Of a stretch of 47,880 bases of DNA, positions 1 to 47,880 are shown in pieces. Source of the DNA: Candidatus Bathyarchaeota archaeon (GTDB taxonomy: Archaea > Thermoproteota > Bathyarchaeia > 40CM-2-53-6 > DTDX01). Position numbers and translations under genes: made by a program. Position 1 is the stretch's first letter. Each line of letters starts with the position of its first letter. Under the pieces are notes generated by a model. It worked only from the letters and a program-made list of their open reading frames with translations. It made no database searches and was not told the DNA's origin. The stretch covers positions 1-47,880 of the forward strand of contig JAGTRF010000013.1 in NCBI GenBank assembly GCA_018396775.1, written 5' to 3'.

Positions 1-82
1 TATTATAGAGTATGCATGGATAGCTTTACGATTTTAGGTTAAAAAAGGCAAATTGATAGGTTATGATAAGTATAAAAAAGCG

Positions 83-523
83 TTAAAAAATAGTATTAAA
101 CCAAATTCTTTTAACTTCTTTAATTTTATCGAAATCTTTATTTTCGCTTACTATATGATGAGCTCCTGTTTTCTCTATTGTTGCTAAATGTATCGCATCA
201 GATGGTTTTAAGCTGTATTTAAGAAGGTATTTTTCAATTAATTTTAAATCCCCTTCTTCAATTGATATAACTTCTGTATAAGGTAACACGATAGTTTTTA
301 AGAATTTTAATGTAGTTTCATATGGAAGCCCATACTTTCTTGATATATATAATACTTCATTTATAATTAACATGTTAATGAAGAGCTGCTCTTTAAGCAG
401 CTTCATGAAAAACTCATCAAATCTCTTTCTTTCATCGCTTATCATAGCATTTATTCTACCAATTTTAGTTTTCTTAGCCTTAATAATAGAATTTAACGAA
501 TAAAAGAGAAAATTATGGAACAA
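83..523 (-). pseudogene. PIN-domain (VapC-like) protein, probably 5'-truncated
   Basis: The C-terminal two thirds read as a PIN ribonuclease domain. A helix with INEVLYISRKYG carries the conserved Glu, LKPSDAIHLAT carries the next metal-binding Asp, and HHIVSENKDFD is the last acidic strand. PIN domains normally begin with a hydrophobic strand ending in D-T/S-N/S, which supplies the first metal Asp; nothing like it is visible in frame. The open frame starts at a TTG lying inside one arm of a perfect 14-bp inverted repeat, and the next Met is residue 27. I infer a gene that has lost its start, or a start disrupted by whatever made the repeat. No antitoxin ORF is recognisable beside it. The PIN assignment is fairly safe; activity is doubtful. 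Confidence 0.55.
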
Positions 524-556
524 TTATCTGGACGTTTAAAGCCCAGATAATTGTTC
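518..556. repeat. Perfect 14-bp inverted repeat (hairpin)
   Basis: GAACAATTATCTGG (518-531) and CCAGATAATTGTTC (543-556) are exact reverse complements around an 11-nt spacer. The repeat lies between the ferredoxin stop and the PIN frame and overlaps the only available start of the PIN frame. There is no T-tract immediately after either arm, so it is not a typical archaeal terminator. It could be an operator, an mRNA hairpin or the footprint of a small element. Confidence 0.6.
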
Positions 557-624
557 AATTATTTATTTCCATGTTTAATAAAGGGTTTTTGTTTTTTTAA
601 TCTCGCTGCTTTTTTAAGCTAGGT

Positions 625-828
625 TTATTCTTTTACAGTTATAGCTTGAGTTGGGCATTGAGTTACGCAAGCCATGCATAAAATGCAGTCGTTCTCTCTT
701 ACTGGAACAGATTTTTTAGAGTCTGGATAATCTGGAAGGTCTTGCATTTCAAAAACGTTTACTGGGCATACGCTTACGCAAACTTCATCTCCATTGCATT
801 TGCTCCAATCAACTTTTACAGTTGGCAT
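625..828 (-). CDS. Small 2x[4Fe-4S]-type ferredoxin with Asp in the first cluster motif
   Basis: A low-potential electron carrier of about 67 residues. The second motif is a standard CxxCxxCxxxCP (CILCMACVTQCP). The first reads CNGDEVCVSVCP, i.e. CxxDxxCxxxCP, with Asp where the second Cys normally lies. This matches Pyrococcus-type ferredoxins, in which an Asp-ligated cluster interconverts between 3Fe and 4Fe forms. The frame can be extended to a TTG at 843, but the ATG at 828 gives the usual MPTVKV start and has GGAG nine bases upstream, so I prefer it. It is divergent from the polyferredoxin/oxidoreductase pair and could be the electron acceptor of that enzyme (inference). Confidence 0.9.
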   Translation of the reverse strand: MPTVKVDWSKCNGDEVCVSVCPVNVFEMQDLPDYPDSKKSVPVRENDCILCMACVTQCPTQAITVKE

Positions 829-967
829 TTTCACCATCTCCAAGTTTTTAATTTGGAGTATTTAAATGGATTATTTAAATTTTTGCCTTTTAAAGCCTTT
901 ATGTGAAAGCTTTTATTCTCTTTTATATTTATGTTATTTTTTAGAGCTAAATTTTGAGGTTTTGAAC

Positions 968-1372
968 TTGGCTAAAAGATTAGCAGTTTCAGATGTAGAT
1001 TTATGCGTTGGCTGTCAATGCTGCATGATAGCTTGCAACAGGAGGTTTGGTGAGGCTGGAGTGGCAAAATCCTCTATTCATATAAAATCTGCAGGTGGAA
1101 TAGAAAGGGGTTTTATAGTTTTAGTTTGCAGAGCTTGCGTTGATCCACCTTGCATGAAAGTTTGCCCAACTGATGCTTTATCTAAGAGAGTTGGAGGTGG
1201 AGTAATTTTAAATTCAAGTAAATGCGTTGGATGCAAGCTTTGCGTTAACGCTTGTACAATTGGCGCTATATTTTGGGATGAAGAAAACGAGAAACCTGTT
1301 ATCTGTGTTCACTGCGGTTATTGCGTTAACTATTGCCCTTATAATGTTATAAAAATGGAGGAGATTAGTTAA
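968..1372 (+). CDS. Four-cluster polyferredoxin subunit next to an aldehyde:ferredoxin oxidoreductase
   Basis: An iron-sulfur protein of about 134 residues with four cysteine motifs in order: CVGCQCCMIAC, CRACVDPPCMKVCP, CVGCKLCVNAC and CVHCGYCVNYCP. This is enough for four [4Fe-4S] clusters, as in HycB/CooF-like electron-transfer subunits and in the small subunits of WOR5-, YdhY- and AorA-type oxidoreductases. The open frame runs back to 866, but that 34-codon extension is unlike the family. The TTG at 968 has GAGGT (956-960) seven bases upstream, so I start there. The stop is one base from the GTG start of the large subunit, so the two should be cotranscribed and act as a complex passing electrons from the tungstopterin site to ferredoxin or another carrier. 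Confidence 0.88.
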   Translation: MAKRLAVSDVDLCVGCQCCMIACNRRFGEAGVAKSSIHIKSAGGIERGFIVLVCRACVDPPCMKVCPTDALSKRVGGGVILNSSKCVGCKLCVNACTIGAIFWDEENEKPVICVHCGYCVNYCPYNVIKMEEIS

Positions 1373-1373
1373 A

Positions 1374-3131
1374 GTGAAGTTTATACCTTCAAAAGTTCTT
1401 TACATAGATCTTTCAAGAAGAAGATTTTGGGTTGAAGATAGAAGAAAGTTTTTTGAAGAGTGGATAGGGGGTTCAGGAGTAGCAATAAAGCTTCTTGAGG
1501 AAGAATGCCCTAAAAACGTTAATCCTCTTGAACCAGAGAACCCAATAATATTTGCTATAGGCCCTTTTACAAGCTTTTATCCTATAGCTTCTAAAACTGT
1601 AGCCATGTTTAAATCACCTTTAACTGGAAATTTAGGAGAAAGCCATTGCGGAGGAAGAAGCGCTTTAGCCATAAGAATGGCTGGTTATGGGGCAATAGTT
1701 ATTAAGGGAGCGAGCGAAACACCTGTTTATTTAGCTATTCATGGGGAAAAAACTTATTTTAGAGAGGGCTCAGCCATCTGGAATATGGCTAACAGTTATA
1801 CTGTTGGAAGAATTTTAAGAGATAGAGAGCCTGGCGCAGGAGCTAGAACAATTATGCGTATAGGAAGGGCTGGAGAAAAATTAATTTCATATGCTTGCGT
1901 AGTTACGGAAACTTACAGGCATTTTGGAAGGCTTGGTTTAGGAGCTGTTTTCGGAGGCAAAAAATTAAAGGCAATAGTAATTTCAGGAAGAAAATCTTTA
2001 CCTTTAGCTGATTCTAAAGCTTATAGAGAGGTTTATAAGGAAATTTTTGACGCGTTGCTAGCGTCACCTTCAATGAAAAAATATCATGAATTAGGCACAT
2101 CTATGAATGTTAATCCTTTAAATGAAATTAAAGCTTTACCAACAAGAAACTTAAAAAAAGCAAATTTCGAGGAAGCTGAAAAAATTTCTGGAGAAGCTTT
2201 CGCTAAAGATTTTCTTGGAAAAAGGTTAGCTTGCGCTCATTGTCCAGTAAGCTGCATACATTTAGCTGCTCTTAGAACCCCGTATGATTTAGAGCCATAT
2301 TTTTATAAAACAAAAATGATTTGTTATGATTATGAAACTATTTATGCTTTAGGATCTATGATTGGAGTAAGCGACCCTAAAGAGCTTCTTAAGCTTTTAG
2401 ATGAAGTTGAAGCTTTAGGGCTTGACGCTATAAGCACAGGCGTAGCGTTAGCTTGGGCTACAGAAGCGCAAGAAAAAGGTTTAATTTCAACTAAAGAAAC
2501 TAACGGATTACATTTAAAATGGAGTGAAGCTGAAACCTACTTAAAAGCAATAAAGCTTCTAGTAAATCAAGTAAATGATTTCTATAAAGCTTTAGGAAAA
2601 GGCGTTGAATACGCTTCAAGCATTTACGGTGGAAAGGATTTCGCGTTAGCTTTCGGCGGAAACGAGATGCCAGGTTACCATACAGGTTTAGCCGCGCATC
2701 TAGGCTTTTTAATAGGCTCTCGACATAGCCATTTAGATTGCGCAGGCTATAGCATAGATCAAAAAATAATCGCTAGCAGAAAAAAATTAACGATTGAAGA
2801 GTTAACTGAAGAATTAATAAACGAGGAGGCTTGGAGGCAAATTTTATCAAGCCTAGTAATATGCTTTTTCGCTAGAGGAATTTACAAGCCTGAATTAATT
2901 ATTAAAGCTTTCAAACCTTTAGGAATGGAATTTACTGAAGATTCCTTAAAGGCGATTGGCAAAAAAATTCTTAAAGCTAAATATGAATTTAAAGTTAGGG
3001 AAGGCTTTAACCTAGGTGAATTAAGAATTCCTGAAAGAATTCTTCAAACTTCAGCTCCTGCAGGTGAAATTTCAAAAGAATCAATAATAAAAGCTTTAAA
3101 GCTGGTTGAAGAAAAGTTAACTGCTCTTTAA
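1374..3131 (+). CDS. Aldehyde:ferredoxin oxidoreductase family protein (tungstopterin enzyme)
   Basis: 585 residues, close to the 600 usual for the family. The N-terminal domain has the AOR signature region (GPFTSFYPIASKTVAMFKSP, then GNLGESHCGG) and the pterin-contact segment FGRLGLGAVFGGKKLKAI. The [4Fe-4S] ligands are visible as C287-x2-C290-x3-C294 (CAHCPVSC) and a distant C456 in HLDCAGYS, spaced as in Pyrococcus AOR. GTG start with GGAGGAG about 15 bases upstream. It is expected to oxidise an aldehyde, or run the reverse acid reduction, in the cytoplasm using a W-bis-pterin cofactor. The dedicated four-cluster partner upstream makes it resemble WOR5 or the AorAB/YdhV group rather than single-subunit AOR. 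Substrate cannot be told from sequence. Confidence 0.9.
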   Translation: MKFIPSKVLYIDLSRRRFWVEDRRKFFEEWIGGSGVAIKLLEEECPKNVNPLEPENPIIFAIGPFTSFYPIASKTVAMFKSPLTGNLGESHCGGRSALAIRMAGYGAIVIKGASETPVYLAIHGEKTYFREGSAIWNMANSYTVGRILRDREPGAGARTIMRIGRAGEKLISYACVVTETYRHFGRLGLGAVFGGKKLKAIVISGRKSLPLADSKAYREVYKEIFDALLASPSMKKYHELGTSMNVNPLNEIKALPTRNLKKANFEEAEKISGEAFAKDFLGKRLACAHCPVSCIHLAALRTPYDLEPYFYKTKMICYDYETIYALGSMIGVSDPKELLKLLDEVEALGLDAISTGVALAWATEAQEKGLISTKETNGLHLKWSEAETYLKAIKLLVNQVNDFYKALGKGVEYASSIYGGKDFALAFGGNEMPGYHTGLAAHLGFLIGSRHSHLDCAGYSIDQKIIASRKKLTIEELTEELINEEAWRQILSSLVICFFARGIYKPELIIKAFKPLGMEFTEDSLKAIGKKILKAKYEFKVREGFNLGELRIPERILQTSAPAGEISKESIIKALKLVEEKLTAL

Positions 3132-3167
3132 AACCTCAATTATTTTAAAGGTTTTATTTTTTTAAGA

Positions 3168-3226
3168 GGGCTCTGTTCTGGTTGTCACCGGTCATTAATC
3201 CCAAATACCAGCTTTCATCATCGCCC
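3168..3226 (-). ncRNA. Possible box C/D-like small RNA
   Basis: This GC-richer island sits in an AT-rich gap between convergent genes. Read on the minus strand it opens with GGGC, then GATGATGA (a perfect box C), and ends AACAGA-GCCC. The GGGC/GCCC ends can form a terminal stem. The expected box D (CTGA) is only CAGA, and internal C'/D' boxes are not convincing. An inner stem (CTGG/CCAG) is also possible. A TATA-like AT stretch lies 24-30 bases upstream, but no T-tract follows. Weak candidate. Confidence 0.25.
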
Positions 3227-3265
3227 AATTTAAACTAGCATTAAGTTAAATTTTAATGTTTCGTA

Positions 3266-4051
3266 TTACTTATTTATAAAAAAAGGCGGCTCCCTTTTAT
3301 GTTTTGTTTCATTAAATCTTTTAAACATAATTAAAATTTTATTTAATGGAATACTTGTTAATTCTTCAATTTTTTCTGGATAAAGTTTTAAATCGAATAA
3401 TCCAACCAAAACTTTATCCAGTTTATCGTAATCTAATGGAAGTTCATCAACAACTTTATGACCGGGGTAAAGTTGAGGGCTGCTAGGTTTATTAACGATT
3501 CTAGATGGTAAACCTAAATAAGCAGCCAGCTCTCTAACTTGAGTTTTATAAAGATGGGCTATAGGCATAAAATCTACGCCACCATCCCCATATTTAGTAA
3601 AATATCCTATAAGCCTCTCGCTTTTATCGCCTGTTCCAACAACCAATCGATTCTCTATATTCGCGTAATAATAAAGAATAACCATTCTTATTCTAGCTAT
3701 AATATTAGCCGCCGGAATCTTCTGTTTTTCTAAATCAACTTTAAGAGCTTTAAAGAATGACTCACTTATATTATCTATATTTACTTTTTCAACTTTAATC
3801 CCAAGTTGTTGAGCTAAAAATTCAGCATCCTCCACATCTTCTTTAGGAGTAAAACTTGTAGGCATGATAACACCTAAACAATTATTTTTTCCTAAAGCTT
3901 TAACACATAAAACTGCAGTCACGCAACTATCAACTCCACCACTTAACCCTACAACAACACCTTTAGCCCTTGATTTCCCAACTATTTCCTTAATAAAACC
4001 TGTTATTTCATCTACAGTTTCTTGAAGATTCAATTTAGGAACTTCAATCAA
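3266..4051 (-). CDS. nadE: NH3-dependent NAD+ synthetase
   Basis: Catalyses ATP-dependent amidation of deamido-NAD to NAD+. The N-type ATP pyrophosphatase P-loop is explicit (VGLSGGVDSC). Further NadE hallmarks are VIMPTSFTPKEDVEDA, VVGTGDKSERLIGYFTKYGD and PIAHLYKTQVRELA, followed by PSSPQLYPG. At about 260 residues it lacks a glutaminase domain, so it uses free ammonia or a separate amidotransferase. The frame can start at GTG 4060, but that GTG lies inside a GGTGA Shine-Dalgarno five bases before a TTG at 4051, which I take as the start. It is divergent from the antiporter gene, sharing a promoter region of about 150 bp. Confidence 0.93.
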   Translation of the reverse strand: MIEVPKLNLQETVDEITGFIKEIVGKSRAKGVVVGLSGGVDSCVTAVLCVKALGKNNCLGVIMPTSFTPKEDVEDAEFLAQQLGIKVEKVNIDNISESFFKALKVDLEKQKIPAANIIARIRMVILYYYANIENRLVVGTGDKSERLIGYFTKYGDGGVDFMPIAHLYKTQVRELAAYLGLPSRIVNKPSSPQLYPGHKVVDELPLDYDKLDKVLVGLFDLKLYPEKIEELTSIPLNKILIMFKRFNETKHKREPPFFINK

Positions 4052-4210
4052 GCTAGTCACCTTAATTTAAATTAGAAGAATCAAACTTTTAAAGTTTCAT
4101 ATATCTATCAAAAATAATTTAGAAAAATTTATTAATAATGGCTTTATAATAAAGGCTAAAAACAGAGAATTTAACGGCATTAAAAAGGGGGAATTAAAAG
4201 GTGGTTGCTG

Positions 4211-6409
4211 ATGAAGACTTTACTAACAATTGTTATTTTAATTTTTATTTTAACGCTTCCCTTTATTAATGCTTTAGAAGAAGAAGGTATTATTTATGGA
4301 AGTGTTTATACCCTTGTAAATGATGAACGTACCCCTATAAATGCTTTAATTTCAATTTATGAAAATAATACTTTAATTAAGAAAAGTTACGTTGAAAGCG
4401 ATGGAACATATAATATTAAGCTTAAACCAGGAGCGTACACTTTAAAAATTGAAAAAAAAGGTTATATAAGCAAGCAAGCATTTATTATACTTAAACCAAA
4501 TTTAAAATTAGAAGTTAATTTTGAATTAGAAGAATATAAAAACCCTTATGAAGTTACCCTCTTTATAAAAGGTCTTTCCTTAAATAATTACCCAGAAATA
4601 AATATAGATGGATTATTTCAAGGATACGCTCTTAATAAAACTGTTTACTTATTTAAAGATGGAAGCGCACATGTTTTAAGTTTAAGCGAAATAACTGAAG
4701 AAAATGAAAGATACATAATTAAAGATGACCCCTTAGTAAAAATTAATTCTTCAAAAACTATTCAGTTTAATTATACAAAGCAGTTTTATGTATATTCATT
4801 CAGCTTTCCAAATTTAACTGGTTGGTACGATGAGAATTCAATAATAACTTTAGAAGCAGTAAAAACTATTGAGTTTCTTAATGAAACTAGATTAGTTTTT
4901 AATTATTGGATTTTAAACGAGAAAATAATTAATGAAAATCCAATAGTTATAAAAGTTAATTCAAGCTTAAAGCTTGATGCAAATTATGAAAGACAGTATT
5001 TGCTTCAAGTTTATTCAAGCAAAGCTGAAGCTTACGGTGGAGGCTGGTATAAGGAGGGATGTGAAGCTAAAGTAAGCCTATCTAAACTTGAAGTGGATGA
5101 ATTGGCGTTTAAATATAAATTTAAAGGTTGGAAAGGGGATGTTGAAAGCGTAAACTCAACTTTAACCTTATTAATGGATTCTCCAAAAAAGCTTTATGCT
5201 GAATGGGAAGCTAAAGCGCCTATTGAAGCTAATGTTAACCCTATTTATACAGCCATTATTTCCATAAGCATTTTAATATGCGTAGCAAGGTTTTTAAGTG
5301 GAATCTTTATTAAGCTTAAAATTCCTGAAGTTTTAGGAGAATTATTTGCAGGAATAATTTTAAGTCCTTACGCTTTTGGAGGATTAAAAATAGCTGGAAT
5401 TCAGCTTATAGAATTAAATGAGTATGTTTTAGCTTTCGCTGAAATAGGTGCGATTCTACTTCTTTTTATAGCTGGGCTTGAAGTAAGCTTCGCTCAATTT
5501 AAAGCTACAGGATTTGAATCAGCTATTATAGGAGCTTTAGGTGTGGTTATACCATTTTTCACAGGCACTTATGTTACGCTTATTTTAGGTTTTAGTTGGC
5601 ATTCAAGCCTTATAGTAGGCGCTACTTTAACAGCTACAAGCATAGCAATAACTATGAAAGCTTTAGAGGAAATTGGAAAGTTAACATCTATAGAGGGAAA
5701 TTTAATGATAAACTCCGCTGTAATAGATGACGTTCTTGGATTAATAGTTTTAACTATAGTTATATCAATTGTTTCTTCAGGAACTGTTCCATCAATATTA
5801 AACTTAATTTTAATATTATTAAAAGCTATTTTATTTTGGTTTTTGCTTATGATGATTGTAGTATTTATAGCTCCACGCTTCATTAGCATTGCAGCAAGAT
5901 GGGAAGCTAAAGGAACTGTAGAAGCTGTTTCAACAGCAATATGCTTTGGAAGCGCTGTAAGCGCAGCCAGCATAGGGTTATCCCCTATTGTTGGAAGTTA
6001 CGCAGCTGGAATGGCTTTAGCTGAATCTCATGTTATAGCTAAAATAAAAGATTATATAGATAAGCTTAGCATGATTTTCGCTCCAATATTCTTCGCTGTT
6101 ATTGGAGCGCAATTCAACATTAAAGCCTTAACTATAAATAGTATATTCATAACATTAATTTTATTAGCTATAGCTGTTTTAAGCAAGTTAATCGGATGCG
6201 GTTTACCTGCAATTGCTCTTCTTAAAAACTCTAGGCAAGGATTAAGAGTAGGTTTAGGAATGGTTTCTAGAGGGGAAGTGGGTTTAATTATAGCTGGTAT
6301 AGGAATAACTTCAGGGTTAATAACTCAGGATTTATATGCGGCAATAATAACAACAGTAATTTTAACTACAATAATTACACCTATAACTTTGAAAAGATCA
6401 TATAGTTAA
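4211..6409 (+). CDS. CPA2/NapA-like cation:proton antiporter with a secreted carboxypeptidase-regulatory/InlB-repeat-like N-terminal half
   Basis: About 732 residues from the ATG at 4211, which has GGTGG six bases upstream. A signal peptide (1-22) is followed by a carboxypeptidase-regulatory-like beta domain (about 28-110; DGTYNIKLKPGAYTLKIEKKGY) and then two Listeria/InlB-type repeat-like segments (about 190-340), each ending in a FKGWKGD- or YWILNEK-like turn. From about 345 a membrane domain of 11-13 helices follows, with IPEVLGELFAGIILSP, a SAVIDDVLGLIVL motif whose Asp pair falls near 506/507, and a conserved VSRGEVGLIIAGIG segment. The Asp pair is the ion-binding site of electrogenic CPA2 antiporters such as NapA. 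The soluble part should face outside. The fusion is unusual; it could sense or bind cell-surface material. Transport of Na+ or K+ against H+ is inferred from the family. Confidence 0.87.
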   Translation: MKTLLTIVILIFILTLPFINALEEEGIIYGSVYTLVNDERTPINALISIYENNTLIKKSYVESDGTYNIKLKPGAYTLKIEKKGYISKQAFIILKPNLKLEVNFELEEYKNPYEVTLFIKGLSLNNYPEINIDGLFQGYALNKTVYLFKDGSAHVLSLSEITEENERYIIKDDPLVKINSSKTIQFNYTKQFYVYSFSFPNLTGWYDENSIITLEAVKTIEFLNETRLVFNYWILNEKIINENPIVIKVNSSLKLDANYERQYLLQVYSSKAEAYGGGWYKEGCEAKVSLSKLEVDELAFKYKFKGWKGDVESVNSTLTLLMDSPKKLYAEWEAKAPIEANVNPIYTAIISISILICVARFLSGIFIKLKIPEVLGELFAGIILSPYAFGGLKIAGIQLIELNEYVLAFAEIGAILLLFIAGLEVSFAQFKATGFESAIIGALGVVIPFFTGTYVTLILGFSWHSSLIVGATLTATSIAITMKALEEIGKLTSIEGNLMINSAVIDDVLGLIVLTIVISIVSSGTVPSILNLILILLKAILFWFLLMMIVVFIAPRFISIAARWEAKGTVEAVSTAICFGSAVSAASIGLSPIVGSYAAGMALAESHVIAKIKDYIDKLSMIFAPIFFAVIGAQFNIKALTINSIFITLILLAIAVLSKLIGCGLPAIALLKNSRQGLRVGLGMVSRGEVGLIIAGIGITSGLITQDLYAAIITTVILTTIITPITLKRSYS

Positions 6410-6437
6410 AAATTGTTTTTTTATTAGGAAAAGTTTA

Positions 6438-7709
6438 TTAAAAAGATTTCAGAATTAATAAAAGATTTACTGTTGCTACAGTGATTAATAAAATTATTAT
6501 ACCTATTTTTGCGAATTCTTTAAAAGTTATTAAAACGCCTCTTCTTCGAGAAAGACCAATTGCTATAATATTTGCTGAAGCACCTATTATTGTTCCATTT
6601 CCTCCAAAACCGCATCCTAAAGCTAAAGCCCACCATAAAGAATAAATAGGTATTCCAGAGACCTTTGAAGCGCCTTTTAATAAAGGAATAAAAGAAGCGG
6701 CTAAAGGTATATTATCTATTGCTGAGGAAATTAAAGCTGAAGACCATAAAATTAATGTAACAGCAATTAAAGAATTATGATTAATTATTAATGTTATATA
6801 AGATGCAAATTTTTGAATAACTCCTACTTTCTCAAGTCCACCTACAATTATAAATAAACAACCAAAAAAGATGAGTGTATTCCATTCAACATCCTCAAGT
6901 ATTCTCGGCATTTTTTCTCCTCCAATTAAAAGAATGAATGATGCTGCAAGCAAAACAATAATTGATGGGGATAAACTTAATTTATGATGAATTGTAAGCA
7001 GAAATATTGTAATACAAAACACTAAAATCCCTATTTTAAACAATCTTTTATCTGAAATAACTTCTGAAGGTTTAATGGGAATTTTTAAAGCTTCTACTTT
7101 AACATTTACTTCTTTTTTATAATATTTAGTAGAGAGAAAAATTAATATAAGAAGATTTAAAAATGAGATTGGCGCTGTATTTAAAAGAAAATCTATAAAG
7201 GTTAAGTTTCCAGCTGAAGCTATCATTATATTTGGCGGGTCGCCGATTAATGTTGCTGTTCCACCAATATTTGAAGCTAACACCTGAGTTATAATATATG
7301 GTTTTGGGTTTAACTTTAATATTTCAGCGATATCTATCGTTACAGAAACCATAAATAATATTGTTGTAACATTATCTAAGAAAGCTGAAAGAAAGCCTGT
7401 TGTTAAACTAAATATAATTAGCATTAATTTAGAATTATATTTGCAAATATCCGCTAAATATAAGCCTAACCAACGAAAAAAACCAGCTTCCCTTAAAGCT
7501 CCAATAACAATCATCATTCCGAAAAGCAAACCTAAAGCTTCAAAATTTACATAACCAAGCATTTCATCTCTAGTTAAGATTTTAGCAGCCCATAAAGCAG
7601 TTACGCCAGCAATTGAAGCTATCGTCCGCTCTTTATAACCTGTAGCTATAAGAATATAAGTTAACATAAAAATTGTTATAGCAAGCGTTTCTTGAGTAAT
7701 AGGAGACAT
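6438..7709 (-). CDS. ArsB/NhaD-superfamily (SLC13-like) membrane transporter
   Basis: 423 residues with 11-12 membrane helices. The two inverted-repeat signature loops of the ion-transporter superfamily are seen: SNIGGTATLIGDPPNIMIA in the first half and GFGGNGTIIGASANIIAIG in the second. The closest groups are NhaD-type Na+/H+ antiporters, ArsB and the P-protein family, so transport of Na+, an oxyanion or a dicarboxylate is possible. No arsenic genes are adjacent, which argues against arsenite efflux. It is convergent with the CPA2-type antiporter, 28 bp away; the two together suggest a sodium/proton homeostasis locus (inference). Confidence 0.85.
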   Translation of the reverse strand: MSPITQETLAITIFMLTYILIATGYKERTIASIAGVTALWAAKILTRDEMLGYVNFEALGLLFGMMIVIGALREAGFFRWLGLYLADICKYNSKLMLIIFSLTTGFLSAFLDNVTTILFMVSVTIDIAEILKLNPKPYIITQVLASNIGGTATLIGDPPNIMIASAGNLTFIDFLLNTAPISFLNLLILIFLSTKYYKKEVNVKVEALKIPIKPSEVISDKRLFKIGILVFCITIFLLTIHHKLSLSPSIIVLLAASFILLIGGEKMPRILEDVEWNTLIFFGCLFIIVGGLEKVGVIQKFASYITLIINHNSLIAVTLILWSSALISSAIDNIPLAASFIPLLKGASKVSGIPIYSLWWALALGCGFGGNGTIIGASANIIAIGLSRRRGVLITFKEFAKIGIIILLITVATVNLLLILKSF

Positions 7710-7843
7710 TCAACATTCACACAATTAAACCTAACGTATAATTATTAATAAATTTTAAGATTTAAATTGTTTATTTTATGAAAAAATGATTGCAAAAGTT
7801 AATAAGGAAAAAAATGCTCTAAATTTTTGAGAAGGGATTAAAT

Positions 7844-9733
7844 TTGAAGAAAGCTTTGCTTCCTACTTTATTAATTATAGCTGTATTAACTTCTCCTCTA
7901 CCAAGTTTAGCTTCAACAGTTGTTTATGCAAGCAGCAAAAGAGAGGCATCAATTAACGTTAAAATTATTCTTATAGGATTTAATGAAGAAATAATTGATG
8001 AAGAATATTTAACTTGGAATAACCCCTACTATAAATATCAATCTATTTTAATTCCTGGGGTATCTACAAACGTGCTTTATTTATTCGATTACTCCTATAC
8101 AATAGTTAACGAAGGTTTTAAAAAAGAGTTTTTAAGCTATTTAAATTCAATAGAAGTTAAAGAATATAAAAAGAATTTAGTTTGGAATATAAGTTATAAA
8201 ATTCAAAAAGAAGTTGGTTTAACTGCTAATTATACTGAGTTTAAAGTAAACTCTTTAAACAGTTTTTATGATGCTGAAAAAGTTGAGGATTGGCTTATTG
8301 CTCACAGCGAAAGTTATGATGGTTTACAAGAAAATGGGTATACTTTAATTTTATCTTATTTGCCTGAGCTTCCAAGCTTTACTCATGAACAATTTAAAGC
8401 AGCTCTTAAAGGAGAAAATATTACAGTAACCCCGCATTATTATAATAAAACTTATGTTGATTTAGATTTAGGATATAAGCTTAATAGATTTTGGATGACT
8501 TCTTGGGGAGGTAAATCAAAAGTATATTATATTGATTTATCTGCTGGACCAAGCTTAGTTGATAAGCAGTTACCGCTTCAACTTGCTATGGAATTTAGCA
8601 ATATAAATTTAAATTCTGATTATGGTAAAAAATGGTTAAACCAATATTTATCAGATTATATTTATGGAGTTATCTATAATCTTTTTGCTCCAGATTTAAT
8701 ATACCCCTTAAACTTCTCTAAAAAATACGTTATAGATGTTTTAGTTTTAGATAATAGATCAAGCGATGTTAACCCTGATATTAAATCAACAATAAACCTA
8801 AAGTTAATTGAAAACTCTTTAAAAAGTTTAGTTTCTTTCGCTGAAGTTGAAGTGAAAATAAGATTTAATAAATTAAAAGATTATCCTAATTTTGAAAAAA
8901 TTGTTTTAGAATCAACAGTTGAAGCGCGAGGCTTTAACATTAAATATCCACCTGAACATTATTATCCACCTAACATAGTTGATGTTAGACCAATATATGA
9001 ATGGTTAAGTGAAAGCGGTGAAGGGCATATAAAAGATTTCTTTAAAATAACAAGAAGTGAAGAAGAATTTGTTATTCCAGTTGTAGTATTCGCTTTTACT
9101 AGAGATTTTAATTTAGGCGTTTCTTCTAAAGAATGGTTAGCTAAAAAAGAAGCTGTTAAAGATTTATGGGGAATAGCCTTATACGAGATGGTTTTAATCA
9201 GCCATTCTGAAATGGATTTTAACCGAGGAAGCTTTCTTGAAGGCGAAAACATTAAAGGCGGCTTTGGTTTTTCTCAAACAATTATTCATGAAGTAGGTCA
9301 TATATTAGGGTTAAATCATCCATTTATTTATGATGAAACAGAAAATTATGTTGATTCAGTTATGGCTTATTATCCATACAGCTATAACTTTAGTGAATTT
9401 GATAAAGATACTTTATTAAGAAGCTTAACTGACAAGTTTATTATGGAAGCTAAAGTTTTAACAGGTGGTAAAACTGGAGATTTTAAAGCAGCTAAACTTT
9501 TATCTGATGCTGAAGCGCTTTATGATGAAATGAAATATAAAGAAGCTTTAGAAAAGGCTTATGAAGCTTTAAAAGAAGCTAAAAACCCAATGCTTCAAGT
9601 AGCTTTATCGCCATCAATTATTTACGCGTTTCTTTTAGGTGGAGGATTAGGCGTTATAACGGGTTATATTGTTTTTAAAAGAAGGAGAAAAAATAAATAT
9701 TGTATGCATTGTGGTGGGAAGATTAATTTTTAA
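7844..9733 (+). CDS. Membrane-anchored metzincin-type metalloprotease with C-terminal half zinc ribbon
   Basis: 629 residues. Signal peptide at 1-29, then a large extracellular region. The zinc site HEVGHILGLNH (482-492) is a full HExxHxxGxxH metzincin motif, and about 15 residues on VDSVMAYYPYS supplies the Met-turn. After a helical stretch rich in Ala/Lys/Glu (about 545-590; LSDAEALYDEMKYKEALEKA) comes one membrane helix (about 598-618), RRRRK-type basic residues and a terminal CMHCGGKINF. That tail is one CxxC knuckle, half of a zinc ribbon, so it may dimerise or bind another protein on the cytoplasmic side. TTG start 7844 has GAGAAGGG upstream. Probably a surface protease acting on envelope or extracellular proteins; the substrate is unknown. 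Confidence 0.85.
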   Translation: MKKALLPTLLIIAVLTSPLPSLASTVVYASSKREASINVKIILIGFNEEIIDEEYLTWNNPYYKYQSILIPGVSTNVLYLFDYSYTIVNEGFKKEFLSYLNSIEVKEYKKNLVWNISYKIQKEVGLTANYTEFKVNSLNSFYDAEKVEDWLIAHSESYDGLQENGYTLILSYLPELPSFTHEQFKAALKGENITVTPHYYNKTYVDLDLGYKLNRFWMTSWGGKSKVYYIDLSAGPSLVDKQLPLQLAMEFSNINLNSDYGKKWLNQYLSDYIYGVIYNLFAPDLIYPLNFSKKYVIDVLVLDNRSSDVNPDIKSTINLKLIENSLKSLVSFAEVEVKIRFNKLKDYPNFEKIVLESTVEARGFNIKYPPEHYYPPNIVDVRPIYEWLSESGEGHIKDFFKITRSEEEFVIPVVVFAFTRDFNLGVSSKEWLAKKEAVKDLWGIALYEMVLISHSEMDFNRGSFLEGENIKGGFGFSQTIIHEVGHILGLNHPFIYDETENYVDSVMAYYPYSYNFSEFDKDTLLRSLTDKFIMEAKVLTGGKTGDFKAAKLLSDAEALYDEMKYKEALEKAYEALKEAKNPMLQVALSPSIIYAFLLGGGLGVITGYIVFKRRRKNKYCMHCGGKINF

Positions 9734-9772
9734 TAAAGAATAGTGCATTAAACTTTTTTAATCATTAAAAAA

Positions 9773-10378
9773 TTAATGATTATGCTCATCATAATGTTTT
9801 ACATGAAGATTTATATATTCAAATGGTTTAAGGTAAAGTTTAACATTTTCTAAAAATGCTATTTTATTGCTAAAGCTAAATCTTTCTATTAAATTATATA
9901 GGGTTATATGAGGAATAAGAATTTCAGCTTCTTTAAATAATTCTAAATCTTTCCTATCGTTTAAAAAACTTTCTATAAACTCATTGGTGAAAACATTTTC
10001 ATTAAGAAAAACACTCGATAAATAATTTTTTAATTGTTTTCTAAATTTTTTAATTTTTAATTTAGAAAAGCTTGGGTTTAAATAAATAAGGATTTGATGA
10101 AGAATTCTTAAGAAAAGATTTTTTGCATCAACATTATTATAAAGGATTTCTGAAATAAATATGTATAAAAGATTCGGATCGCTTAATGTAAAAGATAGCA
10201 CACCTGCATACCAGCCTTTAATATCTTTATGCTCATCACTATAAAAATCCTTTATATAATTTTCATCTATAAAAAAGAAGTATGCATTTTTTACGATAAC
10301 AATTTTATAGTTTAATTTCTCTATTGAAGCAATTTTCTCTATATAAAATTGAACTTCCTTAATTTTGTTTAAATCCAT
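9773..10378 (-). CDS. Hypothetical protein, 201 residues, His-rich C terminus
   Basis: I do not recognise the family. ATG start with GGAGAG seven bases upstream, so it is likely a real gene. It is predicted to be soluble, alpha-rich and unusually rich in Phe, Tyr, Ile and Lys, with no Cys. The last residues, LHVKHYDEHNH, carry four His and could bind metal. The segment IFISEILYNN...FLRILHQILIYL resembles a long helical hairpin. It is convergent with the metzincin, and its start diverges from the aconitase-family operon by about 110 bp. No function is proposed. Confidence 0.6.
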   Translation of the reverse strand: MDLNKIKEVQFYIEKIASIEKLNYKIVIVKNAYFFFIDENYIKDFYSDEHKDIKGWYAGVLSFTLSDPNLLYIFISEILYNNVDAKNLFLRILHQILIYLNPSFSKLKIKKFRKQLKNYLSSVFLNENVFTNEFIESFLNDRKDLELFKEAEILIPHITLYNLIERFSFSNKIAFLENVKLYLKPFEYINLHVKHYDEHNH

Positions 10379-10488
10379 TTAAACTCTCCTTTTTATATAA
10401 GCTTATTTACTCCTTAGCATAAAAGTTTAAATTTAAATTTTAATTAAAAATAAATGCTTAAAATATTTTAATGTTAGTGGAATAAGGT

Positions 10489-11781
10489 ATGGATAAAGCT
10501 TTTAAAGATGAAATTATTAAAGATGAAGGGTTAACTTTTTCAGAAAAAATTCTTTCTATTAAAAGGGTTGATGAAGCTGGAAAGAAAGCTTTAGCTGGAG
10601 ATATTATAGTGGCTAGTGTAGACTTAAGCATGGCTACTGATGGGACAGGGCCTTTAGCTATTAAAGTTTTTAATGAGATGAACGCGAAAAATGTTTGGAA
10701 TCCAAAAAAAATAGTTTTAAATATAGATCATACTTTTCCACCTTCTTCAGAGCAAATAGCTAACCTTCATAAGTTAATGAAGGAATTTTCAATTAAGCAT
10801 AAAATTCCAATTCAAGAAGGCAGCATTTGCCATCAATATCTTTTGGAGCATTATGTTGCTCCTGGAATGCTTATAGCAGGCGCTGATTCTCATACAACAA
10901 CCCACGGTGCTTTAGGAGCTTTCGCTATAGGAGTTGGAAGCTCTGAAGCTGCAGCTGTATGGATTTCAGGGGAAATCTGGCTTAAAGTTCCTAAAACTAT
11001 TAAAGTAGTTTTTGAAGGGGAATTGCCTAAAGGTGTTTTCGCGAAAGATTTAGCTTTAGAAGTTGTTAAAAAACTTGGGGCAAGCGGAGCCAATTATAAA
11101 GCTATAGAATATTCAGGAATATTAATGCATGAATTATCGATAGCTTCTAGAGCAACATTAACTAATATGGCTGCTGAAGCTGGAGCTAAAGCAGCTATAA
11201 TTGAAGCGGATAAAAAAACTTTAAGTTATATAAGCAGCTTTGGAAGAAAAAGCATGGTTTTAATTAATTCTGGAAAAGAAGCGGAATATGAAAAAAAATT
11301 AAATATAAATGTTGAAGAGCTTACGCCTAGGGTAGCTGCACCTCATAAAGTTGATAATGTTAAATCAATTGAAGAAGTTGAAGGAGAGCCTATAAATCAA
11401 GCTTTTTTAGGTTCATGCACAAACGGTAGGCTTGAAGATTTAGAGGTGGCTGCAGAAATTCTTAAAGAAAAGAAAGTTAAGGAGGGAGTTAAATTTATTG
11501 TTACACCTGCTTCAAGAATGGTTTTTAGTGAAGCTTTAAAAAATGGAGTCCTTGAAATTTTAATGGAAGCTGGAGCCATAATAACTAACCCTACATGTGG
11601 AGCTTGCGTTGGCACGCATTTAGGAGTTTTAAGCGATGGTGAAGTATGCATTTCAAGTTCTAATAGAAACTTTATTGGAAGAATGGGTTCAAGAAATTCT
11701 AAAGTTTATTTAGCTTCTCCAGCTACTGTAGCTGCTTCAGCTATTGAAGGCGTTATAACTGATCCAAGGAGGTTTCTTTAA
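10489..11781 (+). CDS. Aconitase-superfamily large subunit (LeuC/HacA/aconitase-like hydro-lyase)
   Basis: 430 residues, the normal size for archaeal two-subunit hydro-lyases. Hallmarks are [48 protein letters not shown], and the three [4Fe-4S] cysteines C310 (GSCTNGR), C370 and C373 (NPTCGACVG). It isomerises a 2-hydroxy tricarboxylate or its homologue via a cis-unsaturated acid. LeuC, homoaconitase and aconitase-like paralogues are hard to separate in the large subunit; the small subunit and the neighbouring dehydrogenase favour citrate or homocitrate rather than isopropylmalate (see findings). Its stop overlaps the start of the small subunit by one base, so the two are translated together. 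No leuA or homocitrate synthase gene is in this window. Confidence 0.9.
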
Positions 11782-12290
11782 TGAAGTTAACAGGTAAAGC
11801 ATGGAAGTTCGGTTCAGACATCGATACCGACGTTATAATACCTTATAAATATAAAGCTAGAACTCTTGACCCTCAAGAGTTGGGTACGCATTGTATGGAA
11901 GGTATAGATCCTGAATTTCCAAAAAAAATTAATAAAGGAGATTTTATTGTTGCTGGAGAAAATTTTGGATGCGGTTCAAGCAGAGAACAAGCGCCTATAG
12001 CTATAAAAGCATGTGGAATCGCAGCTGTTATAGCTGAAAGCTTTGCAAGAATATTCTTTAGAAACGCTATTAACATAGGCTTACCTGTTTTAGAGTGCCC
12101 TGAAGTTACAAAAGCTGTAAATGAAGAAGATATTTTAGAAGTTGATTTAGAAAATGGAATAATTACCAACCTAGTTAATGGAAAAAAACTTAACTGCATT
12201 AAGCTTCCTAAATTTTTAATGGATTTGCTTAAAGCTGGAGGATTAACAAGCTACTATAAGCTTTATAAAAAATTTCCTTGGAGCTTATAA
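11781..12290 (+). CDS. Aconitase-superfamily small subunit (LeuD/HacB-like)
   Basis: 169 residues, the swivelling domain that completes the active site of the large subunit. Conserved parts: [11 protein letters not shown] near the start, then [20 protein letters not shown] and [21 protein letters not shown]. The substrate-recognition loop, YLRT in Methanocaldococcus homoaconitase and YLVY in its isopropylmalate isomerase, reads YKART here (24-28), with Arg27 where homoaconitase has the Arg that contacts the longer or charged chain. This argues against an isopropylmalate substrate. ATG start with a strong AAGGAGG (11767-11773) inside the end of the upstream gene. Confidence 0.9.
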
Positions 12291-12296
12291 AGCCTT

Positions 12297-13328
12297 TTAC
12301 TCGTTTAACAAAATTTTTTTTGAAATAACTTCAGCAACCTCGCTTGTTTTAGCTGAACCACCTAAATCATAAGTTAAAGTTTCACCTTCTTTAAGAACCT
12401 TTAATACAGCCTCTTCTATTTTATTTGCAGCTTTAAATTCACCTAAATATTCAAGCATCATTTTTGAAGCTAAAATTGCAGCTATTGGATTAACCTTATT
12501 TTGCCCAGCATATTTAGGTGCAGAACCGTGAACAGGCTCAAACATTCCATAATTATCTCCAATATTAGCTCCTGGAACAACGCCTAATCCACCAACGAGT
12601 TGAGCAGCTTCATCAGATAATATATCTCCAAAAAGATTTGTTGTTACTATAACGTCGAAAAACTCAGGTTTTTTAATTAACTGCATTGCTGCCGCGTCAA
12701 TATGCATATCATCCACCTGAACTTCAGGAAATTCTCTAGCTATATTTAAAACAGCTTGAGTAAATATTCCATCGGTAATCTTCAATATATTGGCTTTATG
12801 AATGAAAGTAACATGTTTTCTTCTTTTAACAGCTAAGTTAAAACCGAATCTAGCTATTCTCTCGCATGCTTTTTTAGTTATAATTCTTAAAGCTATACCA
12901 ACGCCTGAAGAAACTTCAAACTCTTTTCCAGAATATAAACCTTCAGTATTTTCCCTTAATACAATTAAATCTACATTAGGCTTTAAAGATGGAACGTTTG
13001 GGAGAGATTTGCATGGTCTAATATTAGCGTAAAGATTAAACATTTTTCTTAATTGAACAGCAACGCTTACATGGGTTCCAGCACCTTCAGGAGTAGTCAT
13101 AGGACCTTTTAAGCAAGCATCGCTTTCTTTAATTAAATCTATTGTATGTGATGGAAGATTTGTTCCATATTTTTTGACACAGTTTAATCCAGCTTCACCA
13201 ATTAAAAATTCAAGCTTAAAGCTTGAAGCTTCTTGAACAGCTTTAAGAACTTTTAATGCAGCATCAACAACTTCTGGACCTATTCCATCACCAGGTAAAA
13301 CTGCAATTTTATATTTTTTAACACTCAT
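12297..13328 (-). CDS. Isocitrate/homoisocitrate/isopropylmalate dehydrogenase family protein, isocitrate-type signature
   Basis: 343 residues of the beta-decarboxylating dehydrogenase family (VLPGDGIGPEV, RENTEGLYSG, HKANILKITDG, DDMHIDAAAMQL, NLFGDILSDEAA). The substrate helix reads S88-V-A-V-Q-L-R94-K, close to the SxNVxLRK of isocitrate dehydrogenase and unlike the ExxLLxLRK of LeuB. The cofactor loop HGSAPKYAGQNKVNP has Lys272-Tyr273 where E. coli Icd uses Lys344/Tyr345 to bind the NADP 2'-phosphate; LeuB has Asp there. I therefore favour an NADP-linked isocitrate (or homoisocitrate) dehydrogenase, although the length is nearer LeuB/homoisocitrate enzymes than Icd. It converges on the hydro-lyase pair with a 6-bp gap, which fits consecutive pathway steps. 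Confidence 0.85.
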   Translation of the reverse strand: MSVKKYKIAVLPGDGIGPEVVDAALKVLKAVQEASSFKLEFLIGEAGLNCVKKYGTNLPSHTIDLIKESDACLKGPMTTPEGAGTHVSVAVQLRKMFNLYANIRPCKSLPNVPSLKPNVDLIVLRENTEGLYSGKEFEVSSGVGIALRIITKKACERIARFGFNLAVKRRKHVTFIHKANILKITDGIFTQAVLNIAREFPEVQVDDMHIDAAAMQLIKKPEFFDVIVTTNLFGDILSDEAAQLVGGLGVVPGANIGDNYGMFEPVHGSAPKYAGQNKVNPIAAILASKMMLEYLGEFKAANKIEEAVLKVLKEGETLTYDLGGSAKTSEVAEVISKKILLNE

Positions 13329-13351
13329 TAAAATCCCTCTTTTCCGCTCCT

Positions 13352-14542
13352 TTATAGCAAAAGCTTATTATTTATTAAATTTTTCATTATTTCAACTTTT
13401 TTAAAAAATAAGATTAGAAATATAAGGCTATGAATAAGGTATAGTAGTGCTATAGAAATTATTAAAGCGTAAGATAAACCTAAATAAGATGATAAGATTC
13501 CAGATAAAGTTGGAGCAGCAGCTGCGCTTAAAACAGCCATATTTTGCACAAACCCTGTAACAGAACCGAAAAATGAGGAATTAACAAAATCTTGAGCAGC
13601 TGCAGTTGAAAGACTCCAATAAGCATATAAAACTAACCCCAATATAATTGAGAAAATTATTCTAGAGAAGAACCCATAGCGCAAGTTTAAATAATAAAAA
13701 AAAGCTAGAAATGCTGAAGCTCCGCTTACTAAAGCGTTTACTCCACATCTATTAAATTTATCTGAAAGCTTTCCAAAAATTATCGCGCCTAATCCACCGA
13801 AAAACGAGCATAACCCAAAACTTAATCCAGCTTCAACAACACTAAAATTTTCCAACTCCATTAGGAATTTCGGCGTCCAAGCTGTAAAAACCACGAAGCC
13901 TGCATTAGCAATAGTTAAGGCTATGGTTATTAAAGCAATATTTTTATCCATTAATATAGATTTATAAGGGATAGCTTTTTGTTTAAAAACAGATTTATCA
14001 CATGGAATAAGCCATATAACTATAAAACTAATTAAGCTTAAAAACGCTAAAAACAACATAGCCATTCGCCAATTATACTTTTCAGTTATTAAACTGAAAA
14101 TTAATGGACCGAAAAATCCTCCAAAAGCGTAAACACTGTTAGTTAACCCAGTTAAAAATCCTTTGCTAGATGGTAAAACCTCCCCAATATAAGCATATAA
14201 AGCTGGAGTGTAAAAGCCGGCTCCAAGCCCAGCTATAAATGTTGAAGCAACTATTAAATTAAAGGTGTGTGAAAAACTTCCTATGAAGACCCCAACGCTA
14301 ACCATAAGTAAACCTAAAGCCATAATTAATTTTTTACCAAGTTTATCTGAAATAAAACCGCTTAAACCCATAACTAAAGCCATAGCCACTAAATAAGCTG
14401 ATAAAACAATGCTTACTTCAACTTCACTAAGAGAAAACGTTAATGCTGTTTCAGGGATTAAAACTCCTATAGAAATTCTGAACATTGATAAACAAAACAT
14501 TCCAAAAAGAGGAATAATAACTTTTAAAAAATATTTTTTCAT
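13352..14542 (-). CDS. Major facilitator superfamily transporter
   Basis: About 396 residues, 12 predicted membrane helices in two six-helix halves. The loop between helices 2 and 3 carries the MFS motif A form GFISDKLGKKLIMALG, repeated in the second half as GKLSDKFNRCG. Substrate unknown; the nearest groups are oxalate/formate- or organic-anion-type MFS carriers (weak impression). The frame extends upstream to 14677, but the extra 45 residues are not membrane-like. The ATG at 14542 begins MKKYFLKVIIPLFG and has no SD; a TATA box 20-30 bases upstream suggests a leaderless mRNA. Confidence 0.82.
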   Translation of the reverse strand: MKKYFLKVIIPLFGMFCLSMFRISIGVLIPETALTFSLSEVEVSIVLSAYLVAMALVMGLSGFISDKLGKKLIMALGLLMVSVGVFIGSFSHTFNLIVASTFIAGLGAGFYTPALYAYIGEVLPSSKGFLTGLTNSVYAFGGFFGPLIFSLITEKYNWRMAMLFLAFLSLISFIVIWLIPCDKSVFKQKAIPYKSILMDKNIALITIALTIANAGFVVFTAWTPKFLMELENFSVVEAGLSFGLCSFFGGLGAIIFGKLSDKFNRCGVNALVSGASAFLAFFYYLNLRYGFFSRIIFSIILGLVLYAYWSLSTAAAQDFVNSSFFGSVTGFVQNMAVLSAAAAPTLSGILSSYLGLSYALIISIALLYLIHSLIFLILFFKKVEIMKNLINNKLLL

Positions 14543-14561
14543 ATCAATAATGTGGAAAGTA

Positions 14562-14573
14562 AATTTAAATAAG
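14562..14573 (-). promoter_or_regulatory. TATA box for the MFS transporter gene
   Basis: On the minus strand TTATTTAAAT lies 20-30 bases before the ATG at 14542, and there is no ribosome binding site. This is the arrangement expected for archaeal leaderless transcripts. Confidence 0.45.
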
Positions 14574-14703
14574 TGTAACTTGTTTAGCTGTAAACTTAAC
14601 AAATTTAACCCTCCTTCACATTTATTTAAAAATTCTTTTTTATAAAGTTTATTTAAAGCAGTAAAATGAATTCTCAACTGTCGCTTATGTAAAATTTAAG
14701 CTT

Positions 14704-15213
14704 TTAAAAACCTTCAAAATACTCTTTTTCAAGCTTTAAAACTTCTTCCATGGATTTAGCTTTACTATAATCTTTTAAAGGATTTTTATTTAATGTTAAA
14801 AAGGTTTTACCCCACTTGAAAAGAGATAAAATTTTTTCAGCCTCCTTCTTATAGCCAACTATATATAACGCCGAAGCTAAAGCTTCAGCTGAGCTTAATT
14901 TACTTAATTTACCATAGTTTATTGGGTTAGCAGCCAGCAAAAACGGTAGCCGCTTGTTTAATCCTTTAAAGCGTTTTTTAAATGTTTCATAAATTTTATT
15001 CCAAGAGCAATCTATCGCAATTAATCCATTACGCTCAATTAATTCTTTATCCGTTGGAGTTAAAACTTCCTTCGCGTAAGGATTTAATGTTACAGCAAAT
15101 TTTGGGATAAGTTTTGGGTTTGTTATAAGCTTTATTAATTTAAATTTAAAAAGTTTTATTGCAGTGCATTTTTTAGGATCGTCTTGACGTAAATAAAATA
15201 TGTAAAGCTTCAA
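14704..15213 (-). CDS. tsr3: Tsr3-like 16S/18S rRNA aminocarboxypropyltransferase
   Basis: 169 residues of the DUF367/Tsr3 family, which transfers the 3-amino-3-carboxypropyl group of SAM to a hypermodified uridine of small-subunit rRNA late in ribosome maturation. Recognisable family segments are LRQDDPKKCTAIKL near the start, LTPTDKE, the conserved IDCSW, LPFLLAANPINYG, LSSAEALASALYI and FKWGKTFLTLNKNPLKDY. Its start is 2 bp from the stop of the M42 peptidase upstream, so they are cotranscribed. Confidence 0.92.
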   Translation of the reverse strand: MKLYIFYLRQDDPKKCTAIKLFKFKLIKLITNPKLIPKFAVTLNPYAKEVLTPTDKELIERNGLIAIDCSWNKIYETFKKRFKGLNKRLPFLLAANPINYGKLSKLSSAEALASALYIVGYKKEAEKILSLFKWGKTFLTLNKNPLKDYSKAKSMEEVLKLEKEYFEGF

Positions 15214-15215
15214 AC

Positions 15216-16301
15216 TTAAATTATTTTAGGTTTATTTAAAGCGTTAAGCTTTTCCGAGTTTAATCGTTTTAACATAGCTGTAATTAATTTAACACTATTA
15301 GCCATATCTTCTAAGCTTACAACCTCAATCGTGGAATGTGTATATCTAGATGGTATAGCTATTGAACCGACTGGAACGCCTTCCTTAGTTAATTGAATGT
15401 AAGCAGCATCTGTTGTTCCGCCTTTAATTACAATTGGTTGATATGGAATTTTTTCTTCTTCAGCTGTTGAAATCATAAATTCTTTTACTTCTTCAGTTGC
15501 CATAAAACCGCTGTCCATAATAACTATTCCTGGACCGCAGTCAACTTTTAATGGAGCTTTTTTAAGAGATAAACCTGGAAAATCTCCAGCTGCAGACGTA
15601 TCTATAACTAAGCCTAGATTTGGGGTTATGCTGAAAGCCATCACTCTTGAGCCGCGAAGCCCAAGCTCCTCTTGAACGGTTCCACCAAAATATAAATCAT
15701 AATCAAATTTTTCTTTAGCTACTTCTTCAGCGATTTTAACCATAATTGCACATCCAACTCTATCATCTAAAGCTTTCCCTGAAACTAAATTGCCTTTCCC
15801 AATTTTTTCTAAGCTTCTTTCTAAAGCTGCTGAGCACCCTGGTTTTATACCCCAGCTTTCAGCTTCTTTACGGTTAGCTGCCCCTACATCTATAAATAAA
15901 TCTTCTATTTTATAGGGGGTTTCCATTTCTTTTTGAGTTTGAAGGTGGGGAGGTTTACATCCAATCACTCCTGTAATAAAACCGTTTTTAACAAGAATTT
16001 TAACTCTTTGTGAAGGTAAAATTTTAGCGTCAAGACCTCCTAAAGTTTCAAAAGTTAAAAAACCTTCTTCATCAACATGCTTTATGATAAGCCCTACTTC
16101 ATCTATATGAGCGTAAATCATTACGCTACCTTTTTCTTCTCCAGATTTTTTAGCAATAATATTAGAAAATCTATCAACCCAAACTTCATTTACATATGGT
16201 TTAATTTTTGTTGAAATTAATTTTACAATTTCGTTTTCGTAACCTGATGGCGCTAAACTTTCTGAAAACTCTTTAAGAAGATTAAATAAATCATTAAACA
16301 T
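15216..16301 (-). CDS. M42-family aminopeptidase (TET/deblocking aminopeptidase type)
   Basis: 361 residues, normal for dodecameric TET peptidases that trim peptides released by the proteasome. Binuclear metal-site residues are visible in order: His in YAHIDEVGLI, Asp in GKALDDRVGCA, the catalytic Glu pair in TVQEELGLRG, Asp in VIDTSAAGDFPG and His in SRYTHSTIE. The PDZ-like dimerisation domain lies in the middle. ATG start; the upstream gene ends about 20 bp before. It forms an operon with the TusA-like protein upstream and Tsr3 downstream. Confidence 0.93.
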   Translation of the reverse strand: MFNDLFNLLKEFSESLAPSGYENEIVKLISTKIKPYVNEVWVDRFSNIIAKKSGEEKGSVMIYAHIDEVGLIIKHVDEEGFLTFETLGGLDAKILPSQRVKILVKNGFITGVIGCKPPHLQTQKEMETPYKIEDLFIDVGAANRKEAESWGIKPGCSAALERSLEKIGKGNLVSGKALDDRVGCAIMVKIAEEVAKEKFDYDLYFGGTVQEELGLRGSRVMAFSITPNLGLVIDTSAAGDFPGLSLKKAPLKVDCGPGIVIMDSGFMATEEVKEFMISTAEEEKIPYQPIVIKGGTTDAAYIQLTKEGVPVGSIAIPSRYTHSTIEVVSLEDMANSVKLITAMLKRLNSEKLNALNKPKII

Positions 16302-16322
16302 TTAATTCCCTTCTTTATCGCT

Positions 16323-16568
16323 TTAACTTTTCTTTATTAAAAAGTATAGTTTCATTCCCTCTTTTCGAAAATCTAGAAGTTGATAATTTAATCTTTCAAC
16401 CAAGCTTTTTACATCTTCTTTAGCTGCCGGCTCGTCTGCTATAACTTCAAGGATTTCTCCCGTCTTAATTTTATCAGGTTCTATTCTTGTTTTAATTCTC
16501 AGTTCAGAACAATAAAGACCTAAGCAATTAAGCTTCCTATTTGATTGAGATTTACTCAATTTAAGCAA
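16323..16568 (-). CDS. TusA-like sulfur-carrier fold protein with altered CPxP motif
   Basis: 81 residues matching the TusA/YedF/SirA two-layer fold: KLNCLGLYCSELRIKT at the start, GEILEVIADEPAAKEDVKSL in the middle and a terminal FRKEGMKLYFLIKK strand. TusA proteins carry CPxP; here the reactive Cys (C20) is kept but the Pro residues are replaced, giving CSEL. Sulfur transfer may still be possible, but the helix-capping prolines are lost. TTG start. First gene of the presumed M42 peptidase/Tsr3 operon. Confidence 0.75.
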   Translation of the reverse strand: MLKLSKSQSNRKLNCLGLYCSELRIKTRIEPDKIKTGEILEVIADEPAAKEDVKSLVERLNYQLLDFRKEGMKLYFLIKKS

Positions 16569-16652
16569 CCTAGTATAGATTTAATGCTTTAAGGAAATAA
16601 AAATGTTTTTTATTCCTATTGGAATATAATAAATATTAAGATTAACAATATT

Positions 16653-16769
16653 ATGGAGAGTGTGAAAACTCAGCTGTATAACTTAAATAATATTTCTGTA
16701 ACATTTATGAAGAATGGAAATATGCTTATAAAAGGGGCTCCCTCAAAAAGAGGTGGAAGAAATCTATAA
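16653..16769 (+). CDS. Candidate small protein, 38 residues
   Basis: ATG to TAA in the gap between two divergent genes: begins MESVKTQLYNLN and ends GAPSKRGGRNL. No family recognised. Codon choice looks like the neighbours, and the basic Gly/Arg-rich tail could bind nucleic acid. There is no SD, and AT-rich sequence with TATA-like stretches lies 25-35 bases upstream, so it could be leaderless. It may instead be a remnant. Moderate to low confidence that it is expressed. Confidence 0.35.
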   Translation: MESVKTQLYNLNNISVTFMKNGNMLIKGAPSKRGGRNL

Positions 16770-16791
16770 TTCTATAATGAATTTAATTGAG

Positions 16792-18324
16792 TCAAGTTAA
16801 CCGGCCTTGAAAAGAAAATTTTAATCGAGAAGCTTCATCAATAGCTTTAGGAATTTTCTCTATTAAATCTGTTGAAACAATATGGTAGCCTTTTTCTAAA
16901 TAAGCCATATCTCCAGCAACGCCGTTAATGAATGATGCTGCAACAGCAGATTTAAATGGTTCAGTTCCTTGAGCTAAAAATGCTCCAGCAATTCCAGCTA
17001 AAACATCTCCTGTGCCTCCAACAGTCATTCCAGGGTTTCCTGTAAAATTAAGCTTAAATTTTTCTCCATTAGAAATTACATCAACATACCCTTTAAGCAA
17101 TATTACAGCTTTAAATTTTTTTGAAGCTTCCTTAACTTCTTCAATTCTTTCTTTTATTGATGATGAAGGTTTCACGCCTGTAAGTTTTTCAAATTCACCT
17201 GCATGAGGAGTTAAAATAACTGGAGCTTCAAGATTTATTTTTGTTTCTCCAAAAGTTTTAATAGCATCAGCATCAATTAAAAATGGTTTTTTAAATTCAT
17301 TAAGAGCATTAAATATTCTTTTTAAAGCTTCTTCAGTTTCTTTATGGGTTCCTAAACCTGGTCCAACAACCACCGCGTCAACTCTTTTTATTAAAGATTG
17401 AGTTTCTCCAAAATTGTTAAGTGAAAGATGGTTTCCAAATAGTTTAATTGTAATTAAATTTGGTGAAATTGTTGAGATAGCATAAGCAGTTTTCTCTGGA
17501 GAAGCTATATAAACTAAATCTACGCCAACTCTTAAAGCAGCTAAACCAACAAATGCAGGTGCACCAATATAAGTTTCGCTTCCACCAATTACAAGCAATC
17601 TTCCAAAATCGCCTTTATGAGCTTCTAAGCTTCTAGGTTTTTTAACAAGCTCTATATCTCCAGGTCCAGCGAATAATTCTGCTTCTAAAGGTATTCCTAT
17701 TTCAGCAACTTTAATTTCACCGCAGAATTCTTCAGCTTTTTTTAACCCAAATTTAGGTTTATGAAAAGTTATTGTTAAATCAACTTTAACAGCATCGCCG
17801 AGAATTTCTCCAGAATCTGAATCAACACCTGTTGGAACATCAACAGCAACCTTAAACCCTTTAGATTCATTTATCGCTTTTACAGCTTGAAGAATAGGTT
17901 GCTTTAATAAGCCTTTAGCTCCTGTTCCAAGCAAAGCATCTATTATAACATCGCTTTCGCATGGATGAATCGTTGACGAATCAGGTAAAACATGCGTTTC
18001 TATACTCCATAACATACTTTTTACAGCTTCCCAGTTTTTTATAACTATGCTTGATTTTAAATCATTTTCTTTACCAATTAAGTTAACTGAAACCTTAAAG
18101 CCTAAACTTGCTAAATGCCTAGCAGCAACTAACCCATCTCCTCCATTTCTTCCAGTTCCACAAAAAACAGTTATTTTAGTGTTTGGTTTAAATCTTTTAT
18201 ATATTTCTTCGGCAACAGCTTTTCCAGCATTCTCCATAAGTTGAAGCGTTGAAACTCCAATGTATTCAGCATTTAACTCTAAAGCTTTCATATCTATTGA
18301 AGAGATATAATCATTTGAAAGCAA
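16792..18324 (-). CDS. nnr: Bifunctional NAD(P)HX epimerase / ADP-dependent dehydratase
   Basis: 510 residues, typical of the fused enzyme that repairs hydrated NAD(P)H. The N-terminal YjeF_N domain (1-215) shows QLMENAGKAVAEEI, VFCGTGRNGGDGLVAARHL, DALLGTGAKG and VDVPTGVDSDSG. The C-terminal ribokinase-like dehydratase domain (about 235-500) shows KGDFGRLLVIGGSETYIGAP, VVGPGLGTHKE, ILTPHAGEFEKLTG and GNPGMTVGGTGDVLAGI. TTG start with GAGGT about eight bases upstream. It stands alone between two intergenic regions. Confidence 0.95.
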   Translation of the reverse strand: MLSNDYISSIDMKALELNAEYIGVSTLQLMENAGKAVAEEIYKRFKPNTKITVFCGTGRNGGDGLVAARHLASLGFKVSVNLIGKENDLKSSIVIKNWEAVKSMLWSIETHVLPDSSTIHPCESDVIIDALLGTGAKGLLKQPILQAVKAINESKGFKVAVDVPTGVDSDSGEILGDAVKVDLTITFHKPKFGLKKAEEFCGEIKVAEIGIPLEAELFAGPGDIELVKKPRSLEAHKGDFGRLLVIGGSETYIGAPAFVGLAALRVGVDLVYIASPEKTAYAISTISPNLITIKLFGNHLSLNNFGETQSLIKRVDAVVVGPGLGTHKETEEALKRIFNALNEFKKPFLIDADAIKTFGETKINLEAPVILTPHAGEFEKLTGVKPSSSIKERIEEVKEASKKFKAVILLKGYVDVISNGEKFKLNFTGNPGMTVGGTGDVLAGIAGAFLAQGTEPFKSAVAASFINGVAGDMAYLEKGYHIVSTDLIEKIPKAIDEASRLKFSFQGRLT

Positions 18325-18487
18325 GTTTTTAAACCTCTTCCATCATTTTAAGAGCTTTAATAACATTAATAAAAAAGAATATAATAATATAAAATATTAA
18401 GGTGAAAAATTTAAGCTTTTAAAACTAATGTATTTTTAAAATATAGATAGCTTTTCATTAAAGTTTAATTTTCTCGGTGGTTGATAA

Positions 18488-18625
18488 ATGAAAGTTAAAG
18501 AAGAGTTAAAAAAACCTTCAATTGAAGCTTCTTTTAAAGAGGTTTTTCCATTAAAGGAACCTTATGCTTACGGTGCTATAGATAGAGTTAGACCGGTAGC
18601 TTCTAAAAGACTTGTTGTTGAATAA
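18488..18625 (+). CDS. Candidate 45-residue protein resembling the N terminus of archaeal type IV pilus/secretion ATPases
   Basis: ATG with GGTGG (18477-18481) six bases upstream, ending at TAA 24 bases before the ubiX start. The peptide (MKVKEELKKPSI... FPLKEPYAYGAIDRV... KRLVVE) resembles the short segment that opens TadA/GspE-like archaeal secretion ATPases (patterns such as YPLxEPYAYVxI...YxVIEP), but no Walker domain follows. Either a stand-alone small protein cotranscribed with ubiX or the stump of a deleted ATPase gene. The SD and codon use suggest it is translated. Confidence 0.55.
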   Translation: MKVKEELKKPSIEASFKEVFPLKEPYAYGAIDRVRPVASKRLVVE

Positions 18626-18649
18626 AATTAATGAAAAGGGTAATTAAGA

Positions 18650-19207
18650 TTGCGGTTAATTATAGGCATTTCAGGAGCAAGCGGAACAATATACGCTATT
18701 AAATTGCTTGAAGCATTAAAAGATATAAATGTTGAAGCCCATTTAATTATAAGCAAAGCTGCTGAAGAAATTATTAAATTCGAAAATGAATTGTCAAAGG
18801 AAGCTCTTATAAAACTTGCTTCACAATTTCATGAAGTAAACGATTTAAAAGCTTTAGTTACAAGCGGTTCATATAAAACTGATGGAATGATTATTGTTCC
18901 ATGCAGCATGAAGACTTTAGCAGGGATAGCTTCTGGTTACGCTAGCAACTTAATTTTAAGAGCGGCTGATGTAACATTAAAAGAAAAAAGACCTTTAGTT
19001 CTTGTTGTTAGAGAGACGCCATTAAATTTAATTCATTTAGAAAATATGCTTAAAGCAGCTAAGGCTGGAGCTATAATTCTTCCAGCTTCACCAGCTTTTT
19101 ACCATAAACCTAAAGCAATACCTGATTTAGTTAATTATATTGTTGGGAAAATACTTGGCATTTTTAATTTACCCTATAAATTTAAAGTTGAATGGAAAGG
19201 TTATTAA
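18650..19207 (+). CDS. ubiX: UbiX-family flavin prenyltransferase
   Basis: 185 residues. Makes prenylated FMN from dimethylallyl phosphate and FMNH2, the cofactor of UbiD-type decarboxylases. Motifs: IIGISGASGTIYAIKLLEAL at the N terminus, VPCSMKTLAGIASGYASNLI, RPLVLVVRETPLNLIHLENM and PASPAFYHKP. In many archaea this cofactor serves anhydromevalonate phosphate decarboxylase in the modified mevalonate pathway, the likely role here, though no ubiD gene is in the window. TTG start with a weak GGGT upstream; follows the 45-residue ORF closely. Confidence 0.93.
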   Translation: MRLIIGISGASGTIYAIKLLEALKDINVEAHLIISKAAEEIIKFENELSKEALIKLASQFHEVNDLKALVTSGSYKTDGMIIVPCSMKTLAGIASGYASNLILRAADVTLKEKRPLVLVVRETPLNLIHLENMLKAAKAGAIILPASPAFYHKPKAIPDLVNYIVGKILGIFNLPYKFKVEWKGY

Positions 19208-19222
19208 GAAAGATAAAAATAA

Positions 19223-19230
19223 TATATAAG
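19223..19230 (+). promoter_or_regulatory. TATA box for the acyl-CoA synthetase/acetyltransferase gene
   Basis: TATATAAG lies 27 bases upstream of the TTG start codon at 19257, with A-rich sequence before it and no SD. This spacing predicts transcription starting at or next to the start codon (leaderless mRNA). Confidence 0.55.
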
Positions 19231-19256
19231 CTTGCTTCTAAATATTAAATAGAGAA

Positions 19257-21923
19257 TTGGGTAAAATAGAGAATTTATTTAATCCGAAAACTGTAGCTTT
19301 TATTGGTGCAACTGAGAGAGGAGGCTCAATTGGACAGCAAATAATGAAGAATCTTCTTTTAGGTAAAGATAAACGCGTTATATATCCTATTAACCCTAAT
19401 AGAGAATTTGTTATGGGGTTAAAATGTTTACCAAGTGTAATTGATGTGCCTGAGCATATCGATTTAGCTGTTATAGCTACTCCAGCTAAAACTATACCTA
19501 AAATAATTGATGAATGCGGTCAAAAAGGTGTGGATGGAGTTGTTATAATATCTGCTGGATTTAGAGAAGCTGGAGTTGAAGGAGCTGAACTTGAAAAAGA
19601 AGTAAAAAAAATTCGTGAAAAATATGATATTAGAATTCTTGGACCAAATTGTTTAGGTTTTATTAGGCCTCACATAGGTTTAAACGCTGCTTTTTCAAGA
19701 TGCACCCCTGAGCCTGGAGAAGTGGCTTTTATATCGCAAAGCGCAGCCTTAGGTTCAGCTATGCTTGATTGGGCTGTAAGCGCTAAAATAGGCTTCAGCA
19801 TGTTCGCTTCTTTAGGTTTAATGATCGATATAGATTTTGGAGATTTAATAAATTATCTTGGTGAAGACCCTTATACTAGAAGCATACTTATTTATATGGA
19901 AAGCGTAGGCTCAGCTAAAAAGTTTGTTAGCGCAGCTAGAAGCTTCGCTAGAACAAAACCAATTATAATTCTTAAATCTGGAAAGCATGCTGCAAGCGCT
20001 AAAGCTATTCAATCTCATACAGGCGCTTTAGCTGGAAGCTTTGAAGTTTATGACGCTGCTTTCAAAAGGCTTGGTTTGCTTCGCGTAGATGAAATTGAAG
20101 ATTTATTTAATTGCGCTAGCGTTTTATCTTCAAGAAACCTTCCTAAAGGCGCTAAATTAGCCATTATAACTAATGCTGGAGGACCAGGTGTAATGGCTTC
20201 AGATGTGGTAATAGATTATGGAGGAGAGTTAACTGAGCTTTCAAAGGAATCTATGAATGCTTTAGAAAAAATTTTGCCACCTTATTGGAGTAAAGGAAAC
20301 CCAATAGATATAATGGAGGAAGCTAATGCTGAAAGATACGAGAAAGTTTTAAACATATGTTTATCTGACCCTAATGTAGATGGCATAATCGTTATTTATA
20401 CACCTCAAGGCGCAGCTCAATCAACTGAGCTTGCTAAAAAAGTTATTGAAATTGCTAAAAGAAAAATTAAACCTATTTTAACTGTTTGGATGGGGGGTGG
20501 AGAAGCTGAAGAAGCTAGAAAACTCTTCTATGTAAATGAAGTCCCAACTTATTCAACTCCAGAAAGGGCTGTTGAAACATATATGTATATGTATAAATAT
20601 AAAAGAAATCTTGAACTTTTATATGAAACTCCTGAAGAACTTCCAACAGATCTTTCTCCACCTAAAAATCATTTAAAGTTTATTATTAAAAAAGCTGTTA
20701 AAGAAGGGAGATTTGTGTTAACTGAAGATGAAGCTGATAAATTTCTTGATGCTTATAGAATACCTAAAGTTGAAGCTTACCTTGCTAAAAGCGAGGAGGA
20801 GGCTGTTCACGCGGCTTTAAAAATAGGTTATCCTGTTGCGCTTAAAATTATTTCACCAAAAATCATTCATAAAAGCGATGTAAACGGGGTTGTTTTAAAT
20901 ATAGATTCAGAAGATAAGCTTAGAAGCGAATATAAAAAGCTTACTGAAAAACTTCAAAAAGAGTTGAATATCGAGTTAAATGGTGTTTACATTCAAAAAA
21001 TGATGGAGAAAATTGATTATGAATTAATTCTTGGAGCTAAAAAAGATAAAGATTTCGGTTCTATAATAATTTTTGGTCAAGGAGGGAGGGATGTAGAGTT
21101 TATTAAAGATTTTTCTATAGCTCTTCCACCATTAAACCAAACTTTAGCTAGAAGAATGATGGAGGAAACTAAAATTTATAAAGCTTTAATAAACGGTTCA
21201 AGAGGAAAACCACCAATCAATATTCGAAGCTTAGAAGGGATAATTGTTCAATTTTCTAATTTAATTGCAGATTTTCCAGAAATAGCTGAAATAGAAGTTA
21301 ATCCTTTAGCAACTTCAAAAAATAATATATACGCGTTAGACGCTAGAATAATTATAGATAACACTATTGAAGATTTAAACCCTTATTCACATTTAGTTAT
21401 TCTCCCTTATCCAACTAAATATGTTACGCAATGGAGGCTTAAAGATGGTACAGAAGTTATTCTTAGACCTGTTAAACCTGAAGATGAATACCTTGAACTG
21501 GAGTTTATTAAAGGTTTATCTAGGGAAACATGCAGATTTAGGTTTTTCCGTTTAATTAAAGAATTATCTCATTTAGATTTAGTTCGTTTTTGCAATATAG
21601 ATTATGATAGAGAAGTGGCTATTATAGCTGAGCTTCGAGAAAATGGGAAGAGAAAAGAAATTGGAGTTGCTAGATTGATTTTAGAACCTAGTGGTAAAAG
21701 AGGAGAGTTTGCTGTTGTTGTTGCTGATGAGCATCAAAGAAAAGGTTTAGGAACAAAGCTTGTAGATATGATTATAGGAATAGCTGAAGAAAAAAATCTT
21801 GAAAGCATATACGGCATAATTATGCCTGAAAATGAAGCTATGATTCGGTTATCCAGAAAAATGGGTTTCACAATTTCTAGAGAAAACGATGAAGTTATAG
21901 CAACTTTAAACTTAAAAGTTTAA
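19257..21923 (+). CDS. ADP-forming acyl-CoA synthetase fused to a C-terminal GNAT acetyltransferase (Pat/PatZ-like)
   Basis: 888 residues, nearly the length of bacterial Pat/PatZ (Pka) lysine acetyltransferases. Order: CoA-binding Rossmann domain (1-130; FIGATERGGSIGQQIMKNLL), succinyl-CoA ligase-like domain (150-460), ATP-grasp (about 480-700; KIGYPVALKIISPKIIHKSD), GNAT domain (about 725-888; FAVVVADEHQRKGLGTKLVD). In bacterial Pat the synthetase part is inactive and senses acetyl-CoA. Here the phospho-relay His of the alpha part (H254 in SHTGALAGS) and the His of the beta part (H538 in IHKSDVNG) are both present, so real ADP-forming acyl-CoA synthetase activity is possible. TTG start chosen from the leaderless promoter. 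A likely target of the acetylase would be acyl-CoA synthetases (inference). Confidence 0.88.
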   Translation: MGKIENLFNPKTVAFIGATERGGSIGQQIMKNLLLGKDKRVIYPINPNREFVMGLKCLPSVIDVPEHIDLAVIATPAKTIPKIIDECGQKGVDGVVIISAGFREAGVEGAELEKEVKKIREKYDIRILGPNCLGFIRPHIGLNAAFSRCTPEPGEVAFISQSAALGSAMLDWAVSAKIGFSMFASLGLMIDIDFGDLINYLGEDPYTRSILIYMESVGSAKKFVSAARSFARTKPIIILKSGKHAASAKAIQSHTGALAGSFEVYDAAFKRLGLLRVDEIEDLFNCASVLSSRNLPKGAKLAIITNAGGPGVMASDVVIDYGGELTELSKESMNALEKILPPYWSKGNPIDIMEEANAERYEKVLNICLSDPNVDGIIVIYTPQGAAQSTELAKKVIEIAKRKIKPILTVWMGGGEAEEARKLFYVNEVPTYSTPERAVETYMYMYKYKRNLELLYETPEELPTDLSPPKNHLKFIIKKAVKEGRFVLTEDEADKFLDAYRIPKVEAYLAKSEEEAVHAALKIGYPVALKIISPKIIHKSDVNGVVLNIDSEDKLRSEYKKLTEKLQKELNIELNGVYIQKMMEKIDYELILGAKKDKDFGSIIIFGQGGRDVEFIKDFSIALPPLNQTLARRMMEETKIYKALINGSRGKPPINIRSLEGIIVQFSNLIADFPEIAEIEVNPLATSKNNIYALDARIIIDNTIEDLNPYSHLVILPYPTKYVTQWRLKDGTEVILRPVKPEDEYLELEFIKGLSRETCRFRFFRLIKELSHLDLVRFCNIDYDREVAIIAELRENGKRKEIGVARLILEPSGKRGEFAVVVADEHQRKGLGTKLVDMIIGIAEEKNLESIYGIIMPENEAMIRLSRKMGFTISRENDEVIATLNLKV

Positions 21924-22872
21924 ATATTCTTTAAAAAATTGATTATTTTAGTTGAAGCTTCATCGATTTTTTTAGCTTCGATAACATTTATCTTATATAA
22001 TTGAGCAGGCTTTTTTCCATTATCATTAATTTTTGGGATAGCTATTAAAAAAGCTTTTGTAGGTTTCGCATCAAAGATTTTAGCAAACATAGCCACCACA
22101 GGAGTTTCGTCAACAGCATCATTTGATGTAACAGCATCTAAAACTATTATTTCATTTTTTCCATTAGAATTTTTTAAAGCAACTATGCTAAATTGGTGTT
22201 CAGCTCCAGATTCTCCAATCAATTTTCCAGGCATAAAAGCTTTATATTGAAGCTGCTCTAACGCTTTTTTCACAGGCGCTAAAAGAATGAAGCTTCTTTT
22301 AAATTCTTCTTCAGAAGCGGGGTTTAAAACATAAGAGTAAATACTTTCCAGTTTAACTTCTTTAACACTGAATTCTTTTTTACAGCCTCTGCAAAAATGC
22401 ATAACAATAGGTTCATCAAATCTTGTAGCGCATGAATTACATTGAAACCAAGATCCTACCTTACGAAGATCGTCTTCAACAATTTTTCTACCGCAATTAG
22501 GGCATGATTCACCTTTTTTAAATAAACTTTCATTTTCTATAGCTCCGCATGAAGCATGCTCTAACAAAACTTTTTTTTCTATATTTATAGAGTTGCAATT
22601 TGGGCAATGCAAACGAGCACCTATATTTCTTGAAGTGCAAAATGGACAAATAACAATTTTATCATAAAACTTTTTTTGAAAAATATCGAATTTTAGAAGT
22701 TTTCTAAAGATTCATTAACTTGATCTTTATCCATAACTTTCTCTACTTCATAAAATCTTAAACCCCCTGTAGAATCGATTTCCGGCGTTAACTCCTTGAT
22801 CGATTCAGTAATCATTTTATCAAGAAGCTTTTGAGAATCTCGATAAACTTTCTCTTTTTCTTCAAAGCTCAA
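21920..22872 (-). pseudogene. TackOD1-like zinc-ribbon protein split by a frameshift
   Basis: Two frames together give one protein homologous to the intact gene at 26150-27190. The 5' frame (22872 to stop 22693-22695; 59 residues; TTG start with GGTAGGTG upstream) matches the first 60 residues of the intact copy. The 3' frame reads through KIVICPFC...LHCPNC...LLEHASCGAI...ESCPNCGRKI...FQCNSC...HFCRGCKKEF, the same cysteine series, then a C-terminal nuclease-like fold with LDAVTSNDAVDE. Adding one A to the minus-strand AAAA run (plus TTTT, 22700-22703) joins them as NESLEKLLKF. It is a true mutation, a sequencing/assembly indel, or programmed slippage. The 3' part overlaps the end of the convergent synthetase gene by 4 bp. 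Confidence 0.75.
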
Positions 22873-22994
22873 GCCATAAAAGCACCTACCTTAAAACAAA
22901 TTTAAGAAAAAAATTATTTAAGTTTTTCTTCATCAAAATTTATATTTTACTCCTATTTAATATATTTTACGTTGTATATTGTATGGTGAATTTT

Positions 22995-23174
22995 ATGCTT
23001 AAAGGGAAGGCGAGAATTCTTGTTCCAAATAAACGTGGAAGAACAGGTTTAATTTATATTCCAGCAGACGTAGTAAAAGATTCTTCTTTCCCATTTAAGC
23101 CTAATGAAGAAGTAATCATTAAAATAGACGGTAAAAAACTGGTTATAGAGAAGAAAGATAGAGATGAAGATTAA
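22995..23174 (+). CDS. AbrB/SpoVT-like swapped-hairpin small protein
   Basis: About 59 residues. KARILVPNKRGRTGLIYIPADVVKDSSFPFKPNEEVIIKIDG... has the beta layout of AbrB-type DNA-binding domains (strand, Arg-rich turn, IP-A-V-KDS, then GEEVxxxIxGxxLxIxK). The frame starts at ATG 22983, but the ATG at 22995 has GGTGA five bases upstream and is preferred. The gene ends just before the actin-like start, so it is the first gene of that operon and its likely autoregulator (inference). An AT-rich promoter with ATTTAATATATTTTA lies about 30-45 bases upstream. Confidence 0.7.
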   Translation: MLKGKARILVPNKRGRTGLIYIPADVVKDSSFPFKPNEEVIIKIDGKKLVIEKKDRDED

Positions 23175-23190
23175 AAGAGAGGAAAACAAG

Positions 23191-24465
23191 ATGGGTGAAG
23201 AGGAAGAGGAATATAAAAAAGCTTATACTTTTGGCGTAGATTATGGAACTGGTGATTTTAAATTTGGCCCTATTTCATGCGGAGAAACCCCTAAAATAAT
23301 CCATAATAGAGGATATTTTTTAGATAAAGACTCGATAATGTATAAAGCTTTTGAAGCTTCAAAAGAAGTTGTTGTTGGCGATGAAGTCCCATTATATCTT
23401 CAATCAAGCGAAGATCTTTCAAAATTGATTTACCCAATGAAGAATGGTGTAATAAAAAAAGATGATGAAAAAGCTTGGAGAGTTGTTGAAGAAATATCTC
23501 GTTATAGTCTTAAACTTTTTAAACCTTCAAGCGAAGATTTCCAAGGATTTTATGTTGTAGCATCTTTATCTTCAGTTTCACCAAGGTACATGTATGAAAA
23601 ACTTTTTGAAATTTATAAAAAAATTAATGAGGAGGAACCTTTAATTAAAGCAGCTACAATAATTCAACAGCCTTTAGCTGTAGCTATAGCTCATAAAGCA
23701 ACTACATGCGTTGTTATAGAGTCGGGTCATGGAAACACGCAAATATGCCCAATTTCAAGGTATCCAATTAAAAACGCTATTGTAGCTGTAAATAGAGGTG
23801 GGGGAGATGCGAACGCTTTAACAGGGGAAATATTAAAGGATTTAGGTTATGGAGATTTAGCTAGGGAAGAAGCTTTCGTTAGAAGAGTTAAAGAAAATCT
23901 TGGGCTTATTCCAGCAAACCTTAAGGAAGCTGTTGAAGAAGCTAAAAGGAACCCTGAAAAGTTTATGGTTGAATTTAAGATTCCAGGCACAAGAATAACA
24001 ATAGATATGAAAGAAAATTCTTGGATGAGATTTCTTATAGGGGAATATGTTTTTAATCCAAACCATGAAATTTTCCAAAGCTTTTTTACAAGAGGATTAC
24101 CTAAACCTAAAGATATTAAAATTGGAGACATGGTTTTTAAAGGAATGCTTGATTTTGGAGAAGCTATAATAGAATCTATCGAAAGATGCCCAATTGAGCT
24201 TCAACCTCATCTCTATAAGCAAATCCTGCTTTCAGGCGGAAACTTTAGTTGGAAAATTCCAGAGGATATTGAAGGAATAGCTGTAGATGCAACAACTAAA
24301 ATAAAGCTTTTATTAAAAGAAAAGGGAATTGAAGAAGTTGAAGCAACGATGACTGAGTTTCCTCAATACTCTGTTTGGAGGGGATGCATAATATACGGGT
24401 ATGCTGTTCCACAAGATTATGATTGGAGTTGGGAAAGAATGGAAGGATGGAATAAACTGCTTTGA
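23191..24465 (+). CDS. Actin-superfamily ATPase (archaeal actin-like, crenactin/Arp-type)
   Basis: About 424 residues. Nucleotide-site motifs in order: phosphate 1 FGVDYGTGDFKFG; YPMKNGVIKKDD, matching YPIEHGIV of actin; phosphate 2 CVVIESGHGNTQICPI, matching the LDSGDGVTH loop of actin with Glu for the Asp; and the adenosine motif QILLSGGNFSW, matching TVLSGGTTM. The C-terminal YSVWRGCIIYG parallels the YSVWIGGSI of actin. These loops are actin-like rather than MreB-like. The ATG at 23191 with GAGAGG upstream is preferred over ATG 23164, which overlaps the AbrB-like gene. The downstream gene overlaps by 4 bp. A filament-forming role in cell shape or segregation is inferred from the family. 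Confidence 0.85.
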   Translation: MGEEEEEYKKAYTFGVDYGTGDFKFGPISCGETPKIIHNRGYFLDKDSIMYKAFEASKEVVVGDEVPLYLQSSEDLSKLIYPMKNGVIKKDDEKAWRVVEEISRYSLKLFKPSSEDFQGFYVVASLSSVSPRYMYEKLFEIYKKINEEEPLIKAATIIQQPLAVAIAHKATTCVVIESGHGNTQICPISRYPIKNAIVAVNRGGGDANALTGEILKDLGYGDLAREEAFVRRVKENLGLIPANLKEAVEEAKRNPEKFMVEFKIPGTRITIDMKENSWMRFLIGEYVFNPNHEIFQSFFTRGLPKPKDIKIGDMVFKGMLDFGEAIIESIERCPIELQPHLYKQILLSGGNFSWKIPEDIEGIAVDATTKIKLLLKEKGIEEVEATMTEFPQYSVWRGCIIYGYAVPQDYDWSWERMEGWNKLL

Positions 24466-25097
24466 TTAAACAATTAATTCAAGAGAAAATTAAAAACCTT
24501 TTTAGAGAAGCCTATTGCATTAAAGAAGGAGATGATGATTTAACTTTTAAAAGAGAGAACATAATTTTCTCGATTGAAATTTTATCTGGAGAAGAAATTT
24601 TAGATAAAAACGCGATTTTAAACTCTGCTTTAAAAGCGATAGAGAAGTTTGAATATTCAAATAAAGTTTATCTCGCTTTACCTAAAGTTTACGCTTCAAT
24701 AATTGATGGTGAAATTCTTCAAAACCATGGATTAGGATTATTAACTTATGATGAAAAGGAAGTTAAAGAAGTGATTCCAGCTAAATTTATTGAAAAACAA
24801 TTGAATATTAAAGAAGATCACTCTAAAAAAATTGAGGAGTTACAAGTCGAATTAAAAAAAATAAAAGAAAATTACATGCTTCTTAAAGGAATCGTGGATT
24901 CATTAAAAAATGAAGTGACAAAGCTTAAAACAGGCCTGTTAAAAACACCTTTAATAAAAGAAGAGAAGCCTATAGAGGTTAAAGCTCAACCAAAAATCGA
25001 GGCTTCAACTAATCAATTGCCATCATTTTTTAAAGATAACCCCTGGCTTGAAGTTTTAGCTAAAAGAGGAAGAGAGCCTGAAACATATGGTTCTTAA
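24462..25097 (+). CDS. Coiled-coil protein of the actin-like operon
   Basis: 211 residues, family not recognised. The N-terminal 110 residues look like a small alpha/beta domain (FSIEILSGEE, then KVYLALPKVYASIIDGEILQ and GLGLLTYDEKEVKEVI) reminiscent of the degraded restriction-endonuclease-like folds seen in other archaeal proteins. Residues about 122-160 form a heptad coiled coil (KIEELQVELKKIKENYMLLK). A Pro-rich linker follows, then a short conserved-looking tail, LPSFFKDNPWLEVLAKRG, which could be a docking peptide. TTG start overlaps the actin-like stop by 4 bp, so the products are probably made stoichiometrically and may interact, as arcadins do with crenactin (inference). Confidence 0.65.
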   Translation: MIKQLIQEKIKNLFREAYCIKEGDDDLTFKRENIIFSIEILSGEEILDKNAILNSALKAIEKFEYSNKVYLALPKVYASIIDGEILQNHGLGLLTYDEKEVKEVIPAKFIEKQLNIKEDHSKKIEELQVELKKIKENYMLLKGIVDSLKNEVTKLKTGLLKTPLIKEEKPIEVKAQPKIEASTNQLPSFFKDNPWLEVLAKRGREPETYGS

Positions 25098-25371
25098 AAA
25101 AATTGGCGAATATGCTTATACACCAATTAGAGTTATTAAACTTGTTATTGATGTTGAAGATATATTTAAACCACCTCTTACGCTAGAAAGCTTTATAAAA
25201 ATTTACGGTATAAACCCTGAACCTCCAAAATATAGGATAATAACAATTGAAGTTGTTGTATGCGCAGAGGATAAAGCTCCAGTACTAGTAACTGAATGTG
25301 GAAATTGCCCAAAATTTATTAGAAGATATAAACGCTCTATCTGCTGTAGGAAAAGCCTGGAAATTTATTAA
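25087..25371 (+). CDS. Small Cys-containing protein of the actin-like operon
   Basis: 94 residues, not recognised. The ATG overlaps the end of the coiled-coil gene by 11 bp, so it belongs to the same transcript. The first 60 residues are beta-like; the C terminus has CGNCPKFIRRYKRSICC, a CxxC followed by a CC pair that could complete a zinc site, with a basic stretch between. No homologue comes to mind. Its place in the operon suggests an accessory or regulator of the actin-like system. Confidence 0.6.
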   Translation: MVLKKIGEYAYTPIRVIKLVIDVEDIFKPPLTLESFIKIYGINPEPPKYRIITIEVVVCAEDKAPVLVTECGNCPKFIRRYKRSICCRKSLEIY

Positions 25372-25449
25372 TATTTTAAAGCCTAAGTAAAACTTAACAT
25401 TTAAAGATAGAGCTTAATTAAGCTTAAAGAAGAAAAATTAATAAATAGC

Positions 25450-25457
25450 TTTATAAA
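25450..25457 (+). promoter_or_regulatory. TATA box for the tRNA-Trp gene
   Basis: TTTATAAA in an AT-rich stretch, 31 bases before the mature 5' end at 25489. Initiation 24-27 bases downstream would leave a leader of about 10 nt. A copy of the acceptor-strand heptamer GGGGCCG (25469-25475) lies between this box and the predicted start site. Confidence 0.5.
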
Positions 25458-25488
25458 CTTTAATTTTCGGGGCCGAAGAAGGTTTTAA

Positions 25489-25696
25489 GGGGCCGTAGAC
25501 AAAACATTGGCGGACTCTAGCCAGGTATGACGACAGATGAAAGATCCGCCAAGGGCTCCAGAAATAAACTATGGGTTTACCGACCTAAAAAGGAATGAAG
25601 AATTTCAGGAGCGAAGAAACCCGTAGACAAAACATTGGCGGAAGTCGAGGGTTCAAATTAGCCGCTTTGGCTATGAAAATCCCTTCGGCCCCACCA
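25489..25696 (+). tRNA. tRNA-Trp (anticodon CCA) interrupted by five introns
   Basis: Reconstructed by hand: acceptor GGGGCCG/CGGCCCC, D-stem GTC/GAC, anticodon stem ACGGG/CCCGT, loop CTCCAGA (anticodon 25558-25560), variable loop AGGTC, T-stem GAGGG/CCCTT, T-loop TTCAAAT, discriminator A and encoded CCA. Introns: 25499-25515 (17 nt, after position 10), 25535-25552 (18 nt, 28/29), 25562-25618 (57 nt, canonical 37/38), 25627-25643 (17 nt, 45/46), 25658-25679 (22 nt, 59/60). Mature 77 nt plus 131 nt of introns equals the 208-bp gene. BHB evidence: the last intron is perfect (TTCA:TGAA, inner TAGCC:GGCTA, T-stem outside); introns 1 and 4 use CCGT:GCGG with inner CAA:TTG; intron 2 (GACG:CGCC) and intron 3 (CTCC:GAAG) each have one A.C mismatch, so their exact edges are less certain. 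Confidence 0.85.
25493..25642 (+). repeat. 22-bp direct repeat spanning two tRNA-Trp introns
   Basis: The same 22 bases occur at 25493-25514 and 25621-25642. Each copy is the exon hexamer CCGTAG followed by the first 16 bases of a 17-nt intron (ACAAAACATTGGCGGA). The introns differ only in their last base (C versus A). Both copies end in TTGGCGGA, which is complementary to TCCGCCAA (25545-25552) inside intron 2, allowing alternative pairings in the precursor. Confidence 0.9.
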
Positions 25697-25711
25697 TGAT
25701 TTTGGGGTGGG
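25690..25711 (+). terminator. Hairpin at the 3' end of tRNA-Trp
   Basis: CCCACC (25690-25695) can pair with GGTGGG (25706-25711). It overlaps the 3' acceptor strand and CCA, so it would compete with tRNA folding; T-rich sequence follows some 15 bases later. It may help termination or be incidental. Confidence 0.25.
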
Positions 25712-26149
25712 TCCTGAAAATCGATTTTATGGTTTTATGTTTGTATACCATATATTTTATTTTTTATATGGTAAATAAAGGTTTTCATGAAGTAGCTGAA
25801 GTTTGGGAGCATAAAATGGTTGAGGAGAGAGTAAAACATATATTGTAATTGTTTATAGCCAACATGCATGGGCGCTAGCAAATTTATATTCGGAACATCA
25901 ACAGCTGAATAGCAACTATAGTTGTCAAAGGAGAAAAAGTTGCTATTAAAGCATAAAGCAAATTGAATGCAAGCTCCATGTTTTATACCAAAAACTGAAA
26001 AGCTTAATGTTGGGGGTGATTTTAACATCAATTGATAAGGATGAAACCTTAAAAGGATCTTCAATAAATGAGGTGTTTAAATTTAAATATTTAATTATAA
26101 TAGTACATAAACAAGTAGAATAATCTTGATTTATAGAGAGAGATCTTAA
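25697..26149. other. Intergenic region after tRNA-Trp
   Basis: No convincing gene. On the plus strand a 26-codon ORF at 25768-25848 (MVNKGFHEVAEVWEHK..., ending VKHIL) has plausible codon use and may be a gene remnant or microprotein. A minus-strand open frame across 25735-26064 has no SD or recognisable domain and is probably chance. The last 80 bases (TTTAAATTTAAATATTT at about 26079-26095) look like the promoter of the zinc-ribbon gene that follows. Confidence 0.4.
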
Positions 26150-27190
26150 TTGAGCGACTTAGAAAGGAAACATTTATATAAGAAGAGAGAGACCCATCTT
26201 TTATTAAGTTATATGATTAATGGCCATGAAGATTTAAAACCAAAACTTCAAAACGGAATATATACTTTTCAAGAAGTAAACGAGATTTTAGGAAACGAAG
26301 CGAATTTAATTCTTGAAGAGCTGGCTGAAAAAGAAATTCTTAAGCCCTATTTAGTTGATATGGAAGTTACTTGCCCTAAATGCGCTTCAAAAAAATTAAA
26401 GGTTAAATATTTATGTCCTTTTTGCAACTCCTTTAAATTAACTAAAGGAACTTTAATTGAGCATTATGGTTGTGGAGCTGTTGATTACCTTGAAAAGTTT
26501 CTTAAAGATAATGAATATATTTGCCCAAAATGCAACAAAAATTTAAAGCTTATAGGAGTAGATTATCGAAAACTTGATAATATTTATCGTTGTGAAGAAT
26601 GTAAAAAAATCTTTAGCTTACCAGATATACTTCATATATGCTTAGATTGCGAATCTTCTTTCAATTATGAAGGGGTAAAGCTTACTCAAGTATATGGATA
26701 TAGATTAAATGAAAACTTCAGAGATGAAATAATCGCTAATTGCGTTGTTGAAGTCCAATTGACGGAGCTTCTTAAAGGCTACGGATGGTTGGTAGAACAT
26801 CCAGGAATACTTACAGGTTCATCAGAAGTAAATCATGCATTTGATATAATAGCTCGAAAAAATAAAGAAACAATAGCGATAACCGTGGCCTCCGATGTTA
26901 AAGAAGTTGAAGCGGAAGTCATCATTAGTCATTTCGCAAAAGTTTATGATTCCAAGCCAACTAAATCTGTGGTGATTGCTTCTCCAAAATTAAGCAATGA
27001 AGCTGGAAAGCTTGCAAACCTCTATATGATTAAAATAATTGAAGGGGAAACTGTAGAAGAAATTAAAGGAAAATTCAAAGATTTTATCAAGCAGATGGAA
27101 CCTTCATATAAGCATATAATAAAAGAAGACGAAATTAAAAATAGCAACAAGAAACATGAGTTTACCACAATCAATAAAAGTCGTGGATAA
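26150..27190 (+). CDS. TackOD1-like zinc-ribbon protein (intact copy)
   Basis: 346 residues. N-terminal helical region (1-70), then a run of zinc-ribbon knuckles: CPKCASKKL, CPFC, IEHYGCGAVD, CPKC, CEEC and CLDC. The IEH-x-x-CG-A signature with flanking ribbons recalls the TackOD1 metal-binding output domain described from Thaumarchaeota and relatives. The C-terminal 150 residues (GYGWLVEHPGILTGSSEVNHAFDIIARK, then ITVASDVKEVEAEV) resemble a PD-(D/E)XK nuclease-like fold. TTG start with GAGAGAT upstream. Paralogous along its whole length to the frameshifted gene at 21920-22872. Overlaps the following gene by 35 bp. Function unknown; a signalling or regulatory output is inferred. Confidence 0.7.
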   Translation: MSDLERKHLYKKRETHLLLSYMINGHEDLKPKLQNGIYTFQEVNEILGNEANLILEELAEKEILKPYLVDMEVTCPKCASKKLKVKYLCPFCNSFKLTKGTLIEHYGCGAVDYLEKFLKDNEYICPKCNKNLKLIGVDYRKLDNIYRCEECKKIFSLPDILHICLDCESSFNYEGVKLTQVYGYRLNENFRDEIIANCVVEVQLTELLKGYGWLVEHPGILTGSSEVNHAFDIIARKNKETIAITVASDVKEVEAEVIISHFAKVYDSKPTKSVVIASPKLSNEAGKLANLYMIKIIEGETVEEIKGKFKDFIKQMEPSYKHIIKEDEIKNSNKKHEFTTINKSRG

Positions 27191-27428
27191 GTTGCCATCT
27201 CCTGTGAAAGTTATAGGTAAATTGTTACCCTCTATGAAAGTTATAGATAGGGATGGAATCATAGTGGGAATATTAGAAAAAGTGATTTTAGAGAAGAATT
27301 CTTTAGAATCGATTCTAATAGTTAAGAATAAATCTGAACAAATAATTAAGGTTCCTTTAAGTTATATAAGTTCTGTATCTGATGTTATTATGCTTAGAAC
27401 TTATTCAAAACTCTTAAATAAATCATAA
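27156..27428 (+). CDS. PRC-barrel-like small protein
   Basis: 90 residues. The C-terminal 60 residues fit a PRC barrel: KVIDRDGIIVGILEKVILEK, then a second strand set and KVPLSYISSVSDVIML. The first 30 residues hold three short imperfect repeats (KVVDKLPSP, KVIGKLLPS, KVIDRDG). It overlaps the end of the zinc-ribbon gene by 35 bp in another frame, so the two are probably translationally coupled. PRC barrels occur in RimM, the photosynthetic reaction centre H subunit and archaeal small proteins linked to cell-division gene neighbourhoods; beside an actin-like operon this is suggestive only. Confidence 0.65.
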   Translation: MSLPQSIKVVDKLPSPVKVIGKLLPSMKVIDRDGIIVGILEKVILEKNSLESILIVKNKSEQIIKVPLSYISSVSDVIMLRTYSKLLNKS

Positions 27429-27577
27429 CTTAAGGGATAAGCCTAAACCTGGAAGAGTTAGTTTAAATGCTAAAGAAAAAAATCCTTTTCATAAAGAATT
27501 TTTTATTATGAAAGACTTAAATAGTTTTGAGATAAATTTAAAATTAATCAACGACTCGATTTATGGAAGGAGGGTTA

Positions 27578-29131
27578 TTGAAAGTTTATCTTATGGCATT
27601 TTGTATAGTTATTTTAATTATGGTTCAAGTGAATAACCCGTCTATTGCCTCAATCGATAAAATTCCAGTAGCGATCACTTTTAATGCTGATGTTTGGGGA
27701 GCTCAAGAAGAGCTTATTAGTATATTGAACCTACTTGATAAATATCACATTAGATCGACTTTCTTTTTCCTTGGGAAATATGCTGAACTTGAACCTAATG
27801 CTTTAAGGCTTGTATTTAATGAAGGCCACGAGATCGGTGCCAGATCTTATGATCATACTTGTAGGCTTATCGATATGAGTATAGATGAGCAAAAAGCAGA
27901 TATAAATAGAACGGTTAATTTAATATTTAATGCTATCAGACAACGTCCTATCGGTTTTGCAGCTCCAGGATATTTTTATAATAATGAAACTTTATATGTG
28001 TTGAAAGAATTAGGATTTATGTATGATAGAAGCGCAAGAGGAACTCTGCATACACCTAATGATGAACCTTATTGGATATGGCAAAATGAAGCTAAGATGG
28101 GTATTAAATATATTGGTGTTTTTTCGAATCAGTGCCCATTAATTCATGAGCAGGGAATATACGAATTTCCTATAACATATTCATTAAATTATTCGCCATT
28201 CAATATAACGTCTGGGATTAGCCCAATATGGTGGGAAAAAATTAATGGAACAGATATAATGTTATCTGATGCAACTTGGTTTGAGGAGTTGCAATGGAAC
28301 CAAAGTAGATGTCTTGATGTGTTAAAATATGGTTTAAATCAACAAATTGAGTTTGGCACGCCTTTAATAGTCTCTTTTGCACCGCATATAATTGGCAAAG
28401 CCGAGTGGATTTGGATTTTAAAAGAATTTATTAATGCTGCCTTAAAAACAAATAAGGTCATATTTTTAACTTTAAATGAATTAATGAATTGGTGGTTTAA
28501 TGGATCCTGTTTAAGGATAGTTAAAGAGACGTCAAAGCAAACAGTTTCCTTAAAAGAAAATTTTAAAGTATTAATTCACCTATATATTTTGCGAGGAGAA
28601 ATTTATAACGTAACTGTAACTGATGAATTTAATGGCATATTACTAGATGTTAATCCTAAAGGACAAGTGATAGAAAATAAATTAATTTGGCATTTTAACA
28701 AATTAAACCATAATTTTACAATTTCATATGTGATGATTCCATCATACTTAACTTTTCTTAGCCCGAAAATTACATTTAAACATACGACCATTTCAAGGGA
28801 ACTTTTTATTTCACCTACTCTTCTTAATTCTGAAAGTTTAATGCATTCTATAAGGTCAAACGCTGTAAAGCTTTATGTTCAAATGAATCCAATCATTTTT
28901 TGGTCTATGGTAATTTTCGTAACTGTTTTAATAATTTTTCTAGTTTTTAAAATTTATAAAAAAATAAAGCTAATTCAAGAAAAATCTTGGGCTTATTCCA
29001 AACCTTTATTCATCATCAGTTTAAAAGAGAGGAATATTATAAGAACTAAGCATATGATAGCTTCTAAGATATATATAGGATCCAAATTTAAGATAGGATG
29101 TCTTAATCTATTTTCAAGGTATATTAAATAA
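27578..29131 (+). CDS. NodB/polysaccharide-deacetylase-like membrane protein, active site apparently altered
   Basis: About 517 residues. Signal peptide or anchor (MKVYLMAFCIVILIMVQV), NodB-type barrel (about 25-290), beta-rich region, one membrane helix (about 440-460) and a basic tail. NodB segments: VAITFNADVWGAQEEL, STFFFLGKYAE, GHEIGARSYDHTC, IGFAAPGYFYNN. Compared with active enzymes the first Asp of the TFDxD motif is Asn, and the first His of the HxxxH metal motif is Arg (R89; the second His, H93, is kept). It may therefore bind rather than deacetylate glycans. The TTG at 27578 follows AAGGAGG and is preferred to ATG 27563, which has none. The last 139 bp overlap the convergent GT39-like gene. 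Confidence 0.72.
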   Translation: MKVYLMAFCIVILIMVQVNNPSIASIDKIPVAITFNADVWGAQEELISILNLLDKYHIRSTFFFLGKYAELEPNALRLVFNEGHEIGARSYDHTCRLIDMSIDEQKADINRTVNLIFNAIRQRPIGFAAPGYFYNNETLYVLKELGFMYDRSARGTLHTPNDEPYWIWQNEAKMGIKYIGVFSNQCPLIHEQGIYEFPITYSLNYSPFNITSGISPIWWEKINGTDIMLSDATWFEELQWNQSRCLDVLKYGLNQQIEFGTPLIVSFAPHIIGKAEWIWILKEFINAALKTNKVIFLTLNELMNWWFNGSCLRIVKETSKQTVSLKENFKVLIHLYILRGEIYNVTVTDEFNGILLDVNPKGQVIENKLIWHFNKLNHNFTISYVMIPSYLTFLSPKITFKHTTISRELFISPTLLNSESLMHSIRSNAVKLYVQMNPIIFWSMVIFVTVLIIFLVFKIYKKIKLIQEKSWAYSKPLFIISLKERNIIRTKHMIASKIYIGSKFKIGCLNLFSRYIK

Positions 29132-30621
29132 TCCGAGAACCAACCTTGATATTTGGATAAAATTTTATTTAATAAATGGAATAAAGCTACTAAACCTACT
29201 TTTTCTGGCATATATATTTCAAATAAAACTAGATTTTCAAAAATTAACGATATCAATATTAAATAGATCTTTACAGTTGCTCTAGCTTTATTTATCCAAT
29301 TGCTCTCCTTTTTTAAATCTGATAATTTAAATTTAATCCAATCCGTTACTTTAACAAAGCCTTCTGAAGAAATTATGGCAAATGGAGGAAGCGATGGAAG
29401 AAGGAAGCGCGCTTCAAGATGAGTAAATAAAATAGTAAAACCAGAGGTGAACACAAGCCAAGGAATTAATATGGCTAGCTGGTGATACATTTTGTTTTTT
29501 ACCATCTGTATCAAACCAATTATTGAGAAAAGAAATATAGGAATAGAAATTAATGGAATAAAGTTAGATAGCCACCAAATCCTTCTTTCTATTGCTGGAA
29601 GATCTGCTCCAACGCCAAATGTTTCAGCCATTATTTGATGCGATATTAGACGTGACAATATTCCTCTACCTTGAACTTCAAACCTCGCTCCAAGAGCGTA
29701 ATTATCCCAAAGGTATGGATATAAAGTTATAAAAAAGGTTAATACGCTTAAGAAAAAAGTAAGTAATTTAATTTGTCTAAGATTTTTTACATCTGAAAAA
29801 TAAATTGCAACAGCTGGATAAAAAGAGAATGCTAAAGCAATTAAAGATAAAAGGAATGCTAACGATATGCCAACTGAAGTAAAAGGAATTAAATATGCTT
29901 TACCAATTATAAATGGAGTTAAATGCCTTGAAATAACTTCTAAAGTACTGGTTATTCCGTATGTTATAATAGGTATACTGAAAGGGAGTATACTGCCTAT
30001 GGAAGCTATTAAGGCTTTTAAATATTTATTTAACCTAATTTTAGTCAATAGGTAAAAGAGAATTATGGGAAAGAGAATTATATTTTGATCTCGCAACATA
30101 ATGGAAAAAGCTAGAATAGAGCTTGAAACAATTAAATAAGAATGTTTATTTTCTTCTATTCCATAATAAAGGCAAAATAGAAGTAGTGTTGACAAGGTAA
30201 GACTGGGGACATCTGTTAAAATCATGCCTGTAAATAACAATAAAAATGCATTAAACATCAAGAATAAACTTGAGTATAGCGCTTGACGACTATTTTTAAA
30301 TAATTTTTTTGTAAATGAATAAATCAATATTATTAATACCACTCCAAAAAATGGTGAAAGAAACTTAGCTGACCATATTGGAGCATTAAAAATAAAAATT
30401 ACAGTCAACATCCACCAGAATAGAGGCGGCCGTTCATCAGCATAAGGTCCTAGAACTTCACTTTCATCCACTCTTCCACTATGAATTAAAGCATTATTTA
30501 AGTATGCCTTATCATCAAACCATGGAACTTGATTTACATATCCAGATAAAAAGAATAATGTCGCAGATATTGTTATTAGAAATATTAAGGTATATTGAGC
30601 TTTAAATAAATTTCCCTTCAT
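28993..30621 (-). CDS. GT39/ArnT-like membrane glycosyltransferase
   Basis: 542 residues, about 12 membrane helices. The first extracytoplasmic loop has the acidic motif of the GT-C fold (PWFDDKAYLNNALIHSG), followed by YADERPPLFWWML, the usual PPL motif before the second helix. This family transfers a sugar from a polyprenyl- or dolichyl-phosphate donor on the outer face of the membrane. ATG start 9 bp after the stop of the GT2 gene, so they are cotranscribed. The C-terminal helix lies in the 139-bp overlap with the deacetylase-like gene on the other strand. Acceptor unknown; S-layer or surface polysaccharide is likely (inference). Confidence 0.82.
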   Translation of the reverse strand: MKGNLFKAQYTLIFLITISATLFFLSGYVNQVPWFDDKAYLNNALIHSGRVDESEVLGPYADERPPLFWWMLTVIFIFNAPIWSAKFLSPFFGVVLIILIYSFTKKLFKNSRQALYSSLFLMFNAFLLLFTGMILTDVPSLTLSTLLLFCLYYGIEENKHSYLIVSSSILAFSIMLRDQNIILFPIILFYLLTKIRLNKYLKALIASIGSILPFSIPIITYGITSTLEVISRHLTPFIIGKAYLIPFTSVGISLAFLLSLIALAFSFYPAVAIYFSDVKNLRQIKLLTFFLSVLTFFITLYPYLWDNYALGARFEVQGRGILSRLISHQIMAETFGVGADLPAIERRIWWLSNFIPLISIPIFLFSIIGLIQMVKNKMYHQLAILIPWLVFTSGFTILFTHLEARFLLPSLPPFAIISSEGFVKVTDWIKFKLSDLKKESNWINKARATVKIYLILISLIFENLVLFEIYMPEKVGLVALFHLLNKILSKYQGWFSDYLIYLENRLRHPILNLDPIYILEAIICLVLIIFLSFKLMMNKGLE

Positions 30622-30629
30622 GCTTTAAC

Positions 30630-31880
30630 TCACTTTAAATGATGCCATCCATACCTAGAAGCGCGATACCATCCTAATTTTCCTAAAATACTTTTAACGA
30701 AAGCATAGATTCTAATCATATCAATCAATTGTCTATATCCAAATACAAAAAGAGGAGAAAAAGCCACGAGCCTCCAATCCTCTCGATCTAATAACAAACC
30801 TAAAAGTGAAGTTAAAGTTTCAAGAATTGTATATATAAGGTAGGATAAAAGAATCCATACGAATCCTCCAATTATGGAGACCCAAATAGAGAAACCTGTA
30901 ACTATCAAATCAAGAATTGGAATTATAAATAGAGTTACTATTAAATATGGAACGCCAATAACACTGTAAGCTCCAGACTTCCAAATAAGTTTTTTATCCA
31001 AATGCTTCTTTATAGTTTGTGCCATTCCTCCATACCATCTTATTCTTTGTTTAATTATATCCTTAATTTTTTCAGGCGCCTCCGTATATACTACAGCGTT
31101 AGTTATATTTCTGCATATAAAAAGAATTCCATCTCTTGCTTTATGAATTTTAACTGTTAGATCGAAATCTTCTGTGACTGTGTCTCCATCATATATCCCT
31201 ACAGCTTCTATCGCATTTCTTCTAAAAGCGCTTAGCGGCCCAGGAATTACTATTGAGATATCTAAAAGATCCATCGCCCTTCTAGGAAGATTTATGTCTC
31301 TAATGTACTCAAGAGCTTGACATTTAGTCAGCAGATTCACTCTATTGCCAACTTTTACATTTCCAGCAACTGATGCCACATATGGATTTTCGAAGGGTGC
31401 CACTAAGTTTGCAATTGTATTTCTCTCAAAAAGCCCATCAGCATCCGCCACAACTATAATTGATCCTTCAGAAACTGCAATTCCAGCATTTAAAGCCCCA
31501 AATTTACCAATGTTAGGCGGCGGTATATCCACTAATTTAATCTTACCTTTTTTTAAATACGGGATTAAAACTTGTTTTGTAGAATCAGTACTTCCATCAT
31601 TTACTACAATAATTTCCATTTTTTTATATGTTTGTTCTAATAAAGTCTCTATCAACCGTCCTATAACTTTTTCTTCATTATGAGCTGGAATAATAACCGA
31701 GACTAATGGATTGAATGTTTGAAGCCGATACTTTTTTTGAAGTTTATCATGGATGAGACTCAAAGGAAGTACCACAAAATCGTTAAACAAAATTATTGTT
31801 AAACCAATTACAATAAACCAAAAAATTAACGATGGAGTAAAATTTGTAAATTTCGTTATAAGATCTATAAAAGACAGCAT
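30630..31880 (-). CDS. Processive family-2 glycosyltransferase (NodC/PgaC/cellulose-synthase-like)
   Basis: About 416 residues. One N-terminal helix, the GT2 catalytic domain (PLVSVIIPAHNEEKVIGRL, VNDGSTDST, VVADADGLFE), then TVTEDFDLTVKI and QRIRWYGGM. These supply all four signatures of processive beta-glycosyltransferases (D, DxD, TED, QxxRW). Three or four C-terminal helices follow. The product is probably a beta-linked amino-sugar or glucose polymer. The start is the ATG at 31880, with AAGGAGAT upstream; it overlaps the preceding stop as TAATG. A longer frame from 31910 would overlap the upstream gene and lacks an SD. Confidence 0.88.
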   Translation of the reverse strand: MLSFIDLITKFTNFTPSLIFWFIVIGLTIILFNDFVVLPLSLIHDKLQKKYRLQTFNPLVSVIIPAHNEEKVIGRLIETLLEQTYKKMEIIVVNDGSTDSTKQVLIPYLKKGKIKLVDIPPPNIGKFGALNAGIAVSEGSIIVVADADGLFERNTIANLVAPFENPYVASVAGNVKVGNRVNLLTKCQALEYIRDINLPRRAMDLLDISIVIPGPLSAFRRNAIEAVGIYDGDTVTEDFDLTVKIHKARDGILFICRNITNAVVYTEAPEKIKDIIKQRIRWYGGMAQTIKKHLDKKLIWKSGAYSVIGVPYLIVTLFIIPILDLIVTGFSIWVSIIGGFVWILLSYLIYTILETLTSLLGLLLDREDWRLVAFSPLFVFGYRQLIDMIRIYAFVKSILGKLGWYRASRYGWHHLK

Positions 31881-32119
31881 TATGCGTATCTCCTTCTTAA
31901 AAATGCGCATATTATTCTTATGTATAATACTAAAGAAGAGGTTAAGGTGATGATTATGGATGGAACTAAAACTTTCTTAGGTATAAAATTCGCTAGCACT
32001 ATAGAAAGTATGCAAAGAAGCGTAAAAATTAATGCTATTCGCATTTGAGCTTTAAAATCCAATCGTTTTCGTAATTTTTGCATTTTAAATACCCTTAACA
32101 CTGTTTGCGATTTGAGCAT
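31880..32119 (-). CDS. Small two-helix membrane protein ahead of the GT2 gene
   Basis: 79 residues: basic N terminus (QKLRKRLDFKAQ), two membrane helices (about 30-46 and 51-70) and an RRRYA tail. Its stop overlaps the GT2 start in TAATG, so translation is coupled. By position it resembles small auxiliary subunits of processive polysaccharide synthases such as PgaD, but no sequence similarity is visible. ATG 32119; an internal ATG at codon 13 is also possible. Confidence 0.65.
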   Translation of the reverse strand: MLKSQTVLRVFKMQKLRKRLDFKAQMRIALIFTLLCILSIVLANFIPKKVLVPSIIITLTSSLVLYIRIICAFLRRRYA

Positions 32120-32543
32120 ATACCGTATTAAATGATTAAAAGGCTTTTAAAATCTATGGTTTTATATTTTTACCTTCCTAACTTAAAAGTTTTTTGTGAA
32201 CATTTATAACTAGAAATTAAGCTAATAACGAGGCTTTAGTAAGACATGGGAAATTATTTTAGGCTAGATTTTTTAGAAAATTAGGATAAAAAGCTAGAGG
32301 AAATGAATAAAGAAGGCAAAGGTTTCTTTATTCTTGGAGTTTTATAAGGCTTTATTGGAGGCTGTTTATGAAGTGTTACTAGCTTTAGGAGAAGCTGTTA
32401 AACGAGGACAGTTAAAGGCGAGCTCCATCATCTTGAAAACATAAAAAATTAGCAAATAAGATGTAAACAAGTTTCAATTAAAAATTTCTTTTTATAAGCT
32501 AAAAATAAGCTTTAAAAAGGAGTAAAGTTTAAATTTTAAAAAT
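32120..32543. other. Intergenic region with a possible decayed ORF
   Basis: Divergent gap of 424 bp. On the plus strand about 32330-32445 reads as a start-less open frame (EFYKALLEAVYEVLLALG, then a basic tail and stop) that looks like real coding sequence of an alpha-helical protein, possibly a PaREP1-type remnant. Upstream are several stops. I see no RNA gene or repeat. Confidence 0.35.
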
Positions 32544-32564
32544 GTGTTAAAGCTGGGAGAGAAA

Positions 32565-32951
32565 ATGGTTAATAAAAAACTGATTTTAACAGCTGCAGTT
32601 TTAATCATAGTTTTTATAGATGTTTTATTAGAGAAGCTTTTGCTTCCATTGTTTTATAAAGGCTTGCCTTTACCTTATCCTGCTACCGGAAAACCTATTG
32701 GAGCTGCTTTGCTTCCAGCAACATTCTTTCATGTTTTATTAATTTCAGGAAGTATTTTCGCAATAGCTTTAATAGCTGAAAAGCTTGAATTTAAGTTTGA
32801 TGATTTAACTCCAAAAACAACTCAAGGAAAAATAGCGTTAACCTTGCTTTTCATAATGTTGATTTCAGGAATAGCAATGTGGCGGTATCCAATAGCGCTT
32901 CTCCCATTCATTATAGCTGCAGCTTATTTAACTATTATTGAAGTTTCCTAA
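32565..32951 (+). CDS. Four-helix membrane protein, unknown
   Basis: About 128 residues: helices near 5-25, 45-72, 85-103 and 105-125, separated by a Pro-rich loop (FYKGLPLPYPATGKPIG) and a charged loop (EKLEFKFDDLTPKTTQGK). Family not recognised. The ATG at 32565 with GGGAGAG close upstream is preferred to TTG 32544. It converges on the DUF2116-like gene with a 4-bp gap. Confidence 0.6.
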   Translation: MVNKKLILTAAVLIIVFIDVLLEKLLLPLFYKGLPLPYPATGKPIGAALLPATFFHVLLISGSIFAIALIAEKLEFKFDDLTPKTTQGKIALTLLFIMLISGIAMWRYPIALLPFIIAAAYLTIIEVS

Positions 32952-32955
32952 AATT

Positions 32956-33171
32956 TTATTTTTTAGGCGTTAAAAACAGAAGGATTAAGAACATAGCTGG
33001 AAAGATAAGCATCATAATCCAAAGTGAATATTTTCTTTTTTTAACCATTTTACTATATTGTTCTTCGCATTTCTCGCTGCAAAACTCTTTATCAAACGCT
33101 ACTGAAATTCCGCAAATTAAGCAATGCTTATGCTTAGGAATCGCCTCTTCTATTTTAAATTTTTTTGACAT
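32956..33171 (-). CDS. DUF2116-like zinc-ribbon protein with C-terminal membrane helix
   Basis: 71 residues. IPKHKHCLICGISVAFDKEFCSEKC gives CxxC...CxxxC, the compact treble-clef/zinc ribbon of the archaeal DUF2116 family, followed by a basic linker (KKRKYSLW) and a hydrophobic helix (about 51-67). Probably a tail-anchored cytoplasmic zinc finger. The function of the family is unknown. Confidence 0.8.
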   Translation of the reverse strand: MSKKFKIEEAIPKHKHCLICGISVAFDKEFCSEKCEEQYSKMVKKRKYSLWIMMLIFPAMFLILLFLTPKK

Positions 33172-33289
33172 AAAACTCCCTTCTTCAACGCTTTATAGCC
33201 AACAACTTTATTGATAAATAGTTTAAGAATAAAAAGTTTTTGATAAAAGCCTTTATAACATAAAACATTAATTTAAGCTTTGATATATA

Positions 33290-33685
33290 ATGAAAGTTGA
33301 GTGCGCTGGGCTTAATTTTAAAATAATCTTTTCTAGCGGTAATTTAATTATTAAATCTAAATCGCTTTTCTTTAGAAAAAACAATTGTATAACATTTTCT
33401 TTAAATGAAGTGAAGCTTATAGAGCTTTCAACTAAAAGCATTATTCAACCTTTTATTTCTTTTTTATCATCTTTAACGTTTTTAAGTTTTAGCGTGATTA
33501 GTAAAATTTTATTAGGCTACTTCATAATTGTTTTCTCAGGTTTAGTTTTAATCGCTAGCTTCTTATTAATACTCACTCGCTTAATCTTTGGAACTCTTAA
33601 AATAGAGTTGATTAATGGAAAAGTGTTTAAAGTTAAGTTTGTTAAAAGAAGGAGAGCTGAAGAATTTATTTCAAAAGTTTGTTAA
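33290..33685 (+). CDS. Membrane protein with PH-like halves around a helical hairpin, unknown
   Basis: 131 residues. The N-terminal 50 residues are beta-rich (FKIIFSSGNLIIKSKSLFF...VKLIELS), two membrane helices lie at about 55-100, and the C-terminal strand/helix (IELINGKVFKVKFVKRRRAEEF) resembles the last strand and helix of bacterial PH domains. This layout is seen in YdbT/PH-like membrane proteins, but similarity is by pattern only. Ends 18 bp before trmI and may be cotranscribed. Confidence 0.55.
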   Translation: MKVECAGLNFKIIFSSGNLIIKSKSLFFRKNNCITFSLNEVKLIELSTKSIIQPFISFLSSLTFLSFSVISKILLGYFIIVFSGLVLIASFLLILTRLIFGTLKIELINGKVFKVKFVKRRRAEEFISKVC

Positions 33686-33703
33686 AAGAAGGTTTAATTA
33701 AGC

Positions 33704-34477
33704 ATGAATGAAGAAGTTCATGAAGGGGATTACGTGCTTCTTTACTTTGATGAAAAAAGAAAGTGGCTTGTTAAAGTTTTAGAGGGACGTGAGTTTCATA
33801 CGCATAAAGGAATTATAAAGCTAAGCAACTTAATTAACCATAGGTTTGGAGAAAGAATTGAAAGCAGTTTAAAGGTAGATTTTTGGGTTTTAAAGCCTAC
33901 TTTATACGATTATATTATGCATGCTGAAAGGCCTACGCAAATTATTTATCCAAAAGATATAGGGTTAATTTTGGTTAAGCTTGATATTTCTTCAGGGAAA
34001 AAAGTGATTGAAGCTGGAACTGGAAGCGGTGCATTAACAATGGCTTTAGCTAATGCTGTTAAACCCTCAGGCATAGTTTACACTTATGAAGTTGAAGATA
34101 GATTTATTGAATCTGCAAAAAGAAACTTAAAGAAAGCGAATTTGCTTGATTATGTAATTATCAGGAAAAAAAGCGTTAAAGAAGGTTTTATTGAAAGAAA
34201 TGTTGATGCGATAGTTATGGATATTAGCGAACCGTGGGAAGTTGTTCCTAAAGCTTTTGAAGCTTTAAAAAATGGTTGCTCTTTAGCATCATTTTCTCCA
34301 ACAATAAATCAAGTTGAAAAAACTGTTGAAGCTTTAAAAAAAGCAGGCTTCATAGATTTATCCACTATAGAATGTTTAGTTAGAGAGTTAAGAGTTGAAC
34401 CGGGAAAAACTAGACCTTTCACAAGAATGATTGGGCATACAGGCTATTTAACTTTCGCTAGAAAAACCATAAGTTGA
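33704..34477 (+). CDS. trmI: tRNA (adenine-N1)-methyltransferase TrmI (m1A57/58)
   Basis: 257 residues. N-terminal beta domain (EGDYVLLYFDEKRKWLVKV), then IMHAERPTQIIYPKDIGLIL, the TrmI-specific approach to the SAM fold, VIEAGTGSGALTMALANAV (motif I), YTYEVEDRFIESAKRNL and MDISEPWEVV (the catalytic-loop region). Archaeal enzymes form tetramers and methylate A57 and/or A58 of the T-loop. Note that the tRNA-Trp and tRNA-Phe genes here have introns inside that loop (59/60), so methylation would need splicing or tolerate the intron. ATG start with an A/G-rich SD (AGAAGG) upstream. Confidence 0.93.
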   Translation: MNEEVHEGDYVLLYFDEKRKWLVKVLEGREFHTHKGIIKLSNLINHRFGERIESSLKVDFWVLKPTLYDYIMHAERPTQIIYPKDIGLILVKLDISSGKKVIEAGTGSGALTMALANAVKPSGIVYTYEVEDRFIESAKRNLKKANLLDYVIIRKKSVKEGFIERNVDAIVMDISEPWEVVPKAFEALKNGCSLASFSPTINQVEKTVEALKKAGFIDLSTIECLVRELRVEPGKTRPFTRMIGHTGYLTFARKTIS

Positions 34478-34546
34478 AAGTTTACATAAAATTAATATTT
34501 TTATTCGTAATTATCCGCGATCAAAAAGCTTTAAGGTTTGAATAAG

Positions 34547-35569
34547 TTGAGTTTAAACGGTTTCAAAGTTTTTTTAAAGCGAAAAGCGTTGGTTAAAGAT
34601 TTATCTTTATTTATCGCCATCTTACCTTTAATAGCTGTGTTAATTACGGATTTTCATTCGTTTACATTAGGTTGGAATGAAGGACGAGGCGGCTTGCTTT
34701 TTGCAGTTTTCTTTCTAGCTATAGAATGGTATGATGCTCGAAGTGTTCTTGAATTAAATTTAACTAAAAGAAGAGTTTTAGGTTTTCTTTGTGGAGTTTC
34801 CATTTTATTAATTTACTTTATAGCTATTTATAGGTTTAATCTTCAAGAGTTTTTATTTAATTATGGGAAAAGCTTCGCTGTTGAAGGGGGTCTTCCAAGC
34901 TGGGTTTGGCTTTGGGATTATATTGTTTTCGCGATTTCAATAACTGTTTCTTTAACTTCAATATTTGGCATTAAAGCTTTAAAGCAGGTTGTTACGCCAA
35001 TAGTGTATTGTTTAGGCTCAGCTTTAATTCTTCTTCTTGATGTTTTCTTTCCATATCAATCTATAGGGTTTTTAGCTGGAGTTGTGCCTTTTATAGTAAA
35101 CGCTGTTGTTTTTCTTCTTAAAGCTTCAAACGTGAAGATTTTAAATAACCTTTTTGAAGCAAAAGACCCGCCGTGGATTTATGTTAAAGGAAACTATTTA
35201 AACGTAATGGGAAAGGAAAGATTTGTTATTTTAGAAGTAAATTGGCCTTGCGCTGGAGTTTTAAGCCTGCTGATTTACAGCTTGATTATTTCAATTTTAA
35301 TGGTTAAATTGAATGCTTCAATAAAGAGGAAAATTATTTATGCTAGCTTAGGAGCTTTAGGCACGTTCTTTATAAACATTTTCAGAATTTACTTAATAAC
35401 TTTAGCTATAGTTTATTCAGCTGTAGATTTAAAGATTTTTCATGAAACTATAGGCGAAGCTCTTTTTATAATTTGGATAATAGCTTATTTACTTTTAGTT
35501 TTAAAAGTTGAATCCTTATTAAATAGAAGGCTTAATCACGCTTTTTCTCCTCCCTCAATAAAAAAATAA
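34547..35569 (+). CDS. Archaeosortase/exosortase-family transpeptidase
   Basis: About 340 residues with 8-9 membrane helices. The family triad is visible: Cys235 in NWPCAGVLSLLIYSL, Arg280 in FFINIFRIYLITLA and His299 in IFHETIGEALFIIWI. These enzymes cleave a C-terminal sorting signal of surface proteins and join them to a lipid. The start is taken as TTG 34547, nine bases after AAGGT; TTG 34538 is in frame but adjoins that site. No protein in the window has an obvious PGF/PEF-CTERM-like tail, so the substrates are encoded elsewhere or use an unfamiliar signal. The gene is 60 bp downstream of trmI. Confidence 0.85.
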   Translation: MSLNGFKVFLKRKALVKDLSLFIAILPLIAVLITDFHSFTLGWNEGRGGLLFAVFFLAIEWYDARSVLELNLTKRRVLGFLCGVSILLIYFIAIYRFNLQEFLFNYGKSFAVEGGLPSWVWLWDYIVFAISITVSLTSIFGIKALKQVVTPIVYCLGSALILLLDVFFPYQSIGFLAGVVPFIVNAVVFLLKASNVKILNNLFEAKDPPWIYVKGNYLNVMGKERFVILEVNWPCAGVLSLLIYSLIISILMVKLNASIKRKIIYASLGALGTFFINIFRIYLITLAIVYSAVDLKIFHETIGEALFIIWIIAYLLLVLKVESLLNRRLNHAFSPPSIKK

Positions 35570-35604
35570 AAAACTTAATTTTTCATTTTAAAAATAAATG
35601 AAGT

Positions 35605-35892
35605 TTAATAAAGCTCTCTTTCCTTAAGCTTTTGAATAAGCTTTCCTGAAGCTTTTATAGGCTTTAGCATTTCTTCAGGTTTAGGTTCAATGATTTTCGG
35701 TTTAACTGTTAAACCGCATACTCCATTTGGTAAAAGCTTGTTTCTAATGCAGCTAGCAAACTTGCAGTTTTTAACATCGCATGCATCATCTGCAAATCGA
35801 CACCAAGCTGTTTTGCTTTTGGAAAATAAAGCTTTTCTACCGCAGCGAAAAAGCTCGCAGCTAGGGTTACAATATTTTTGTTTTTCACTCAT
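35605..35892 (-). CDS. Cys-rich small protein, probable metal binder
   Basis: 95 residues with nine Cys in the first 60: YCNPSCELFRCGRKAL, WCRFADDACDVKNCKFASC, VCGL, then a charged, Cys-free tail (PKIIEPKPEEMLKPIK). The pattern could hold two zinc sites or an Fe-S cluster. Family not identified. ATG with AGAGG nine bases upstream. It is convergent with the archaeosortase. Confidence 0.6.
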   Translation of the reverse strand: MSEKQKYCNPSCELFRCGRKALFSKSKTAWCRFADDACDVKNCKFASCIRNKLLPNGVCGLTVKPKIIEPKPEEMLKPIKASGKLIQKLKERELY

Positions 35893-36049
35893 TATAGAAG
35901 CCTCTTTTTAAAAACATTTTCACCAAAAACCTTTTTTATTTTTAGTTTAATTCCAGAAAAAATGCGAAGCTTAAGCTGCAATCTTTTCAACCATTATTTT
36001 ACAATTATTAATTTTTTAACTTTTTCCTATTTTAATCTTTCGCTTTAAA

Positions 36050-36066
36050 TCTTTTTAAATAAATTT
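36050..36066 (+). promoter_or_regulatory. Likely promoter of the MtrA-like operon
   Basis: CTTTTTAAATAAATTTATAG-type AT-rich TATA region about 50-60 bases upstream of the first start codon, in an otherwise empty 211-bp gap. A transcription start about 25 bases downstream would give a short leader containing the GGTGA ribosome binding site. Confidence 0.35.
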
Positions 36067-36118
36067 ATAGTAGAATTAAAATAATCGTTTCTTTAGCTTC
36101 ATAATGGTGAAATATTAT

Positions 36119-36907
36119 TTGAGTAAAATTTTAAAGGTTAAACTTCCTTCCGATTATCCTCCTGAAGATGGATGTTATTTAAGAGGGAATGATTATTCTC
36201 CAGTTGCTGTTGTAATTCTTTTGCATACTCGATATGAAGCTATACCTGATTTTCTTCAGAATTTAGCTAAAGTTGCTGTTGAAGCTGGTGCAGCTTTAGC
36301 TGGTTTTCTGCAAACAGAAAATATTGGAATAGAAAAGATTGTTTGCAATATTGTAGCTAACCCAAATATTCGTTATATAGTTTTATGCGGGGTTGAATCA
36401 GCTGGTCATTGGCCTGGCGATGCTTTTATATGCTTTATTAAAAATGGAGTTGATGAAAAACGGTTTATCATAGGCTCAAAAGCTCCAACACCATACCTTT
36501 ATAATATTAGCTTAGAAGCTATAGAACGGTTTAGAAAACAAATAACTTTAATTAATTTGTTAAGCGAGGAAGATAGAAAAATAAGGATTGCCCCTGAAGT
36601 TATGCGTAAAGCAGTATGGGCATGCATTCAAGAGCAGCCCACTAAATTTTTAAATTATACAGTTTATGATTCGGGAGCCTATCCTGAACCACCTATGTGT
36701 GAGAAAATTACTTGGCGAATAACTAAGCCTTGGGCTGTTTATTCTGAGACTGAAGCTAAAGAAATGGTGAAGATAAAAGAGGCGGCAGCACTTAAAGCTA
36801 AAGAAGAGGATGAAAGAAGACAGAAAATTGAAGAATCTAAAGTTTTTCTTCAACTTCTATTTCCTAAAGGAAGAAGAAGAGAAGATGAGAACCATCTTAA
36901 AAGTTAA
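36119..36907 (+). CDS. Soluble MtrA-like corrinoid-binding methyl carrier
   Basis: About 262 residues. The domain matches MtrA, the corrinoid subunit of tetrahydromethanopterin S-methyltransferase: DYSPVAVVILL, VEAGAALAGFLQTENIGIEKI, NPNIRYIVLCGVESAGHWPGD and SKAPTPYLYNISLEAIERFR. The His in CGVESAGH corresponds to His84 of methanogen MtrA, the cobalt-ligating residue, so cobamide binding is likely. Unlike MtrA there is no C-terminal membrane helix; instead a charged helix (KEAAALKAKEEDERRQKIEE) ends the protein. TTG 36119 lies eight bases after GGTGA; ATG 36104 is in frame but has no SD. First gene of a four-gene operon with no other mtr genes, so a role outside methanogenesis is implied. 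Confidence 0.85.
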   Translation: MSKILKVKLPSDYPPEDGCYLRGNDYSPVAVVILLHTRYEAIPDFLQNLAKVAVEAGAALAGFLQTENIGIEKIVCNIVANPNIRYIVLCGVESAGHWPGDAFICFIKNGVDEKRFIIGSKAPTPYLYNISLEAIERFRKQITLINLLSEEDRKIRIAPEVMRKAVWACIQEQPTKFLNYTVYDSGAYPEPPMCEKITWRITKPWAVYSETEAKEMVKIKEAAALKAKEEDERRQKIEESKVFLQLLFPKGRRREDENHLKS

Positions 36908-36927
36908 CTATTTCAAAGGGATTAAAA

Positions 36928-37620
36928 ATGGAGGAAGAATATTTTTGCCCTATATGTAACGAAAAAATGTTTATTTCTCAATTTGAAGTTTCATGCGTTT
37001 ACTGCGGAATTAAAGCTAAAGAAGATTATGTTTGTGGTAAAGGTCATTATATATGCGAAAAATGCAGGACTGCCAACCCTAAAGAATTGATACTTAATAC
37101 ATGTAAAATTTCCAAAGAGAAAGATGCGTTAAAGTTGGCGATACTGTTAATGAAGCATCCAGGAGTGCCTACGCATGGCCCGGAACATCACTATATAGTT
37201 GGTTGCACGTTTTTAACAGCTTTAAAAAATTTAGGAATATTTAATATATCATCTTCAGACTTCGATAAGATAGTTAGTCGAAGCATTAAAATACCTTACG
37301 GTGCTTGCGGAAGTTGGGGAGCTTGCGGAGCAGCTATAAGCGCTGGAATAGCGTTCAGCGTAGCTTCAAAAGCTAATATGTTATCTAAAAATGAAAGAAG
37401 AAATGCATTAACTATTGTGTCAAAAACTTTAGGGGAAATAGCTAAGCTTAATGGTCCTAGATGCTGTAAAGCAAGCGTTTTCTTAACATTAATTAAAGCT
37501 TTAAAAATTATAAATGAATTATATGGGATAAATTATGAAGTTGACGAAAATTATATATGCGAGTTTTCTGAAAGAAATGAAGATTGCTTAAAAGAAAGGT
37601 GCCCATTCCATGGTAAATAA
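36928..37620 (+). CDS. DUF5714-like Cys-rich protein
   Basis: 230 residues. An N-terminal zinc-ribbon pair (CPICNEKM, CVYCGI, then VCGKGHYICEKC) precedes a helical domain with MKHPGVPTHGPEHHYIVG, IPYGACGSWGACGAAISAGIAF and GPRCCKASVFLTLIKAL, and a last Cys group (ICEFSERNEDCLKERCPFHG). I associate this arrangement with DUF5714, found in anaerobic archaea and bacteria often near C1 or corrinoid genes, but I cannot check it. The many conserved Cys and the HGPEHH motif suggest a metal or Fe-S active site. ATG start, 20 bp after the MtrA-like gene; overlaps the next gene by 11 bp. Confidence 0.7.
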   Translation: MEEEYFCPICNEKMFISQFEVSCVYCGIKAKEDYVCGKGHYICEKCRTANPKELILNTCKISKEKDALKLAILLMKHPGVPTHGPEHHYIVGCTFLTALKNLGIFNISSSDFDKIVSRSIKIPYGACGSWGACGAAISAGIAFSVASKANMLSKNERRNALTIVSKTLGEIAKLNGPRCCKASVFLTLIKALKIINELYGINYEVDENYICEFSERNEDCLKERCPFHGK

Positions 37621-38650
37621 AAAATTTTGGAGGCTCATTTCTCAATCATCTATAAATGAATTAAATTTTAATTTATCGGTTGATGAAGCTATTCTTAGAT
37701 GTGTTCAAGAAGGTTTGAGCGAATCTACTTTAAGATTATGGACTGGTAGACCATCAATTATATTGAGTAAATTAGATAAAATCTTTGAAAATAACCTTGT
37801 TAACTGGCGGAAGTTAGGGTTAAATGTTGCTAGAAGCTGCATGAATGGACGCATAATTTATAATGATGAAGGAGTTTTAAACATAGTTGTAGCTTCAAAT
37901 GAGCTTCAAGATAAATTAAGCTTTAAACATTTGCATAAATTAATTTATGAAGTTGCTTCATTTCCAATTTTAAATTTTGGATTAAAACCAGTTGTAAATG
38001 AAGATTCTAGGTTAATTTTAACGAATGATAAAATTTTATCTTCTATTTCCTCATTTTCATTTTATGATTCTAACTTAATTTTCGCAGTTTTATACGCTAA
38101 TCCAAACTTAAACCTTATGAAGAAAGCTTTATCAAATAATTTTTCATCAATTGAAAATGAAGCTAACGTGAAAGTCGAGTTAAATGAAGTTAAAGCGATG
38201 ATTAAAAGTAAATTTGAGGAAGTGTTTAACACATCTTTAATTGATGGAACGCTTAATAAAGAAGAAGAGGAAACTGCTAAAAAACTTTATGAAATAAAAT
38301 ATTCTGAGGGAGAATGGTTAACTAAAGGTGAGGAGCCTTTAACTTTAAAGGATGTTTTAGTGGAAGTTTATGTAGCTTATCCACCTACAGCATTAGATAG
38401 AAAATTTATTGAAGCTGTAAATAAAGCAGTTTTTAACTTAAAGGATAAAGTTGAAGTAAGAATATGGAAAAGGGGAAGAGGCATTCCACCAGGTGTATCT
38501 TTAACTCCAGGGCTTCGCAAAGCTTCAAAAGAATCTCTTATCCCAGCCTTAATAGTAAATGGAGAAGTAAAACTTGGTAGAATTATGGAGCCTCCCTCGG
38601 AAGAAGAATTAAAAAAGATTTTAGAAGAAGCTTTAAAGGGAAAAACTTGA
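37610..38650 (+). CDS. Degenerate lipoate-protein-ligase-like domain fused to a thioredoxin-like domain
   Basis: 346 residues. The first 220 parallel the LplA encoded next door segment by segment (WRLISQSSINELNFNLSVDEAIL; RPSIILSKLDKI; NPNLNLMKKAL), but the RRISGGGAVYHD substrate loop is ARSCMNGRIIYND and the KVGGMAQ lysine loop is KILSSISS, so ligase activity is unlikely. Residues about 250-346 (VEVYVAYPPTALDRKFIEAV, then PALIVNGEVKLGRIMEPPSEEEL) have the strand/helix order of small thioredoxin-like proteins, with the CxxC replaced by PPTALD. A catalytically dead partner or lipoyl-domain-binding subunit is my reading. Overlaps its neighbours by 11 and 4 bp. Confidence 0.7.
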   Translation: MVNKKFWRLISQSSINELNFNLSVDEAILRCVQEGLSESTLRLWTGRPSIILSKLDKIFENNLVNWRKLGLNVARSCMNGRIIYNDEGVLNIVVASNELQDKLSFKHLHKLIYEVASFPILNFGLKPVVNEDSRLILTNDKILSSISSFSFYDSNLIFAVLYANPNLNLMKKALSNNFSSIENEANVKVELNEVKAMIKSKFEEVFNTSLIDGTLNKEEEETAKKLYEIKYSEGEWLTKGEEPLTLKDVLVEVYVAYPPTALDRKFIEAVNKAVFNLKDKVEVRIWKRGRGIPPGVSLTPGLRKASKESLIPALIVNGEVKLGRIMEPPSEEELKKILEEALKGKT

Positions 38651-39360
38651 GCTGTTGGCGAATTATAAAATCTAGCTTCCTTAATCCAGCGATGAATTTA
38701 GCTATGGAGGAATCTCTTTTAAGAGTTAGACTTGAAAAATCAAAAAGTAATGTTTTATGGTTTTGGGTAAACACACCTTCAATAATTCTTGGTTGCTTTT
38801 CAATTCTTGACGAATTAAATTTAGCTAAATGTAAAGAGCTTAAAATACCTGCTTTAAGACGAATTAGCGGTGGAGGCGCTGTATACCATGATTTAGGAAA
38901 TTTAAACTATACAGTCATAGCCAATTCAGGGAAAAATGGTTTACCAACAGATGTGCTTGAAGTTTATAAGCTTATAAGTGATTGTTTAATTGATGGATTA
39001 AACTGTTTAAATGTTCCTTTAAACTTTCTTCCGCCAAATTCAATTTTATTAAACAAAAAGAAAGTTGGTGGAATGGCTCAACATCTTCTTTACAATATAA
39101 CGCTTATTCATGGAACACTTTTAGTAAACGCTAACCTTAACCTAATGAAAGAGTTGATTAAACTAAAATTTCCGGTAGCTAATTTATCTGAAGCTGGAAA
39201 CTTATCTATAAAAGAAGTTGAAGAAATGTTAGTGAATGGATTTAAAAAAAGGCTTAACGTATTATTTAACTCTTCATTTTTTACTAAAGAAGAATTAAAG
39301 CTGGCTGAAAAATTATTTAAAATAAAGTATAGCAAGAATTGGTGGAATCTTAAGGTTTAA
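38647..39360 (+). CDS. lplA: Lipoate-protein ligase A family protein
   Basis: 237 residues. Intact motifs: NLAMEESLL, WVNTPSIILGCF, RRISGGGAVYHDLGNLNYTVI and KKVGGMAQ with the catalytic Lys. Attaches lipoate or octanoate to a lipoyl domain, by ligation or transfer. It lacks the LplB/accessory C-terminal domain present in long bacterial LplA; the fused paralogue just upstream may take that place. Its TTG start overlaps the upstream stop by 4 bp. No lipoyl acceptor (GcvH or E2) is in the window. Confidence 0.87.
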   Translation: MSCWRIIKSSFLNPAMNLAMEESLLRVRLEKSKSNVLWFWVNTPSIILGCFSILDELNLAKCKELKIPALRRISGGGAVYHDLGNLNYTVIANSGKNGLPTDVLEVYKLISDCLIDGLNCLNVPLNFLPPNSILLNKKKVGGMAQHLLYNITLIHGTLLVNANLNLMKELIKLKFPVANLSEAGNLSIKEVEEMLVNGFKKRLNVLFNSSFFTKEELKLAEKLFKIKYSKNWWNLKV

Positions 39361-39644
39361 CTTCATGAAAAAACAGAACCCATTTATTCTTGATTAAGGA
39401 AATGCTTGAAAGCATATTTTAATACAATACATAACATTTCTTTTTCAATGGCATCATATATTCACCTTCTAAAAAATACAGTTATTATTCGAAAAAGCTT
39501 ACAGAATTAAAGATTAAGTGAAAAAAGTTATCCAGATTTAAAACATGTTTCTGTGTAGGAGATTGTCTGAATTTTGCAAAATTAAATTTGAAGTTTAAAT
39601 TTTGTTAGGAACGAGTTTGATGTAAAATATGCTAAAATTTCATA
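39361..39644. other. Intergenic region between lplA and tRNA-Ala
   Basis: 284 bp of AT-rich sequence without an ORF, repeat or recognisable RNA. A short GTCTGAAT with upstream GATTAAGTGAA was considered as a C/D RNA but lacks a box C. Confidence 0.5.
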
Positions 39645-39742
39645 TGGTGGACCGGGCGGGATTTGAACCCGCGACCTTCCGCATGCCAAGCGGACGATTT
39701 AGTAGCGTTTTAAACACTCATACCAGTCTGATCTACCGGCCC
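39645..39742 (-). tRNA. tRNA-Ala (anticodon GGC) with one intron in the D-stem
   Basis: Minus strand: acceptor GGGCCGG/CCGGTCC, D-stem GATC/GATC, anticodon stem TCCGC/GCGGA around TTGGCAT (anticodon at 39685-39687), variable AGGTC, T-stem GCGGG/CCCGC, loop TTCAAAT, A and encoded CCA. Removing 39699-39718 (20 nt, between positions 22 and 23) restores the D-stem. The intron has a clear BHB: central GGTA:TACT (one G.T pair), 3-nt bulges, inner GTGTT:AACGC with a 3-nt loop. Mature length 78 nt. Confidence 0.93.
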
Positions 39743-39854
39743 TTCAAAAGCTTATTTAATATCTCCTTAAATAAAAATTTTGAGTTTAACTGAAGGTCCT
39801 CTCTTTTCTGCTTCAGATTAATATATCGAGTTGGATCGCTATAAAAATTTTTTC

Positions 39855-39879
39855 CTTAACCCTTTAGAAAAGGGTTAAG
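39855..39879. repeat. Perfect 11-bp hairpin
   Basis: CTTAACCCTTT, AGA loop, AAAGGGTTAAG. It lies between the amidotransferase-like stop and tRNA-Ala, both on the minus strand. It could terminate or stabilise the amidotransferase-like transcript; A/T runs flank it. Confidence 0.5.
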
Positions 39880-39926
39880 TTCAATATTAAATGGAATGAA
39901 TTATTTTTAATGTAAAGAAAGCTGGG

Positions 39927-40535
39927 TTAGGTTTCTACGCAGAATTCCACCGCATTCTTTAACATTTTCCATGTGGTTTTAAGTTTTTCAGGATGTGGGC
40001 TGAATAAAACGATTTTTCCATCTTCTAGGTTGGTTGCTAGAATCGCAGCTTTCCCACTTTGAAATTTTCCTATAACTTCTTCATTATGCTTTGAAATTAT
40101 TTCTGGTCCATTTTGATAAAACATCTCTATTTTCTCTTGAAAACCTTCAGCTATCGGATGCTTAGGGTTGCTTATAGCTATATTCACAACTCCTTCTCCA
40201 TATCGCCTTAAAGCTTCAGCTTCACAAAGCTTTAATGCTGAAGCAGCGTAAGCACCCATGCAGATTCCAATATAGCCTCCCCCCTCTATAATGAAGGATC
40301 GAATCTCATTAGCAGTTTTCTCGGTTAAAGAGGAAAGAAGCTTGAAAGTATAGCCGCCTGGAATTATTAAAGCGCTAAAAAGCTTAAGCTTTCCTTCTTC
40401 AATCTCTTTAGCTTTCAAAAGCTTGTAAGGTATATGCATCTCTCTTAAGGCTTGGGAAACCTCAGGATATAAAACCGCATAGCTTTCAGAGAGGAGTGCA
40501 ACAGGGTTCTTAAGCAACAACAATTTGGAAACCAC
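39927..40535 (-). CDS. BPL_N/class I glutamine-amidotransferase-like protein
   Basis: 202 residues. VALLSESYAVLYPEVSQAL, SALIIPGGYTFKLLSSL, GGGYIGICMGAYAAS and FSPHPEKL are the backbone of the DJ-1/GATase-like domain found at the N terminus of eukaryotic-type biotin-protein ligases (BPL_N). The nucleophile Cys sits in GICMGAY and His-Pro-Glu in FSPHPE, so the GATase-type Cys/His pair may be intact. No ligase domain is attached. Substrate unknown. GTG start; a stand-alone gene between tRNAs. Confidence 0.8.
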   Translation of the reverse strand: MVSKLLLLKNPVALLSESYAVLYPEVSQALREMHIPYKLLKAKEIEEGKLKLFSALIIPGGYTFKLLSSLTEKTANEIRSFIIEGGGYIGICMGAYAASALKLCEAEALRRYGEGVVNIAISNPKHPIAEGFQEKIEMFYQNGPEIISKHNEEVIGKFQSGKAAILATNLEDGKIVLFSPHPEKLKTTWKMLKNAVEFCVET

Positions 40536-40598
40536 TAAAATTTATATTCAAGAAGAGAGAAAAATTTTTAACGCTTTAATCGCCATTATAAATCTGGT

Positions 40599-40726
40599 GC
40601 CGAGGTAGCTCAGCCTGGGAGAGCACCCGGCTGAAGCCGCTAGTTAGAAACCGGGTTGACGGGAAACCGGCCCAATCGCGCGTTCAAAACCATTTAAAGA
40701 TGGGGAAAATCGCGCCCTCGGCACCA
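40599..40726 (+). tRNA. tRNA-Phe (anticodon GAA) interrupted by three introns
   Basis: Mature form: GCCGAGG/CCTCGGC, D-stem GCTC/GAGC, anticodon stem CCCGG/CCGGG with CTGAAGA (anticodon 40633-40635), variable TTGAC, T-stem GCGCG/CGCGC, loop TTCAAAT, A and encoded CCA: 77 nt. Introns: 40637-40649 (13 nt, 37/38; BHB CTGA:TTAG), about 40661-40677 (17 nt, near 48/49; edges uncertain by one base, GTTG:CAAT with inner GG:CC), and 40689-40709 (21 nt, 59/60; inner CCAT:ATGG, central TTC:GAA). 77 plus 51 equals the 128-bp gene. The T-loop intron is at the same site as in tRNA-Trp. Confidence 0.9.
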
Positions 40727-40783
40727 AACTCTAATAAAACGTAAAAACCTTTAAAGGAGGGATTAAACTAATCAATTTCTTGC

Positions 40784-40861
40784 GCGGCCGTAGTCCAGCC
40801 TGGTCTAAGACGTCGGCCTGCCACGCCGGTGACCCGGGTTCAAATCCCGGCGGCCGCACCA
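40784..40861 (+). tRNA. tRNA-Gly (anticodon GCC), no intron
   Basis: Acceptor GCGGCCG/CGGCCGC, anticodon stem TCGGC/GCCGG around CTGCCAC, T-stem CCGGG/CCCGG with TTCAAAT, discriminator A and encoded CCA. 78 nt and uninterrupted, unlike the other three tRNA genes here. Confidence 0.97.
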
Positions 40862-41250
40862 AATGATTTAAGAACTCATCAATTTTAATGTTTAACGCCT
40901 TCAAGCTGTTCAAAATATCGTTAGCGTAAGCAATAAGGTAAACGACTAGAATAATGAACACATATAACGTGTGGTTTAAATTCTTTATGTAAATAAAGGC
41001 TTAAAATCTTGTTAAGCATCACTCCTCATCTATTTCAAAACTTTTAAGCTTTTTATGGAAAGCTAACCCTTCATAGGGGGAGGCCCTACCTTAAATCCCA
41101 GATCGATTTTCTTTGATTTTCTAAGCCTTCTTAAATTCAAACCTTTGATTTTTTTGATTTTCTGTTTGATTTTTAAACTTTATAATGAGTTTTTAAGTTT
41201 ACCGTATTAACCATTATAGCTGTGTCTGAAACTATTGCATTGTTAAATTT
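40862..41250. other. Intergenic region with T-rich direct repeats
   Basis: 389 bp. About 41102-41175 holds five spaced copies of a TTTGATTTT-like unit (CGATTTTCT, TTTGATTTTCT, TTTGATTTTTT, TTTGATTTTCT, TTTGATTTTTA) on the plus strand. They lie downstream of the surface-protein gene (minus strand). No gene or stable RNA fold seen. On the minus strand 40862-40961 reads as a hydrophobic start (MFIILVVYLIAYANDILN) whose frame runs into tRNA-Gly; probably not a gene. Confidence 0.4.
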
Positions 41251-44250
41251 TTAATCATATATAAAGTTTATGTGATTTATTGAACCCCAAGATATAGTTA
41301 ATCCAGTTTCAAAATATTTTGAGCCTAAACCTGGGTGATAAACTCCAAAATCATATTTTCCAGCTGTAACCCATAATCCATATTTACCATCTATAGTAAC
41401 GGTGTAAACTTCTTTAAATCCATCAGTTGAGTAAGCTGTTAAAGAAGCCCAAGATAAAGGCAAAGCATTATTACACCAGTTTATCCATAAAACTTCACCG
41501 TTAATATAAGCCATTCGCTCTATGCTTTGCACTACTGAAATAATAAGACCCGTATTAGAGTTTACATTTATTTTTAATAGATTGCTTTGGTAATATCCTG
41601 GTATACTTACTCTCATAAAATATGCGCCTTCTTTAATTCCATAATCTTTTTGCATAATAGCATCAACTGTATCGTAAAAGTTTGTCCAAAGAATTCTAGG
41701 GTTACCATAATAAGAGTTAAAGCCGGAAATGCTAAAGGTGAATTGATTTAAGCCTTTCGGAATATAAATAAGCTTTGCAGCTTTAAATTCCCCATTTTCA
41801 TTAAATAATTCTATTCTAGCTGGAGTAGCATCTAAATTATTAATAGGCCAAGCATAAGATAGTTGATTATCTATGGGATCAAAAATTCCTTCAGTTTTAA
41901 ATATTAATGTAGTCTCTATAGAAGCGCCTATAATTAAATTATATACGCTATCAATTATAACGCTATAATTAACAGGCAGCTCATAATAAAACGTGTAATA
42001 ATCTTCTAGGTAACCTGTTGTGTAAACTTTTAATTTATATAAATCAGGTTTTAAGCCTATTGCTTGAATAGGAAAGATTGGGCCATTTCCCCATTGCATA
42101 AAACCTTCTGTTGAAACCCTAACGCTTGTATATGGTGGTGGAGGTTGAACCCCATAAATACTGCTTACAAGATTTCCTTTAGAATTATATATTTCAATTT
42201 TTATGGGGGCTCCTGGATGTTGCCATGGTTTAATAATTGGAGGCTTCTCCCAGTCTATAGAGTAAAATGTTAAATCTAAACCTCCAGCTTTTAAAAGTTT
42301 TATGCTTGCTGAGCTTGGAGAATTGCAGAAATAACCTATAGAACCTATAATATAATCTAGTTGAATGTAAATGGATGTTTCTCTACTTGCTAACTCTAAA
42401 ATCTGCTGCGGAAAAGCAGTTGTTAAGGCTGGAGTTTGAATCGGGAAAATTTCTCGAAGCTCAGGTGAAGCTAATAATAAAGCGTTTAAAGCAATTATAT
42501 CAGCGCTACCATTTATAAAAAGAATGTTTACTCTATAATTGCCTGGTAAAAGTCCTTTATCTCTAGCGTAAATCCAAGCCATTCTTTTAGATTCTTCGCT
42601 AACAAATCTATTCCATAAATCAAATCCGCGGACTTGAATTGTAAAACTGTTAACTCCAACTGGCACATATGAAATGTTAAAACCTGCCACTCTTCCTATA
42701 GAATCTAAAACTTCCACGTAAAGAAAGCCGCCAACTTGTGTAGGGGAAGGCATTGGCTTATGAATGAAACCGTCCATGAAATGTATTGTAAACTCGAAGT
42801 AACTAGTTTTTTGAAGGTCTAATTCAACTTTAACCATTAACGTTTCATTAGTAGCGTGAATGACTGGATAGTAGATTTGTGCATAACCTGAGACATGAGC
42901 TTTTACATAATAATCTCCAGAAGAAAGCCCAGCTGTATAATTAGCGTAATCTTGAGGTATATGACCGTCCCAACCAGATTCATACCTTAATGAAAATTTA
43001 TAAATTGATGAAGAAGGTTCTAGTTCATCTCTAGGTTTAGTTTGAAGATGAAGACGATCAACAAGAATTAATGGTGTTTCCATTAAAACATTTTCATTTA
43101 AATCTGTTACTTCTATTCTTATAAACTTTTTTTTAGGTATAAATGGATGTGTATAATTAAAGGTGTAATCCCATACAGCTTCTTCACCTCTATGCTTTGA
43201 GTAAACAATTCCTGAGATTTCCAAGCTCTCCTTTACATATATATCAATATTTTCTAAAGATTGCCCAGCTTTAACAGAGACACCTTCAATAGTTGCAATT
43301 GAGTAACCTGCAGCTTGAATCGTAATATTATATGTGCCGGCTTCTAAACCATAAAGCACATATCTTCCTTTAGCTGTAGCATTAAAATATGCTTGAGCTT
43401 CAATAATTCTTCCATCTTCGCTAACGCCTTTAGCGTAAACTTTTCCTCCATAACCATTAGGAAGCAATATGGTTCCATCAAAATGCTGAGTAGAATCTAA
43501 TGAAGCGCCATATAAGCTTGGTTTAGTTTTTCCCCCATATCTAACTACTCCAGATATATATGCTGGGTTAAGCCCAGCAGATACAACTAATGTTGGAAAA
43601 TTTTCAGCTCCTATAGAAAAAACTTCATAACCTGAAGATGTATAAACTGTAATGAAGATTTTGAAGAAGTATCTGCCTGCTATCGAGGGAGAAGTTACAT
43701 TAAATATCCTAATATACTGCGTTGCATTTGCAAGAAATTTACGCTCTTTAACGCTAGGGTTATTAGATACAATAGTTAACTTTCCTATTGAAAGCTTCCA
43801 CCATCCTGGAGCTATAGGATCGTTAAATTGAGTTTTGCTTAAAGAAATGCTTTGAGGATTATAATCATTTGTAAAGCTTGTCCAAATAGAGGTTACGCTG
43901 TTTCCAATTTCAAATTCAGGAGGAATATATATAGCGATCGATTTATTTATTTGGGATATAGTATAAGATGGCTTGCTTGGGTTATGAAGCATATCGCTTT
44001 GATTTAAATTTGTTAATGTTACATTAAATAAAAGCTCTCCTTTAGCTTTAGTTAATATAATGCTTTTAGGATAATCTAAAATAACAGAATCTCCTTTAGG
44101 AAAGTCTTTCCCTAAAAGATGAGAAAATTTACCTGGAGAAACTGTCGCGTTATCAACTTCAAAAAGTTTAACAGGCTTTATATTTAATAAAAAAGATAAA
44201 ATCATTAAAATATAGAATAATGCTTTAAAACATTTTATGAGTGAAGACAT
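41251..44250 (-). CDS. Large secreted surface protein with carboxypeptidase-regulatory-like repeats
   Basis: 999 residues. N-terminal signal sequence (CFKALFYILMILSFLLNI), then beta-rich sequence throughout, rich in Tyr, Asn and Gly. Recurrent Ig-like units with the carboxypeptidase-regulatory look: YISGVVRYGGKTKP...RYVLYGLEAGTYNITIQAAGY; LEISGIVYSKHRG...GDYYVKAHVSGYAQIY; LYKLKVYTTGYLEDYYTFYY; YFMRVSIPGYYQSN; INGEVLWINWC...KYGLWVTAGKYDFGVYHPG. No catalytic motif and no C-terminal anchor or sorting signal. ATG with AGAAGGAT upstream, 19 bp after the ABC permease, so it may be the cargo or surface partner of that transporter (inference). Confidence 0.75.
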   Translation of the reverse strand: MSSLIKCFKALFYILMILSFLLNIKPVKLFEVDNATVSPGKFSHLLGKDFPKGDSVILDYPKSIILTKAKGELLFNVTLTNLNQSDMLHNPSKPSYTISQINKSIAIYIPPEFEIGNSVTSIWTSFTNDYNPQSISLSKTQFNDPIAPGWWKLSIGKLTIVSNNPSVKERKFLANATQYIRIFNVTSPSIAGRYFFKIFITVYTSSGYEVFSIGAENFPTLVVSAGLNPAYISGVVRYGGKTKPSLYGASLDSTQHFDGTILLPNGYGGKVYAKGVSEDGRIIEAQAYFNATAKGRYVLYGLEAGTYNITIQAAGYSIATIEGVSVKAGQSLENIDIYVKESLEISGIVYSKHRGEEAVWDYTFNYTHPFIPKKKFIRIEVTDLNENVLMETPLILVDRLHLQTKPRDELEPSSSIYKFSLRYESGWDGHIPQDYANYTAGLSSGDYYVKAHVSGYAQIYYPVIHATNETLMVKVELDLQKTSYFEFTIHFMDGFIHKPMPSPTQVGGFLYVEVLDSIGRVAGFNISYVPVGVNSFTIQVRGFDLWNRFVSEESKRMAWIYARDKGLLPGNYRVNILFINGSADIIALNALLLASPELREIFPIQTPALTTAFPQQILELASRETSIYIQLDYIIGSIGYFCNSPSSASIKLLKAGGLDLTFYSIDWEKPPIIKPWQHPGAPIKIEIYNSKGNLVSSIYGVQPPPPYTSVRVSTEGFMQWGNGPIFPIQAIGLKPDLYKLKVYTTGYLEDYYTFYYELPVNYSVIIDSVYNLIIGASIETTLIFKTEGIFDPIDNQLSYAWPINNLDATPARIELFNENGEFKAAKLIYIPKGLNQFTFSISGFNSYYGNPRILWTNFYDTVDAIMQKDYGIKEGAYFMRVSIPGYYQSNLLKINVNSNTGLIISVVQSIERMAYINGEVLWINWCNNALPLSWASLTAYSTDGFKEVYTVTIDGKYGLWVTAGKYDFGVYHPGLGSKYFETGLTISWGSINHINFIYD

Positions 44251-44269
44251 GGTTAATCCTTCTTCGCGG

Positions 44270-45499
44270 TTACTCTTTTCTAAGAGCTTCTATAGGATTA
44301 AGCTTGGCTGCTTTCCAAGCAGGATATAAACCAGCTAATATGCTTAATATAAAAGCAAGCAACCATATATAAAACATGTTTTTAACATAAAATATTGGTT
44401 TTATACCTGTGATTCCAAAAGGAATTACTTTAGCAAGCAAATGCGCTCCCATCATCCCTGTTGCCACCCCTAAAACCCCTCCAACCCCACCTATAATCAT
44501 AGATTCAACTAAAAATAATAAAAGGATTATAGCGTTACTAAACCCTAATGCTTTTAACAATCCTATTTCACGTGTTCTCTCCATTACAGAGGTAAATAAA
44601 GTAGTTATAATGCCGATTGCTCCAACCAAAAGCGATACAAAAGCTATGCTAAATATATAAGCAGAAAAGGTTGATACAATATTATTTATTGTTTCAGCTA
44701 TAGCTTTAGGTGATGTTACCCCTATATTATTACCATAAATACGCCTTATATTTTTTTCCACTTCTTCATTATATTTTGTATCCCTAGTGATTAAATATAT
44801 GCCATCATATTCATTTCCTTTATCAAAAAGCGCAACAGCTGCTGGAAGAGATATATATGCTTGTTCATCAACAAGTTGATTCCCCAACTCTTTTAATATA
44901 CCCTTAACTTGAAAAGCTTTTTCTTTCGATGTAACTTTTTGAATTCCACCTACAACTTCTACTTTACTTACCTTTAAAACTAATGTTTGACCTATATTAA
45001 ATTTTAATTCTCCTTTATCGTCATAAGCTATTTTATAACCTAAGACTATGCCTGTAGAATCTGTAGAAGATACGAAGCCTCCTTTAAGAAGTTCTGCTTT
45101 AGGAACAACAAGCTTAAATTTGCTTTGATCCACCCCAATAATTAATATTGATGTTTCCTTTTTTGCAGATTTAATTGAGGCAACTCCACTTACAAAAGGT
45201 ACAGAGTCATCAACCCATCTAATTCTAGATAATGTTTTAACTGTTTGAGAGGTTAAAGGAGTTTTACCTGTCCCTTCAGAGCTGAATAAATTTGTTGAAC
45301 CTGAAGGGCTTATTATCAGCATATTCCCTCCTAACATGCTAAGCTGATCATATATAAATACTGATACACCAGCGTTTAACCCATTAAGCGAAGTTATTAA
45401 AGTTGAACCTATTATCACCATTAATATGGTTAAGCCTGTTCTTAATCTTCTTTCACCTAAAGCTGTTAAAGCCATTTTAGTAAGCTCTAAAGGATTCAT
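44270..45499 (-). CDS. MacB/FtsX-type ABC transporter permease
   Basis: 409 residues. One N-terminal membrane helix (RTGLTILMVIIGSTLITSLN), a MacB_PCD-type extracytoplasmic domain of about 240 residues, and three C-terminal helices with the FtsX signature TSVMERTREIGLLKALGFSN and final KLNPIEALRKE. Works with the LolD/MacB-like ATPase encoded upstream. Such mechanotransmission transporters export peptides or lipids or drive envelope enzymes rather than moving solutes through a channel. Located between the extracytoplasmic-partner gene (22 bp) and the large surface-protein gene (19 bp). Confidence 0.9.
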   Translation of the reverse strand: MNPLELTKMALTALGERRLRTGLTILMVIIGSTLITSLNGLNAGVSVFIYDQLSMLGGNMLIISPSGSTNLFSSEGTGKTPLTSQTVKTLSRIRWVDDSVPFVSGVASIKSAKKETSILIIGVDQSKFKLVVPKAELLKGGFVSSTDSTGIVLGYKIAYDDKGELKFNIGQTLVLKVSKVEVVGGIQKVTSKEKAFQVKGILKELGNQLVDEQAYISLPAAVALFDKGNEYDGIYLITRDTKYNEEVEKNIRRIYGNNIGVTSPKAIAETINNIVSTFSAYIFSIAFVSLLVGAIGIITTLFTSVMERTREIGLLKALGFSNAIILLLFLVESMIIGGVGGVLGVATGMMGAHLLAKVIPFGITGIKPIFYVKNMFYIWLLAFILSILAGLYPAWKAAKLNPIEALRKE

Positions 45500-45521
45500 T
45501 TAAGACACCTTTTTCAAAAGC

Positions 45522-46472
45522 TTAAAGCTGCTTAACGCTTGCTTTAGATTTAAGCTTAAAAATCGCATAGCTAACTATTAAAACCGCTAAAATAATTAAC
45601 GTTATAAAAAACCAATGTTGAAGTAAATAATCCACAATATATTTATATGTGCTTTTAGTAGAGCCTTGAGTTTCACTAAACTTAATTATATTAAATTGAA
45701 TTTGATAGTTAATTGTGTGGAGAATATGCTCTTTATCTTCATAGCTTATCACAATGGTTGCTGTATAATTTCCTTCATAAGCTTCAGGGTTTACTATGGC
45801 TTCTAAAGTGAAAGGTGTGGAGGAAGCTGAATCTATTTCACCTAAATAACTAAAGCTTTCAGATGTAAGAAGCAAAACATCATTTTTTAATAATGATGCG
45901 TTAGTAAAGGAAGCTGGAATGTTCCCTTTATTTAAAATGTTTACTGTAAAGGAGATGATGCTTCCAGGATAAGCTGGGTTAGGGTCTATTGTTAAATCAT
46001 AAAGAACAATTTCAACCCAGCCTTTAACATAAAATCCTAATGTATGAGCTTCTGTATATGCTGATATATAGCCTAACCGTTTATATGTTAAGGCTAAATT
46101 TGCTGCGTAAGCGTTGCCTGCAGAATTATCAGGCGCAAATATAACAACTTGAATTTCAACTCGACCACCTTTTGCAACTTTATCAAACTTCCAATGATTT
46201 AATCCAATTATTGTAGGCGTATTAAACGTTTGAAGAGATGTTGGAAAAGAGATAAAAATATTAAGATCATAAATATTTTCAAAATCATTATATATCGTTA
46301 ATGTGATGTTATTATTAAACCCTGCTTTAAGCAGAGTAGTTGAAGATTCAATTTTTAAATTAACTATTTGTGCTTGCGTTGAGAAAATCCAATAAACAGA
46401 TGAGGAAAACAAAATTAATAATGCGAAACTTATTATCTTAATATAACTTAACGATTTTCTCAATTTCACCAT
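45522..46472 (-). CDS. NEW3/CARDB-like extracytoplasmic protein of the ABC transporter operon
   Basis: 316 residues: signal sequence ([20 protein letters not shown]), two Ig-like beta domains with the NEW3/CARDB look (LKIESSTTLLKAGFNNNITL; VLYDLTIDPNPAYPGSIISFTVNILNKGNIPA), a C-terminal membrane helix (about 287-306) and a basic tail. Proteins of this kind (COG1361-like) are common archaeal envelope proteins. Its 5' end overlaps the ATPase gene by 35 bp, implying coupled translation. Probably an envelope-side adaptor of the ABC exporter. Confidence 0.75.
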   Translation of the reverse strand: MVKLRKSLSYIKIISFALLILFSSSVYWIFSTQAQIVNLKIESSTTLLKAGFNNNITLTIYNDFENIYDLNIFISFPTSLQTFNTPTIIGLNHWKFDKVAKGGRVEIQVVIFAPDNSAGNAYAANLALTYKRLGYISAYTEAHTLGFYVKGWVEIVLYDLTIDPNPAYPGSIISFTVNILNKGNIPASFTNASLLKNDVLLLTSESFSYLGEIDSASSTPFTLEAIVNPEAYEGNYTATIVISYEDKEHILHTINYQIQFNIIKFSETQGSTKSTYKYIVDYLLQHWFFITLIILAVLIVSYAIFKLKSKASVKQL

Positions 46473-47187
46473 CTCTTAAATATATTATTTTATCTGTTTT
46501 ATTAGCTAATTCTAAATTATGTGTAACCATAACTATGGTAGCATTTTTTTCTTTATTTATTTTTCTTAAAAGCTGAAGTATTTCACTTCCAGTTTTTGAA
46601 TCTAAATTTCCAGTAGGCTCATCAGCTAATATTATTGCAGGATCATTTATTAAAGCTCGGGCAATAGCAACTCTTTGCTGTTCACCTCCACTGATTTCCA
46701 TAGGTTTTCGGTAAGCTTTATCCTCTAAACCTACAAGCTTTAAAAGATTTAAAGCTTTAAGCTGCCTAATTTTAGATGGAACACCGCTAACTATAGCAGG
46801 CAACTCTACATTCTTAAGAATTGTAGTACGATTTATCAAGTTAAAAGTTTGAAATATAAAACCTATTTTTAAACCTCTAAATTTAGCTAATTGAACTTCA
46901 CTTAACCTAGTTATGTCAATATCATCAATCACTATTTTACCTTTAGTAGGTTTATCTAAAGCTCCAATCAAATTTAAAAGCGTAGATTTACCAGAGCCAC
47001 TCGGTCCAACTATGGAGATAAACTCTCCTTTAGCTACGGAAAGATTCACTTCTTTAAGCGCAAAAACCTTAATAGATCCCATTTGATAAACTTTCTCTAA
47101 ATCCACCACTTCAATCGCTAAAGGCGTTGTTTGATAACCAATATTTTCATAAGCGTTATAAGCATTAAATAACGAATGAAAAACCAT
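46438..47187 (-). CDS. ABC transporter ATPase (LolD/MacB type)
   Basis: About 249 residues. Walker [22 protein letters not shown]-loop [13 protein letters not shown], signature [15 protein letters not shown], Walker [15 protein letters not shown] and H-loop VTHNLELA; the ADEPTGNLD sequence is typical of the MacB/LolD group. A 25-residue N-terminal extension precedes the usual [13 protein letters not shown] start. ATG 47187 has GGTGGG just upstream; GTG 47196 is in frame but overlaps that SD. First gene of a four-gene operon running down to 41251. Confidence 0.93.
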
Positions 47188-47275
47188 TAAACCCACCTAA
47201 TTTAAATTATAAACCATAAATTTTAAGCCTTTCCAAATATAAATTCATAGAGCAAAAATCAAGGGGATTAAAATC

Positions 47276-47880
47276 ATGGTTGATAGAATTGAAACTGGCA
47301 TAAAGGGTTTAGATGAGGTTGTTGAAGGGGGTTTTCCTAAGGGTAGTTTAATTTTATTAGCTGGTGAACCTGGGACTGGTAAAACCGCTTTTTCTATGCA
47401 ATTTTTGGTTAAGGGTTGCGAGTTGAATGAATCAAGCGTTTATGTAGGCTTTGCTGAAGCGAGAGATACGCTTATCACCAATTTTTCTAAGCATTTAGAT
47501 ATGGATTTAACTGGGCTTGAAGTTGAAGGTAAACTTAAGATTTTAGATTTTACAGCTATGAGAGGAGAGGCTGTATCCGATATTTTAGAGGCTGTTTTAA
47601 GAGAGGTTAACGCTTTAAAGGCTGGGAGGCTTGTTATTGATAGTTTTTCAGCATTAGCTCAAGCCTTCAAAGAGCCTATAGACGTTAGGATAATTGTTCA
47701 CACGGTTTTAAGTAGAATAGCTCGTGGGTTGGGTTGTACAACGGTTATGATTGAGGAGGTTCCTATAGGTGAATCTAGGATTGGCCTTGGCATGGAGGAG
47801 TTTGTAGCTGATTGCGTTTTAAGGCTTAAGGCAAGCGAATTAGATGGGCGTTTATTCAGGGATATGGAAATAATAAAGCT
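47276..47880 (+). CDS. KaiC/RadA-like ATPase, cut by the window edge
   Basis: ATG with AAGGGGAT seven bases upstream; 201 codons are present and the frame is still open at the last base. Reads as the KaiC/RadA-like family: TGIKGLDEVVEGGFPKGSLI, Walker A AGEPGTGKTAFSMQFL, VYVGFAEARDTLITNF, Walker B RLVIDSFSALAQAF, and ATTVMIEE-like strand (GCTTVMIEEVPIG) before GMEEFVADCVLRLK. A single-domain archaeal KaiC-like signalling ATPase is most likely. Divergent from the ABC operon with about 90 bp between the starts. Confidence 0.9.
   Translation, partial: MVDRIETGIKGLDEVVEGGFPKGSLILLAGEPGTGKTAFSMQFLVKGCELNESSVYVGFAEARDTLITNFSKHLDMDLTGLEVEGKLKILDFTAMRGEAVSDILEAVLREVNALKAGRLVIDSFSALAQAFKEPIDVRIIVHTVLSRIARGLGCTTVMIEEVPIGESRIGLGMEEFVADCVLRLKASELDGRLFRDMEIIK

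Follow-up and report, generated by a model that had tools for sequence, protein, structure and literature searches.

A bathyarchaeal tRNA-Trp(CCA) gene that appears to carry five introns

Introduction

Can a tRNA gene in which introns outweigh exons still be a working gene, and can as many as five introns be borne by one archaeal tRNA when reviews and the tRNAscan-SE 2.0 paper give three as the maximum (PMC4033280, PMC4390854, PMC8450103)? The locus that raises this question lies at positions 25489-25696 (+) of the window, by which we mean the whole 47,880-nt stretch of DNA that was analyzed. It belongs to a member of the class Bathyarchaeia whose genome is a 1.33-Mb draft in 24 contigs, estimated to be 98.5% complete, and Candidatus Bathyarchaeota is the title of nearly all named records in which closely related tRNA-Trp genes occur. 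With a probability of about 0.92, we regard the locus as the tRNA-Trp(CCA) gene of this bathyarchaeon, functional and apparently without a second copy, with five BHB introns that would be spliced out to leave a 77-nt tRNA; its transcription, its cutting and the order in which the introns leave are what we infer.

Results

Structure of the gene

The 208-nt gene was resolved into six exons, together 77 nt, and five introns of 17, 18, 57, 17 and 22 nt, together 131 nt (Table 1), and the sums claimed by an earlier sequence-only reading, including more intron than exon, are thereby exact. That reading had also proposed that removal of five segments, at 10/11, 28/29, 37/38, 45/46 and 59/60, leaves a canonical 77-nt tRNA-Trp(CCA), and this was borne out: ARAGORN called the spliced 77-mer as tRNA-Trp(cca), 77 bases, and the usual tertiary contacts (U8-A14, G15-C48, G18-U55, G19-C56 and U54-A58) all have their bases in place, as judged by inspection. 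The first four junctions are unique, and the fifth has several equivalent registers, from which the BHB picks 59/60. Other registers in the D stem were rejected, as only 10/11, with exon 2 starting TCTAG, was found to give both a standard D arm and the conserved sequence of the relatives. As had been predicted of tRNA finders, the locus was missed by both ARAGORN and Rfam in a scan of the whole window; ARAGORN found no tRNA when given the unspliced gene. Rfam at a loose threshold returned a chance match only.

Table 1. Features of the tRNA-Trp(CCA) gene in window coordinates. In the BHB motifs the caret marks the cut, and fractions are pairs formed in the central helix.
Feature	Position	Strand	Remarks
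Exon 1, tRNA positions 1-10, GGGGCCGTAG	25489..25498	+	identical in sister genome
Intron 1 at 10/11, 17 nt	25499..25515	+	BHB CCGU-AG^A-CAA...UUG-GCGG-AC^U, 4/4
Exon 2, positions 11-28 with 17a (D arm), TCTAGCCAGGTATGACGAC	25516..25534	+	
Intron 2 at 28/29, 18 nt	25535..25552	+	BHB GACG-AC^A ... CGCC-AA^G, 3/4, one A-C mismatch
Exon 3, positions 29-37, GGGCTCCAG, anticodon CCA	25553..25561	+	
Intron 3 at 37/38, 57 nt, guide-RNA-type	25562..25618	+	BHB CUCC-AG^A ... GAAG-AA^A, 3/4, C34-A mismatch
Antisense element TATGGGTTTA in intron 3	25570..25579	+	fifth base upstream of D'-like box pairs with C39
D'-like box CCGA	25580..25583	+	
C'-like box ATGAAGA	25595..25601	+	
Second antisense element TTCAGGAGC	25604..25612	+	complementary to anticodon loop around C34, one mismatch
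Exon 4, positions 38-45, ACCCGTAG	25619..25626	+	
Intron 4 at 45/46, 17 nt	25627..25643	+	BHB CCGU-AG^A-CAA...UUG-GCGG-AA^G, 4/4; 16-mer in common with intron 1
Exon 5, positions 46-59, GTCGAGGGTTCAAA	25644..25657	+	
Intron 5 at 59/60 (T loop), 22 nt	25658..25679	+	BHB UUCA-AA^U-UAGCC...GGCUA-UGAA-AA^U, 4/4; outer helix GGG/CCC
Exon 6, positions 60-76 including encoded CCA, TCCCTTCGGCCCCACCA	25680..25696	+	

An intact second gene, which together with a lack of spliced reads the sequence-only reading had named as the sign of a decayed copy here, was sought in several ways. Rfam and ARAGORN detected no other CCA-anticodon tRNA in the window's genome; BLAST of the gene against that genome gave back the gene, matches to flanks and to the 3' ends that tRNAs have in common, and some weak chance matches, with no second gene; and the spliced anticodon arm had no match within one mismatch and four matches with two mismatches, around which ARAGORN found no tRNA. 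The locus is thus apparently the sole tRNA-Trp(CCA) gene of the genome, although a draft in 24 contigs could hide another in a gap.

Several features near the gene and elsewhere in the genome were recorded as well. A palindrome, TTCGGGGCCGAA, is located at window positions 25466-25477, in or just upstream of the 5' leader. The acceptor sequence GGGGCCG is repeated in it, and at this place the sister genome has GGGGCCGAAG. The palindrome could be a competitor of the acceptor stem, or a promoter or leader element. About 12 nt 3' of the gene is a 21-nt element, GGGTCCTNAANATCGATTTTA (25709-25729), which recurs with at most two mismatches at four other sites in the genome (C1:81629, C9:42079, C4:90101 and C1:87273 of G000), several of them directly 3' of other tRNA genes, and which may serve tRNA genes in common as a 3' trailer or termination signal. 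The tRNA-Pro(GGG) gene of the same genome (L013, 1394-1520 on C1 of G000; 127 nt) also looks interrupted, with ARAGORN placing an intron in it, and it is therefore probable that the genome holds more intron-rich tRNAs.

BHB motifs and predicted fold of the precursor

Each splice site was scored by the central 4-bp helix of its BHB, which pairs the last exon bases before the 5' bulge with the intron bases before the 3' bulge, the bulges being 3 nt and cut after the second base. A BHB or relaxed BHB was found at every intron, with 18 of 20 central pairs formed over the five together. Shuffled intron bases gave a mean of ~7 pairs and reached 18 in none of 200,000 trials; when four registers were allowed for intron 5, shuffles reached 18 in ~1 in 100,000. 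The sequence-only reading, which had seen a BHB or near-BHB at each segment, was right in this and wrong in singling out the T-loop site as perfect, given that introns 1, 4 and 5 all score 4/4. The mismatched sites of introns 2 and 3 have fully paired counterparts among the relatives, with CGUU (4/4) in many of them at intron 2 and GGAG (4/4) in some at intron 3. A canonical 3-nt bulge behind the GGAG at 25608-25611 was tried for intron 3 and rejected, as it leaves the anticodon loop too long, and relatives show GAAG, GAGG, AGAG or GGAG followed by AA^A as the real site. Over all parses in the class, described below, at least three of four central pairs were formed in 90% of 244 introns, versus 24% when one end was displaced by 2-4 bases. 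Relaxed BHB sites have been reported as substrates of two-subunit endonucleases (PMC4033280, PMC4090602).

Folding of the full precursor to minimum energy shows no BHB at intron 1 or intron 4 and pairs intron 1 with intron 2. The helix between TTGGCGGA of intron 1 and TCCGCCAA of intron 2, which has -14.6 kcal/mol when its stretch is taken alone, is the dominant element of the predicted structure. Exon bases 5-8 and 40-43 are used by the BHBs of introns 1 and 4 and also by the acceptor and anticodon stems; as such, these two BHBs compete with the mature fold.

Splicing endonuclease

The sister genome encodes two tRNA-splicing endonuclease proteins, of 183 and 176 amino acids. The former (at G001 C1:353973-354203, L218) resembles archaeal catalytic subunits of solved structure, with 2cv8 (E 5e-46) as its best match, and the latter is a more distant paralogue of it. 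In the window's draft genome the catalytic subunit was not found, and only the second protein, the probable structural subunit, was there; we attribute the absence, as a probable explanation, to an assembly gap. Two-subunit enzymes reportedly accept relaxed and non-canonical sites (PMC4090602, PMC4033280).

Conservation among relatives

The sister, the only other genome of the same genus that was compared (G001), has a gene that is 92% identical and keeps all five introns. All 77 exon bases are the same in both, and the ten differences (three substitutions and seven gap events) all fall in introns 1-4, a distribution with P ~0.01 if the differences were spread evenly. The flanks are far more diverged than the gene, and changes in the intron hairpins keep pairing, as in intron 1, where CAA/UUG of the window stands against CU/AG of the sister.

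Spliced alignment of loci across the class gave 90 accepted parses, a set that still contains a cut-off or near-duplicate entry. Among these, the number of introns per gene was one in 10, two in 36, three in 19, four in 20 (a few of which are doubtful) and five in 5. Three of the four-intron parses (L119, L121 and L170) look like parser artefacts, and no conclusion here rests on them. The genomes with five introns are the window's own, the sister, G032, G034 and G035, from two families. In the last three the exons differ from those of the window at 1-2 of 74 positions, and the introns are heavily diverged in sequence and length. Two of these three genes were met again in named records: that of G032 in L078 (DVMM_2) and, with its first exon lost at the edge of the stretch, that of G035 in L077 (RBG_13_38_9). 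Comparison of the exon sequences across the order indicates that they are under strong purifying selection.

Among relatives with four introns, the missing one is intron 1 in G024, G025, G027 and G033, intron 4 in G028 and intron 5 in G026, and since each of the three is singly absent they are separate units. More widely, introns 1, 2, 4 and 5 are each absent from some relatives and present in others, and an intron at 10/11 is present in G001, G032, G034, G035, G026 and G028. The intron at 28/29 in G028 (L068) is 91 nt, approximately three to five times the length seen at this site in most other relatives, and may hold a nested RNA or intron.

Introns 1 and 4

Introns 1 and 4 have 16 of 17 bases in common, as the same 16-mer, and as both follow the exon hexamer CCGTAG they create an exact 22-nt repeat, for which a search of the assembly at up to three mismatches gave no other site. 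Part of this likeness is forced, GCGG being required wherever that exon hexamer precedes the intron, but the hairpin CAAAACATTG is not. In the sister, introns 1 and 4 differ from each other. The sequences are short, and the simplest reading of them would be that one site was recently copied or converted from the other.

Intron 3

The sequence-only reading spoke of all five segments as short, which needs correcting for the 57-nt one: it is more than a small spacer, being an intron of the guide-RNA type. It is positioned at 37/38 and carries sequence antisense to the 34 and 39 regions. Across 87 distinct intron 3 sequences of the class the pattern GGGTTTRCNGA was found in 83 and ATGANGA in 85, with GGAGC behind them in 80. 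The D'- and C'-like boxes are degenerate versions of CUGA and RUGAUGA, and the base opposite C39, the fifth upstream of the D'-like box, is G, in keeping with the N+5 rule for a D'/C' guide. In the same 87 introns the best upstream match to RUGAUGA for a terminal C box usually had 3-4 mismatches, and no consistent CUGA for a terminal D box was seen behind the second antisense element; the terminal boxes being unrecognizable, we do not class intron 3 as a full two-guide C/D RNA. Archaeal tRNA-Trp introns are known to carry box C/D RNA for positions 34 and 39 (PMC4090602, PMC7714728), and intron 3 is for this reason most likely that intron. By analogy it probably doubles as a box C/D-like guide that directs 2'-O-methylation at C39, and perhaps at C34 as well.

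Excised archaeal introns can circularize. We therefore speculate that after circularization the D'/C' core might be the only box pair of a permuted guide.

Discussion

The scheme that we favor is that a precursor containing the 208-nt gene would be transcribed, that a crenarchaeal-type two-subunit endonuclease would cut both ends of the five introns at their BHB motifs and that an RNA ligase would join the exons into a standard 77-nt tRNA. Given that the BHBs of introns 1 and 4 compete with mature stems and that the global fold favors the helix between introns 1 and 2, we infer that introns 1 and 4 would be removed early from local hairpins, during or soon after transcription and before the cloverleaf closes.

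An excess of intron over exon, in a gene missed by the finders used, might also be expected of a decayed pseudogene filled with insertions, with another gene supplying the tRNA. We judge this to be very improbable, as the exons are identical in the sister and nearly so across the order while the introns diverge, there is a BHB at each insertion and no second Trp gene was found in the draft assembly. Related species keep the cuts while the intron sequences drift, and for this reason the gene is, on comparative grounds, very probably in use and not decayed. An artefact of assembly or binning, which a draft in 24 contigs might invite, is the least credible of the explanations considered: the same structure is found in the independent sister and in three other genomes, and for two of those genes the sequence is met again in the named records L077 and L078.

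Somewhat less remote, and still improbable, is that the tRNA gene is real and has fewer true introns, with some segments retained or processed otherwise; the cut of intron 3 might fall at CG^A behind GGAG, or the TTGGCGGA/TCCGCCAA helix might let introns 1 and 2 leave together. The imperfect sites of introns 2 and 3 and the strength of that helix in the predicted fold speak for such variants. Against them, a standard tRNA results only when all five segments are removed, and its exon frame is then that of the single-intron relatives L161 and L165; moreover, four of the introns (1, 2, 4 and 5) come and go among relatives. We thus retain the reading of a working gene with five introns.

A larger reading can be offered only tentatively, and we doubt that it will hold as a whole: a clade of Bathyarchaeia may have five obligatory tRNA-Trp introns removed in order, which is suggested by several splice motifs excluding each other and the mature stems; in this genus intron 1 may have arisen, or been overwritten, as a copy of intron 4 at the identical CCGTAG site; and intron 3 may be excised, circularized and used as a permuted box C/D guide on its D'/C' core alone.

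With this gene, the highest number of introns known in a single tRNA becomes five instead of three. The state is stable in that it is kept in at least five bathyarchaeal genomes from two families. The class offers a natural series of one to five introns in the same tRNA, on which intron gain, loss and copying can be tested, and the gene itself is a substrate for testing the order of splicing. As the gene finders used miss the locus, such genomes could be wrongly reported to be without tRNA-Trp.

Comparison with known systems

The nearest counterparts are the multi-intron tRNA genes of Thermoproteales (Sugahara 2008, Fujishima 2010; reviewed in PMC4033280, PMC4390854 and PMC8450103), in which several short BHB introns likewise interrupt one tRNA, at non-canonical as well as canonical positions, and which go with a two-subunit endonuclease. 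Their published maximum, however, is three introns, whereas there are five here and in four other genomes, in another archaeal class, and no report of more than three in an archaeal tRNA was found in open-licence papers on such tRNAs or on Bathyarchaeota tRNA introns. The judgment of the sequence-only reading that five are exceptional therefore agrees with the published maximum (PMC4033280, PMC8450103, PMC4390854). Near-identical introns at more than one site are also described for tRNA intron transposition in Thermoproteales (Fujishima 2010, cited in PMC4033280); here, in contrast, the two copies lie within one gene, behind the same CCGTAG hexamer, and nowhere else in the assembly.

For intron 3 the parallel is the 37/38 intron of Haloferax volcanii tRNA-Trp(CCA) with its nested box C/D RNA (PMC4090602, PMC7714728), which has the same tRNA and position, antisense to the 34 and 39 regions and a D'/C'-like core, and the length of 57 nt is similar to the archaeal median of 65. 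The two differ in that the terminal C/D boxes are unrecognizable here, four further introns surround the intron, and the target base 39 is C and not the U of Haloferax. The chemistry of this gene is ordinary; the number of its introns and their stable retention are not.
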